Positions 1 to 64,000 of a stretch of DNA of 64,000 nucleotides are shown here, one piece after another. Every line of letters starts with the position of its first letter. Within the stretch, counting starts at the first letter, position 1. A model generated the notes under the pieces. The model saw nothing but the letters and a program-made list of their open reading frames with translations. It did no database searches and was not told the origin of the DNA. Source of the stretch: an uncultured SAR86 cluster bacterium (GTDB taxonomy: Bacteria > Pseudomonadota > Gammaproteobacteria > Magnimaribacterales > D2472). The DNA is taken from positions 124,001-188,000 of the forward strand of contig CACOWI010000001.1 in NCBI GenBank assembly GCA_902630885.1. The letters run 5' to 3'. The position numbers were made by a program, and so were the translations under genes.

Positions 1-294
1 AATCCGCCACCATCAGCATCCGGTAGACAAATTAAGTTTAAGCATGTTCATTTTGGGGGCACACATCCAACTACGCTTGTCATTCATTCAAATCAAGATA
101 AAAAAATTCCAAAAAATTACCGTAAATATTTAGAAAATTCATTTAGAGCTGAACTAGGCTTGAAAAGTATTCAGCTCAAGATTATTTTTAGAAAATCTGA
201 TAATCCTTTTGAAGGAAAGAAAAACAAACTATCTGAAAGGCAAGTCAAGAAAAGAAAACGCTTAATTACTTACAATAAGAAGAATAAAAAATAA
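1..294 (+). CDS. der: GTPase Der (EngA), C-terminal KH-like domain, 5' truncated by window edge
   Basis: Frame 1 reads NPPPSASGRQIKFKHVHFGGTHPTTLVIHSNQDKKIPKNYRKYLENSFRAELGL...; typical Der C-terminus with basic tail, stop TAA at 292-294. Confidence 0.85.
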   Translation, partial: NPPPSASGRQIKFKHVHFGGTHPTTLVIHSNQDKKIPKNYRKYLENSFRAELGLKSIQLKIIFRKSDNPFEGKKNKLSERQVKKRKRLITYNKKNKK

Positions 295-386
295 CTCTAT
301 TATTAGATAATAAGTAATTTGATTAGAAAATCTGCTGTATAATCAATGCTAATAATTAATTATTGAAATTTGTAATTAAGCACACA

Positions 387-773
387 ATGCAAGAAAGACC
401 AGTATATCTTGACCTAACGAAGATTAGGTTACCCATGTCAGCATTTATATCGATTACTCATCGATTATCTGGCATGTATGTTTTTTTTATTACTTTGCCG
501 CTAATTTTGCATATTATTAATAAAACAACATCGTCAAAATCAGAATACGAAAAAATTTTAGTTGATATTACATCGATCTCATTTTTTTCATTTTTTGTTT
601 TTATCAGCATTGCAGTGCTCTGGTATCATGTTTTAACAGGTGTACGGCACTTGATTATGGATTTTTTTCATATCGGTGAATCTTTAACTGGCTCTCATTA
701 TTCGTCTATTTTTACAGTTATACTTTGGTCATTAACTTCTCTTATTTTGTTTGGATATCTTTTTGTATTATGA
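387..773 (+). CDS. sdhC: Succinate dehydrogenase cytochrome b556 subunit
   Basis: MQERPVYLDLTKIRLPMSAFISITHRLSG matches SdhC N-terminus; ORF track starts at TTG 363 but ATG 387 fits the family better. Confidence 0.9.
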   Translation: MQERPVYLDLTKIRLPMSAFISITHRLSGMYVFFITLPLILHIINKTTSSKSEYEKILVDITSISFFSFFVFISIAVLWYHVLTGVRHLIMDFFHIGESLTGSHYSSIFTVILWSLTSLILFGYLFVL

Positions 774-1129
774 GGGGCTCATTAATTTGGAATTCTCAAA
801 GATATAGTTCTCTGATAATTCTTTGTTACTTAGTTTATATTGCAAGTTTTATAATCTCTCAAGATGAAATTAATTTTTTTTCATGGTCGAATTTTTTTCT
901 TTCATTTGAAGTAAGATTCTTAACGTCATTTATATTCATAATGATTGTTGTCCACGCCTATATTGGATTATGGACAGTTGGAACGGATTATTTAACATCT
1001 AGGACTCTTGGTTTTCTTAATAAATCTATTGCAAAAAGGGCAAAACTAATGAGAAATACCTATTTTTTTACCTTTGGATTCCTAGGAATAGTTTATTTAA
1101 GCTCAATTTTGTATATAATATGGTTATAA
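770..1129 (+). CDS. sdhD: Succinate dehydrogenase membrane anchor subunit
   Basis: Hydrophobic ORF between sdhC and sdhA; ATGA overlap start at 770; VVHAYIGLWTVGTDYL typical of SdhD. Confidence 0.85.
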   Translation: MRGSLIWNSQRYSSLIILCYLVYIASFIISQDEINFFSWSNFFLSFEVRFLTSFIFIMIVVHAYIGLWTVGTDYLTSRTLGFLNKSIAKRAKLMRNTYFFTFGFLGIVYLSSILYIIWL

Positions 1130-1157
1130 ATAATAATGATATATAATTATAAAGTTT

Positions 1158-2942
1158 ATGAATAATATATTTACCAACAATATTAAAAAGATCGAATTCG
1201 ACGCATTAATTGTTGGTGGAGGTGGCTCAGGCATGCGAGCATCACTTGAGTTAGCAAAATCTGGTTTAAAAACGGCTGTAGTATCCAAAGTATTTCCAAC
1301 AAGATCTCATACTGTTTCAGCACAAGGTGGAATTACCTGTGCAATAGCTAGCGCTGATCCAAACGATGATTGGAGATGGCACATGTATGACACTGTAAAA
1401 GGTGCAGATTTTATTGGAGACCAAGACGCGATTGAATATTTATGCTCTGAAGGTCCAAAAGCAGTATTTGAATTGGAGCATATGGGTTTACCATTCTCAA
1501 GATTTGAAAATGGAAGAATTTATCAGAGGCCATTCGGCGGCCAATCTAAAGATTTTGGAAAAGGTGGTCAAGCTGCTAGAACATGTGCAGCTGCTGACAG
1601 AACAGGACATGCTCTTCTTCATACGTTGTATCAGAATAATGTTAAAGAAGGCACGAACTTTCTGAATGAATGGTTTGCTGTTGATCTTGTAAAAAATTCT
1701 AAAGATCAGGTCACAGGAGTTATTGCATTCTCTATTGAAAATGGCGAAGTTGCATATCTAAAAGCTCAAGCAACTGTTCTTGCTACTGGTGGAGCTGGAA
1801 GAATATATGCATCCACTACAAATGCTCTTATAAATACTGGAGATGGTTTAGCAATGGCACTAAGAGCAGGATTTCCAGCACAAGATATGGAAATGTGGCA
1901 ATTTCATCCAACCGGAATATACGGTGCTGGCTCATTGGTTACTGAAGGTTGCAGAGGTGAAGGCGGCTTCTTGATCAATAAAGATGGCGAAAGATTTATG
2001 GAGAGATATGCACCAAATGTGAAAGATTTGGCTGGAAGAGATGTTGTAGCAAGATCAATGGTTCTTGAAATACTTGAGGGTAGAGGTTGTGGTGAAAACA
2101 ATGATCATATATACCTAAAACTTGATCATCTTGGTGCTGAAGTTTTAAATTCCAAGTTGCCAGGTATTTGTGAATTATCAAGAACCTTTGCTCATGTAGA
2201 TCCAGTTTATGAACCAATACCTGTGGTACCAACTTGTCATTATATGATGGGAGGAACTCCTACGAATATTTCTGGCCAGGCATTTTCTAGAATTAATGAT
2301 CAAGATTATTTAATACCAGGACTTTTCTCAGCAGGAGAGGCTGCATGTGTTTCTGTGCATGGAGCAAATAGATTAGGAGGCAATTCATTATTAGACCTAG
2401 TTGTTTTTGGAAGAGCAACTGGAAAACATATTCAAAGTGAACTGAAATCTGGTGGCGGTGTCGAATCTGCAACAAAAAGTGATATTGATAATTCACTAGA
2501 AAGATTGAATAAATTAAATGAATCATCAAATGGATTTGATCCTGCTGATGTTAAGAAAGAACTACAAGAATGCATGCAAAATTATTTTGGTGTATTTAGA
2601 AGAGGAGAATTTATGCAGAAAGGCTTAGATCAACTCAATGAACTAAAAGAAAAAGTAGATAATCTCCATCTAAAAGATAAAAGTGATGCTTTTAATACAA
2701 GCAGAGTTGAAGCAATTGAATTACAAAATTTATTTGAGGTTGCTGAATCAACAGCAGTATCAGCATTTAAAAGAACTGAAAGTAGAGGCGCGCATGCCAG
2801 AGACGATTATCCTGATAGGGATGACGAAAATTGGTTATGTCATACAATTTATGATCCGATCACTAAAGAAGTTTCAAAACGTGGTGTTAATTTCGAACCA
2901 AATAAGGTCGAAGCTTTTCCACCAAAAGTTAGGACATATTAA
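1158..2942 (+). CDS. sdhA: Succinate dehydrogenase flavoprotein subunit
   Basis: [44 protein letters not shown] motifs. Confidence 0.97.
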
Positions 2943-3682
2943 TGTTTGGTAATAAATTACAAGTTAATTTGTATAGATATAATCCTGAAGAGGATAAGTT
3001 TCCTTACATGAAAAAATATGTAATTGAGAAGCCTAAAAGAGATATTATGATCTTAGATCTTTTGCATTTACTAAAAGAGGAAGATCAGTCGATTTCATAC
3101 AGAAGATCATGTAGAGAGGGGGTTTGTGGTTCAGATGGTATGAACATTAATGGTAAAAACGGTCTTGCATGTATCACACCAATCTCATCTGTAGTAAAAA
3201 GAAATAAGATAGAACTTAGACCGCTTCCTGGATTACCTGTGATTAGAGATTTAGTTGTTGATATGACTGAGTTTTATGCCCAATATGAAAAAATAAAACC
3301 TTTTCTTCAAAATGAAACAACTGCGCCAGAGCAAGAAAGACTTCAGTCTCCTGAAGAAAGAGATAAGTTGGATGGTCTCTATGAATGTATTTTATGTGCA
3401 TGTTGTTCAACAAGCTGTCCTTCTTTTTGGTGGAATCCTGATAAATTTGTTGGTCCGGCAGCACTTCTTCAAGCATATAGATTTTTAGCGGATTCAAGAG
3501 ATTTAAAAACTGAAGAAAGGCTTGAAGCACTCTCTGATCCTTTTAGTGTTTATAGATGTCACGGAATAATGAATTGTGTAAATGTTTGTCCAAAAGGTCT
3601 TAATCCTAATAAAGCAATTGGTGAAATAAAATCGATGTTACATAAAAATAAAAAGGATATAATTGTCACTGACGGGGTATAA
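2942..3682 (+). CDS. sdhB: Succinate dehydrogenase iron-sulfur subunit
   Basis: [21 protein letters not shown] and [16 protein letters not shown] Fe-S motifs. Confidence 0.97.
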
Positions 3683-3702
3683 CAAAGACAACAAAATACA
3701 AA

Positions 3703-6513
3703 ATGACAATATCAATGAAGGAGCTTTGGGGGAGCTCACATGTCTCAGCAGGACACGCAGCTTATCTAGAAAGTTTGTATGAAACTTTTATAAATAACCC
3801 TGAAAATCTATCAAAAGAATGGTTTGATTTTTTTACTAATCTTCCAAAAAATTCTAACTCCAATGGAGAAATATCCCACCAGGAGATAATTAAAGAATTT
3901 AAAAACCTCTCAAGAGCAAAGGTATCAAATACTGGCAAAGAAGCTTTAGATGAAAGGCAAGGAAAAGTTATTAGATTAATTCAGTCGTATAGAAATAGAG
4001 GTCATCTAAAAGCAAGTCTCGATCCTCTGGGTATGATGGAAAGAAGAGTTATAGAAGATTTAAATATTGAGTTTCACGGTTTGTCGCATGATGATTTAGA
4101 TCAAGAGTTTTATACAGATACTTTTACGGAATCAAATAAACTTACTTTAAGAGAAATTATAAATAGACTTGAAGATGTTTATTGTGGAAATATTGGAATT
4201 GAGTGCAATCATATTCTTGATTCAAGTGAAAGAAGGTGGTTTCAAAGGAAGTTTGAATCAAAATTAACTGAATATAGTTTTAGTGCTGATGAAAAACTTA
4301 ATATTTATGAAAGACTTAATTCTGCTGAGGGTCTTGCAAAGTATTTGTCTGCAAAATATCCAGGTATGAAAAGATTCGGAATTGATGGAGCTGAAGCATT
4401 AGTTCCACTTGTTGAAAGCGTTATTCAAAACTGCGGATCAATGGGAGCTACACAAATTTGTTTTGGGATGGCACACAGGGGAAGGTTAAACCTTCTTGTA
4501 AATGTTTTGGGTAAACTTCCATCAGAGCTATTCTCTGCTTTTGATGAAGATACTGAATTGGAGGGAGCATCTACAGGAGATGTGAAATATCATCTAGGTT
4601 TTTCATCTAACTTTGAAACACCTGGTGGTGAAGTTCATGTCTCACTTTTTAATAATCCGTCTCACTTAGAGATTGTAGATCCAGTAGTAATTGGATCTGT
4701 TCGAGCAAGACAGGATCGAATTGGAGATAAAGATAGATCAAATGTCGTCCCAATTTTACTTCATGGAGATGCTTCTTTTTCAGGACAAGGAGTTGTCATG
4801 GAATCGCTTCAAATGTCACAGACTAGAGGATTCAATGTTGGCGGAACAATTCATATTATTGTTAATAATCAAATTGGATTCACAACTAGTAACATTAATG
4901 ATTCAAGATCAACTGACTATTCATCTGATGTAGCCAAGATTATTCAGGCTCCTGTTATACATGTAAATGGAGACGATCCAGAAATGGTTGTCAATGCAGC
5001 AAAAATTGCATGTAAGTACAGAAATAAATTTAAGAAAGATATAGTTATAGATTTATTTTGTTACCGAAGAAGAGGACACAACGAAGCGGACGATCCTTCT
5101 GCAACTCAACCTTTAATGTATAACAAAATTTCAAAACATCCATCTGTTCTTAGTCAATATGAAAAATATTTAATTGACAATGGAGTATTAACATCTGAAG
5201 AGGCAAAAAAAATTAAAGGTGATTACAGAAAATCTTTAGAAGGTGGAGAAAGTGTTGCAAAAAATTTAGCAAAAAATCCTAATGACCAACTTTGGTTTGA
5301 TTGGGAGCCATATATGGATGTTAAGTGGTGGCCAAAAGTTGATACAAAGTTTAATGAAAACAGCTTTAAAAAACTTGGTAAGGATATTTGCAAAGTACCA
5401 AAATCATTTAATCTAGGATCACAAGCAAAAAAAATATTTGATGATAGATTAAAAATGAATAACGGAGAAATCCCCCTTAATTGGGGATTTGCTGAAAGTA
5501 TGGCTTATGCGACTCTTTTGAAAGAGGGCTACCCAATCAGACTAACAGGCCAAGATGTAAGAAGAGGGACATTTTCACATAGGCATGCCTGCGTTTTTGA
5601 TTCAAAGACTGGCATGGGTCACATACCTTTATCAGATATAGCAGAAAAAAATAAATCAAAATTTGACATATATGACTCGCTTCTATCAGAGGAGGCAGTT
5701 TTGGCATTTGAATACGGATATTCTGCAACTTGGCCAAGCGGTCTTGCTATATGGGAGGCTCAGTTTGGTGATTTTGCAAATGGTGCTCAAGTTGTAATTG
5801 ATCAGTTTATAGTATCTGCCCAACATAAATGGGAGAGATTGTCCGGCCTTGTTATGCTTTTACCACATGGATATGAAGGTCAAGGACCTGAACATAGCAG
5901 TGCAAGAATTGAAAGATTTTTACAACTTTGTGCATCTGAAAATATTCAAGTTTGTGTGCCAAGTTCGCCTAAGCAAATTTATCATTTATTAAGAAGACAA
6001 GCGATAAGAAAAATGAGAACACCTCTTGTAGTAATATCACCAAAAAGTTTACTCAGAAATCCATTGGCTGTGTCTAGCATTGATGAATTAACAAATGGAA
6101 CCTTTGACTGCGTAATTGATGATGATATTAAAAAACCAGAGGCTGTGAAAAGATTAATTCTTTGTTCGGGTAAAGTTTTTTATGATTTATCAGAAAAAAG
6201 AAAAAATGAAAAACGTGATGACATTGCCATTATAAGAATAGAACAACTATACCCATTCCCATATGATGATCTTGAAGAAATCCTAACAAAGTATCAAAAT
6301 GTAAAAGAATTTATTTGGTGTCAGGAAGAGCCTTTAAATCAAGGAGCGTGGTTTAGCCATAGACACAGAATTCAAAGAGTTTTAGATAGACTTGGAGATG
6401 ATATTGAGGTTAGTTTGATAAGTAGACCAGCTGCTGCAGCACCAGCAGTTGGATTAATGAAACTTCATCTCCAACAGCAAGAGCAGTTAGTAAATGAGGC
6501 AATTGTTAAATGA
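3703..6513 (+). CDS. sucA: 2-oxoglutarate dehydrogenase E1 component
   Basis: 936 aa, [48 protein letters not shown]. Confidence 0.97.
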
Positions 6514-7724
6514 GCATAAAAATTAAAGCACCTACTTTTCCAGAATCAGTAGCTGATGGAACAATTGCGAACTGGGTTAAAAAAGAAGGAGACAATGTCA
6601 GTCAAGATGATGTCATTGCAGAGATTGAGACTGATAAGGTTGTTCTTGAAGTTATAGCTCAATCTGATGGAAAAATATCAAAAATAATTAAAGACGAAGG
6701 TGAGATTGTTCAAAGCTCTGAGGTTATTGGAGAGTTTGATGAACTATCAGATATATCAGAAGTAAAAGAGAAAATTGAAGAGAAAGTTGAAGAAAAGGTT
6801 CAAGATAAAAAAGAACAAAAAAAAGAAGAGTCCCCTGATAAGACAGAAAATGTAAGAAAAATTGGCCCTGCAGCTAAAAAGATTATTTCAGAGGAAAATA
6901 TAGACTCCAACGAAATAAAATCATCTGGAAAAGGCAATCGAATAACAAAAGCAGATGTTATTAATCATATGAACTCTAAGAATGAAGAGAGCTCAGCCGT
7001 TATCAGTTCTTCTTTTAATGATGATAGGCCAGAAAAGCGTGTGCCAATGTCAAGGTTAAGATCAACAATTGCTAAAAGACTAGTATCAGTTAAACAAGAA
7101 ACAGCAATGCTAACAACTTTTAATGAGGTTGATATGTTGCCTATTAAAGAATTAAGGTCAAAATATGGAACAGAATTTGAGAAAGAGCATGGGGTAAAAC
7201 TTGGATTTATGGGATTTTTTGTGATTGCTGCAGTTCAGGCACTTAAAAAATTTCCTGTAGTAAATGCATCTATAGATGGTGATGATATTGTTTATCACGG
7301 TTTTCAAGATATTGGTGTTGCAGTTTCCACAGACAGAGGTCTTGTTGTCCCAGTAATTAAAGATGCGGATACAAAATCACTTCCAGAGATTGAAAAATCA
7401 ATTCTTGAATATTCTGATAAGGCAAGAAACGGCAAGCTTTCAATAGATGAAATGCAAGGAGGAACTTTTACTATTTCAAATGGAGGTATATTTGGATCAC
7501 TGCTTTCAACACCTATTTTGAATGCGCCACAAACAGCTATATTGGGAATGCATGCAATCCAAGAAAGACCAGTAGCGATAAATGGCGAGGTTGTTATAAG
7601 ACCAATGATGTATCTTGCTATGAGTTATGATCACAGATTGCTTGATGGAAAAGAGGCTGTAACCTTTTTGGTATCAATCAAAGAGCAGTTAGAATCTCCA
7701 GAGAGATTGTTATTAAATTTGTAA
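6510..7724 (+). CDS. sucB: 2-oxoglutarate dehydrogenase E2, dihydrolipoyl succinyltransferase
   Basis: Lipoyl domain [11 protein letters not shown]; catalytic [16 protein letters not shown]. Confidence 0.97.
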
Positions 7725-7728
7725 TGTT

Positions 7729-9150
7729 TTGAATATGTTTGATGTAGTTGTCATAGGAAGCGGTCCAGCAGGATATGTTGCTGCAATAAGAGCCTCTCAG
7801 CTAGGTCTTAAGACTCTATGTATTGAAGAATTATCAAATGACAAAGGTAAGCCAAATTTTGGTGGAACATGTCTTAATGTTGGTTGTATCCCCTCAAAAT
7901 CACTTTTGGATTCATCTCATAGATACTATGAGGCTAAAAAAAATTTGAGTGATCATGGCATTCAACTTGAAAACGTTAAGCTAGATCTAAAAACAATGAT
8001 GAAACGTAAAGACGATATTGTTTCAAAATTAACTGGAGGAATAGACGGTTTATTTTTATCAAATAAAGTAGAAAGTATTTGTGGCACAGGAAGAGTAATT
8101 TCAAAAAATATTGTCCAAATCGATAAACCAGATGGCTCAAATGAAAAAGTTGATGCTAAAAATATAATTATTGCTACTGGTTCTGTTCCAATAGAGATCC
8201 CATCTGCTACCTTCGGTAATAATATTGTTGATAGTACTGGAGCTCTTGCATTTGAGAGTGTTCCAAAGACATTAGGTGTGGTTGGTGCTGGAATTATTGG
8301 TTTAGAGTTAGGAAGTGTTTGGTCAAGACTAGGCTCTGAAGTAACTGTTATAGAGGCATTAGATGATTTTCTGCCAATGACAGATCTTGATATTTCTAAG
8401 GATTCTTTAAAAGAATTTAAAAAACAAGGATTGGACATTCAATTAGGTTCAAAGGTCACAAGCACAAAAGAGTTAAAAAATTCAGTAAAAGTTAAATATG
8501 AGCAAAAAGGAAATGAAATAGAGGTTGAATTTGATAAATTAATTGTTGCTGTAGGCAGAAAACCAAATTCTGAAAAAGTCCTACCAAAAAATTTAGACAT
8601 AAAAATTAAAGATGGATTTATAGAAGTTAATGAATATTGCCAAACTTCTGTGGAAAATATTTGGGCTGTAGGAGATGTGGTTAGGGGCCCAATGCTCGCT
8701 CATAAAGGCAGTGAGGAAGGCATAATGGTTGCTGACAGAATTGCTAACAAGCATACAAAAGTTAATTATGAATTAGTTCCAAATGTAATATATTCTCATC
8801 CTGAGATAGCTTGGGTTGGGAAAACTGAAAATGAATTAAAACTAAATGGAATCAAATATAAAGTTGGCAAATTTCCTTTTGCTGCAAGTGGAAGAGCTCT
8901 TGCTGTAGATCAATCGGTAGGTTTTGTTAAAGTACTTTCTGATATTGAAACAGATTCTATACTTGGAGTTCATGTTTTTGGACCTGCAGCAGCTGAAATT
9001 GTTCAACAAGCACTAATTTCAATGGAATTTGGATCGAGCGCTGAAGATATTGCACTTACTATGTTCAGTCATCCGACTGTTTCTGAAGCTTTTCATGAGG
9101 CGGCTTTGTCAGTGAATAACCAGGCAATTCACATAGGAAATAAAAGATAA
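7729..9150 (+). CDS. lpd: Dihydrolipoyl dehydrogenase
   Basis: [44 protein letters not shown]. Confidence 0.97.
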
Positions 9151-10310
9151 TGAACCTCCATGAATATCAAGGCAAAGTTTTATTTGCAGAATATAATCTA
9201 CCCGTTTCAAAAGGAAAAGTTATATTCAGCGCTGACGAAGTAATAGATGCTTGTAATGAAATTGGGGGCTCCAAATGGGTTGTTAAAGCTCAAGTTCATG
9301 CAGGTGGAAGAGGGAAATCCGGCGGAGTTGAATTAATTAGTTCTCCTGAAGATGGTATTAAATTTGCAGAAAAGTGGATTGGAAAAAATCTTGTTACTTA
9401 TCAAACTGATAGCAAGGGACAACCAGTCAATTCAATTTTGGTAGAAGAGTGTACCAACATTGCAAAAGAACTTTATTTGAGTGCTGTAATTGATAGAGAA
9501 TCTCAAAAAATAGTATTTATTGGCTCTAGTGAGGGTGGAGTTAATATTGAAGATGTTGCAAAAAATATGCCTGAAAAGATTATTTATCAAGGCGTAGTTT
9601 TCGGTGATGATTCCCTATCTGATGATGCCTCAAACATAGCACAAGTATTGAAATTAAATGACAGCCAAACCAAACAATTTATACCAATGATAGATAATCT
9701 ACTAAGATTGTTTGTTGAAAAGGATCTGAGCTTATTAGAAATTAATCCACTTGTTATTACTGAAAATGGAGACCTGCTATGTTTGGATGCTAAAGTAAAC
9801 ATCGATTCAAATGCACTTTTTAGGCAGCCTGAATTAGAAGAAATGTATGATGAATCCCAAGAAGATCCTCAAGAGGCAGAAGCTGCTAGAAATGATTTAA
9901 GCTATGTTTCCCTTGATGGAAATATAGGATGCATGGTGAACGGTGCTGGATTGGCTATGGGTACAATGGATACAATAAAATTTTATGGTGGCAACCCTGC
10001 AAATTTTCTCGATGTAGGTGGGACTGCAACTCAGGAGAGAGTCGCCAAAGCATTTAAAATAATACTCGAAGATCCAGACGTCAAAGTTGTTTTAGTGAAT
10101 ATATTTGGGGGTATTGTAAGGTGTGATTTAATTGCTGAAGGAATTATTGCTGCTATTAAAGAAGTTGAAGTAAAAATTCCTGTTGTTGTTCGATTGGAAG
10201 GTAATAGTGCTGACAAAGGATCAAAAATCTTATCTAAAGCAGATATTAAAATAGAAAGTATTAATGATTTAGCTAATGCGGCTAAGAAAGCAGTAGACTT
10301 TGCAAAATGA
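9150..10310 (+). CDS. sucC: Succinyl-CoA ligase beta subunit
   Basis: [12 protein letters not shown]..., [17 protein letters not shown]. Confidence 0.97.
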
Positions 10311-11179
10311 GCATTCTTGTTAATAAAGATACAAGATTAATTGTTCAAGGCTTTACAGGGTCCCAAGGCACACTTCATTCTGAGCAGTCTATAGATTATG
10401 GAACAAACATTGTTGGAGGAGTTACACCTGGGAAAGGCGGAACAGAACATTTAGGACAACCGGTATTTAATTCAGTAAAAGAAGCTGTTGATAAATTAGA
10501 TCCAAATGCATCAATTATCTTTGTTCCCGCAAAGTTCTGTAAAGAATCAATAATAGAGTCAGCTGAAGCTGGTGTTAAGTTAATTGTTTGTATTACAGAG
10601 GGTATTCCTACTCTTGATATGCTTGAGGTTAAAAAAAGAATAGATGATTTAGGAGTTAGATTAATTGGACCAAACTGCCCAGGCGTAATCACGCCCGGCG
10701 AAGCTAAGCTTGGAATAATGCCAGGCAACATCCATAAACCAGGTTCAATTGGTATTATCTCAAGATCTGGAACTCTCACTTATGAGGCAGTGAAACAAAC
10801 AACAGATCTTGGTTTTGGGCAAAGTAGTTGTGTTGGCATTGGTGGTGATCCTATTCCAGGCTCATCTTTTATTGATATGTTGAAACTGTTTGAAGATGAT
10901 GATCAAACTGAAGCAATTGTTCTTGTTGGTGAAATTGGCGGCACTGCAGAAGAGGCCGCAGCAGAGTATATTAAAAATAATGTTACTAAACCTGTGATTT
11001 CTTACATTGCTGGACAAACTGCTCCAGCAGGAAAAAGAATGGGACATGCAGGAGCTATAATTGCTGGTGGAAAAGGAACTGCGAAGGATAAAATTAAAAA
11101 GTTGGAGGAATGTGGAGTTCACATTGCAGATAATTTAGTTTCAATAGGTTCTAAAGTGGCTGAGGTTCTCGACCGCTAA
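10307..11179 (+). CDS. sucD: Succinyl-CoA ligase alpha subunit
   Basis: [41 protein letters not shown]. Confidence 0.97.
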
Positions 11180-12524
11180 TCTTTTTTATATATGACTTCA
11201 TAATCCATCTCAGTCTGAAAATTGATAAAAAAGAAAAAATTGTAAGCCCAATAATCATTCCAAACCACATCCCCTTTGCCCCCAAAGGATCACCAAACCC
11301 AAAATTAGTAAGATAATAACCAATTGGCATTGCAAAAATCCAATATGAAATCATTAGTAAAATCATTGGAATAAAAGTATCTTTATAACCACGAAGACTA
11401 CCTAAGGCACCCATTTGAATGCCATCAGGTAATTGAAAAATTGCTGCAAATAAAATTAAACTTACTGCTAACTCCAATACCGGAAGTTCAGTTGTATACA
11501 ATCCAACAATAAAAGATCCGAAAGAGAGAATAATGATACTATTTATTAATGCACCTGTTATACATAGTATTATTGTTGAGGTAGCAGCAGTCTTTGCTTG
11601 AAATGGATTTTTTTCACCTATCAAGTTACCGACTCTTGTTGAAGAAGCCAAACCTATCGCTAAAGGAACCATAAAAAATAAGCTAGCAATATTTATTGCA
11701 ACAGAATGACTGGCAACAACTATCTCTCCTAAAACACTTAAAATTATTGCAGCTCCAGAAAACATACTTAATTCAATAAAAATACCAAGCCCAATTGGTA
11801 AACCAAGTTTAAGGACTTCCTTTGTTGTATCTAATGATGGCTTAGAAAATTTTGAGAAAGGCTCTGTTCTTTTATAATTCTTTGAAAAACCAATATATAC
11901 AAGTATTGATATCATCATCAAGAAAGAAACAATTGATGTCGCAATACCACATCCAACACCCCCAAGCTTTGGAGCACCAAACCATCCATAAACAAATATA
12001 AGATCCAAAGGAATATTTAAGAGCATTCCAGAAAAGGCAATATAAAAAACGGGTTTAGTATACGTCATGCCTTCGCTATAACATCTTAAGCAAGTGAATA
12101 TAGTTACAAAAAACCAGCCAATTGAGACTGCCTTTAGGTAATCTATAGTTATAGAGGTAATTGAACTTTTTATTGGTAATAAATTAATGATTATGTCCAT
12201 ATTAAAAAAAATGAACGCCATTAAAAGACCAAGTCCTGCAGCCACCCATAGAATTTCTCTTAGCTTTTGACCTATTTCTAAAAATTTCTTTGCTCCATAT
12301 AGCTGGGCAACAATTGGAGTCACAGCAAAAATTATTCCTGTAAAGAAGAACCAAATTGTATTAGAGAAGGCTGTTCCAACTGCAAGCCCTGCAAGATCAT
12401 TAGCACTTGCCCTTCCTGCAATAATTGTGTCAGTAGTACCCATCAAAGCATACGAGAGTTGCGAACCAAAAATTGGTATACCTATTCTGATTAATTGTTT
12501 GAATTCAAAAAAATACTTTGCCAT
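11151..12524 (-). CDS. MATE family efflux transporter
   Basis: 457 aa polytopic membrane protein; [26 protein letters not shown] typical of MATE/NorM; overlaps the 3' end of sucD. Confidence 0.9.
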
Positions 12525-12584
12525 GTTAAATAATTTTTTTTTGCGTACTTTATCATATTAAAATATCAATTTAAGGAGAAAATT

Positions 12585-13304
12585 ATTCGAAAAGATAATC
12601 GACCATATTGGCTCAAAAAATACACTACAAAATTAAATAAAATATATGTAAGGCATTTTTTAAAACCTCAATTTAAGCACCTTGGAAAGGGCGGAGCATA
12701 TTTCAAACCAAGATATATAAAAGTATTCGGATACAACGTCAGCATTGATGATTACCCTACAATAATTGGCGCAAGTGATGCAAAAGTTCAACTAACCGCA
12801 TGGAATATTGGCGATCACAAAGGTGAGATAACAATTGGAAAGTATTCTCTAATAACACCAGGAGTTAGGATCATATCAGCAGAAAAAATTGAAATAGGAG
12901 AAGCATGCATGATTGCTCATGGAGCATATATTTCTGATGCAGATTGGCATGGCATTTATGACAGAGCTGAACCAGTTGGTAAAACTAAACCTATAAAGTT
13001 TGAAGATAACGTATGGATTGGCGATAGTGCAATTATTTGTAAAGGAGTTACTATTGGAAAAAATAGTATTATTGGAGCCGGAGCTGTTGTAACAAAGAAT
13101 GTCCCAAAAAATAGTGTATTTGCTGGAAATCCTGCAAAACTGGTTAAAAAACTTGATCAAGAAGACTTTAATACAAGAAAAGATTTTTTCAGTGATCCAA
13201 AAAAATTAGCGCATGATTTTGACATGCTTGACAGATATTCATTGAAAAGTAATACATTTTTAAATTGGCTAAAAAGTATATTTTTTCCTGACAATACTCA
13301 TTAA
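12585..13304 (+). CDS. Hexapeptide-repeat (LbH) acyltransferase, probable ATT start
   Basis: Frame is open from 12534; RKDNRPYWLKKYTTKLNKIYVRHFLKPQFKHLGKGG... is family-like N-terminal sequence; AAGGAG at 12573-12578 lies 6 nt before ATT 12585; no in-frame ATG/GTG/TTG before 12909. Confidence 0.75.
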   Translation: MRKDNRPYWLKKYTTKLNKIYVRHFLKPQFKHLGKGGAYFKPRYIKVFGYNVSIDDYPTIIGASDAKVQLTAWNIGDHKGEITIGKYSLITPGVRIISAEKIEIGEACMIAHGAYISDADWHGIYDRAEPVGKTKPIKFEDNVWIGDSAIICKGVTIGKNSIIGAGAVVTKNVPKNSVFAGNPAKLVKKLDQEDFNTRKDFFSDPKKLAHDFDMLDRYSLKSNTFLNWLKSIFFPDNTH

Positions 13305-13388
13305 AAATATTCATAGTTTATAAAAAATAAATAGTTTCTATAAAATCTAATTTCTATCTAATTACACTCTTTTTAATTACAATTAGGT

Positions 13389-13784
13389 ATGTCAAATCAT
13401 ACTAAAACAGATAATGAGTGGAAAAAGCTTCTGAGTGATGAATCATTCAGAGTGACTAGACAAGCTGGTACTGAAAAACCGTTCACTGGTAAATACTGGA
13501 ATTTTAATGAAAATGGTGTATATAAATGTATATGTTGTGGAGAAAATCTTTTTGAATCAGATACAAAATTTGATGCTGGATGTGGCTGGCCAAGCTTTTT
13601 TGTTCCTGTAGATGAAAATTGTATCAATGAGTTTGAAGATAAATCATTCGGAATGGTAAGAACTGAAGTTAAATGCTCTAATTGCGATGCTCACCTCGGA
13701 CATGTTTTTAATGATGGACCTCAACCAACTGGCTTGAGATATTGTATAAATTCTGCATCCCTAGATTTTGAACAAAACCAATAA
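13389..13784 (+). CDS. msrB: Peptide-methionine (R)-S-oxide reductase
   Basis: Zn motifs CICCGENLF and [30 protein letters not shown]. Confidence 0.95.
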
Positions 13785-15336
13785 ATTAAATAAAAAACCC
13801 TCCAGTGGATTATTTAATAATCTAGGGAAAGTTGTATCTGGTACAGGCCTCTCCAGAATATTTGGTTTAATAAGAGATATTTCAACAACAAATCTCTTAG
13901 GCGCGTCAATCTTTCATGATATTTTTGTAATTTGCCTAAAAATTCCAAATTTATTTAGGCGGTTTTTTGCCGAGGGAGCTTTTAATCAAGCGTTCATTCC
14001 TATATACAGCGATTATGAGAAAGAAAATGATTTAGTTAATACTCGTGATTTTTTAAACTCTCTAGCTGGCATTCTCATAACTGCTTTGTTTGTTTTCACA
14101 ATATTTGTATTAATTTTTGCACCAATATTTATTTTTATTTTTGCTCCTGGATTTTATTTTGATCCTGTGAAAAAAGATTTATCAATAAATATTTTAAGAA
14201 TAATGTTTCCATATCTTGCATTGATATCTCTAGTAGCTTTTGCTGGAGGAATTCAAAATACTCACAAAAGATTTTCGATCCCTGCATATACTCCAATATT
14301 TTTTAATTTATCACTCATAATTGCAGCAATCATAGTTGCGCCAATGTATGAGATGCCAATTTACGTTCTTGCATGGGGTGTCTTATTAGCTGGTGTTCTT
14401 CAACTATTGATTCAGATCTTACCCCTATGGAGATTAAATAGACTACCAATCCCTAAAATTAATATAGACAACCCAGGTTTAAAAAATTTTTTTAGATTGA
14501 TTATTCCTGCAGTTTTAGCTGGAGGAATAATCCAAATTAATTTACTTGTTGATACAATTTTTGCTTCTCTACTTGAAACAGGAAGCCCAACATGGCTGTA
14601 TGTATCTGATAGATTGATTCAGTTTCCCATGGGTATTTTTGCAATTGCAATTGGTACAGTTTTATTACCGACTTTATCCAAATTTGATTTAAATTATGAA
14701 AAAGATGAATTCATTTTAGGAATTCAAAAAGGTCAAAAATTTGTACTATATATTGCTATTCCATCTTTAATAGGATTATTTTTTTGTGCTGAAGATTTAA
14801 TCAGCACAATTTTTTATAGAGGTGCCTTTTCATCAATGGATGTTATTAATTCTTCTTACAGCTTGATGGCATTCTCATTTGGATTACCTTTTTTTATGCT
14901 TATGAAAGTTCTGACTCCTGCTTTTTTTGCTAGAAAGGATACTAAAACTCCAATGTATGTGGCATTAATGTCATTAGTTTTAAATGCTTTATTTAATTAC
15001 TATCTAGCATTTATTCTAGATTATGGGCATATTGGTATTGCAATTGGGAGTTCTTTGGCAGCTATATTTAGTGTTTTGGCATTAGAAATCGTTTTATACA
15101 GAGATGGATTTGTTAAATCACCAAGTATTTTTAATAAATTTAACTTAAATCTATTTATTTCTAGTTTATTTCTTATTACCTTTTTGTATTTTTATACTTC
15201 TCAGATGGATTTTTTGAAACTAACCCAGGTTGAAAGAATATTTTACTTATCAATTGAAGTAGTAGTTTCAATATTAATTTATTTTTCAATTTCAAGATTA
15301 ATACTAAATAAACCATTAAGATTTTTATTTGATTAA
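13768..15336 (+). CDS. murJ: Lipid II flippase MurJ (MviN)
   Basis: [33 protein letters not shown] start overlapping msrB. Confidence 0.93.
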
Positions 15337-15337
15337 T

Positions 15338-16300
15338 ATGTATTTAATTAGAGGACAACATAACCTTAGCTTGTTTCAATCAAGATATCCTGATATTCCT
15401 TTATCAGGAACAATAGGAAACTTTGACGGATTGCATTTAGGGCATCAAGCAATTTTGGAAAAAATAAAGAATAATGCAAAGAAAAATAATGCAAAAACAA
15501 TAGTTTTTTTTACTGAGCCTCATGCTGCAGAGTATTTCTCAAAGGTAAGAGATAACAATCAAACTCCACCTCCAAGAATATGTCCATGGAGGGAAAAAGT
15601 GAAACTTCTTAAAAAAAGTAAAATAGATTTTGCTTGCTTTTTAAAATTCAATAATGAACTTAGAACGATGTCGCCAAATGAATTCATATCTGAAATTTTA
15701 GATTCGATTAATCTAGTAAGTTTTACTGTAGGAGATGATTTCCGATTTGGTGCTGATAGAAAAGGCGACACTGATTTGTTGAGAAATTGGGGAAATCAAA
15801 ATGGCATTATGGTAGAAAATACTGAAACAATTGTATTAGATGGCCAAAGAGTCAGTAGTACAAGAATTAGAGAAGAACTCTTAAATAATAATTTTAAGGG
15901 CGCTGAAAAACTACTTGGTAGGCCATACACTTTTTCTGGAAAAGTTGTTCATGGTCAACATCTTGGAAGGACAATTAATATTCCAACAGCAAATATATGG
16001 CTACCAAATCAAAGATTACCAATAAAGGGAGTTTATGCCGTTAAATGCAGACTAAATAGTATTAATTTAAATGGAATAGCTAATATGGGTGTTAGGCCAA
16101 CGGTTGGAGGTGAAAAGCCTGTATTGGAAGTGCACTTATTTGAATTTAACGAAAATATTTATTCTCAGAGACTTCGGGTTAAATTTGTAGAAAAAATAAG
16201 AGATGAAAAGAAATTTGATAATTTAGACATGTTAAAATCTCAAATCCAAGAGGATATATCGATAGCAAAAAAAATTTTACAAACTCCCAATGACAGTTAA
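15338..16300 (+). CDS. ribF: Bifunctional riboflavin kinase/FAD synthetase
   Basis: IGNFDGLHLGHQAIL, VSSTRIREELL, GRPYTFSGKVVHGQHLGRTINIPTAN. Confidence 0.95.
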   Translation: MYLIRGQHNLSLFQSRYPDIPLSGTIGNFDGLHLGHQAILEKIKNNAKKNNAKTIVFFTEPHAAEYFSKVRDNNQTPPPRICPWREKVKLLKKSKIDFACFLKFNNELRTMSPNEFISEILDSINLVSFTVGDDFRFGADRKGDTDLLRNWGNQNGIMVENTETIVLDGQRVSSTRIREELLNNNFKGAEKLLGRPYTFSGKVVHGQHLGRTINIPTANIWLPNQRLPIKGVYAVKCRLNSINLNGIANMGVRPTVGGEKPVLEVHLFEFNENIYSQRLRVKFVEKIRDEKKFDNLDMLKSQIQEDISIAKKILQTPNDS

Positions 16301-19061
16301 CTACAGAGATACATTAAATCTTCCAGACACTGAGTTTTCAATGAAAGCTGGATTACCCAGAAAAGAGCCAGAAATATTAGAAATGTGGTCCAAAAAAGAT
16401 TTATATGGAAAGATTAGAAAAAAATATGAGGATAAAGAATTATTTCTTTTACATGATGGACCTCCTTATGCAAATGGAGATATACATCTTGGACATTCGG
16501 TCAATAAAATCCTTAAGGACATAACTATTAAATATAAAACCCTTAAAGGTTTTAATGCTCCTTATATACCTGGATGGGATTGTCATGGTCTTCCAATTGA
16601 ACTTAACGTTGAAAAGAAACATGGAAAAAACAGTGAACTTGTTAAAAATAAAGAAAGTTTTCAAAAAGCATGTAAGGAATATGCTGAAAGCCAAATATTT
16701 AAGCAATTAGAGGACTTTAAAAGATTGGGTGTATTCGGTGATTGGGAAAATACCTATAAATCACTAGATTCTAAATTTGAAGCAGACATTGTTAGATCTT
16801 TAGGCAAAATTTTTAAAGAAGGCCATTTAGAAAAAGGTGAAAAGCCTGTTCACTGGTGCCAAGACTGCGGGTCATCTTTAGCAGAGGCAGAAGTTGAATA
16901 TATCGATAAGACATCAAAATCTATAGATGTTGCATTTAAGGTAGACGAAAAATCTTTAAAAAATGTAAAAAATATATTCAATATTGAAAACATAGAAGAA
17001 ATTTCATTTGTTATTTGGACTACAACACCTTGGACGATACCCTCAAATGTAGCAGTATGTATAAATCCAGAATTTAAATACTCACTCATAGAAATGAATA
17101 ATAAGTTTTATGTAATTGCTTATGAGATGATTGATCAATGTTCAGATAGATGGCAACAAAAAATTGATGTTGTATCGACAGCAGAGGGCAAAGAATTAAA
17201 GGATATTAATCTTAAACATCCATTTCTAGAAAGAAAATCTGTTCTTCTTCATGGAGATCATGTAACAACAGAAACAGGAACTGGATGTGTTCACACTGCA
17301 CCTGCTCATGGTATGGACGATCATTTAATATGTAAAAAAAATAAAATTGATACAATCAAATCTCTTAACAATAAAGCTTTCTTTAAAGAAGAACTGGATT
17401 TTATTGCAGGCCTTCCAGCTATAAAAGCAGACCCACTTATAGTTGAAAAATTACAAGAACACGATTCATTAATCAATATTGAGGATTATCATCATTCTTA
17501 TCCTCATTGCTGGAGGCACAAAACGCCTCTTATTTTTACATCTACTCCTCAGTGGTTTATTTCAATGAAGAAAAATAATCTTATTGATGGTGCTTTAGAA
17601 AATATTAAAAGTGTGAATTGGGAGCCCTCATGGGGCCTTCAAAGAATTGAATCTATGCTTATTGATAGGCCAGATTGGTGTATTTCTAGACAAAGAAATT
17701 GGGGAGTTCCTATAACTTTAGTTGTTCATAAAGATACTGGCGAAATCCATCCTAAACAGAGTGAATTATTTGAAAAATTTGCAAAAATTATTGAAAAAGA
17801 CGGAATTTCAGCATGGGATAAATTGAATTTGAAAGATTTTATTTCTGATCATGAAGAATATATCAAAACCTCTGATTCCCTTGATGTTTGGTTTGATTCT
17901 GGAGTAACACATTATGCAGTATCTTCAAAAAGATTTGGAAACAATGTTATTTCAGACCTTTACCTTGAAGGCTCTGATCAACATAGGGGCTGGTTCCAAT
18001 CATCACTGTTAACAAGCATTGCTATGAACAATACTGCACCATATAAGGCAGTTTTAACTCACGGTTTTGTTGTGGATGAGCAAGGAAGAAAACAATCAAA
18101 ATCTCTTGGAAATGTTGTCTCACCTCAAAAAGTATGGGACAGCTTAGGAGCAGATATTTTAAGACTTTGGGTGGCTTCAACAGATTTTAGAAGTGAAATG
18201 GTGGCGTCTGACGAAATATTAAAGAGAACCTCTGATCAATATAGACGTATCAGAAATACTTTTAGATTTATTTTAGGCAATTTGAGTGATTTTGATGATA
18301 AAAGTAAGGTTGAGCCTGAGAGTCAAGTTGAATTAGATAAATGGATTATCAATGAAACAAAAGTTCTTCAAAAAGAAGTCTTAAAATTATACGAATCATA
18401 TTCTTACCATAAGGCAATTCAAAAAATACATAACTTCTGTGTCACTGAATTGGGAGGTATATACCTTGATATCATTAAGGACAGGCTATATACATGCAAA
18501 AATGATTCTTCAGCCAGAAGATCATGTCAAACTAGCCTTGATTTTATTTTAAATACATTGGTAAGACTCATTGCTCCAATTCTTTCCTACACAGCAGAAG
18601 AAATTTGGCAAACAAGCAATAGATTAAATTGTCAGGAGGACTCAGTTTTCCTAACAAATTTTGATATTTCTGAAATGAACTCTGAATCTAATATTGATCA
18701 GTCTGAGTGGAAGAGAATTTTTGAAATTAAAGACGCTGTTAATCAATCAATTGAAGAGATGAGAAATGAGAATAAACTTAAAGGATCACTCGATTCAGTC
18801 GTAGAAATCCAAGCTACCTCAAATGATATACAAATTCTAAAGAAACTTGGTGATGAACTTCATTTTTTGTTTATTTCTTCAGAGGCAAGTATAAGAGAGG
18901 GAAAAACCTTTGGAATTAAAATTAAATCTTCAAAAAACTCCAAATGTGTAAGGTGTTGGCATAGACATTCATCAGTAGGATCTTACGAAAATCATGCTGA
19001 GTTGTGTAATAGATGCGTTGATAATATAGAAAATGATGGTGAGCAAAGAAAATCTTTATAA
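16290..19061 (+). CDS. ileS: Isoleucine-tRNA ligase
   Basis: HDGPPYANGDIHLGH, KQSKSLGN, C-terminal zinc motif CVRCWHRH...CNRC. Confidence 0.97.
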   Translation: MTVNYRDTLNLPDTEFSMKAGLPRKEPEILEMWSKKDLYGKIRKKYEDKELFLLHDGPPYANGDIHLGHSVNKILKDITIKYKTLKGFNAPYIPGWDCHGLPIELNVEKKHGKNSELVKNKESFQKACKEYAESQIFKQLEDFKRLGVFGDWENTYKSLDSKFEADIVRSLGKIFKEGHLEKGEKPVHWCQDCGSSLAEAEVEYIDKTSKSIDVAFKVDEKSLKNVKNIFNIENIEEISFVIWTTTPWTIPSNVAVCINPEFKYSLIEMNNKFYVIAYEMIDQCSDRWQQKIDVVSTAEGKELKDINLKHPFLERKSVLLHGDHVTTETGTGCVHTAPAHGMDDHLICKKNKIDTIKSLNNKAFFKEELDFIAGLPAIKADPLIVEKLQEHDSLINIEDYHHSYPHCWRHKTPLIFTSTPQWFISMKKNNLIDGALENIKSVNWEPSWGLQRIESMLIDRPDWCISRQRNWGVPITLVVHKDTGEIHPKQSELFEKFAKIIEKDGISAWDKLNLKDFISDHEEYIKTSDSLDVWFDSGVTHYAVSSKRFGNNVISDLYLEGSDQHRGWFQSSLLTSIAMNNTAPYKAVLTHGFVVDEQGRKQSKSLGNVVSPQKVWDSLGADILRLWVASTDFRSEMVASDEILKRTSDQYRRIRNTFRFILGNLSDFDDKSKVEPESQVELDKWIINETKVLQKEVLKLYESYSYHKAIQKIHNFCVTELGGIYLDIIKDRLYTCKNDSSARRSCQTSLDFILNTLVRLIAPILSYTAEEIWQTSNRLNCQEDSVFLTNFDISEMNSESNIDQSEWKRIFEIKDAVNQSIEEMRNENKLKGSLDSVVEIQATSNDIQILKKLGDELHFLFISSEASIREGKTFGIKIKSSKNSKCVRCWHRHSSVGSYENHAELCNRCVDNIENDGEQRKSL

Positions 19062-19518
19062 CTATAGATTTATATTGATTATTATTTTCTTAATATCACT
19101 TGATATATCCTCTAAATTTATTGCCAACAATAATTTGCTGTTTGGTCAGTCAATAGCCACGTTTATTCCATTTATTGAATATTTACTACTTTATAACTCC
19201 GGTATTGCATTTGGAATATTGGATAATAGAGGAGATTTAGCATCAAATTTATTATTGATATTAACAATAATCATAACTCTTTATCTTATATGGATGATTG
19301 TCAATGAGACCAAAGATAGAAACAAGATTGCATTGTCATTTATTGCTGGAGGTGCAATTGGAAATGTTCTTGATAGAATTAATGATGGAAGCGTAACAGA
19401 CTTTCTTCATCTGAAAATATATAATTATTCACTTTTCGTTTTTAATTTAGCTGATGCATTTATAACGATTGGAGCAATATTAATTATATACTTTGAATTA
19501 AAAGATTATTTGAAATGA
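19033..19518 (+). CDS. lspA: Lipoprotein signal peptidase
   Basis: Catalytic motifs GGAIGNVLDR and FNLADAFI; downstream of ileS. Confidence 0.93.
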   Translation: MMVSKENLYNYRFILIIIFLISLDISSKFIANNNLLFGQSIATFIPFIEYLLLYNSGIAFGILDNRGDLASNLLLILTIIITLYLIWMIVNETKDRNKIALSFIAGGAIGNVLDRINDGSVTDFLHLKIYNYSLFVFNLADAFITIGAILIIYFELKDYLK

Positions 19519-20453
19519 CAAAAGAAATAAAATTAGCCAATCCTAGGGGTTTTTGTGCTGGTGTTGACAGAGCCATAGACATTGTAAATAAAGCTCTTGA
19601 AATCTATGGAGCACCTGTATATGTAAAACATGAAGTTGTTCATAATAAAGTAGTCGTTGAAGATTTAAGAAATAGGGGTGCTATATTTGTTGAAGAGATT
19701 GATGAAATACCTGATGATTCACTAGTAATTTTTAGTGCCCATGGCGTATCTAGTGAGGTTGAAGATGCTACAAAAGCTAGAAATTTAAATTTTTTTGATG
19801 CCACATGTCCTTTAGTAACTAAGGTTCATATGGAAGTTAGAAAACATGCAAAAGCAAACAGAGATATTATTTTAATAGGTCACGAGGGCCATCCTGAAGT
19901 TGAGGGCACAATGGGCCGTCATATAAATTCTGAGAATAGTTCAATTTTTTTAGTTCAGGATGAGAATGATGCCTTAACTATAAACGTCAATAAAAAAGAA
20001 AGACTAGCTCTTGTTACTCAGACCACTCTCAGTGTTGATGAAACAATGTCAATAATTGATATTCTTAAAAAAAGATTTCCAAGCATAGAAATTCCAAAAA
20101 AAGATGATATTTGTTATGCAACACAAAACAGACAAGATGCTGTAAAACAACTTGCTCTTGAATCAGATTACATAGTTGTGGTTGGTTCAAAAAATAGCTC
20201 AAATTCAAACAGATTAAAGGAGCTTGCTGAAAAATGTGGATGCAAATCAGCTTTAATAGATGAGTTTTCAGACTTAGATTTAGAGGATATTCAAAATTGT
20301 AAAAGTATTGCTGTTACAGCTGGAGCATCTGCTCCAGAGTCTAGGGTCATGGAGATCGCAAAATCTTTAGAAAATTATTTTGATGCAAAGCTTGTTGAAG
20401 ATGGAGAAGATAACGAGAATGTTTATTTTAAAATGCCTCCTGGGTTGAGATAA
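19515..20453 (+). CDS. ispH: 4-hydroxy-3-methylbut-2-enyl diphosphate reductase
   Basis: ANPRGFCAGVDRAIDIV, EHxxxHNKVVV-like, DATCPLVTKVH. Confidence 0.97.
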   Translation: MTKEIKLANPRGFCAGVDRAIDIVNKALEIYGAPVYVKHEVVHNKVVVEDLRNRGAIFVEEIDEIPDDSLVIFSAHGVSSEVEDATKARNLNFFDATCPLVTKVHMEVRKHAKANRDIILIGHEGHPEVEGTMGRHINSENSSIFLVQDENDALTINVNKKERLALVTQTTLSVDETMSIIDILKKRFPSIEIPKKDDICYATQNRQDAVKQLALESDYIVVVGSKNSSNSNRLKELAEKCGCKSALIDEFSDLDLEDIQNCKSIAVTAGASAPESRVMEIAKSLENYFDAKLVEDGEDNENVYFKMPPGLR

Positions 20454-20993
20454 ATGCAAATTGAAAATCATATTTTTCAAAACATAAAATTTCTACAATC
20501 TCCAAATTTCAACGAAAGACCTAAAAATTCAATAATTAGTTTGATTGTTATTCATTCAATAAGTCTTCCTCCTAATGTATACGGAAATGAATATGTTGAA
20601 GATTTTTTTATGAACAAACTCAAAATATCTGATCATGATTATTTTGATGAGATCAAAGATTTAAAAGTATCATCGCATGTATACATAAAGAGAACTGGTG
20701 AAATAATTCAATTCGTACCTTTTAATATGAGAGCATGGCATGCAGGTAATTCTTCATATAAGGGTGTTGATGACTGTAACAACTATTCAATAGGAATTGA
20801 GCTTGAAGGGGCAGATGACGATAACTTTTCAAATAATCAATATGAAAAATTAATTCAAATTTCAAAACTAATTATTAAGAATTATCCAGAAATAAATAAA
20901 GATAAAATCGTAGGACATTCTGAAATTTCACCTGGCAGGAAAACAGATCCTGGACATAAGTTTGAATGGAATAGATATTTAAATGCGCTATGA
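20454..20993 (+). CDS. ampD: 1,6-anhydro-N-acetylmuramyl-L-alanine amidase
   Basis: VIHSISLPPNVYGNEYV, SSHVYIKRTGEIIQFVPF, GHSEISPGRKTDPG. Confidence 0.9.
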   Translation: MQIENHIFQNIKFLQSPNFNERPKNSIISLIVIHSISLPPNVYGNEYVEDFFMNKLKISDHDYFDEIKDLKVSSHVYIKRTGEIIQFVPFNMRAWHAGNSSYKGVDDCNNYSIGIELEGADDDNFSNNQYEKLIQISKLIIKNYPEINKDKIVGHSEISPGRKTDPGHKFEWNRYLNAL

Positions 20994-22255
20994 ATAAAAA
21001 AGATTATCTAAAAATGATTTCATTTACAGGCTTTGGATTTTCTTCTGGTTTGCCATATGTGTTAATTTTAATAACTCTTACAGCTTGGTTAAGAGATATA
21101 GGGATAGATTTGAGCCTCATTGGTTTTATAAGCTGGATTAGTCTAGCTTACTCAATAAAATTTCTATGGGCGCCCTTTGTTGATAGATTTTCAGTTCCTT
21201 TATTAAATATTTTTGGATCACGAAGAAGCTGGATTGTTTTAATGCAAATTATAATAATTATCTCTTTATTAACACTTTCAAATGTAAATCCAATAACTAA
21301 TTTAACTTTTTTTGCATTTATTGCATTGATTATTGCATTAGCTGGTTCGATTCAGGATATAGCAATAGATGCTTTCAGAATTGAGAGTGCAAAACTCGAA
21401 GATCAAGGAAATTTAGCAGCTGGATATCAATTTGGATACAGAATAGCAATTTTGGTTGGATCTTCTCTTGCATTAATAATTGCATCAAACTTTTCATGGG
21501 CATTTGCATATCAATTAATGGCGTTAATATTTGTTGTAAACATAGTTTTATCCATGTTAGTTTCAAGTGAGTCAAAAAATATTGAACTTAAAAAATTAGG
21601 TCATGTTGATTCAATTATTGAGCCACTGAAAGACTTTTTTTCAAGATTTGGGATCAAAATGGCCTCGATTCTACTTTTTATAGTTGCAACTTATAGATTA
21701 ACTGACATTGTAATGGGCCCGATGGCTAATCCATTTTATATTGATCTAGGCTACTCACTTGAGGAAATTGGTTACATTGTGAAAGTGGTTGCACTTTTTG
21801 CAACGATTTTTGGAGTTTTTCTTGGCGGTATTTTAATAAAAAAAATTGGTTTATATAAATCTTTAATAATTGGTGCTATTTTGGTAATGGCAACTAATTT
21901 GTTTTTTTCTTATGCAGCTTTGAGCGAAAAAAATTTAACGTTATTAGCTTCAATAGTTGCCTCAGATAGCATTGCAGCTGGAATAGTTGGCACTGTAAAT
22001 ATAACTTTTTTAACAAGTCTGGTCTCCCAAAAATATACAGGATTTCAGTACGCGTTATTAACTTCATTAATGGCATTTTTAGGAAAAGTATTTGCTGGAT
22101 TCTCGGGATTGATTGTTGAGACCTTTCAAAGCCTATATGGCTTCTCCTATGGATGGATGTCTTTTTATATATTCACATCTATGTTGGCTATACCTGCAAT
22201 TCTAATGATCTATCATAATAGAAGTTTTTTTATCTTAAATAGTGCAAATCAATAG
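20990..22255 (+). CDS. ampG: AmpG-like muropeptide MFS permease
   Basis: FSSGLPYVLILITLTAWLRDIGI, DIAIDAFRIE; adjacent to ampD. Confidence 0.88.
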   Translation: MNKKDYLKMISFTGFGFSSGLPYVLILITLTAWLRDIGIDLSLIGFISWISLAYSIKFLWAPFVDRFSVPLLNIFGSRRSWIVLMQIIIIISLLTLSNVNPITNLTFFAFIALIIALAGSIQDIAIDAFRIESAKLEDQGNLAAGYQFGYRIAILVGSSLALIIASNFSWAFAYQLMALIFVVNIVLSMLVSSESKNIELKKLGHVDSIIEPLKDFFSRFGIKMASILLFIVATYRLTDIVMGPMANPFYIDLGYSLEEIGYIVKVVALFATIFGVFLGGILIKKIGLYKSLIIGAILVMATNLFFSYAALSEKNLTLLASIVASDSIAAGIVGTVNITFLTSLVSQKYTGFQYALLTSLMAFLGKVFAGFSGLIVETFQSLYGFSYGWMSFYIFTSMLAIPAILMIYHNRSFFILNSANQ

Positions 22256-22358
22256 AAGTATATTTTATTTTTCATTGCTTATGGTGTTTTCATTAAGCGT
22301 TGTAAATGCTGATGACATTCCAAAATTTAATTCATTATCTTTATTATCTGACAAATAA
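22242..22358 (+). CDS. Candidate 38-aa secreted microprotein or gene remnant
   Basis: GTG start overlapping ampG end; translates to MQINRSIFYFSLLMVFSLSVVNADDIPKFNSLSLLSDK* with signal-peptide-like N-terminus. Confidence 0.35.
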   Translation: MQINRSIFYFSLLMVFSLSVVNADDIPKFNSLSLLSDK

Positions 22359-22400
22359 GTACATTTATTAATTTATGCATACCTAAGCTATGTTGGATTT

Positions 22401-22574
22401 ATGTGCAAATTTCAAATTTCAAATCTGACTTTAGCATTTTATATTTTTATATTTGGAGCATTTATTGAATTGATGCATCTTTTTCATCCCTATAGATATT
22501 TTGAGTATTTTGACTTACTTGCAATCCTCTTTGGAGTTACAATTGCGTTTTTAATTAATAAGTTAAAAAGTTGA
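22401..22574 (+). CDS. Candidate 57-aa small membrane protein, VanZ-like C-terminal portion
   Basis: MCKFQISNLTLAFYIFIFGAFIELMHLFHPYRYFEYFDLLAILFGVTIAFLINKLKS*; GAFIELMHLFHPYRYFEYFDLLA resembles the VanZ motif; below the ORF-track length threshold. Confidence 0.5.
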   Translation: MCKFQISNLTLAFYIFIFGAFIELMHLFHPYRYFEYFDLLAILFGVTIAFLINKLKS

Positions 22575-22650
22575 ATTGCCTATTGATTTATATTTTTTAG
22601 CCCTTAATTATTGGATATGATAAATTTTAGTAATTTATATGGAGAGATAA

Positions 22651-22938
22651 ATGAAATTGAGACCATTACATGACAATGTTCTTGTAAAAAGAACAGAAGA
22701 AGAGGAAACATCCTCTGGTGGAATAATTCTATCAGGCTCTGCAAAAGAAAAACCTTCCCAAGGTAAGGTTGTTGCAGTCGGTCCTGGAAAGGTATCTGAT
22801 TCAGGTGAATCTGTATCTATGAATGTATCTGTTGGTGATACTGTTATTTTTGGCCAATATGGCGGCAATGAAATTAAGTTAGATGGCGAAGAATACCTCA
22901 TTTTAAGTGAAAGAGATATTTTCGGTGTTGTGGAATAA
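22651..22938 (+). CDS. groES: Co-chaperonin GroES
   Basis: MKLRPLHDNVLVKRTEEEETSSGGIIL. Confidence 0.98.
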   Translation: MKLRPLHDNVLVKRTEEEETSSGGIILSGSAKEKPSQGKVVAVGPGKVSDSGESVSMNVSVGDTVIFGQYGGNEIKLDGEEYLILSERDIFGVVE

Positions 22939-22959
22939 ATTTTAAGAATAGGGAGATAA

Positions 22960-24606
<1,647 letters not shown>

Positions 24607-24626
24607 TACTTTAATTCATTCAAAAA

Positions 24627-24653
24627 TTTGGGGCATTTAGCCCCATTTTTTTT
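24627..24653 (+). terminator. Rho-independent terminator after groEL
   Basis: TGGGGC-ATTTA-GCCCCA hairpin followed by a T run. Confidence 0.85.
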
Positions 24654-24696
24654 GTATAATTAATTTAATAATAACTTTCTAATTGGAGCTATTTAA

Positions 24697-24873
24697 ATGA
24701 AAGCGTTATATTTTTTACCAATTTTTTCAATAAATTTATTTGCTCATGTTAACAACTCAATACATTCTCATTTTATTGAGAATTTAATTTATTTAATTGT
24801 GTTATTTGCATACATTTGTCTTGGTATTTCATTACTTTTACTTATGAGAGCTATTTATAGGAGGTTTGTATGA
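24697..24873 (+). CDS. 58-aa membrane microprotein coupled to sodN
   Basis: MKALYFLPIFSINLFAHVNNSIHSHFIENLIYLIVLFAYICLGISLLLLMRAIYRRFV*; ATG after GGAG-like SD; its TGA overlaps the sodN ATG (ATGA). Confidence 0.65.
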   Translation: MKALYFLPIFSINLFAHVNNSIHSHFIENLIYLIVLFAYICLGISLLLLMRAIYRRFV

Positions 24874-25334
24874 AAATTAGAGATGTAAAAGCACATTGCG
24901 ACATACCTTGTGCAGTTTATGATCCTGGTGTTGCACAATATGCAGCCTTAAGTGTGGTAAGGTTTTTAGATCTAATTGGCGAGATGCCAGAAAATATCGA
25001 TTCAAAAAAAGATCTTGCTCATTTAACCAGACTTGTTCAACAAAAAGAAGAACATGCAATAGAAGTCAAAGATGCTGTAAGAACAATTTGGGGTGATTAT
25101 TTTAAGGAGCCTCAAATGGAAAAGTTTCCTGAAATACACGAACTGTGTCATTCAATAATGATGACTGCTTCAAAATGTAAACAGGACATTGATCGTCAGA
25201 ATGGCTTAGATTTAGTTGAGAAAGTAAATAGATTTGCTGAAATATTTTGGGCAACAAAAGATGTCAACACAGAAACTAAAAAATCACTAAATCCTCCTCA
25301 TATGGATATCATTGTGCCTGTCTTAAGTGATTAG
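24870..25334 (+). CDS. sodN: Nickel-dependent superoxide dismutase
   Basis: Nickel hook HCDIPCAVYDP preceded by an 8-aa leader. Confidence 0.95.
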   Translation: MKIRDVKAHCDIPCAVYDPGVAQYAALSVVRFLDLIGEMPENIDSKKDLAHLTRLVQQKEEHAIEVKDAVRTIWGDYFKEPQMEKFPEIHELCHSIMMTASKCKQDIDRQNGLDLVEKVNRFAEIFWATKDVNTETKKSLNPPHMDIIVPVLSD

Positions 25335-25599
25335 CATTCATAGAGTTAGGGGTTCAAGTATGACCCCTAATTTTAATGATAAAGACTTTGTCTTAAGCCT
25401 TAATTGTTTTTATTCAATTAATAGAGGAGACGTGGTTTTGGTTAAAATACCAAACATTGGGATTGTTATTAAGAGAGTAGGTTGTATAGAAAAAAATAAA
25501 ATAAAGCTCCATGGCGACAATCATGAATATAAATCAAATATTTATGATAACTTTTTTGATCTGAACTTAGTTCAAGGAAAGGTATTTTTTAAATTTTAA
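25327..25599 (+). CDS. sodX: Nickel-type SOD maturation protease (S26-like)
   Basis: RGSSMTPNF Ser motif and IKRVGC Lys motif; GTG start overlapping sodN. Confidence 0.88.
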   Translation: MISIHRVRGSSMTPNFNDKDFVLSLNCFYSINRGDVVLVKIPNIGIVIKRVGCIEKNKIKLHGDNHEYKSNIYDNFFDLNLVQGKVFFKF

Positions 25600-26842
25600 T
25601 AATTTTAATTTTAGAAATGAAATTATCATCTAATTCTAATATTTCAAATCTATATTTTTCAATTTCAATACAAAGATTAGATTGAGGAATTTGATCTAAA
25701 TATTCAGTTATTAAACCATTAATTGTCTTTGAACTCTCTTCTGGAATATCCCAATTAACATAATTATTCAAATCCCTGATTTTTGAGTTTCCATCGGTCA
25801 ATATAGAACCGTCTTTTAATTTAATAAATTCTTTTTCCAACTCCTCCTTATCACCACCGAATTTACCAGTGATCTCTTTGAAAATGTCTTCAACAGATAT
25901 TAGTCCTTCAATTTCACCGTATTCATCGACGACCAAAGCAATACTTTGATTGCTTGCTAAAAATTCTCTCAACTGCTTCATTAATAGAGTTGATTGAGAT
26001 ACAAAATATGTTTTTTGAAGCATTTTACTAACATCTTTTTTCATATTAAATTTTTCAAGAAACTCATGAGAATCTTTTAAATGAAGAACACCAATCATAT
26101 TATCGATTGTCTCTTTAAAGACAGGTAGTCTTGTATATTCAGTAGATTGGATAATTTTTGTTGCATTCTCATAATCCATCTCCACATCAATTCCAATAAT
26201 CTCCGATGTAGGAATCATAATATCTTCTACAATCAATTCTTCCATGCCAAGAACCGATGAAAGCATTTTTCTGTACTGTTTTGGAATAAGATCTCCCGAT
26301 TCTTCAAGGAGAGTTCTAAGTTCCTCAGTATTAAGATTTTCATTTAACGTTGCATCTTTTGCATCTAATTTAAATAATTTAAGAATTTGTCTGCTTAAAA
26401 AATTTGTAAGAAATATTAGCGGCTTGAAAATATAAACCAGAAGATTCAATATAAAAGATGACCTTGTAGCAAAACTCTCAGGTTTAATCGCTGCCATTGT
26501 TTTAGGAGTAATTTCGGAAAAAATTAAGATAACAATTGTCAATATTATTGACCCTAGAACAACATTACCTCCAAAATAATTTAACATCATTATAGTTACA
26601 ATTGCTGATGCTAGGATGTTTGCGAAATTATTTCCAACCAATATTGCTGAAAGCAATTGGTCAGGTCTTTTTAAAAGATCTAATGCTCTTCTTGCACTTA
26701 TCTTAGATTTTTTAGACATATTTCTTAGCTTAATTTTATTTGCAGCCATCATTCCAGTTTCGGAACCAGAAAAAAAACCGCTAAGAATTAATAAAAATAC
26801 AAGCGTTGAGAAAAGAGCTATAAGCGAGGGATCATCTTGCAT
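25589..26842 (-). CDS. CorB/HlyC-CorC family protein (CNNM/DUF21, CBS pair, CorC_HlyC domain)
   Basis: GSETGMMAANKIKLR, VEDIMIPTSEIIGID, LVVDEYGEIEGLISVEDIFKEITG. Confidence 0.92.
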   Translation of the reverse strand: MQDDPSLIALFSTLVFLLILSGFFSGSETGMMAANKIKLRNMSKKSKISARRALDLLKRPDQLLSAILVGNNFANILASAIVTIMMLNYFGGNVVLGSIILTIVILIFSEITPKTMAAIKPESFATRSSFILNLLVYIFKPLIFLTNFLSRQILKLFKLDAKDATLNENLNTEELRTLLEESGDLIPKQYRKMLSSVLGMEELIVEDIMIPTSEIIGIDVEMDYENATKIIQSTEYTRLPVFKETIDNMIGVLHLKDSHEFLEKFNMKKDVSKMLQKTYFVSQSTLLMKQLREFLASNQSIALVVDEYGEIEGLISVEDIFKEITGKFGGDKEELEKEFIKLKDGSILTDGNSKIRDLNNYVNWDIPEESSKTINGLITEYLDQIPQSNLCIEIEKYRFEILELDDNFISKIKIIKI

Positions 26843-27408
26843 CAGGAGCCAACCAAATATGAATTCATATAATATGCACCCAATACAGCCCACATTGATA
26901 CAAAAAGACTTCTTGTCGCATACTTAATTGGGAAATTTGCATACTGCACACCCACAAATGTTATTACAAAAATAAACCAGGCAATAAAAGTAAAAATAGC
27001 TTTAAATACTAAATTAGCTGAAAAAATAGTTTGTAGGGTAAATCCTGAAACCAATGCCAATGATAAAAATAATAATCCTATTCCAAGTAATTTAAAGACA
27101 ATTTTATAATTCCTCTCTACAGAAAAAGGCTCAACATTTATTAAATCACCTTTTTTTACTTTTCTTACTTTTCTTTCAAGAATTATGATTTCATTGTATG
27201 CGATAAATATGAATAGAAGGCTTAAACCAGTTACCATAAAATGAATAGTTGGCATGAAAGATATCATTTCGTATGTCGATAAATAAATCAAAACATATGA
27301 AAATGCTGCTATAAATCCAGCAATATAAAGAGATTTCTCCCTTTTGTAAAAAAATCTAATAATAAAATATATAACTATACTTATAGTTACTTGTGTAATA
27401 AAACTCAT
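26842..27408 (-). CDS. YpjD-like cytochrome c assembly (CcsA-type) membrane protein
   Basis: Polytopic; LVSGFTLQTIFSANLVFKAIFTFIAWFIF; typically adjacent to corB in gammaproteobacteria. Confidence 0.7.
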   Translation of the reverse strand: MSFITQVTISIVIYFIIRFFYKREKSLYIAGFIAAFSYVLIYLSTYEMISFMPTIHFMVTGLSLLFIFIAYNEIIILERKVRKVKKGDLINVEPFSVERNYKIVFKLLGIGLLFLSLALVSGFTLQTIFSANLVFKAIFTFIAWFIFVITFVGVQYANFPIKYATRSLFVSMWAVLGAYYMNSYLVGS

Positions 27409-27512
27409 TAAAAACTAAGATTAATTAAAACTTTGCATAATAATACTATCAATATTAGCAAGGTTACCCTAAAATACACATCTTTTTAAACTATTTTGAA
27501 ATATTTTTTAGT

Positions 27513-28247
27513 ATGGTAATAATAAGATTAGCTAGAAGTGGGGCCAAGAAAAATCCTTACTATTTTATCACTGTTGCTGACGAAAGACGTCCTAGAGACG
27601 GTGCTTTTATTGAAAGATTAGGTTTTTTTAATCCTTCAGCAAATGGTAAAGAAGAAAGGCTAAGAATTGATCTAGAAAAAATAGATGAGTGGGTATCAAA
27701 GGGTGCGCAGTTAAGTGAAAGAGTAAGCGCATTAATTAAAGAAGCCAAATTAACTCCTGAGGAATTTGCAGCTAAAGTTGAAGCTAAAAAAGCTAAAGCT
27801 GCTGCTAAAAAAGCTGCATTAGCAGAAAAACTAGCTAAGGAAGCAGAAGAAGCAGCTGCAGAAGAAGCACCTGCTGAAAAAGAAGCTCCTGCTCAAGAAG
27901 GACCTGCTGAAGATGCACCTGCCGAAGAAGAAGCACCTGCTGAAAAAGAAGCTCCTGCTCAAGAAGCACCTGCCGAAGAAGAAGCTCCTGCAGAGGAAGA
28001 AGCTCCTGCAGAGGAAGAAGCTCCTGCAGAGGAAGAAGTACCTGCAGAGGAAGAAGCCCCAGCAGAAGAAGCACCTGCAGAGGAAGAAGCCCCAGTAGAA
28101 GAAGCTCCTGCAGAGGAAGAAGCACCTGCAGAAGAAGAAGCCCCAGAAGAAGAAGCACCTGCAGAGGAAGAAGCCCCAGCAGAAGAAGCACCTGCAGAGG
28201 AAGAAGCACCTGCTGAAGAAGATTCTTCAGAAGATGAAAAAAAATAA
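27513..28247 (+). CDS. rpsP: 30S ribosomal protein S16 with long acidic Pro/Ala/Glu C-terminal tail
   Basis: S16 core [41 protein letters not shown] followed by ~160 aa extension of (P)AEEEA repeats. Confidence 0.95.
27843..28244 (+). repeat. Degenerate 15-18 bp coding tandem repeat (PAEEEA units) in rpsP
   Basis: Includes three perfect copies of GCTCCTGCAGAGGAAGAA around 27982-28038. Confidence 0.9.
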
Positions 28248-28755
28248 TTTAGTTTGTATTGCTAACATAGGAAAACCAAGAGGTTTAAAAGGAGAGTTTT
28301 TTCTTAACTCTTTTTGTTCACCAAAGGAAAATATTCTTAATTATATTGATGATATTTTCTCAGATGACAAAAGTGATTTATCAATAGAATACATAAAAAA
28401 AAGTAATTCAAAATTTCTAGCTAAAATAAAAAATGTAGATAATGTTGATGACATAAAAAAACTTACCAATATTAAGCTTTATATATCAACAAAAAATCTT
28501 CCTGATCTTAAACCTGATGAAGTATATTGGCATGACTTAAAAGGAATGATTGTAATAGGACTCAATAAAAATGAAATATTGGGAGAGGTAAAAGAACTTA
28601 ATAATTTTGGCGCTAATGATTGTTTGGTAGTAAAACCAACAATTGATTCAGTAGATGATAAAGAAAGACTTATACCGTTTATAAAAGAAAAATTTATAGA
28701 TTCTGTCGATAAGAAAGAAAAAATTTTAAAAGTTCATTGGCAAAGCGATTACTAA
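28234..28755 (+). CDS. rimM: Ribosome maturation factor RimM
   Basis: [29 protein letters not shown]; between rpsP and trmD. Confidence 0.95.
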
Positions 28756-28756
28756 A

Positions 28757-29488
28757 ATGAATATAAATGTTCTAACAATTTTCCCAGAAATATTTAAAGT
28801 TTTAAATTCTGGTGTCATTTCAAAAGCAATGAAAAAAGATTTATTGTCAATCAATCCAATGGATATTAGAAAAAATGCAACAAATAAGCATAAGAATGTT
28901 GATTCAAAACCATATGGAGGTGGTGAAGGAATGGTTATCATGGCAGAACCATTAATTAAATCTATAAAGGAAATTGATAAAAAAAAACGTGGACCAGTTA
29001 TCTATATGTCACCACAAGGGCAATTATTAACGCAAAAAAAAGTAATTTCATTTTCTAAACTTAAAAATTTAACCATTATTTGTGGGAGATACGAAGGAAT
29101 TGATCAACGAGTAATCGATAACTATGTTGATGAGGAGGTATCAATAGGAGATTTTGTTTTGAGTGGAGGAGAATATGCAGCAATATGTTTAATTGATGCA
29201 ATTTCAAGACATATACCAGGCACTCTTGGTAATAAAGATTCTTATTTAAAGGACACTTTTTCTAATGGATTGCTGAAGGAAGATGTTTATGCCAAACCTG
29301 AAATTGTCGATTCCTACAATGTTCCTGATATATTATTATCCGGAAACCATGGAAAGATTGAGGCGTGGAAATCTGAGATGTCATTACTTAAAACATTTAC
29401 AAAAAGACCTGATTTACTCAAAAAAATAAAATTAACAAAAAAACAAAAAAAACTCTTGGAAGAATGGTCATCTAAGGCTATCCTATAG
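28757..29488 (+). CDS. trmD: tRNA (guanine-N1)-methyltransferase
   Basis: MNINVLTIFPEIF, ICGRYEGIDQRVIDNYVDEEVSIGDFVLSGGE. Confidence 0.98.
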   Translation: MNINVLTIFPEIFKVLNSGVISKAMKKDLLSINPMDIRKNATNKHKNVDSKPYGGGEGMVIMAEPLIKSIKEIDKKKRGPVIYMSPQGQLLTQKKVISFSKLKNLTIICGRYEGIDQRVIDNYVDEEVSIGDFVLSGGEYAAICLIDAISRHIPGTLGNKDSYLKDTFSNGLLKEDVYAKPEIVDSYNVPDILLSGNHGKIEAWKSEMSLLKTFTKRPDLLKKIKLTKKQKKLLEEWSSKAIL

Positions 29489-29507
29489 CCCTTTTTAGGC
29501 AAATATT

Positions 29508-30455
29508 ATGAGCGATAACCAAGAAAATAAGAAAAAAGGTTTTTTTTCCCGATTATTTGGCGGCTCAACATCGCCTGAAGAACCAAAAAAAGAAGAAGTC
29601 AGCGAATTAGAAACTGTTGAAATCCCATCTAAATCAGCTCTTAATAAAATGAAAAAAGCTGACATAGTAGCGGTAGCTAAAGAAAATGGACTTGAGCTTG
29701 ACATCAATCTAACAAAAGCAAAATTACTGGATGCATGGGACATGCACTTTAACAAATCATCATCACCAAGCGCAGTAGATGATGCTGCAGATGTAATGGC
29801 TGAGTCAGCTGCTAAGCAGAAGGCATCTGCAAATGAAGATGACCAAACTGAAGAAACTATTTCACAAGAAGAAGCACCTGCCGAAGAAGAAGCCCCAGCA
29901 GAAGAAGCTCCTGCTGAAGAAGAAGCACCAGCTGAAGAAGCACCTGCTGAAGAAGAAGCTCCTGCAGAGGAAGAGGCGCCAGCTGAAGAAGAAGCACCTG
30001 CTGAAGAAGCACCAGCTGAAGAAGAAGCTCCTGCAGAGGAAGAGGCACCAGCTCAAGAAGAAGAATCTGCTGAAGAAAAGCTTACAGTTTCTCTTGAAGA
30101 AAAAACTCCTTCACAAATAATTAATGAATTTGAATCAAAACAAATGAAATCTGATCTTCCTGAATTTAGGCCTGGAGATACTGTTGTTGTATCAGTGAAA
30201 GTTAGAGAAGGTGAGAGAACAAGATTACAAGCTTTTGAAGGTGTTGTGATGGGTGTAAAAAAAGCAGGATTGAATTCTTCTTTTATAGTGAGAAAAATTT
30301 CCAGTGGAATTGGTGTTGAGAGAACTTTTCAAACTCATAGCCCAATGATTGATTCTATTAAAGTAAAAAGAAAAGGTGATGTTCGTCAGGCTAAGCTATT
30401 CTATCTTAGAGAAAGATCCGGTAAATCTGCAAGAATTAAAGAACGTTTAGAATAG
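29508..30455 (+). CDS. rplS: 50S ribosomal protein L19 with ~200-aa N-terminal extension
   Basis: L19 core [44 protein letters not shown] from residue ~204; extension is in frame with no plausible alternative start just before the core. Confidence 0.93.
29862..30077 (+). repeat. PAEEEA coding repeat in the rplS extension
   Basis: Residues ~119-190: [24 protein letters not shown]...; same unit as in rpsP. Confidence 0.9.
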
Positions 30456-30459
30456 CAAA

Positions 30460-31347
30460 ATGCAAATAACTAACAAGGAAGATTCTAACCTTAGATCTTT
30501 TTTGAATTATCTTTTAGTAGATAAAGGACTTTCAAAAAATACAGTAAAAGCATACGAAACAGACATCTCATCTTTTTTTCGTTGGTTAATTAACAAAGAT
30601 CTTGAATATAAAAATCTTCAGGAGGAGCATGTTAATCAATATATTTCATTCTTATTTCAAAAAAAAATGAAAAGCTCCTCAGTCAATAGAAAAATATCAT
30701 CAATAAAATCATTTTATATATTTTTAGTTAAAAGAAATTTTATAAAAAACACTCCCCTTAATGACGTAGTAACACCCAAGCAAGAAAAATATTTGCCAGA
30801 ATCAATGTCTGAGGACGAAGTTGATAAATTACTTAATAGTCCGAATGTTGCTAATAAAATTGAGAATAGAGATAAGGCAATGATTGAGATGTTATACGCC
30901 ACAGGTATGAGAATTTCTGAGTTAGTAAATCTTAAGATGACTGATGTAGATATGAACAGGTGTGTAGTAAAAGTTTTTGGAAAAGGATCTAAGGAAAGAT
31001 TAGTTCCTTTTGGAGAAACAGCTCTTGATTCATTGAAAGCATATTTAAGCGAAAGAGAGCAATCCTCTTCAAAAGAAATTTTTCTTTCAAATAGAGGAAA
31101 AAAAATGACTAGAGTTGCATTTTGGCAAAGAGTGAAGATTTACCTTGTAAGGGAGAATTTAAAAAATTCAATATCTCCTCATACTTTAAGACATGCTTTT
31201 GCAACACACTTGTTAAATAGGGGAGCCGATCTTAGATCTGTTCAACTACTTTTAGGCCATAGTGACTTATCAACTACTCAAATATATACTCATATAGCAA
31301 AACAAAGGTTAAGTGATGTTCTTAAAAAACATCATCCAAGAGGTTAA
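30460..31347 (+). CDS. xerD: Tyrosine recombinase XerD
   Basis: ATGMRISELVNL, HTLRHAFATHLLNRGADLRSVQLLLGHSDLSTTQIYTHI; followed by dsbC. Confidence 0.9.
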   Translation: MQITNKEDSNLRSFLNYLLVDKGLSKNTVKAYETDISSFFRWLINKDLEYKNLQEEHVNQYISFLFQKKMKSSSVNRKISSIKSFYIFLVKRNFIKNTPLNDVVTPKQEKYLPESMSEDEVDKLLNSPNVANKIENRDKAMIEMLYATGMRISELVNLKMTDVDMNRCVVKVFGKGSKERLVPFGETALDSLKAYLSEREQSSSKEIFLSNRGKKMTRVAFWQRVKIYLVRENLKNSISPHTLRHAFATHLLNRGADLRSVQLLLGHSDLSTTQIYTHIAKQRLSDVLKKHHPRG

Positions 31348-31348
31348 T

Positions 31349-32167
31349 ATGTTTAAAAATTATTTCGTATTTACGTTACTAACATATGTATCACTTTCAC
31401 TTGTTTCTCAGGACTTGTTAGATTCAGAAACTCTAAATAGATGTAAGCATGAAAATTGTCATAAAGAACAAATTGAAAAAATTGTTTCAATGATAATTCC
31501 TAAAGAATCATCTATTGAATCTATTGAAAAATCAGCATTCCCCGGAATTTACAAAGTTTATTATGGAGATTTGCAACCTCTTTATGTATCTGAAGACGGT
31601 ATGTATTTTATCTATGGTCAGATGTTTAAAATAGATATGCGAGTTGCTGGGGTTTCAGGTGATCAATATGGCACCTTCAAAGGATATGAGCCTTTCATTC
31701 AGAATTTAACTGAAAAAGACGAATTAGAAAAAAGAACTCTCCTTATGAAAGAGATCAAAAATAGCGAGTTGATTAGTTTTGAGGCTGAGAAGGAGATATA
31801 TGAAGTAACTGTATTTACTGATGTGGATTGTGGGTACTGCAGAAAACTTCATAATGAAATAGATGAATATAATAAAATAGGTATATCAATAAGATATGCC
31901 GCATTTCCGAGATCCGGATTAGGTACCGATACATTTAATAAAATGGTAGGAGCATGGTGCTCACAAGATTCAAAAATGGCGATATCAAAATTAAAAGAAG
32001 GCAAATCGTTAGATTTAAGTTTTTGCGATTCTCAACCCGTTTCAAAACATTATGCAATTGGAAAAAAAATTGGAATCACTGGCACTCCGGCAATAGTAAC
32101 AAAAAGTGGTGCGCTTTTGCCAGGATACTTATCTCCTGAAGATTTATATAAAAAATTAAAGAGCTAG
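31349..32167 (+). CDS. dsbC: Thiol:disulfide interchange protein DsbC
   Basis: FTDVDCGYCRKLHNEI active site; GITGTPAIV cis-Pro; signal-peptide-like N-terminus from ATG 31349. Confidence 0.88.
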   Translation: MFKNYFVFTLLTYVSLSLVSQDLLDSETLNRCKHENCHKEQIEKIVSMIIPKESSIESIEKSAFPGIYKVYYGDLQPLYVSEDGMYFIYGQMFKIDMRVAGVSGDQYGTFKGYEPFIQNLTEKDELEKRTLLMKEIKNSELISFEAEKEIYEVTVFTDVDCGYCRKLHNEIDEYNKIGISIRYAAFPRSGLGTDTFNKMVGAWCSQDSKMAISKLKEGKSLDLSFCDSQPVSKHYAIGKKIGITGTPAIVTKSGALLPGYLSPEDLYKKLKS

Positions 32168-32170
32168 ATT

Positions 32171-33430
32171 ATGAAAAATCTTAAGATTGGAATATGTGGT
32201 TGGGGAAATGTTGCTACTGGTCTTTTTAAAACTCTTCAAACTAATGCAGATCAAATAAAAAAAAGATGTAATCTAGAAATTGAAATTATTGCAATTGGAG
32301 CAAGGCGAGACAATCCTAAATGTGATCCAGGCAATGCAATTATTGAAAGAGATATCTTTAAAATTATGGATCATGACATCGATGTTCTTGTTGAGCTAAT
32401 TGGGGGTGTTGATGTTGCACGTGATTTAATTCTCAAAGCACTTAATAATCAAAAAAATGTAGTTACCGCTAATAAGGCAGTTATATTTAATCATGGAGAC
32501 GAGCTTTTTAGTGTTGCAAACAAAAATGGAGTGAAGTTACTTTATGAATCTTCTGTTTGTGCAGGAACACCAATAATAAAACTTCTTAATCAAGAGTTAG
32601 CTGCAAGTAAAATTTCTAAAATCTCAGGCATGCTTAACGGCACCTCAAATTATATTTTATCTAATATGGAAGAAGGCATGGAGTTTGAACCAACCTTAAA
32701 ACTTGCCCAAGAAAAGGGATACGCAGAACCTGACCCGTCATTTGATATTGAAGGTACTGATGCCGCTCATAAAATAGGAATATTGTCGTCACTTGCCTTT
32801 GGAAGTTCTTTGCCTCCAAAAGATTTTTATATTGAGGGCATTAATGGAATTCATAAAAGTGACTTTGAGTATGCTCATGAAATGGGTTTCACAATTAAAC
32901 ATCTTGCAGTCGCGAAATTAACAAATAATTCAATCGATTTAAGAGCTCATCCAGCTCTCGTAAAGCTTGATTCATATCTTGCTAATTTAAAAGGAGTAAG
33001 GAACGGAATTGAAGTGGAAACTGACTTGCTTGGCACGTTACATATTGCAGGATCAGGAGCCGGACAAGAGGCTACTGCGTCTGGTGTCATTTCCGACTTA
33101 ATTTATTTATCAGATTCAAAAATTAAAGATGTTAATAATATTAATGAGAGCATTGAGCTCGTTAAATTTATTGATTTAAATTTTCAATATTACTTCTACA
33201 TTGAAGCTAGTGATGTATCCGATATGATGCCTTCTATTTCATCTATTTTTACAAACAAAGGTGTTAGTATTGAGTCAATTAGTCAAAAAGAAAATCTTAA
33301 TAATGACTTAGTGCCAATTATAATTATCACGGATCTTCTCAAAGAAAAAGATCATCATGAATTAGTTAATAATTTATTAGAGTTAGATTCAGTTAATACA
33401 GTAAGATCTATAAGGATCGAAGCACAATAA
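32171..33430 (+). CDS. hom: Homoserine dehydrogenase
   Basis: GMLNGTSNYIL, GYAEPDPSFDIEGTDAAHKIGIL; C-terminal ACT-like region. Confidence 0.95.
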   Translation: MKNLKIGICGWGNVATGLFKTLQTNADQIKKRCNLEIEIIAIGARRDNPKCDPGNAIIERDIFKIMDHDIDVLVELIGGVDVARDLILKALNNQKNVVTANKAVIFNHGDELFSVANKNGVKLLYESSVCAGTPIIKLLNQELAASKISKISGMLNGTSNYILSNMEEGMEFEPTLKLAQEKGYAEPDPSFDIEGTDAAHKIGILSSLAFGSSLPPKDFYIEGINGIHKSDFEYAHEMGFTIKHLAVAKLTNNSIDLRAHPALVKLDSYLANLKGVRNGIEVETDLLGTLHIAGSGAGQEATASGVISDLIYLSDSKIKDVNNINESIELVKFIDLNFQYYFYIEASDVSDMMPSISSIFTNKGVSIESISQKENLNNDLVPIIIITDLLKEKDHHELVNNLLELDSVNTVRSIRIEAQ

Positions 33431-33431
33431 A

Positions 33432-34817
33432 ATGTTATTTCATAGCACTAGAGGTAATGACAATAACAAGACTTTTGAAGAGATTTTAATGCAAGGTCTT
33501 GCAGATGATGGCGGTCTTTTTATGCCAGATTCTTGGCCACAGGTAGACATAGACCATTTGAAAGGCCTTAATAATTTTATTGATGTAGCCAAACATATAG
33601 TGCCCATGTATACAAATTCGTCGTTTTCAACCGATGAAGTGCATGAGGTCCTTGATAATACTTGGCATGATTTTGAAGAAAAAGATTACATAAATATTGT
33701 CGATATAAACGAATCTTTATCAGTGCTGGAATTGTTTCATGGTCCAACAGCTGCATTCAAAGATTTTGGATTACAACTCGCTGCTGCATTCTTTAACAAG
33801 ACATTACAAGATCAGAATAAGACAGCTATAGTTTTTGGTGCTACCTCCGGTGATACCGGATCAGCAGCGATTGATGCCTGTAAGGAATTTAGTGCAATTA
33901 AAAGTTTTATTCTTATCCCAGACGGCAACATGTCAGATATTCAAAGAAAACAAATGACAACAGTAAATAAACCAAATGTTTTTCCCATTCTTGCTAGTGG
34001 GTCTTTTGATGATTGTCAGGATGTAGTAAAAAAAGGATTTAAGGATAGATCTTTCTTAAAAGATGGGCAATATTTATTGGCAATAAACTCAATTAATTGG
34101 GTGAGAATAATTGGTCAAATATGCTATTACTTTTATGCTTCATTAAAGACAAACAGATTTTCAGAACCATTAAACTTTTCAGTTCCAACAGGTAATTTTG
34201 GTAATGTATTTTCATGTTACGCAGCTTCAAAAATGGGAATGCCTCTTTCAAAAATAGTCGTTGCAGTTAATAGTAATGATATTTTAGATAGATTTTTTCA
34301 ACACAATGATTATTCTAAAAACAAAGTAAGTGAAACAATATCACCAAGTATGGATATTAGTGTTGCGAGCAACTTTGAAAGATTAATCTATGATTTTTAC
34401 CTCAACAGAGATTCAGAGTTATGTTCAAATTTATATTCCAAATTTCCCGTTGAAAGCATCAGCTTAGATGAAGACATCTGGAAAAAGTCATCAAGTCTTT
34501 TTATGAGCTTTAGTGTTGATGATAATTCTACATTCAAATGCATGAAGAATTACTTCGATAATTTAGGCTATACAATGGATCCTCATACTGCTGTAGGTGC
34601 TGATGCTGTATCTAAATTAAATGATAGACTCGAAAATAAAACAGTTATTCTTTCAACTGCTCATCCTGCAAAATTTCCAAATGCCCTAGAAAAAGCTGGC
34701 ATTAATTTGACAACCATACCCAAAAATTTAGAAAAGGTTCTCGATAAAAAAGAAATTTCATTTAAATTAAGCCCATTTGATAATTCAATTTTTGAATTTA
34801 TACAACAAAACAGTTAA
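33432..34817 (+). CDS. thrC: Threonine synthase
   Basis: [26 protein letters not shown]. Confidence 0.95.
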
Positions 34818-34819
34818 TT

Positions 34820-35917
34820 ATGGATCTTCAAGAATTAAAACTTTCATTATCTGATATGGAAGCAAGATTGAAAGACGTTAAAGATAATGTTCTTTTTATT
34901 GATGACAAAAAAACCAGATTAAATGAAATAGATAACAATTTGTCAAAAGAAGAAGTATGGTCAGATTTAGCACTCTCACAGAAGCTTAGTAAAGAAAAAA
35001 CAACGTTAGAAAAAAGCATAAAAATGTTTGATGACGTATCAAGAAAACTTTCTGATTCAGTTGTCCTATTAGAAGTATCAATTGAAGAAAATGATGATAG
35101 TTCCATAGATGATATTTTAAGTGAAAGAAATGAAATTATGGCTGTACTTGAAGAGCTTGAATTTAGCAAAATGTTTAGCAACAAAATGGATTCATCATCT
35201 GCATTTGTGGAGATTCAATCAGGATCAGGCGGAACTGAAGCACAAGATTGGGCTGAAATGCTGCTAAGAATGTATACAAAGTGGGCAGAAAGTAGGGGTT
35301 TTACTACTGAGTTGGTTGAAATATCTCATGGTGATGTTGCTGGCATAAAGTCAGCCTCACTGTATGTTGAGGGTGATCATGCATATGGATGGCTTAGAAC
35401 TGAAACTGGAATACATAGGCTGGTTAGGAAATCTCCATTTGACTCAGGAAATAGAAGACATACATCCTTTGCTTCAGTATTTATTTCACCAGAAATAGAT
35501 GATTCCATTGAGATAAACATAAATAAAGCAGATTTAAGAGTAGATACTTATAGAGCCTCAGGAGCTGGTGGACAGCATGTTAATAAAACCGACTCAGCTG
35601 TAAGATTAACTCATATACCAACTGGATTGGTTGCTCAATCGCAAAGTGATAGGTCTCAACATAAAAATAAAGAAAATGCATTAAAACAATTAAAATCTAA
35701 GCTTTACGAGTTAGAATTACAGAAACAAAATGAAGAACAGCAAATTCTTGAAGACAGTAAGTCAGACATAGGTTGGGGGAGTCAAATAAGATCATATGTG
35801 CTAGACCAATCAAGAATCAAGGATTTGAGAACAAATTATGAAACAGGAAACACAACAGCAGTTTTAAATGGTGATTTAGATGATTTCATGAAGTCATCCT
35901 TAAAAGCAGGCGTATAA
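34820..35917 (+). CDS. prfB: Peptide chain release factor 2, continuous reading frame
   Basis: [43 protein letters not shown]; no in-frame stop at the usual frameshift position. Confidence 0.96.
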
Positions 35918-37408
35918 ATGGATAAAGAAAATATAAGTGGCGAAAAAGCCCTCATTGAAGAAAGACGTAAAAAGCTCGATCAACTAAGAGACAGAGGAGA
36001 TGCTTACGGCAATTCTTTTAAGCCAAAAAATAATGCATTAAATCTTCATGAAGAATATGGCGATATTTCAAAAGAAGATCTAGCGAAAAAGAATATAAAA
36101 GATATCTCTGTAGCCGGTCGAATTGTTTTAAAAAGAGTTATGGGCAATGCAAGCTTTGCTACTTTAAGAGATTCATCTGGCGATATTCAAATATATGTAA
36201 CAAAAAATAATGTTGATGAAAGTGTATATGAAGATTTTAAAACATGGGATCTAGGAGATATTGTTGGAGTATCTGGTTCTTTGTTTCGCACCAAAACTGA
36301 TGAATTAACTATTGATGTATGGGATTTGGAAATGATAACAAAGTCATTACGCCCAATGCCAGAAAAGTTTAAAGGCCTAACAGATATAGAAGCAAGATAT
36401 AGACAAAGATATCTAGATTTGATGACAAATAATGAAACAAAAGAAGTCTTTATTAAAAGAACAAAAATCATTGATTCTCTCAGAAAAAAAATGAATGAAT
36501 GTGGCTATTTGGAAGTCGAGACGCCAATGATGCATCCCTTAGCTGGTGGAGCAGTAGCACGACCATTTGTAACTCAACATAATGCTCTTGGACAAGATCT
36601 TTATTTAAGAATCGCGCCTGAATTGTATTTGAAAAGACTATTAGTTGGTGGCTTTGATCGTGTGTTTGAAATTAATAGAAGTTTTAGGAATGAGGGCTTA
36701 TCTACAAAACATAACCCTGAATTTACCATGATGGAGTGGTATCAAGCCTATGCCAGTATGCAAGATCAGATGGATTTAACAAAAGATATTATTTTGAATG
36801 CCGCTAAAGCAGCTGAATGTAAATCAAAAATTGAGTGGGGTGATATTAAAATTGACCTTAATAATTTTAAACAATCTACTCTCACAGATTTAGTCATCGA
36901 ATTTAATAAAGAATTAAGTAAAGATGACATAAGTGATAAGAAAAAACTTCAAAATATTTTGACCAGCAATAAAGTAAAAGTTGAAAAAAGTTGGGGTGTT
37001 GGCAGAATTCTCTTAGAGGTATTCGAAGCAACCGTAGAAAGCAACCTCATTGATCCAACATTTGTTACTGAGTATCCTGTTGAGGTTTCACCATTATCTA
37101 GAAGAAACGAAGAAAATCCTGATTATGCTGATAGATTTGAATTATTTATCGGTGGAAAAGAGTTTGCTAATGGTTTTTGTGAGCTGAATGATCCTGACGA
37201 CCAAGCCTCAAGATTTGAAGAACAAGTAGCTGCAAAAGATTCTGGTGATAAAGAGGCTATGGACTATGATCAAGATTACATTACTGCTCTTGAACACGGT
37301 ATGCCACCAGCAGTAGGTGTTGGAATGGGTGTTGATAGGTTAGTTATGCTATTAACTAATCAGTCATCTATAAGAGATGTATTATTGTTTCCCCAATTAA
37401 AATCTTAA
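35918..37408 (+). CDS. lysS: Lysine-tRNA ligase
   Basis: RYRQRYLDLM, GGAVARPFVTQHNALGQDLYLRIAPELYLKRLLVGG, GVGMGVDRLVMLLT. Confidence 0.97.
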   Translation: MDKENISGEKALIEERRKKLDQLRDRGDAYGNSFKPKNNALNLHEEYGDISKEDLAKKNIKDISVAGRIVLKRVMGNASFATLRDSSGDIQIYVTKNNVDESVYEDFKTWDLGDIVGVSGSLFRTKTDELTIDVWDLEMITKSLRPMPEKFKGLTDIEARYRQRYLDLMTNNETKEVFIKRTKIIDSLRKKMNECGYLEVETPMMHPLAGGAVARPFVTQHNALGQDLYLRIAPELYLKRLLVGGFDRVFEINRSFRNEGLSTKHNPEFTMMEWYQAYASMQDQMDLTKDIILNAAKAAECKSKIEWGDIKIDLNNFKQSTLTDLVIEFNKELSKDDISDKKKLQNILTSNKVKVEKSWGVGRILLEVFEATVESNLIDPTFVTEYPVEVSPLSRRNEENPDYADRFELFIGGKEFANGFCELNDPDDQASRFEEQVAAKDSGDKEAMDYDQDYITALEHGMPPAVGVGMGVDRLVMLLTNQSSIRDVLLFPQLKS

Positions 37409-37418
37409 CTTAAAATTA

Positions 37419-37880
37419 TTACCATCTAAACTTATCGAAATTTTCTGGGTTTGCCCAACCCTTAGGATTATTCCAAGTTCTTTTATTGTTGTAAGTTTTT
37501 AAGTTATATGAAAAACATTTTAATTTATTATTTTTATCAAACAGCTCTGTTTGAAATCCGAGTCTTAGCATAGTTTCATTAGTCTCATCATCATTACTAA
37601 AGTCGGTGAATATTGCAATTTTGTGACTTATAAGATTTTTAATTGTTCCGATATTGGATTCAGATGTTCGCATATCATCAAGAATTAAAAATAAATCAAA
37701 GTTTTCATTTGATACTTTTTCAATACTAGTTCCTATAGATAAAGATTCTATGTTGAGCTTTTCTATTCTTTTAATTAGTTTAGATATATCTTGCGCTGTA
37801 AAAATAAAAATATTTTTTGGATTTTCATCCGCAATGATATTTGTAATATAGCTATGAAGGATTTTTTCTTTCTTTGTCAT
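37419..37880 (-). CDS. Hypothetical protein, DUF6231-like
   Basis: 153 aa ORF overlapping mdh; C-terminal NNPKGWANPENFDKFRW recalls DUF6231; assigned from memory only. Confidence 0.6.
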   Translation of the reverse strand: MTKKEKILHSYITNIIADENPKNIFIFTAQDISKLIKRIEKLNIESLSIGTSIEKVSNENFDLFLILDDMRTSESNIGTIKNLISHKIAIFTDFSNDDETNETMLRLGFQTELFDKNNKLKCFSYNLKTYNNKRTWNNPKGWANPENFDKFRW

Positions 37881-38875
37881 TTCATGAGATGTTTAACAGC
37901 GTCTCTCTCTGAAAGAAGCTCATCTATGGATACCTTAAATTTGGTTTTTGCAAAATCAGATAAAGAAATATCTCTTTTTATTTCAATTGTGCCATCATCA
38001 AGAGTCATTAATGGATAACCGCAAATAATTCCCTCAGGTACATCGTATGCTCCATCACTTGCAATGGCGGCGCTAAAGCAATTGCCAGGCTCAGTAGGAT
38101 TCTCGCATGCAATAACAGTATCAATTGCTGCTTTTGCAGCAGATGTTGCAGAGGAAGCGCCCCTTGCGTCTATTACAGCTTTGCCTCTTTGTTGGACATT
38201 TGGAATGAATTCTGATTCAATCCAATTCATATCATTAATTACTGAGCTTCCCAGATCTCCAGATATAAGAGCATTTTCTGAGTCAGGATACATAGTTGGA
38301 CTGTGATTTCCCCAGATAATCATATTTTTTACATCGGATACATTATTATTTGTTTTTTTTGCGAGGATTGATTTTGCTCTATTAGAATCAAGCATAGTCA
38401 TTGCCATCCAAAGTTGATTATCATTATTTGCTGCATTTTTCCCAATAAATGCATTAGTATTTGCAGGATTTCCAACAACTAAAATTTTGGCATTATCTTT
38501 TCCATAACTTCCAATAGCTTTACCTTGTTCAACAAAAATACCACCATTAATACTTAAAAGATCTGACCTTTCTTCAATTTTCTTACCGTTATAAACGATC
38601 CCCCTTGGTATACTTCCCACAAGCAAAAACCAATCAGCATCTTTTGATGCTTCTTCAAAATTATCGGTATAAGTAACTTTTCCCATCTGGGGGAAATATG
38701 AATCTTCTAATTCCATTACCAAACCCTTTAATTTATCAACGACTTGAGGGATCTCTACTAACGCTAAATCAACAATCTTATCTCCAAATGTATTCCCATC
38801 GATTAATCTTGGTATCAAAGAATATGCAATCTGACCTGCAGCACCTGTAACAACGACTTTTATAGATTTGTCCAT
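37877..38875 (-). CDS. mdh: Malate dehydrogenase
   Basis: VTGAAGQIAYSLIPRL, VGNPANTNAFI, IIWGNHSPTMYPD. Confidence 0.95.
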   Translation of the reverse strand: MDKSIKVVVTGAAGQIAYSLIPRLIDGNTFGDKIVDLALVEIPQVVDKLKGLVMELEDSYFPQMGKVTYTDNFEEASKDADWFLLVGSIPRGIVYNGKKIEERSDLLSINGGIFVEQGKAIGSYGKDNAKILVVGNPANTNAFIGKNAANNDNQLWMAMTMLDSNRAKSILAKKTNNNVSDVKNMIIWGNHSPTMYPDSENALISGDLGSSVINDMNWIESEFIPNVQQRGKAVIDARGASSATSAAKAAIDTVIACENPTEPGNCFSAAIASDGAYDVPEGIICGYPLMTLDDGTIEIKRDISLSDFAKTKFKVSIDELLSERDAVKHLMK

Positions 38876-39019
38876 TAAATTCCTTAAAAAAACTGAATAT
38901 ATATTATATTCTTAAATCAATTTGTAATCCTTAGTTTTGTATCGTAGTAAATGATATTTTTTTTGATTAAAATACCAACAATTCAATTCAAAGTTTCTTA
39001 ATTATATTGGAGAAAAGAC

Positions 39020-39919
39020 ATGACAATTAGATTTGATGATAAGGTTGCAATAGTTACAGGTGCCGGTGGCGGTATTGGGAAAGAACATGCTCTTGAGTTA
39101 GCAAGACGAGGAGCTAAAGTTGTTGTGAATGATCTCGGTGGAACAGTTGATGGAAGTGGAGCTAGCGATGCGGCAAATGAGGTTGTAGATATTATTAAAT
39201 CTGAAGGCGGTGATGCAATGGCTAACGGAGCAAGTGTTACTGATCTAGAGGCTGTTAAAGACATGGTTAGTCAAACGATGGAGAAATGGGGAAGAATTGA
39301 TATTTTGGTGAATAATGCTGGCATTCTTAGAGATAAAAGCTTTCATAAAGTAACTTTGGAAGATTTTAATTTAGTCATGGATGTTCATTTTCAAGGCAGC
39401 TTAAATTGTACACATACAATTTTTCCAATAATGAGAGAACAGGAATATGGACGAATCGTTTTTACAAGCTCTTCTAGTGGTGTTTTTGGAAACTTTGGAC
39501 AAACGAATTATGGCTCTGCAAAAATGGCTATGGTCGGACTTATGAATACATTAAAAATAGAAGGACAAGGCAAAAATGTTTACACAAATTCAATTACGCC
39601 TGTTGCTTACACAAGAATGACTGAGGGTCTAATTCCTGAAGACTTCGGTAAAAATCTTCAACCTGAATTTGTTACTCCTGCAGTTATTTATCTATCAAGT
39701 GAGAATGCTCCCAATGGCGCAATTATGGCTGCTGGCGCAGGAGTTTTTTCAAGGATATTTATACATGAAACTATGGGAGTATCTTTGGGAATGGCCGAAG
39801 ATATGACACCTGAAAATATTGAAGCTAATTGGGATAAAATTTCTGATATGAGTGACGCAAGAGCTCTTCAAAACGGAGGAGAGCAGACTCTTAAATTCTT
39901 TGAATTAATAAATAAATAA
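39020..39919 (+). CDS. SDR family oxidoreductase, MFE-2-like (3R)-hydroxyacyl-CoA dehydrogenase
   Basis: VTGAGGGIGKEHALELARRGAKVVVNDLGG; NNAGILRDKSFHKV; YGSAKMAM. Confidence 0.85.
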   Translation: MTIRFDDKVAIVTGAGGGIGKEHALELARRGAKVVVNDLGGTVDGSGASDAANEVVDIIKSEGGDAMANGASVTDLEAVKDMVSQTMEKWGRIDILVNNAGILRDKSFHKVTLEDFNLVMDVHFQGSLNCTHTIFPIMREQEYGRIVFTSSSSGVFGNFGQTNYGSAKMAMVGLMNTLKIEGQGKNVYTNSITPVAYTRMTEGLIPEDFGKNLQPEFVTPAVIYLSSENAPNGAIMAAGAGVFSRIFIHETMGVSLGMAEDMTPENIEANWDKISDMSDARALQNGGEQTLKFFELINK

Positions 39920-40531
39920 TTATTTTGCAAAACTAGGTCTTAATGCAATGTTATTTACGTAATTAGATAAATTTTTATAATCGTTTATATCTATTTTATT
40001 GAGCCTGACAAGAAACTGAAGTGATGTTACTGTCTGAATGTCGGCATATGAAAATTTACCACAGGCAATGTATTCTTTATCTGCAATTATTTCATCGTAA
40101 TATTTTAGTGATTTGATTGCCAACTCTCTTTGAGCCAATCCAAATTCGTTATTTTGATTTTCAAGTTCACTCATATGTGGATGAGTATGTCTAAACCCAA
40201 ACATTAAAGGCATCATAAGTTCAAATGATATTCTTGAGTACCACATTTCTATCTGTGCAATCTCGTTTTCATCAATACCAAATAAGTTAGGATCAGGATG
40301 TAAACACTCTAAGTATCTGCATATGGCTGTTGTTTCAAGTATTACCTCTCCGTTATCTAACACCAATGCTGGTATTCGAGAGTTTGGGGCAATTTCTTTA
40401 TATTCTGAAGTTTTATGCTCCAATTTACCAAGATCAAGGTTCTTAACTTCAATGTTCTCAATACCTTTTTCGGCAATAAAGATAAGAACCTTTCGAGGAC
40501 TTGGAGCTACTGGACTTGAATATAATTTCAA
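39920..40531 (-). CDS. Glutathione S-transferase family protein
   Basis: MKLYSSPVAPSPRKVLIFIAEKGIE; N-terminal thioredoxin-like GST fold pattern. Confidence 0.85.
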   Translation of the reverse strand: MKLYSSPVAPSPRKVLIFIAEKGIENIEVKNLDLGKLEHKTSEYKEIAPNSRIPALVLDNGEVILETTAICRYLECLHPDPNLFGIDENEIAQIEMWYSRISFELMMPLMFGFRHTHPHMSELENQNNEFGLAQRELAIKSLKYYDEIIADKEYIACGKFSYADIQTVTSLQFLVRLNKIDINDYKNLSNYVNNIALRPSFAK

Positions 40532-40535
40532 GTCT

Positions 40536-41813
40536 TTATTCCCAGTTTAATGCACCACCAACTTGATATTCCGTAACCCTTGTTTCAAAGAAATTCTTTT
40601 CTTTTCTTAGGTCAATAATTTCAGACATCCAAGGGAATGGATTAGTTACTCCTGTGAATTCTTCTTCTAGACCAAGTTGTGTGAGTCTTCTGTTAGCAAT
40701 AAACTTGAGATATTCTTCCATCATAGAAGCATTCATACCAAGCACGCCTCTTGGCATTGTATCTCTTGCATACTGTATCTCTAGTTCAGTACCTTCTAAT
40801 ATCATCTGGGCCGCATCAGATTTCATTTGTTCATCCCATAAATGAGGATTTTCTATTTTTATTTGGTTTATCACATCAATACCAAAGTTTACATGCATAG
40901 ATTCATCTCTAAGTATGTACTGAAACTGTTCTGCAGTTCCCGTCATTTTATTTCTTCTTCCCATAGAGAGTATTTGTGTAAATCCGCAATAGAAGAAGAT
41001 ACCCTCCAATACACAGTAAAAAGCAATTAGGTTTCTTAATAGCTGCTTATCTGTTTCTTCGGTTCCTGTTTTGAAATCAGGATCTGATATTTCTTGAGTA
41101 TACTTTAAGCCCCATGATGCCTTTCTTGCAACACATGGAACTTCTCTATACATGTTGAAGATTTCTCCCTCATCCATACCCAAAGACTCAATACAATATT
41201 GATATGCATGTGTGTGAATTGCTTCTTCAAGACTTTGTCTAAGAATATATTGTCTGCATTCTGGGTTCGTAATTAGTCTGTATAGTGCAAGAACAAGATT
41301 ATTTGCCACAAGTGAGTCTGCGGTTGAAAAGAAACCTAAATTTCTTTTAACTATAACTCTTTCGTCTTCTGTTAGCCCATCTTCAGATTTCCATAAGACA
41401 ATATCGTTTGTCATATTAATTTCTTGAGGCATCCAGTGATTAGCACTTCCATCAAGATATTTTTGCCATGCCCAGTCATACTTGAAAGGCACTAGTTGAT
41501 TTAGATCAGCTTTACAATTAATCATCATTTTTTGATCAACCTGAACTCGACCAGCATTTGCCATCATCTCATCAAGTTCTTCGTTACCTGCTGCTTCGTC
41601 AATTTCATTTACAGCTTTTCTAGCAGCTTCTGCTCTTGATCCTTCACCAATATTTTCATTAGTTCGAGGAGCATCAGTTTCAACTGGTTGTTGAACAGCT
41701 GATTTTTCTTCAGCTACTGCTTCTGCAGTTTGTTTTACCACCTCATTGTTTACCTGTGGTGATGCCTGAGGAGTTGAGTTTTCCTCTTTTCCATAGTCGT
41801 CCCAATTTAACAT
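40536..41813 (-). CDS. nrdB: Ribonucleotide reductase class Ia beta subunit
   Basis: [11 protein letters not shown] start preceded by [40 protein letters not shown]. Confidence 0.95.
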
Positions 41814-41829
41814 ATTATTTCTCCTTAGT

Positions 41830-44700
41830 TTATTGACATGCCTCACAATCTGGATCATCCAGAGAGCAGGCTGTTGGAACTGGAGCGGGTGCTCCTAATT
41901 CTTTTGCAGAAGACTGACCTGCATCAGAGCTCACTGCGTTTAATTTTCCTTGTTGAACAGTTGATTTTTCTGTTGATGTTGCTGCAATTGACCTAAGATA
42001 ATATGTTGTCTTCAGTCCAGAGTACCAAGCCATTCTGTATGTGATATCTAATTTCTTACCATCAGCATTTCCAATATATAGGTTTAGTGATTGAGCTTGA
42101 TCTATCCATTTTTGTCTTCGGCTTGCTGATTCAACAATGTATCTAGGCTCTACTTCAAATGCTGTAGAAAAAAGTTTTTTTATGTCTTCTGGTATTCTTG
42201 AAATTTCTGATAAGCTTCCTTCAAAATATTTCAGATCATTAATCATTACATCATCCCATAAGTCTAGTTCTTTTAATTTTCTTACAAGATGTGGATTAAC
42301 AATTGTAAATTCACCTGAAAGGTTAGATTTAACATATAAGTTCTGATACGTGGGTTCAATTGATTGTGTTACACCAGTAATATTTGAGATAGTCGCTGTG
42401 GGTGCAATCGCCATAACATTGGAATTCCTCATTCCATCTTTTTTAACTTTCTTTCTAAGTGTTTCCCAATCCAATGTTTCTGATCTGTCAACGTTTAAAT
42501 ATTCACTACCTCTGTTTTCCTCGAGGATATTCAATGAATCTTTTGGCAGTATTCCTTTGCTCCATAGGGAACCATCAAAACTTTCATACGCACCTCTCTC
42601 TTTTGCTAACTCTGTTGAGGCATATATCGCGTTATAACTAATTAACTCCATGCTTCTATCAGCAAAATCAACAGCCTCATCACTGCAGTAAGGTATATTT
42701 TGTAAATAAAGCGCATCCTGAAAACCCATAAGACCAAGTCCAATAGGTCTATGTTTTAGGTTTGAATTTTTTGCGGTATCAACAGAATAGTAATTAATAT
42801 TTATGACGTTATCTAGCATTCTTATTGCTGTGGAGACTGTTTGCTTGATTTTCTCTTCATCAAGCTTTCCTTCCTTCATATGATTAGCAAGATTAACTGA
42901 TCCTAAATTACAGACAGCAATCTCATTATCAGCACTTGTGTTGAGAGTTATTTCAGTACAAAGATTTGATGAATGCACAACACCAGAATGTTGTTGAGGA
43001 GACCTTAAATTGCATGAATCTTTAAATGTAATCCAAGGATGTCCTGTTTCGAATAACATCGTAAGCATCTTTCTCCAAAGTTCTTTTGCAGGTATAGACT
43101 TAAACTGATCTATCTCACCGTTCTTAGCTTTTTCTTCATATTCTTCATACTTTTCTTCAAAAGCTTTACCGATTAGATCATGAAGATCTGGTGCTTCTCC
43201 AGGGGAAAAGAGAGTCCAGTTTTCATCTTTTTCAACCCTTTTCATAAATAAATCAGGAACCCAGTTTGCGGTATTCATATCGTGAGTTCTTCTTCTCTCA
43301 TCACCAGTATTCTTTCTGAGCTCTAAAAACTCCTCGATATCTAAATGCCAAGTTTCAAGATATCCACACATTGCTCCTTTTCTTTTTCCGCCTTGATTTA
43401 CAGCAACAGCAGTATCATTTGCAACTTTCAAGAAGGGGACAACCCCCTGACTTTTACCATTTGTTCCTTTTATATATGAGTTCATTGCTCTTACTGGAGT
43501 CCAGTCATTTCCTAGGCCTCCTGCCCATTTGGAAAGCAATGCATTGTCTTTCATTGCTGAGAAGATACCGTCTAAGTCATCAGGTATTGTTGTCAAATAG
43601 CACGAAGACAATTGTGGTCTTTTCGTTCCAGAGTTAAATAATGTTGGCGTAGAGCTCATATAATCAAAACTAGATAGAAGTTTGTAAAACTCAATAGCTC
43701 TTTCTTCTCTTTTGTTCTCCTCAAGAGCAAGCCCCATAGAAACTCTCATAAAAAATACTTGAGGTAGCTCATATCTTACGTCATCGCAATGAATAAAGTA
43801 TCTGTCATAGAGGGTTTGAAGGCCTAAATACGTGAATTGATTATCTCTTGTGTAATCTATTGCCTTCCCTAGCTTTTCAAGGTCAAAGGTTTTAAGTTCA
43901 GGATTCAAAATATCAAGCTCTATACCTTTATCAATGTATGCTTTAAATGCCTTAGGATAGTTCGATTCCATCTCCTGATATGTTGATTCTTCCGCAACAC
44001 CAAGGAAGTTTAATGCTTCACTTCTAATTTGATCCATAAGTATTCTTGCTGTCACAAAAGAGTAATTAGGTTCTTTTTCAACCTTTGTTCTAGCTGACAT
44101 AACGAGGCTTGTTCTCATATCTGAAATCGATACTCCGTCATATAGATTCTTTAAAGCTTCGTCTAAAACCTCATTAACTGAGACTTCTTCTAAGCCTTCA
44201 CAAGCATCACTTATCAATCCTGCAACCTTTTCAACATCAAGAGGAACAAGGCTTCCATCACTTTTTGTGATATTTATACCAGGTACATCAGGAAGATCTA
44301 TCTCAATTTTTTCTTTTTTTCTCTCTTGTGTTCTTTCAGCTCTATATAGTATGTAGCTTTTCGCTACGTCAAGTTCTTCTGATCTCATAAGCTGAAGTTC
44401 TACTTGGTCTTGTATCTCTTCTATATGGAGAGTACCACCCGACGGCATTCTTCTTTTAAAAACTTCTACAACAGCATCTGTTAATTGACCAACCTTTTTA
44501 TGAATTCTTTCGCTTGCTGCAGCATTACCAGATTCAACAGCTAAAAATGCTTTTGTTATAGCTACTTTTATCTTATCGTCTTCAAATGGTACAACTTTAC
44601 CATTCCTTTTAATTACTCTTAGCTTACCAGGCGCTGTAGTTTCTATATCACTAATAGATTGGTTTACATTTTCTTTTTGATTTTGTTGTTGAACTTCCAT
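41830..44700 (-). CDS. nrdA: Ribonucleotide reductase class Ia alpha subunit with two ATP-cone-like segments
   Basis: [24 protein letters not shown] and [38 protein letters not shown]-terminal [12 protein letters not shown]. Confidence 0.96.
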
Positions 44701-44847
44701 TATTTTATTTATCCGCTATCTAATTACTTTTTTAAAAAAGTTATATAGTTTTTTTTTGTTGGAAAAATTTAAGTAATTTTGTAGTAACGTAAATTTTATC
44801 TCCTACCATCTAACTATACTTATTGTAGATAAAGAATCAAGTAAAAA

Positions 44848-44863
44848 ACACAATATATTGTGA
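44848..44863. promoter_or_regulatory. NrdR box 1
   Basis: ACACAATATATTGTGA matches NrdR-box consensus aCaCwAtATaTwGtgt. Confidence 0.85.
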
Positions 44864-44878
44864 CAATTTCATTTTTTT

Positions 44879-44894
44879 ACACAATATAGTGTAT
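44879..44894. promoter_or_regulatory. NrdR box 2
   Basis: ACACAATATAGTGTAT, 31 bp (about three helical turns) from box 1. Confidence 0.85.
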
Positions 44895-44933
44895 AAAACA
44901 TGTTTTTTTTCTGTTGGAAATAAGTGTATAAAT

Positions 44934-44942
44934 TGTGGATAA
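44934..44942 (-). promoter_or_regulatory. DnaA box
   Basis: TGTGGATAA, reverse complement of TTATCCACA, beside the NrdR boxes. Confidence 0.5.
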
Positions 44943-44961
44943 TTAAAGATAGAGTAATCAT

Positions 44962-46410
44962 ATGAAAAACTTTCTATCAATAGACCAAGGGACAACAAGC
45001 TCAAGATCAATAATTTTTGATGAAAATTTAAATTTAGTAATTGATGCTCAAGAAGAATATGATCTAAATTATCCTGAAGATGGATGGGTCGAGCTTGATC
45101 CTAAGAAAATATTAGAAACAGTAACAAATACAGTTAACAAAGTTGTTAGTGATAATGTAAGTATTGAGGCTTGTGGTATTACAAATCAAAGGGAAACCAC
45201 AATAGTTTGGTCAAAATCAACAGGTGAGGCAATTTATCCTGGAATTGTTTGGCAAGACAGAAGAACACATGAATATTGTGCTCAGCTAAAATCTAATGGC
45301 CATGAATCGATTGTAAAAGAGAAAACCGGTTTGCTTCTTGATCCATATTTTTCAGCTACAAAAATTAAATGGATTCTAGACAATGTTGACGGCGCCAGAG
45401 AAAGCGCAAAGAAAGGAGAATTATTATTTGGTACTGTTGATTCATATCTTGTATATATGCTTTCAAAAGAAAAAAATCATTTTACAGACGTCACTAATGC
45501 ATCAAGAACACTTCTTTTTAATATTAAAAATATGGCTTGGGATGAAGAATTGCTAGATTTATTTGAAATTCCAAAAAATATGATGCCTAAAGTTTTAGGT
45601 TGCGATGGTAATTTTGGAAATTTAGAAATAAATGACAACGAAATTCCTATTAGAGGAGTTATTGGTGACCAACAATCAGCTCTTGTCGGACAAAGTTGCT
45701 TCAAAAATGGAGATATGAAATCTACATATGGAACAGGTTGTTTTTTAATGGTTAATACTGAAGACAAGCCTGTAAATATTGATGAGGGTTTGCTTACAAC
45801 AGTAGCATATCAATTAAACAATAAAGTTCATTATGCCATTGAGGGCAGCATTTACTCTTCAGGCAATATAATAAAATGGCTCAGAGATAAGATGAAATTT
45901 TTTGATAGCGCAAATCAAAGTGAAAAATATCTCAATAAAGAAGGTAACAGTAACAATGTTCTTTTTTTACCTGCTTTTAATGGCCTAGGTGCGCCATATT
46001 GGAATTCGGATGTAAGAGGCGGTTTTTATGGAATAACACAGGATACCTCAGTTGAAGATATGGTAACTGCAGCTTTTCATTCAATTTCTTTTCAAACCAG
46101 AGAAATAACATCTATTCTTCAAAAATATGATATTAAAATATCCAATCTTTCAGTGGATGGAGGCATGGTGCAAAATGACTCATTCTGTCAATTACTTGCT
46201 GACACACTAAATAAAGAAGTTCTTCAACCAAAAAATGTTGAATCTACAGCCATTGGTGCATGTAAAGTTTGCATGCTTGCATCGGGATTAGATATAGATA
46301 ACTTAAATAAAGATGATGCTTCTTCTTTTAAACCAAATATTGATTTAACTCAAACTTACACTAACGCTTTTAATGATTGGAAGTCATATGTTGAAAAATC
46401 AATTAATTAA
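44962..46410 (+). CDS. glpK: Glycerol kinase
   Basis: SIDQGTTSSRSIIFDE, GITNQRETTIVW, GWVELDP, DGGMVQNDSFCQLLAD. Confidence 0.95.
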   Translation: MKNFLSIDQGTTSSRSIIFDENLNLVIDAQEEYDLNYPEDGWVELDPKKILETVTNTVNKVVSDNVSIEACGITNQRETTIVWSKSTGEAIYPGIVWQDRRTHEYCAQLKSNGHESIVKEKTGLLLDPYFSATKIKWILDNVDGARESAKKGELLFGTVDSYLVYMLSKEKNHFTDVTNASRTLLFNIKNMAWDEELLDLFEIPKNMMPKVLGCDGNFGNLEINDNEIPIRGVIGDQQSALVGQSCFKNGDMKSTYGTGCFLMVNTEDKPVNIDEGLLTTVAYQLNNKVHYAIEGSIYSSGNIIKWLRDKMKFFDSANQSEKYLNKEGNSNNVLFLPAFNGLGAPYWNSDVRGGFYGITQDTSVEDMVTAAFHSISFQTREITSILQKYDIKISNLSVDGGMVQNDSFCQLLADTLNKEVLQPKNVESTAIGACKVCMLASGLDIDNLNKDDASSFKPNIDLTQTYTNAFNDWKSYVEKSIN

Positions 46411-46413
46411 GAG

Positions 46414-47034
46414 CTAGCTAATACTTATTTCTCTATTTATTTCAAAATTTTCGTTTGATCTCATGTCGTGAGATATAAGAAGACATGGTATTTGGAATAA
46501 CTCAATGACATTTTTTATTATTTCTTGTACAGCAAAAATATTATTTTTATCAAGATTAGAAAAGGGCTCATCTAACAAAAGAATATTTGGTTTCATCAAG
46601 ATAGCTCTTAATATGGCCACTCTTTGTTGCTGACCACCTGATAATTCGTGAGGCATTTTATCTAAAAGTTCCAAAAGGTCTAGCTTTGATATCAATTCAT
46701 TACAAAGTTCATTATTTTCAGTTTTAAGCGCATACTCAATATTTTTTTGTGCATTAATATGAGGAAATAGAGCAAAATCTTGAAAAACGTATCCAATTTC
46801 TCTTTTTTCAGTATTTAAAGAGAAATCTCTTTCATTAAAAATTACGTCTTTAAGTTTTATCGTTCCTTTTTGAGGGGTAATGAGGCCTGCAATAACATTA
46901 AAAAGTGTGCTTTTACCAATTCCACTTTCTCCAGATATCAATCCAATTTGATTTGCTTCAACTACGAAAGATAAATTTTCTACCAGAGGAGACTCATCAT
47001 AAGAAAAAGTTAAATTTTTGACTTGAATACTCAT
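46414..47034 (-). CDS. ABC transporter ATP-binding protein (ThiQ/PotA-like), no adjacent permease
   Basis: Walker A GESGIGKST, signature LSGGQQQRVAILRAIL, Walker B ILLLDEPFSNLD. Confidence 0.9.
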   Translation of the reverse strand: MSIQVKNLTFSYDESPLVENLSFVVEANQIGLISGESGIGKSTLFNVIAGLITPQKGTIKLKDVIFNERDFSLNTEKREIGYVFQDFALFPHINAQKNIEYALKTENNELCNELISKLDLLELLDKMPHELSGGQQQRVAILRAILMKPNILLLDEPFSNLDKNNIFAVQEIIKNVIELFQIPCLLISHDMRSNENFEINREISIS

Positions 47035-47110
47035 ATGTACAAATAATATATGTCAATTTTGTATATAATGCTCCTGTTTTTCTACTAATGTTTTAACTAA
47101 TTTTATCTAT

Positions 47111-48283
47111 ATGTATACATATAAAATCTATAATAGTGTTGCTGAGCAAGGTATTGACAGTTTAAAAAAGAACGGATTTGTAGAACACAAACATGATCCA
47201 GATGTATTGGTCATGAGAAGTCACCATTTGGTTGAGGATGATTTTAACCCATCATTGAAATGTATTTGCAGAGCAGGAGCAGGCGTTAATCATATTCCTT
47301 TAGAAATGGCCACAAAAAAAGGCGTTGCTGTCTTTAATACTCCGGGGGGGAATGCAAATGCTGTAAAAGAGCTCGTTATTTGCGGACTATTATTGTCTTC
47401 TAGAGGGATAATTCAAGGGCATAAATTTACACAAAGTATAAAAGATACTAATCATGATGATGTAACAAACCTAGTTGAATCAAATAAAAAAAACTTTAAA
47501 GGAAGTGAGTTAAAGGGAAAAACAATTGGGATAATTGGATTGGGGTCGATAGGTTCGCTTTTAGCGCAATCAGTTGAGAGTATGGGTATGAAAATTATTG
47601 GTTATGATCCAAATATTTCAATCGATTCAGCTTGGCAATTGCCTAAAGATGTCGAGAAGGCAGATGATTTAAAATATTTGTTATCTAATTCTGACTACAT
47701 ATCAATTCATGTTCCTTTGATAGAAGAAACAAAAAGTTTGATTAATAAAGACAATATTAAATATATAAAAAATGGATCAAAATTAATAAATTTATCTAGA
47801 GGGGCAATCGTAAATAATGATGATATCCTGGAAGCTTTAAAAAATAAAAAAATTAGTTGCTTTGTAACTGATTTCCCAACGCCTGATATGATAAAAAGAT
47901 CAAATGAGTTTGATGATGTAATTTTAATGCCTCATCTTGGAGCAAGCACAAAAGAAGCAGAAATAAATTGTTCAATCATGGCAGCAGAACAAGCAAATAG
48001 ATTTTTAAAAGATGGAGAAATAATTAATTCCGTAAATTTTCCAAGAGTAAGGCTTGGAAGAACAACAGAAAACAGACTGGTTATTGTTCATAAAGACCAG
48101 CCTGGAGTTTTAGGTCGCATCACGGCTGAAATCGCTACAGAAAATTTAAATATTGCCGACATGATCAATAAAAGCAGGAACGAAATTGCTATAACATTAA
48201 TTGATCTTGGTGAGGGGCCTTCAAAAAATCTTATAGATAATATCAAGAAAATGAAAAGAGTTTTTAGCATCCGAAAATGTTAG
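47111..48283 (+). CDS. serA: D-3-phosphoglycerate dehydrogenase with ACT-like C-terminus
   Basis: RAGAGVNHIPLEMATKKGVAVFNTPGGNANAVKEL, GIIGLGSIGSLLA, VIVHKDQPGVLGRIT. Confidence 0.9.
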   Translation: MYTYKIYNSVAEQGIDSLKKNGFVEHKHDPDVLVMRSHHLVEDDFNPSLKCICRAGAGVNHIPLEMATKKGVAVFNTPGGNANAVKELVICGLLLSSRGIIQGHKFTQSIKDTNHDDVTNLVESNKKNFKGSELKGKTIGIIGLGSIGSLLAQSVESMGMKIIGYDPNISIDSAWQLPKDVEKADDLKYLLSNSDYISIHVPLIEETKSLINKDNIKYIKNGSKLINLSRGAIVNNDDILEALKNKKISCFVTDFPTPDMIKRSNEFDDVILMPHLGASTKEAEINCSIMAAEQANRFLKDGEIINSVNFPRVRLGRTTENRLVIVHKDQPGVLGRITAEIATENLNIADMINKSRNEIAITLIDLGEGPSKNLIDNIKKMKRVFSIRKC

Positions 48284-48540
48284 AAAATATACTTTTTTTA
48301 AAAATTTTATAAAAACATCTGTCTAAATTTTTAATTTGTATTGCTTTAGTCTAAAAATACTTGTCAACAGAGCAAAATGATGATAATGAAGAAGCTAATT
48401 TAAGATCTTTTTTTTGTACACTTATTTGCTTAAAATTACGTAAGTAGTTGATATAAGGCTATATTTATCTTTTTTGTACAAAATTTGTACAACTTAGACA
48501 AAAACCTTATTCTAAAGCACTTAATATGGTATAAATAAAG

Positions 48541-48575
48541 TTATCCATAACTTTATCCACAGTTTCTGTGGATAA
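48541..48575. promoter_or_regulatory. DnaA-box cluster with perfect palindrome
   Basis: TTATCCATA (48541), TTATCCACAG-TTT-CTGTGGATAA (48553-48575). Confidence 0.65.
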
Positions 48576-48589
48576 AATTTATAACAAAA

Positions 48590-49267
48590 ATGAACAAAAA
48601 AAATAATAAATTGCTATTACCAAAAGACTGGGAGAATGTCTTAGATCGGGAATCTTTTCTATCATCAATTGATGCACCAATAAAGTTCATAAATAAAGAA
48701 ATTGAGAAAAATAAAATTATTTGCCCGCCATATAATGAAATATTTAATGCCTTCAAATACTGTTCTTTTTCATTAACCAAAGTGGTCATATTTGGACAAG
48801 ATCCTTACTTCCAAAAGGATATTGCAAATGGATTAGCTTTCTCTGCAAGAAAAAGTCAACCAATACCATCGTCTCTTAAAAATATATACAAAGAAATTGA
48901 AAATGACGTTGGTGAATCTCAGAACAAAGATGGGTGTTTAAAAAACTGGGCAAGACAAGGCGTGCTTTTATTAAATTCATCTTTGACCGTTGAGCTCTCA
49001 AAACCTGGATCACATTCTTCAATTGGTTGGCAGTTTTTTATTGAAAATGTTTTGAAAGTTCTAATGAAAAAAAGAAATATAGTTTTTATTTTATGGGGCA
49101 ATCATGCACATAAATATTCAAAGTTTATTGATCATAAAAACAATTTAGTTTTGTTGTCAGCTCATCCGTCTCCACTTTCAGCTCATAAAGGTTTTTTTGG
49201 TTCAAAGCATTTTTCAAAATGTAATAACTATTTAAAAATTAATAATAAGAATAAAATTATTTGGTAA
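48590..49267 (+). CDS. ung: Uracil-DNA glycosylase family 1
   Basis: GQDPYF...NGLAFS, WARQGVLLLN, HPSPLSAHKGFFGSKHF. Confidence 0.93.
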   Translation: MNKKNNKLLLPKDWENVLDRESFLSSIDAPIKFINKEIEKNKIICPPYNEIFNAFKYCSFSLTKVVIFGQDPYFQKDIANGLAFSARKSQPIPSSLKNIYKEIENDVGESQNKDGCLKNWARQGVLLLNSSLTVELSKPGSHSSIGWQFFIENVLKVLMKKRNIVFILWGNHAHKYSKFIDHKNNLVLLSAHPSPLSAHKGFFGSKHFSKCNNYLKINNKNKIIW

Positions 49268-49269
49268 TT

Positions 49270-50061
49270 TTACAAAATCGAGATAATTTCAGATATTTTC
49301 TTAACTTCTTCAGTATCATCTTTTTTTATAATGCCATTGAACACTTTCTTGTCATCAATAGTGATAATTTTTCCAAGAATTTTTATAAGATCATTTTCAA
49401 GAAAATCATTATTTGCTATGAAAGTACAAAACTTTCTTCTATCAACTCCTAAATATTTCATCCTAGCGACAATCTCCTGCCCTCTGAAGCAACCTTTTTC
49501 AAAAGAGACCCTTTGCTTATCATAATTAATTTCAAGCGGCCTAAACTTACGAGAATCAGATTCCTCAAGATAAAAAATGCCATTAATTTTGCTAGCCGCG
49601 TTCCAAATATCTAAATTGATTGTATTTTTATTCTCAAAGTCTGGCTTTTGCAGATATATACTTAATTCAAAATCATCATTTGAGTGAAAAAAGTAACTGG
49701 AATTTCCTTTTTTGTTAATTTCACCAATAATTTTGTAATCAGAGATCTCAAAAATTACAGATGCAAATTTTGCAAAAACCTCTAATTCATTTTTAAAAAT
49801 ATTAACAAAATCTTTATGAATTATTATGAAAAAATTGTTATCTTCTTTTAAAACAACAAAATCTGCTACAACTAGGCCCTTATGGTCACATATACATGAC
49901 AATTGCAATTTATTATCATCTAATAGATTTATGTCTGATGTGAGTTGACCCTGAAGAAAGTCTATGACTTTAGTCTGTTCTCCGTTAATCTTTAAAGCGC
50001 GCCAGTCAGATATTTCAAGCGATCCAGGAGTTATAAAGTTATTATCAGTAGCTATTTTCAA
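49270..50061 (-). CDS. ygfZ: YgfZ/GcvT-like folate-binding protein
   Basis: KGCFRGQEIVARMKYLGVDRRK signature. Confidence 0.88.
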   Translation of the reverse strand: MKIATDNNFITPGSLEISDWRALKINGEQTKVIDFLQGQLTSDINLLDDNKLQLSCICDHKGLVVADFVVLKEDNNFFIIIHKDFVNIFKNELEVFAKFASVIFEISDYKIIGEINKKGNSSYFFHSNDDFELSIYLQKPDFENKNTINLDIWNAASKINGIFYLEESDSRKFRPLEINYDKQRVSFEKGCFRGQEIVARMKYLGVDRRKFCTFIANNDFLENDLIKILGKIITIDDKKVFNGIIKKDDTEEVKKISEIISIL

Positions 50062-50095
50062 GTAAAATTAAAAAAATAAAATAACAGTTTAACCA

Positions 50096-50353
50096 ATGAG
50101 CAGAGAAATAAACAGAATTAAGTGGAAATGTCGAAGGGGTATGAGAGAAATTGATTTACTCTTAAGAGAGTTTTCAAGAAATTCAATGGAAAATCTTGGG
50201 GAAAATGATTTATCTATTTTTGATGAGATATTAAACTATGACGATCAAAAATTATATGATTTTATATTTAAAAATCAGCCTATAGGCAACAAAAAGCATG
50301 AAGTTTTTATAAATAAAAATTTAAAAACTTTTTCAAAAATGGGAAACTTTTAA
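50096..50353 (+). CDS. sdhE: FAD assembly factor SdhE
   Basis: INRIKWKCRRGMREIDLLLREF RGMRE motif. Confidence 0.9.
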   Translation: MSREINRIKWKCRRGMREIDLLLREFSRNSMENLGENDLSIFDEILNYDDQKLYDFIFKNQPIGNKKHEVFINKNLKTFSKMGNF

Positions 50354-50390
50354 GCATTTTATTTGTCAGAAAAGTAGGAAACATATTTAT

Positions 50391-50966
50391 ATGAAAAAAA
50401 ATTCACATGATATTGATTCCGAACTTATAAAAAAGGCAAAACAAGGAAACCATGGAGCATTTAATATTTTGATGAGCAAATATTACCCAAGAGTTTACGC
50501 TACTATTTTCTCTTTCATAAAATCAAAAGAGGACTCAGAAGACTTATCTCAACAAACTTTTATTAAAGTTTGGCAGCAACTAGACTCATTTAGGGGAGAT
50601 AGTGCTTTTTTTACATGGGTATACAGAATTGCAATAAATCTTGCCAAAAATTTTGTCACTAGCTCTGGATTTAAAAAACAAAAAATAAATACCTCTATTG
50701 AGGATACAGAAATAGACATAAGTTCTTTTAATGATATTGAATCAGCCGTAATTCATAACGAGTCGCTTGAGGAGATAAATGGTTACATCGATACATTACC
50801 TGAATCATTAAAGACTGCTTTTGTTTTAAGGGAGGTCGAGGGAAAAAGCTATGAAGATATAGCCAAAATAACCCAAACGCCCATTGGAACAGTTCGCTCA
50901 AGAATTTTTAGAGCAAGAGAATCAATTGTTGAATTCATTAAAAAGGAAATAATCACTAATGAGTAA
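50391..50966 (+). CDS. rpoE: RNA polymerase sigma factor RpoE (AlgU)-like ECF sigma
   Basis: DSEDLSQQTFIKVWQQLDSFRGDSAFFTWVYRIAINLAKN; EVEGKSYEDIAKITQTPIGTVRSRIFRARE. Confidence 0.92.
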   Translation: MKKNSHDIDSELIKKAKQGNHGAFNILMSKYYPRVYATIFSFIKSKEDSEDLSQQTFIKVWQQLDSFRGDSAFFTWVYRIAINLAKNFVTSSGFKKQKINTSIEDTEIDISSFNDIESAVIHNESLEEINGYIDTLPESLKTAFVLREVEGKSYEDIAKITQTPIGTVRSRIFRARESIVEFIKKEIITNE

Positions 50967-51645
50967 CATAAAAGAAAAAATTTCAGCAATGTATGATGGA
51001 GAGCTCAAAAGTTCAGAAATTGATGAGTTGATTGAGATTTTGAATAAGAACAAAGATATGCAAAAGCAATTATCTTTATATAGCCTTATAAATGTTGCTG
51101 CTAACCATCATTCAAATGAATTAAGCCCGATTGCAAACATAAAGAAATTTTCTAAAGAAATTTTTTCTAATATTTGGTTTTCAAATGGACTTACTGCTGC
51201 GGCGACTTTATTAATAACTTTAACTTTTATTAATAATTCTGATCTTTCAAGATTGAATGAAAATATTGATTCTACAAATCAGATTTCTGATGCTATTAAT
51301 AGTAAAGAGGCGCAATTAATTGCTCAGAGATCTGAAGAATATATTACTGACCATGTTATGAAGGTTTTAAATGATCCAAGTTATATGAACACTTCAAATA
51401 GAATTGATTTAAGAAACGTTGGTTTCAACGTAAATTCCAAGGATGGATACTCATATATTAAAGGTAAGGAAAAATTCCAGTTACGCATTGAAAATAAAAA
51501 TTTTGGACTTAAAAATATAAGGTATTGGAAACATGGAAACAAAATGATATATCTTGTTCCGCTTGATAATGGTAAAGTTGTTACACTTTACGGTAATATA
51601 TCTATCTCATCAGCTCGAGAAATTGCAAAATCATTAAATAAATAA
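50959..51645 (+). CDS. RseA/MucA-like anti-sigma factor with unusual C-terminal domain
   Basis: MSNIKEKISAMYDGELKSSEIDELI is RseA-N-like; overlaps rpoE; one TM segment; C-terminal VTLYGNISISSAREIAKSLNK. Confidence 0.75.
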   Translation: MSNIKEKISAMYDGELKSSEIDELIEILNKNKDMQKQLSLYSLINVAANHHSNELSPIANIKKFSKEIFSNIWFSNGLTAAATLLITLTFINNSDLSRLNENIDSTNQISDAINSKEAQLIAQRSEEYITDHVMKVLNDPSYMNTSNRIDLRNVGFNVNSKDGYSYIKGKEKFQLRIENKNFGLKNIRYWKHGNKMIYLVPLDNGKVVTLYGNISISSAREIAKSLNK

Positions 51646-51658
51646 ACTCTTTAAATTT

Positions 51659-53068
51659 ATGAAAATATTAACTATGAAAATATTAACTAAAAGCTTTTTA
51701 ATTTTAATAATTACCTCTTCCGTAAATCTTCTCGGCCAATTGCCTGAAAATATTGCGGAATTAGTTGATCAATCTGCACCTGCGGTTGTAAACATCACTG
51801 CAAAAAAAGAAGTTTCACAAAGATCTTCTTTTGGATATGGCGGAATACCAGATGAAATGCTCGAGAGATTTGGAATTCCTAGAGATTATAGAGAAATGCC
51901 CCAACAAAGAAGAGAGTCGGTTTCATTTGGTTCAGGCTTCATTCTTAAAAATAATTATATTCTTACAAATTTTCATGTCGTTGAAGATGCTACAGAGGTG
52001 CTAGTGTCTCTTTCAGACAGGCGCGAGTTTAAAGCTGAGGTTGTTGGTGTTGATCCATTGTCAGATCTTGCTGTGTTAGAAGTTGAAGGAAAAAACTTAC
52101 CAGTAGTAGATGTAGGTAATAGCGATAAATTAAATGTTGGAGATTGGGTAATTGCTATTGGATCTCCATTTAGCTTCGATTTTTCAGTAACTGCTGGAAT
52201 TGTAAGCGCTAAAGGAAGAAGTATTCAGAATAATAATATTGGGAATTATGTTCCATTTCTTCAAACTGATGTTGCTATTAACCCTGGAAATTCAGGCGGG
52301 CCACTATTCAATCTTGATGGAGATGTAGTTGGAATTAACTCTCAAATATATTCAAGAAGTGGTGGTTATCAAGGATTAGCATTTGCTATACCCATCAATG
52401 TTGCCATTGATGTAGCTGATCAGATTATTAATAATGGTGAAGTATCCCGAGGCTATTTAGGTGTAAGAATGAGCGAGGTTGATAGTGACCTAGCAGACGC
52501 GCTTGGAATGGCTAAGCCATATGGAGCTCTTATAAATGATGTTGAGGAAGGCGAATCAGCTGATAAGGCTGGATTAGTCCCTGGTGACGTAATTATTGAA
52601 TTTGATAATAAAGAAATTAAATTCAGCTCAGATCTTCCTCATGTTGTTGGTCAGATCAGACCAGATTCTTATGCAAAAGCAAAAGTTATAAGAGATGGAA
52701 AAGAAATTACTCTAGATTTCACATTAGGAGAACTTCCTGTAAATAGTGAACAATTTATACCTGCAAAAACTCAGCAATCATCAGATCCACTTGGATTAAA
52801 AGTAGCAGATATAGACAGGAATAATCCATCAATGACAAATATGCCGGAAGGTGCAATAGTTTCAAGAGTTAATCCTAATTCAGCTGCATCTGGAAAAGTC
52901 AATCGAGGCGACATAATTACTATGATTCAGTATAAAGGAAGAAAATATAATGTTTATGATGTAGATTCATTTAACCAAGCAATAGGTAATTTTTCATCCG
53001 GCGACAAGATTGCTATCCATTTGATTAGAAATGGAACAAGGTTGATACGTTCTGTAACACTTAATTAA
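51659..53068 (+). CDS. degP: Periplasmic serine endoprotease DegP/DegQ/MucD-like
   Basis: TNFHVVEDA, DLAVLEVEG, NPGNSGGPLFN, PDZ regions. Confidence 0.93.
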   Translation: MKILTMKILTKSFLILIITSSVNLLGQLPENIAELVDQSAPAVVNITAKKEVSQRSSFGYGGIPDEMLERFGIPRDYREMPQQRRESVSFGSGFILKNNYILTNFHVVEDATEVLVSLSDRREFKAEVVGVDPLSDLAVLEVEGKNLPVVDVGNSDKLNVGDWVIAIGSPFSFDFSVTAGIVSAKGRSIQNNNIGNYVPFLQTDVAINPGNSGGPLFNLDGDVVGINSQIYSRSGGYQGLAFAIPINVAIDVADQIINNGEVSRGYLGVRMSEVDSDLADALGMAKPYGALINDVEEGESADKAGLVPGDVIIEFDNKEIKFSSDLPHVVGQIRPDSYAKAKVIRDGKEITLDFTLGELPVNSEQFIPAKTQQSSDPLGLKVADIDRNNPSMTNMPEGAIVSRVNPNSAASGKVNRGDIITMIQYKGRKYNVYDVDSFNQAIGNFSSGDKIAIHLIRNGTRLIRSVTLN

Positions 53069-53122
53069 TAAATATTATTGTTTACTTATTTTTGCAGTTT
53101 GCTTGTAAAATAGCTGCAAATT

Positions 53123-54910
53123 ATGAAGAACATAAGAAATTTTTCGGTAATAGCTCATATTGATCATGGCAAATCAACACTGTCGGATAGGTTAATTGAG
53201 GTTTGTGGAGGACTTTCTTCAAGAGAAATGGCAGATCAAATTCTTGATTCAATGGATATTGAAAGAGAGAGAGGCATTACAATTAAAGCTCAGGCAGTAT
53301 CACTTACGTATAAAAAAGATGGTAAGGAATATCTTTTAAATTTTATTGATACACCTGGACATGTTGATTTTTCATATGAAGTATCTAGGTCACTATCTGC
53401 ATGCGAAGGCGCTCTTTTGGTTGTTGACGGATCTCAGGGGGTCGAGGCTCAAACTTTAGCAAATTGTTACACAGCTGTTGAAGAGGGACTAGAGGTTGTG
53501 CCTGTTATTAACAAGATCGATCTACCTCAAGCAGAGCCAGAGAGGGTAAAGTTAGAGATAGAAGAAATGGTAGGCATTAACGCGTCTGAGGCTCCATTAG
53601 TAAGCGCAAAAACAGGTGATGGAATAGATGATTTACTTAAAAAATTAGTGGAGGAGATTCCCAGTCCTGAAGGAAGCCCCGATGAAAAATTACAAGCATT
53701 GATAGTTGATTCTTGGTTTGATTCTTATTTGGGAGTAGTTTCGTTGATAAGAATAAAGAATGGGACTATAAAAAAAGGTCAAAAGTTCCAAATTCATTCC
53801 AACGGACAGTCACACATTGTTGATGATATTGGAATTTTTTCTCCAAAAAAGGTATCCAAAAAAGAACTATCTGCTGGCGAGGTAGGATATTTAGTTGCAG
53901 GCATCAAGGACATAAAAGGTGCTCCAGTCGGAGATACTTTAATTGACTCTAATGATGATTCAACAAAAGCTTTGCCAGGTTTTAAGAAAGTAAATCCAAA
54001 AGTATTTGCATCTTTATTTACATTAAATTCTGACGATTATGAAAAGTTTAGAGATGCTTTATCAAAACTAGTTTTAAACGATAGTTCTCTAATATATGAA
54101 CCAGAGGTTTCAGATGCATTGGGATTTGGCTTCAGATGTGGCTTTCTAGGAACATTGCATATGGAAGTTGTTCGAGAGAGGCTTGAGAGAGAATATGATC
54201 TAGATTTAATATCAACAGCACCTTCAGTGGAATATGAGGTATTGAAAACCGATGGAGAAATTTTAAAGTGTGATAATCCTTCTCAGCTCCCAACCCCAAA
54301 TGAAATAGATGAAATTAGGGAGCCTATTGTGAGTATCACAATAATTTCCCCTAATGAATATGTTGGAAACATCATTACATTGTGTACTTCAAAAAGAGGC
54401 ACTCAAAAAGATATGAAATATTTTGGAAATCAGGTTTCAATTGTATTTGAAATGCCGCTTTCATCAGTAATAATTGATTTTTTTGATCAAATTAAATCAT
54501 CAACCAAGGGTTTTGCTTCAATAGAATACTCTCTAATAGGTTTTCAAAAGTCCGATTTAACAAAAATAGACGTTCTTATAAACAATAATAAGATCGACGC
54601 ATTATCAATGATTGTTCATAAATCGTTTTCTACTTCAAAGGCCAGAGAAATTGCAAAAAATCTCCAAAAATTAATACCAAGGCAGATGTTCGATGTTCCT
54701 ATTCAGGTTGCACTTGGTGCTAAAATTATATCTAGAGAGACAGTGAAAGCATACAGAAAAAATGTAACCGCTAAGCTTTATGGTGGGGATGTAACAAGAA
54801 AAATGAAATTATTAGAGAAACAAAAACAAGGTAAAAAGAAAATGAAACAATTAGGTAAGGTTTCAATACCTCAAGATGCTTTCTTAAATTATTTTAACTC
54901 GGAGCAATAA
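53123..54910 (+). CDS. lepA: Elongation factor 4
   Basis: [26 protein letters not shown]; 595 aa LepA-type C-terminus. Confidence 0.98.
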
Positions 54911-54911
54911 G

Positions 54912-55859
54912 ATGTTATCTGACCCATTATTCATTGTTGGTTCCATTGGTATGGCCTTATGTCTCTTAAGTTGGATAAAATTCTCTATTGAAAAAAATGA
55001 GATTGAACCTTTTGTTGTGAGATATATTTCTTCAATTTCCCTAATTTCTGGTCTAGCCTTATTAATAAGCATTTTTAATAATTCAGGTGATCTTAGTATT
55101 GTTTTGCTTTTTGGTTCCATAATATCTTTATTGATTATGATACTTGGCTATTTTTTAAAGAACACAGAAATAGTTTCAACTTCTAGAGGATATTTCATAC
55201 CAATATTTTTAATTTTTATTCTAAGAACTTTCTTATATGAACCTTATCAGATTCCATCAGGCTCAATGGAACCTCAGTTGAGGCAGGGCGATTTTTTATT
55301 AGTAAATAAATTTGCTTATGGTCTCAAAGTTCAAAGAGTAGGCATGCCGAGATTTTTTGTCAAAGATCCACAATATGGTGATCCAGTTGTTATTATTCCA
55401 GAAAATAATCCTGTTCCATATATAAAACGACTAATTGGAAAGCCTGGAGATGTGGTAAGAATTATTAATAAGAAAATTTATATAAATGATGAGCTTTTGG
55501 ATAGAAAATTCATCAAATCAGAAGAAATAATTACAAAAAGAAACTTTTTATACAGCAATGGCAATTCTGAGATAAGGGAGTTTGAGGCTATTGGTGACTT
55601 GTATACAGAAAGCATTGGTGAAGCAAGTTATGTTATTCGTAATATAAGAGGTCAAAATAAACGGCCTCCTGAACAGTGGACTGTACCTCAAGGGTATTAT
55701 TTTGTAATGGGTGATAATAGAGATAATTCTAATGACAGCACCAAAGATGTTGGGTTTGTTCCAAGAGAAAATTTTTTTGGTAGAGCTGACTACCTATGGA
55801 TGACGTGGGAATGTTATTTTTGCGTACCTTCATTTGAAAAAGCAGGAAAAATTAACTAA
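54912..55859 (+). CDS. lepB: Signal peptidase I
   Basis: YQIPSGSMEPQLRQGDFLLVNKFAYGL, YIKRLIGKPGD, VMGDNRDNSNDS. Confidence 0.96.
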   Translation: MLSDPLFIVGSIGMALCLLSWIKFSIEKNEIEPFVVRYISSISLISGLALLISIFNNSGDLSIVLLFGSIISLLIMILGYFLKNTEIVSTSRGYFIPIFLIFILRTFLYEPYQIPSGSMEPQLRQGDFLLVNKFAYGLKVQRVGMPRFFVKDPQYGDPVVIIPENNPVPYIKRLIGKPGDVVRIINKKIYINDELLDRKFIKSEEIITKRNFLYSNGNSEIREFEAIGDLYTESIGEASYVIRNIRGQNKRPPEQWTVPQGYYFVMGDNRDNSNDSTKDVGFVPRENFFGRADYLWMTWECYFCVPSFEKAGKIN

Positions 55860-56518
55860 TGTCATTAAAAGATCTTGAAAAAAGCATAAATTATAAATTT
55901 AAAGATATAGAGCTTTTAAAACTAGCTTTAACTCATAAAAGTTTTGATAACAAATCTAATAATGAAAGATTAGAGTATTTAGGCGATTCAATACTTACTT
56001 CATCCATATCAAAATATCTTTTTTTAAAGTTTCCTAATCAAAGAGAAGGATTATTGACAAGAATGAGGTCATTTATTGTAAAAGGTGAAACTCTCACTAA
56101 AAAGGCAACTGAATTAAAGCTTAATCAATATATTGAAATATCTAAAGGAACTGCAAATTTATCTGATCATAGAAAATTTTCAATTTTAGAGGGATCAATA
56201 GAATCAATCATTGGCGCAGTATTTCTTGATAGTAATTGGGATAATGTAGATAACTTTATTTTGGAGTTATTTGCTAATGAACTTTCAATTATTGAAGCCA
56301 ACCAAGAGTTTAGAGATTCCAAGACTGAGCTTCAAGAGCTATTACAATCAAAAAAATTAAAACTTCCAATATATATGACTATCGAATCTGATGATGGCTT
56401 TGATTGCAAACTTGAATTGCCAGAAGGTTTATTTGAAGCATCTGGAAACTCAAAAAGGCAAGCTGAAATTGCAGCTGCAAAAGAAGCTTTAATTCACCTA
56501 AAAAGAAATAATGTCTAA
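55859..56518 (+). CDS. rnc: Ribonuclease III
   Basis: NERLEYLGDSIL, EGSIESIIGAVFLD, dsRBD at C-terminus. Confidence 0.96.
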   Translation: MSLKDLEKSINYKFKDIELLKLALTHKSFDNKSNNERLEYLGDSILTSSISKYLFLKFPNQREGLLTRMRSFIVKGETLTKKATELKLNQYIEISKGTANLSDHRKFSILEGSIESIIGAVFLDSNWDNVDNFILELFANELSIIEANQEFRDSKTELQELLQSKKLKLPIYMTIESDDGFDCKLELPEGLFEASGNSKRQAEIAAAKEALIHLKRNNV

Positions 56519-57419
56519 AGAATATTGTGGTTATATTTCAATTATAGGTAAACCTAACGTAGGAAAATCCTCAATTCTCAACGCAATATTAGAAAAAAAA
56601 GTCTCTATTACGTCCAGAAAATCACAAACCACAAGAAATAATATCCTTGGCACTAAAACCGATAAAAATAAACAAATGATTTTTATTGATACTCCTGGGA
56701 TGCATATAAAGTCAGAAAAAACTATGAATAAAATCCTTAATAGATCAGCTCAGAGCATTATTGAGGATTCAGATATAGTTCTTTTTGTTGTCCAGAGGCT
56801 CAGCTTCGATAAAAATGATGAATTAATAATAAATAAGCTGAAAGATATTAACCAAAAAGTTCTTTGTGTCATAAATAAGATTGACCAAGTTGATAATAAA
56901 AATAAATTACTTCCTTTTTTGCAAATGATCTCATCTGTTTATTCATTTGAAGAAATTTTGATGGTCTCAGCAAAGACTTCAGATGGCATAGATGGGCTTG
57001 TTTCAATTATTAAAGAAAATATTCCAGAAAATCCTCATATTTATTCGGATGACTTGGATTTACATAAAATTGATCAAAAATTTATTTATTCTGAACTAAT
57101 TAGAGAAAAAATCATAAGAAAACTTGGAGATGAGCTTCCACACGATACTTTTGTTGAAATAGAAAAAATTAATGATAAAAATAATGTAACTGAAGTTTAC
57201 GCAACCATTTATGTAAATAGGAAATCACAAAAACAAATTGTTATAGGTTCTGATGGAGAGGTGCTTAAAAAAATTGGTAAGCAGGCCAGAGCTGATATAG
57301 AGAAACTAATTAATAAAAAAGTTTTTCTCAAGACTTGGGTTAAAGTTAAAAAGAATTGGAATACAGATTCGGGATTTATTAAAAGCCTTGGTGTCGGTGG
57401 TAACTATGAGTCAAACTAA
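56511..57419 (+). CDS. era: GTPase Era
   Basis: GKPNVGKSSILNAILEKKVSITSRKSQTTRNNILG, DTPGMH, KH domain. Confidence 0.96.
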   Translation: MSKEYCGYISIIGKPNVGKSSILNAILEKKVSITSRKSQTTRNNILGTKTDKNKQMIFIDTPGMHIKSEKTMNKILNRSAQSIIEDSDIVLFVVQRLSFDKNDELIINKLKDINQKVLCVINKIDQVDNKNKLLPFLQMISSVYSFEEILMVSAKTSDGIDGLVSIIKENIPENPHIYSDDLDLHKIDQKFIYSELIREKIIRKLGDELPHDTFVEIEKINDKNNVTEVYATIYVNRKSQKQIVIGSDGEVLKKIGKQARADIEKLINKKVFLKTWVKVKKNWNTDSGFIKSLGVGGNYESN

Positions 57420-58098
57420 TAATGATAATTGCTTTCTTTTGCATCAAAGAGCATATGGTGAAACTAGTATCATTGCAGATGTTTTCACTCAGAATAGTGG
57501 GAAAATATCTTTAGTTGTAAAGGGAGCTAAAAAACCAAAATCTAAATTTTTTGGTTATTTAGTTCCATTTCAAAAACTGAATGTAACTTATTCGGGAAGA
57601 TCCGAGCTAAAGACGCTAACGAGCATTGATAGAGATCTTTCAAACAATTCAAATACTCTTTCAAAAGTAAGCTATAGCCTTCTTTATATAAATGAACTTC
57701 TTACAAAACTTCTGCCAAAAGATGCTAAACATGAAGAATTATTCAATCTTTATGATGAATTCCTAGAAAAAATTAACAAAAAAAATAATTTGGAGATATC
57801 TTTAAGACATTTTGAATTAGATTTACTTGACTTGCTCGGGTATGGTTTTGATTATGATTCAGAGATTGATTCAAATGAACCTATTGAACCAGAAACATCA
57901 TATGTGTTTGTTTCTGAGAAAGGTTTTAGAAAATCAAAAAACTCAAATTTCACTGGCAAAGATATAATAAATCTTAAAAACCGCAAGCTTAAAGATGTTC
58001 CATTGAGATACCTAAAAGAAATTACGACAAAAGCAATTAGTATTTGCCTTGAAGGAAGAGATCTTGCTAGCCGTAAAATTTTTAGATCAATAAAATAA
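57406..58098 (+). CDS. recO: DNA repair protein RecO
   Basis: LLHQRAYGETSIIADVFTQNSGKISLVVKGAKKPKS. Confidence 0.92.
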   Translation: MSQTNNDNCFLLHQRAYGETSIIADVFTQNSGKISLVVKGAKKPKSKFFGYLVPFQKLNVTYSGRSELKTLTSIDRDLSNNSNTLSKVSYSLLYINELLTKLLPKDAKHEELFNLYDEFLEKINKKNNLEISLRHFELDLLDLLGYGFDYDSEIDSNEPIEPETSYVFVSEKGFRKSKNSNFTGKDIINLKNRKLKDVPLRYLKEITTKAISICLEGRDLASRKIFRSIK

Positions 58099-58475
58099 TG
58101 ATATTTGGAATTGGTACTGACATAGTTGAAATTAAGAGAATTGAAGATATAGCTTCGTTGGATAAGTTTGCATCGAAAATACTTAGTAAGAATGAGAAAG
58201 ATTTTTATAAGTCTTTAACAGATATAAAACAAGTAAGATATATTTCAAAACAATTTGCAGGAAAAGAAGCTATATCTAAAGCTTTGGGAACAGGCATTGG
58301 CAATGATGCTCAATTTAAAAATATTGAAATATTAAGAGATGATCAAGGTGCTCCAGTCTTTAATGCACTTAATAAACTTGAGAATGCTATCAGCCTCTTG
58401 GGTATAACTAAAACACATGTTAGTCTTGCAGATGAAAGAAATTATGCTATTGCTATTGCGATATTAGAAAAGTGA
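58098..58475 (+). CDS. acpS: Holo-[acyl-carrier-protein] synthase
   Basis: MIFGIGTDIVEIKRIEDI, QFAGKEAISKALGTGIG. Confidence 0.96.
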   Translation: MIFGIGTDIVEIKRIEDIASLDKFASKILSKNEKDFYKSLTDIKQVRYISKQFAGKEAISKALGTGIGNDAQFKNIEILRDDQGAPVFNALNKLENAISLLGITKTHVSLADERNYAIAIAILEK

Positions 58476-59116
58476 ATAATATTATTTTATTGGGCCCTCC
58501 TGGGGCAGGAAAAGGAACTCAAGCAGATTTAATATGCGAAATGTGTGATATTCCAAAAATAAGCACAGGTGATATGTTAAGAGAGGCTGTTGCATCAGGG
58601 AGTGATTTAGGCATTAAGGTATCGGAGATTCTTGATTCTGGTGCCTTAGTTTCTGATGATATTATAGGGTCCTTAATTCAAGAAAGGCTTCTAAAGCCAG
58701 ATTGTGCAAATGGATCTCTTTTTGATGGCGTCCCAAGAACAATAGGCCAAGCGGAGCAACTTGCTGAGATGAAAATTAATTTCACACATGTAATTGAAAT
58801 CTTTGTAGAGGATGAAGTCATAGTCAAAAGAATGTCTGGCAGAAGAGTTCATCCTGCATCAGGAAGGAATTATCACATTGATCATAATCCACCAAAAAAT
58901 AGTGGATTTGATAATGAGACTGGCGAACCTTTAGTTCAAAGAGAGGATGATAAACCAGATACAGTTCTTAAAAGATTGAATGTTTATCATGAGCAAACCA
59001 AACCTCTTACAACTTTCTATAAAAGTCAAAGTAAAGCTAAGCTTTTAAAATTCATTAAGGTTGATGGCTCTAATAGTGTTGATAAAGTTTTCAAAGAAAT
59101 ATCATCTCAAATATAG
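58472..59116 (+). CDS. adk: Adenylate kinase
   Basis: ILLGPPGAGKGTQADLI, FDGVPRTIGQAEQL, GRRVHPASGRNYH; GTG start. Confidence 0.97.
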   Translation: MNNIILLGPPGAGKGTQADLICEMCDIPKISTGDMLREAVASGSDLGIKVSEILDSGALVSDDIIGSLIQERLLKPDCANGSLFDGVPRTIGQAEQLAEMKINFTHVIEIFVEDEVIVKRMSGRRVHPASGRNYHIDHNPPKNSGFDNETGEPLVQREDDKPDTVLKRLNVYHEQTKPLTTFYKSQSKAKLLKFIKVDGSNSVDKVFKEISSQI

Positions 59117-59118
59117 CT

Positions 59119-59550
59119 GTGAAAATTTTAGCTATAAAAAGTTCTGGTGATAGAACATCAATAGGCCTAATGCTGAATGATGAAATTAATTCTTTTTCAA
59201 TGGATCATGGTCGAAAAGAGAGACCAAATTGGGAAATGTTTTTAGAAAATGTTGGCCATAAAAAAATTTTCAATCTACATGAAATAGATCTATTTGCATT
59301 TGAAAACAATCAAAATTCTTATACTGCCACAAGAATTACAGCTAGTTATTTAAAAGGTATTTCAATTGCACTTAAAAAACCATTGATTTCAATTGAAGAT
59401 GACACAGAACATAATCTTGAAATAGATGAACTATTAATAATTGCGAGAGATAAGTTTTTATCAACCGACAGTAATAAAAACAGATTTGATCCGAAAAACG
59501 CTAATCCAATCTACAACAATGACATTAAGTTTAAAAAATTAGATGAGTGA
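59119..59550 (+). CDS. tsaB: Short divergent TsaB (YeaZ)-like protein
   Basis: MKILAIKSSGDRTSIGLMLND; SYTATRITASYLKGISIALKKPLISI; C-terminal ANPIYNNDIKFKKL; only 143 aa. Confidence 0.7.
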   Translation: MKILAIKSSGDRTSIGLMLNDEINSFSMDHGRKERPNWEMFLENVGHKKIFNLHEIDLFAFENNQNSYTATRITASYLKGISIALKKPLISIEDDTEHNLEIDELLIIARDKFLSTDSNKNRFDPKNANPIYNNDIKFKKLDE

Positions 59551-60328
59551 TATTTTATTGAGTTTTATCTTAGGTCTAGTTCAAGGCCTTACTGAATTTT
59601 TACCTATATCAAGCTCAGCTCACTTGTTATTTCCTTCACTAATATTTGGATCAAATGACCTAGGATTGTATTTTGATATATCAGTTCACGCTGGAACATT
59701 AGCTGCAGTAATTTATTATTTTAAAAATGATATATTCTTGATGTCAAAATCAATTTTTTTGAATGAAAATTCCAATGAAAATAAAAACCTGGCGCTTTAT
59801 TTAGTTATTGCCACAATACCAATAGTAATTTTTGGATTTATATTTAAAGATTTCATTAGTCAGAGGATATTCAGTACCGATAATATTGCAATATCCAACA
59901 TAATATTTGCATCAATTTTACTTGTTGCTTTTTTAAACAATAAAGGAAAAAAAACTCTTGTAAGCATCACTGTTTTAAGTGCTTTATTTATTGGATTGTT
60001 TCAATGTTTTGCATTAATACCTGGCGCCTCAAGATCAGGAGCCGCAATAACTGCAGGACTTTTTATAGGATTAAGCCTAAAGGATGCTTCAAAATTCTCC
60101 TTTTTGCTGGCTATACCAACAATTTTAGGTGCCTTAACTTTGCTTGTTCTTGATTTAAATAATGAGAATGTTGCCTTTGAACTGCTCAATTTAAGTATTG
60201 GCTTTTTAACATCAATGATTTGTGCATTTCTTACCATAAAGATATTTTTAAAGGTAGTTGAAAAAATTGGCATGATACCTTTTGTAGTATATAGAGTATT
60301 GCTAGGGATATTTTTACTAATAATTTAA
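59543..60328 (+). CDS. uppP: Undecaprenyl-diphosphatase
   Basis: GLVQGLTEFLPISSSAHLL, IPGASRSGAAITAGL. Confidence 0.96.
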   Translation: MSDILLSFILGLVQGLTEFLPISSSAHLLFPSLIFGSNDLGLYFDISVHAGTLAAVIYYFKNDIFLMSKSIFLNENSNENKNLALYLVIATIPIVIFGFIFKDFISQRIFSTDNIAISNIIFASILLVAFLNNKGKKTLVSITVLSALFIGLFQCFALIPGASRSGAAITAGLFIGLSLKDASKFSFLLAIPTILGALTLLVLDLNNENVAFELLNLSIGFLTSMICAFLTIKIFLKVVEKIGMIPFVVYRVLLGIFLLII

Positions 60329-61060
60329 ATGCAAATCTACATTAAAGATGATGTTTCTAATGAGTTTATAAAAAGCATTACAACTTTTTATAAACTAGAA
60401 CAAGTTTTAGACAAACCAACCTCAAATCATTATTTTATGTATGATTCAACCGGGTTATCTTTTGTGAAAGATTCCTCAAAACCAAAAGAGATTTTACATA
60501 TTGATTTTTTGAAAGGATCTTTAGGCTGGCGAATGAAGAGAGCAAGTCATGAAAGAAATTTGAAAAAAGCTCTGGGCAAAATTGACAAACAACTTTTGAT
60601 ATTTGATGCCACTGCAGGCTTATTGACGGACTCTATGATTTTTCTTTCATTAGGCCATAAAGTCATTGCTGTTGAGCAGAGCAATATAATTTTTTCTCTT
60701 GTAAAAGATGCGATCATAAGAGCAGAAACAAAAATACCAGAACTAAAAAATTTGGTATTTTTAAATGATAATTCACTAGATGTTTATAAAAGTATGACTG
60801 AAGAAATTGATGTAATTTATTTAGATCCTATGTATCCAATGTTAAAAAAAAATACAAAAAAATCTGGCAAAATAGAATTCATTAAAAAGATTTTAGAATT
60901 AGAAAATTTTAGGGATGAAAAAGACTATCTTATCCAGAAATTTTTTGATGTTGATTACAAAAAAATTATTTTAAAAAGACCTTTAAAACACAGAAAAAAT
61001 TATAGTAATATTAATTATCAGGTATTTGGCAAAACTACGAGATTTGATATTTATTTATGA
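60329..61060 (+). CDS. rsmJ: 16S rRNA (guanine1516-N2)-methyltransferase RsmJ-like
   Basis: HIDFLKGSLGWRMKRAS, IFDATAGLLTDSMIFLSLGHKVIAVEQ, IYLDPMYP. Confidence 0.85.
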   Translation: MQIYIKDDVSNEFIKSITTFYKLEQVLDKPTSNHYFMYDSTGLSFVKDSSKPKEILHIDFLKGSLGWRMKRASHERNLKKALGKIDKQLLIFDATAGLLTDSMIFLSLGHKVIAVEQSNIIFSLVKDAIIRAETKIPELKNLVFLNDNSLDVYKSMTEEIDVIYLDPMYPMLKKNTKKSGKIEFIKKILELENFRDEKDYLIQKFFDVDYKKIILKRPLKHRKNYSNINYQVFGKTTRFDIYL

Positions 61061-62124
61061 TAGAAATTAAAGAAGACTCAATAATTCTTACTGACGATGA
61101 CAATAAATTTGATCTCCCTTTTTTATGGCTTAGAGATAATTGTCAATGTGATGAATGTAGAATTACTGAGACTCAAGAAAAGCAATTTTTACTTCATTCA
61201 GTTCCTGTAGATATTACACCAAAACATGCTGAGGAAATTGATAATATTATTAAGGTTGTTTGGCCTGATGATCATGAAACTATAATTCCTATTGAGCTAA
61301 TAAAAAATTCGTTTAAACCTAGATACCCCAATCATTGTGAGTGGCCAAATGGATTCGAACCTAAAAAATTTTCATGGTCAGATTTTCTTGATAATAAAAA
61401 GGTCGCAATTGAGGCCTTAAAAACATTTGTAACTTATGGAGTGATTATTCTCAAAGATGCACCTAAGGAATCAAACTCACTAGAGTTCCTTGCTAAAAGA
61501 CTTGGACCAATAAATGAAGTTCTATTTGAAAGAATCCATAATGTTTCAGTTACAGGCCATGTCTACAACGTAGCGCATACTCCTAAAGGGCTCCCGCCAC
61601 ATAATGATTTTGCAAGTTATAAGTCTCAACCAAGCGTTCAGGTTTTACACATGCTAGAAAATGAATGTGAGGGGGGAGAATCGATAATTGTAGATGGATG
61701 GCAAGTAGCAAAAGATTTAAGAGATGAAATCCCAGAATATTTTTCAATTCTTCAAAAATTTAATGTTCCTTTTAGAGAATTTGATGAAGAAAATGAAACA
61801 TATGCTGAAGCTCCTCTTATTCAATGTGCAAGTGATGGATCAATTGAGAGTTTCAGATTCTCAAATCAACTTATGCAAATGATAGATCCCAGAAAAGAAG
61901 GTATTAGAGAATTTTACAAAGCCTATCACGAAGTTTCATCTAGAGTTCATCAAGATAAATATCGCTCAACTTTTAGACTTAATGGTGGAGAGGCTCTAGT
62001 TGTTGCAAGCTTAAGAGTTTTACATGCTCGTGAACCTTTTGTACCTAATGGCAAAAGACATCTTCAAGATGCATATTTTACTTACGATAATGCAGCAAAT
62101 AATATTGTCTTGTTGTCGCATTAA
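61057..62124 (+). CDS. Gamma-butyrobetaine dioxygenase-like (N-terminal DUF971-type + TauD domain)
   Basis: FLWLRDNCQCDECRITETQEKQF; GLPPHNDFASYKSQPSVQVLHML; RVLHAREPF. Confidence 0.8.
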   Translation: MIEIKEDSIILTDDDNKFDLPFLWLRDNCQCDECRITETQEKQFLLHSVPVDITPKHAEEIDNIIKVVWPDDHETIIPIELIKNSFKPRYPNHCEWPNGFEPKKFSWSDFLDNKKVAIEALKTFVTYGVIILKDAPKESNSLEFLAKRLGPINEVLFERIHNVSVTGHVYNVAHTPKGLPPHNDFASYKSQPSVQVLHMLENECEGGESIIVDGWQVAKDLRDEIPEYFSILQKFNVPFREFDEENETYAEAPLIQCASDGSIESFRFSNQLMQMIDPRKEGIREFYKAYHEVSSRVHQDKYRSTFRLNGGEALVVASLRVLHAREPFVPNGKRHLQDAYFTYDNAANNIVLLSH

Positions 62125-62376
62125 GTGAAATTATCAGAAGCAGATATATCTAGGATTATTGAAATGGCTTGGGAAGATAGAACTCCATTCGATGCAATAG
62201 AGGCTCAATTCGATGTTACGCTCGATGAGGTTGTAAAAATTATGAGAGAAAATCTAGCCAAAAATAGCTTTAATTTATGGCGTAAAAGAGTAAGAGGAAG
62301 AAAAACAAAGCACTCAGAATTGAGAAACTTTAAAGTTGGCAGACATCACTCACATGACCAGAACAAACATAAGTAA
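62125..62376 (+). CDS. TIGR03643/DUF2805 family protein
   Basis: LSEADISRIIEMAWEDRTPFDAIEAQFDVTLDEVVKIMRENL...FNLWRKRVRGRKTKH. Confidence 0.8.
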   Translation: MKLSEADISRIIEMAWEDRTPFDAIEAQFDVTLDEVVKIMRENLAKNSFNLWRKRVRGRKTKHSELRNFKVGRHHSHDQNKHK

Positions 62377-62662
62377 CGATAAGATTAAATTCTATAATCT
62401 CCATAAATCATTCTTTAGTGACATAGATAATACTACCTGTGAGGTTTCTGATAAAAATGTAATTATCAATGAGATTTGCAAAGAAAATCCTGATCCAGCA
62501 TCTGTTCAGCTAGAATTTAATGACCGTGACTATTATTTTATATATTATTGGGATGGTTATTCACTGGCAGAAAAGTGTGAGATTAAAGACTACAAAACTG
62601 CACTTATACAATTTAAGAAATATGCTAAGAGACTGGCTAAAAATTTGAAGCGTTATAAATAA
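62354..62662 (+). CDS. Hypothetical protein
   Basis: ATG 62354 start MTRTNISNDKIKFYNLHKSFFSDIDN...; ends before a terminator. Confidence 0.55.
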   Translation: MTRTNISNDKIKFYNLHKSFFSDIDNTTCEVSDKNVIINEICKENPDPASVQLEFNDRDYYFIYYWDGYSLAEKCEIKDYKTALIQFKKYAKRLAKNLKRYK

Positions 62663-62687
62663 AAATGCGGTCTAGATGACCGCATTT
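62663..62687. terminator. Bidirectional terminator between convergent genes
   Basis: Perfect 10-bp stem AAATGCGGTC-TAGAT-GACCGCATTT. Confidence 0.85.
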
Positions 62688-62711
62688 ATAAATTGTGTGC
62701 AATTAGGCGCT

Positions 62712-64000
62712 TTAATATCCATCACCACCACCGCCGCCGCTGCCACCATTGCCACTGCTGTCTGCGACATAATGTGATTTAGCTTTAAACATTTCATCAG
62801 ATGTTGAGTTTTCTGCGCCATGAAAACCCTGTGCACCTGGCATATAAAATGTTAGTCCTGGGTACTCATGAAAAGTATGGGTGTGATCATCTGTATTTTG
62901 ACGAGTTAAATAAACTTTATGTGTATATCCTGAGGCACCTTTAAATGGACCTGTTGAAACAGTACCTTTTATTTGAAGTGCTCCAGATGCACTAGTCACA
63001 TCAATTTTAGCTTGTTCAAAAGACGATACCTTGACTATTTTGCCACTCGCATACATATTGTTGTGAAAATCACAATATGGATATAGTGTGTCTGGCGTGC
63101 TAGAGCTGACAGTTAAAGTTAAAGTATCTTTGTTCCATCCCTCAGCTGTTCCAATTTCACCCGCGTCTGTACTGGTAGCATTTTGTTGAGTAGAAATTTT
63201 AAAAGGATGACCTGAAGTAACTGAACTAGCAGCGTCAAATTTTACTACGTCACCTTCTTTAACATAAATAATAAATTCAGTACTTCTAGCATTTACATTA
63301 TCTACAATATAATTTGAAGAGGCGTTATTAGAAAGCGTATAAGTTGTAGTGGTCATGTCGGCTTCATTATCCGTGATCGTACCTCCGTCCCATGATGTAT
63401 CTTGGTTGATCCAATCTATTGTATTAAAAACTAATTTATCAATAGCAGTTGATGATGCAGTCCCATCCATGACTGATGCCATTAAAGTTTTAAGTTCTGA
63501 AACACCAGCCTTTGCAAAATGCGAATGAGCATTTGAGGAGTTTGCATTAATTTTTTGCATGTAAGCTGATATTCCTGCTGAAAGGTCAATTAACTGATCG
63601 CTTGTTGGAGCAAAATCCGTGTCCTCAGAGAGACTTGTCAACATATCTTTTATGAATGTTGTATCACCTAAAGAAGTTTCTGAACTAGATCTGTTAACAA
63701 GAGATTTAGCAAGAGTATTTCCAGGACTATCACTTGAAAAACTGTAAACTCCTTTAAGGACTTCATTTAGAACCACTAGTTGAGTATTAACAACTGCAGC
63801 TTTGTTTTGTATTGAGTTATCAAGATTTGAGAAAGGATTATTAAATCTGATCATAAATGATGAATCTAGTCCCAATTTTGTTTTAAAAGTGTCATAGTCA
63901 GTGCTTTTATTGTATTCGTTCATCATTGAGCTTATTGGCGAAACAACAAAAGATTGATCAGTAACAGGTTGACTCAAGGCAAGACTATCACCCTCACTAA
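62712..64000 (-). CDS. Large secreted protein, C-terminal part, with cupredoxin-like segment and Gly-rich C-terminus; 5' truncated by window edge
   Basis: Frame continues past TTG 63977 to window end (SEGDSLALSQPVTDQS...); SGHPFKI...YPYCDFHNNMYASGKI; HTHTFHEYPGLTFYMPGAQGFHG; GNGGSGGGGGDGY. Confidence 0.75.
   Translation of the reverse strand, partial: SEGDSLALSQPVTDQSFVVSPISSMMNEYNKSTDYDTFKTKLGLDSSFMIRFNNPFSNLDNSIQNKAAVVNTQLVVLNEVLKGVYSFSSDSPGNTLAKSLVNRSSSETSLGDTTFIKDMLTSLSEDTDFAPTSDQLIDLSAGISAYMQKINANSSNAHSHFAKAGVSELKTLMASVMDGTASSTAIDKLVFNTIDWINQDTSWDGGTITDNEADMTTTTYTLSNNASSNYIVDNVNARSTEFIIYVKEGDVVKFDAASSVTSGHPFKISTQQNATSTDAGEIGTAEGWNKDTLTLTVSSSTPDTLYPYCDFHNNMYASGKIVKVSSFEQAKIDVTSASGALQIKGTVSTGPFKGASGYTHKVYLTRQNTDDHTHTFHEYPGLTFYMPGAQGFHGAENSTSDEMFKAKSHYVADSSGNGGSGGGGGDGY

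Follow-up and report, generated by a model that had tools for sequence, protein, structure and literature searches.

Many marine bacteria defend themselves against superoxide with nickel superoxide dismutase (NiSOD), the product of sodN, which spares iron. The N-terminal His is a demonstrated nickel ligand in DUF4198 proteins (Kd 18 nM). DUF6702 proteins and anglerases, which also start with His, bind nickel. In all three, the N-terminal His has been established experimentally as a ligand of nickel or copper, and anglerases occur fused to HupE/UreJ_2 permeases (PMC12537917). Members of the CutF family (DUF2946) work as exported cis-acting copper sensors that gate the translation of the downstream gene, and CutF-like proteins with His only are neighbours of HupE/UreJ (PMC9973294). 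In cyanobacterial sodN loci, a nickel-supply gene (SodT/UreH) lies beside sodN-sodX (PMC4284471).

Here, we describe a 58-aa membrane microprotein encoded directly upstream of sodN in an uncultured SAR86 bacterium, and we read it as belonging to a widespread set of single-TM, 'mini-HupE-like' proteins coupled to nickel and cobalt enzyme operons. This bears on the supply of nickel to NiSOD in streamlined cells, SAR86 among them, that have to obtain it at sub-nanomolar levels.

The sod locus and its small upstream gene

The window, i.e., the whole stretch of 64,000 nucleotides that was analysed, carries the following features around sodN, all on the forward strand.

24629..24645 (+): intrinsic terminator of groEL, TGGGGC-ATTTA-GCCCCA followed by T8, which parts groEL from the sod module (terminator scan)
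24655..24660 (+): putative promoter, a weak TATAAT -10-like hexamer just 3' of the groEL terminator, lacking a clear -35 and absent from the scan list
24685..24688 (+): GGAG Shine-Dalgarno of the microprotein gene, eight bases 5' of its ATG, retained in most SAR86 relatives
24697..24873 (+): gene of the 58-aa microprotein (ORF reading, conservation, pN/pS)
24697..24744 (+): predicted signal peptide, residues 1-16, cleavage LFA/H (hydropathy, AlphaFold helix over residues 3-15, column A16 at least 90% Ala)
24745..24780 (+): predicted periplasmic stretch HVNNSIHSHFIE, with H17, H23 and H25 invariant in the alignment
24781..24846 (+): predicted transmembrane helix, residues 29-50 (hydropathy, AlphaFold)
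24847..24870 (+): basic C-terminal tail RAIYRRFV (translated sequence)
24859..24864 (+): AGGAGG Shine-Dalgarno of sodN, within the Arg-Arg codons of the microprotein (sequence)
24870..25334 (+): sodN, nickel superoxide dismutase with N-terminus MKIRDVKA/HCDIPCAVY (Pfam Sod_Ni 2.6e-43; TIGR02753 above cut-off)
25327..25599 (+): sodX, S24/S26-type maturation protease with a GTG start at 25327 (S24/S26-like)

The microprotein gene runs from the ATG at 24697 to the TGA at 24873 and encodes MKALYFLPIFSINLFAHVNNSIHSHFIENLIYLIVLFAYICLGISLLLLMRAIYRRFV. The first-pass annotation had noted this unlisted ORF, its GGAG and its ATGA overlap into sodN, and the sequence bears out all three: the end of the gene overlaps the sodN start (ATG at 24870) by 4 nt. 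The overlap of sodN with sodX that it had also reported measures 8 nt, up to the sodX GTG. SodX itself scores 31.1 with TIGR02754, below the model cut-off of 63.25. Given the clear groEL terminator just upstream, the microprotein gene, sodN and sodX look like a transcription unit of their own. The idea of a three-gene sod module stands for this locus but not for the family, whose members also adjoin nickel genes other than sod.

After signal cleavage, the predicted mature peptide would be HVNNSIHSHFIEN. The A/H junction at the predicted cleavage site is invariant or nearly so in the family alignments. The AlphaFold model has helices at residues 3-15 and 21-57 (mean pLDDT 82), in agreement with hydropathy and with the signal and TM segments proposed earlier, which are predictions. 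The Arg-Arg codons of the tail are also the AGGAGG of sodN, so that conservation of a basic tail here is partly a nucleotide constraint. SAR86 microproteins gave only chance-level matches to Pfam and NCBIfam. Searching PDB sequences with A3, a profile built from sodN-linked members, gave only single-TM receptor helices (E > 0.07), which we regard as meaningless.

Two other features of the window deserve mention. A 57-aa ORF 5' of groES (22401-22574, +), whose VanZ-like match stays below threshold (24.4 bits, cut-off 30.1), is possibly another uncalled small membrane protein. The ribosomal protein S16 gene (27513-28247, +; Pfam S16 over residues 8-68) carries a long C-terminal Ala/Pro/Glu repeat tail of ~125 residues, with tandem units of 18, 33 and 51 bp at 27845-28222 (~22 copies of the 18-bp unit), which is unusual in a streamlined genome.

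Conservation of the microprotein at sodN loci

Within the genus, we searched all 34 genomes with the peptide and, independently, for members of the SodN family. Both searches picked the same 18 genomes; the ORF lies directly upstream of sodN in 18/18 genomes with sodN and is found in 0/16 of those lacking it. At the order level, it is present at 45 of 48 sodN loci (the exceptions are L033, L090 and L093), and an order-wide profile search made with no reference to sodN gave convincing matches (E <= 1e-3) only beside this gene. The eight closest disjoint pairs have a pN of 0.113 and a pS of 0.239 (ratio 0.47, Fisher p = 8e-8): the microprotein is under purifying selection, though it evolves faster than sodN. 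The co-occurrence in the genus, the counts in the order and the pN/pS ratio confirm that the ORF is real and not a chance reading. Loss or frameshift of the ORF in relatives, which would have spoken against the first-pass annotation, was looked for and did not refute it. Among 29 family sequences, only M1, H17, H23 and H25 are invariant, with A16 nearly so. SAR86 has, at nearly every sodN locus, a protein with no Pfam or NCBIfam match.

Beyond SAR86, we scanned the best 80 sodN loci in GTDB contigs. A small ORF with signal peptide, His residues and TM segment lies immediately upstream of sodN at 60 of them, in hosts that include Marinomonas, Pseudoalteromonas, Enterovibrio, Grimontia, Psychromonas, Ferrimonas, Colwellia, Methylophaga and Porticoccaceae. 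The typical relative reads A/HPGHDHxHWSSxxIH-TM-basic and, in these other Gammaproteobacteria, is separated from sodN by a gap of ~50-155 nt; some family members lack the HxH or even His1 (L182). The ORF is missing at 20 of the 80 loci. Most of the alphaproteobacterial loci are without it (8 of the 9 so labelled), and so are those where sodN bears its own signal peptide (L077-L079). Together with the three SAR86 exceptions, the 20 loci imply that the microprotein is not indispensable. No microprotein was seen in the retrieved stretches of two viral sodN contigs (L193, L194), and a single query of plasmids gave no match.

In an out-of-sample test, a SAR86-only profile was scored against all sodN loci, translated in six frames (7,591 ORFs). 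Leaving aside the training set, each of its 45 best matches is encoded on the sodN strand in the slot just before that gene, across Gammaproteobacteria; the first match elsewhere is at rank 46 (E 0.77). This test stands in place of a comparison between the SAR86 profile A1 and A3, which is not independent since A3 includes SAR86 rows.

The three loci L077, L078 and L079 represent a second type of NiSOD, with its own Sec signal peptide (A/HCQ.PCGIYDDHARV), no microprotein and no sodX noticed nearby. The Cellvibrionales locus L153 has a close match, in both microprotein and SodN N-terminus, in the sodN locus L163 of a MAG that is labelled Flavobacteriaceae TMED48; the latter is probably a binning error.

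Similar proteins beside other nickel and cobalt genes

The family is not sod-specific. When A3, which holds sodN-linked members only, was run on 369 gammaproteobacterial genomes, it retrieved six sodN-linked matches and seven other short single-TM ORFs, and all seven adjoin nickel genes: ureD (L230, L234, L236), larC (L237), the large subunit of [NiFe]-hydrogenase (L229, L243) and hypE (L232). Most of these neighbours were confirmed by Pfam, the hydrogenase at L243 by similarity to that at L229. The remaining matches are HupE/UreJ proper (L238, L239), longer N-His proteins, fragments and chance matches. We then extended the profile, in part with the finds of this first search, and searched more widely, which added ORFs next to ureG (L256, L261, L264, L276) and hypA (L269), ORFs in the gap between ureA and ureB (L268, L270, L274, L281), and further sodN-linked members. 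The ureA-ureB ORFs, from alphaproteobacterial urease operons, encode His-first membrane proteins of 53-58 aa, A/HSGAHLHPHEAN-TM, that pass no Pfam cut-off. Many of the ORFs overlap or abut their nickel or cobalt gene (-4 nt at ureB, cbiX and hydrogenase). There are exceptions: one other genus, of family f208, has a similar ORF, A/HSGHGHIEA.SIWHWLLEFDHIGW-TM, after tatC (L257-L260, L262), with six of its genomes placing such an ORF beside that gene, and at L278 the ORF adjoins a metallo-beta-lactamase-like gene.

We define the set as proteins of 50-100 aa with a predicted signal peptide, [A/S]H at its predicted cleavage site, further His residues and a single TM segment, encoded beside a nickel or cobalt enzyme gene; the window protein has all of these. 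The adjacency counts are those of the sampled genomes. Homology between the lineages is uncertain, the sequences being short and the argument resting on position, architecture and His conservation. In the literature, of which our coverage was partial, we found no description of a small sodN-linked or DUF6732 protein.

Where do these proteins resemble a known permease? The first transmembrane segment of HupE has a motif of the H-x(5)-D-H type, which is present in the HupE/UreJ proteins L238 and L239 and in part in L243 and L232. The hydrogenase-linked L243 alone among the relatives passes the HupE_UreJ cut-off (29.5 bits, cut-off 23), over its signal peptide and first TM segment only; the window protein has no match (PF04955/PF13795). 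In Novosphingobium, the slot upstream of a plasmid-borne sodN is filled by a complete HupE (E 8e-47). The match of L243 and this replacement indicate that the microproteins resemble, by position, the first segment of HupE. The HPxxGxDH motif of that segment is absent from the SAR86 alignment, comparing the profile of the SAR86 set by itself with two HupE sequences gave a negative result, and hydropathy and AlphaFold give the window protein a signal helix and one TM segment rather than six transmembrane helices. We therefore call it 'mini-HupE-like' and not a member of HupE.

The source genome (an assembly of 1.06 Mb, 79% complete), which the named relatives of its sodN place with SAR86, does encode a HupE/UreJ_2 permease (L250, G000:C3:50500-54500), whose signal peptide is followed by His in an anglerase-like way (SHEFNPAH). 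It is the only permease found there that is a candidate for the nickel entry route. Its gene is unlinked to sodN, with peptidyl-prolyl-isomerase-like, coaBC-like and panB-like neighbours, and the permease also occurs in genomes lacking sodN. No permease is linked to the microprotein in SAR86, no NicO transporter was found in the genus, and a HupE regular expression revealed no linked permease near the 80 sodN loci; L178 has a short HupE-like ORF near sodN, below cut-off.

Proposed nickel capture and its alternatives

The first-pass annotation had proposed that the microprotein aids nickel acquisition or localises SodN/SodX. The presence of these ORFs next to sodN, urease, [NiFe]-hydrogenase, hyp and larC genes in independent lineages strongly favours the former, and a role of some kind in nickel or cobalt trafficking is highly probable. 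As to mechanism, the microprotein may sit in the inner membrane and capture Ni2+ at its periplasmic face. Cleavage by signal peptidase after residue 16 would leave a mature N-terminus that begins with His; the amine and imidazole of His1, and then the HxH at the membrane surface, would hold the metal on a protein anchored by one TM helix. The bound Ni2+ could then be handed to a nickel permease, for which the HupE/UreJ_2 of the source genome is the candidate, and nickel uptake would coincide, in place and time, with the synthesis of SodN from the shared mRNA. Cleavage, topology, metal binding and hand-over are all things we infer, and we give this mechanism a probability of about 0.5.

The chief rival is a self-sufficient channel: the microprotein would oligomerise and its TM helices would form the nickel path, like a one-helix HupE/UreJ with no partner. 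The likeness of L243 and L232 to the first TM segment of HupE, including H....(D/E)H, and the full HupE that replaces the microprotein in Novosphingobium both favour it. The TM segment of SAR86 members has no conserved polar residue and the genome encodes a separate permease, which makes such a channel improbable, if still the best of the alternatives. Less probable again is a CutF-like sensor acting in cis, in which the nascent His peptide, while it is translated or exported, would gate translation of the downstream gene. An exported small ORF immediately upstream, with translational overlap, would suit it, as would the precedent of CutF (DUF2946) for copper and the His-only CutF-like neighbours of HupE/UreJ (PMC9973294). 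We disfavour it, as in other operons the ORF often follows the nickel gene (ureG, hypA, hypE, hydrogenase), there is no proline-rich arrest motif, and RNA structure over the sodN start is not unusual (z 0.15); no Rfam riboswitch scored above gathering either.

That the microprotein anchors or localises SodN/SodX, or their maturation, is very unlikely. The gene order and the His-first metal stretches of both SodN and the microprotein would be in keeping with it, but urease, hydrogenase and larC genes have neighbours of the same architecture in the absence of SodN, which leaves this part of the earlier proposal unsupported, and the His stretch is predicted on one side of the membrane while SodN and SodX, being leaderless, would be on the other. 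The least probable reading, a leader for translational coupling whose peptide is irrelevant, draws on the 4-nt overlap and the sodN AGGAGG in the last codons and is already disfavoured by the constraint at the protein level, the invariant His residues and the ~50-155 nt gaps before sodN elsewhere.

Returning to nickel capture, the recurrence of the architecture next to urease, hydrogenase, hyp and lar genes points to an element for nickel delivery in general. We lean slightly towards the broader view that a previously unnamed class of single-TM His-first proteins serves nickel entry as a component common to the NiSOD, urease, [NiFe]-hydrogenase and lar operons of Proteobacteria (with DUF6732 for cobalt chelatase), acting as minimal HupE-type channels or as periplasmic capture subunits, of which the SAR86 form would be the most reduced. 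The idea is testable, as the culturable Marinomonas, Pseudoalteromonas and Enterovibrio carry relatives.

Among described systems, HupE/UreJ (PF04955) shares with the microproteins the signal peptide, the His directly after it, the His-rich periplasmic segment and the hydrophobic helix, but is a six-TM permease, whereas the microprotein has one TM segment after predicted cleavage and no HP..G.DH. SodT/UreH also sits beside sodN-sodX but is a six-TM transporter with a cytoplasmic His loop, and is not homologous by present tests (PMC4284471). CutF/CruR-like sensors (DUF2946) are likewise small exported ORFs with metal motifs beside metal genes (PMC9973294); they have a CxxxC and a proline-rich C-terminus and act upstream in cis, whereas the microprotein has no CxxxC, no proline-rich C-terminal arrest sequence and no DUF2946 Pfam match. 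Anglerases and DUF4198/DUF6702 proteins have His as residue 1 after signal cleavage, as is predicted for the microprotein, and likewise a context of Ni/Co/Cu trafficking (PMC12537917). A putative role of the microprotein's His1 as metal ligand is consistent with the solved N-His nickel proteins (PMC12537917). The anglerase and DUF4198/DUF6702 proteins differ in having a folded extracytoplasmic domain of ~100 residues, whereas the microprotein has a 12-residue stretch on a TM helix and is modelled by AlphaFold as helix with no such domain. DUF6732 (PF20506), with SP-AH.GH...GHDHW-TM, shares layout and size with the microprotein. Its scores with several sodN-linked relatives are weak (25.0 bits at most, cut-off 27; no match for the window protein), and it differs in its acidic tail, cobaltochelatase neighbour and alphaproteobacterial hosts. 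In Rhodobacteraceae-like genomes (L195-L203), it is encoded directly upstream of CbiX, with a 4-nt overlap measured in L196, which suggests that DUF6732 is the cobalt counterpart of the nickel-linked microproteins.
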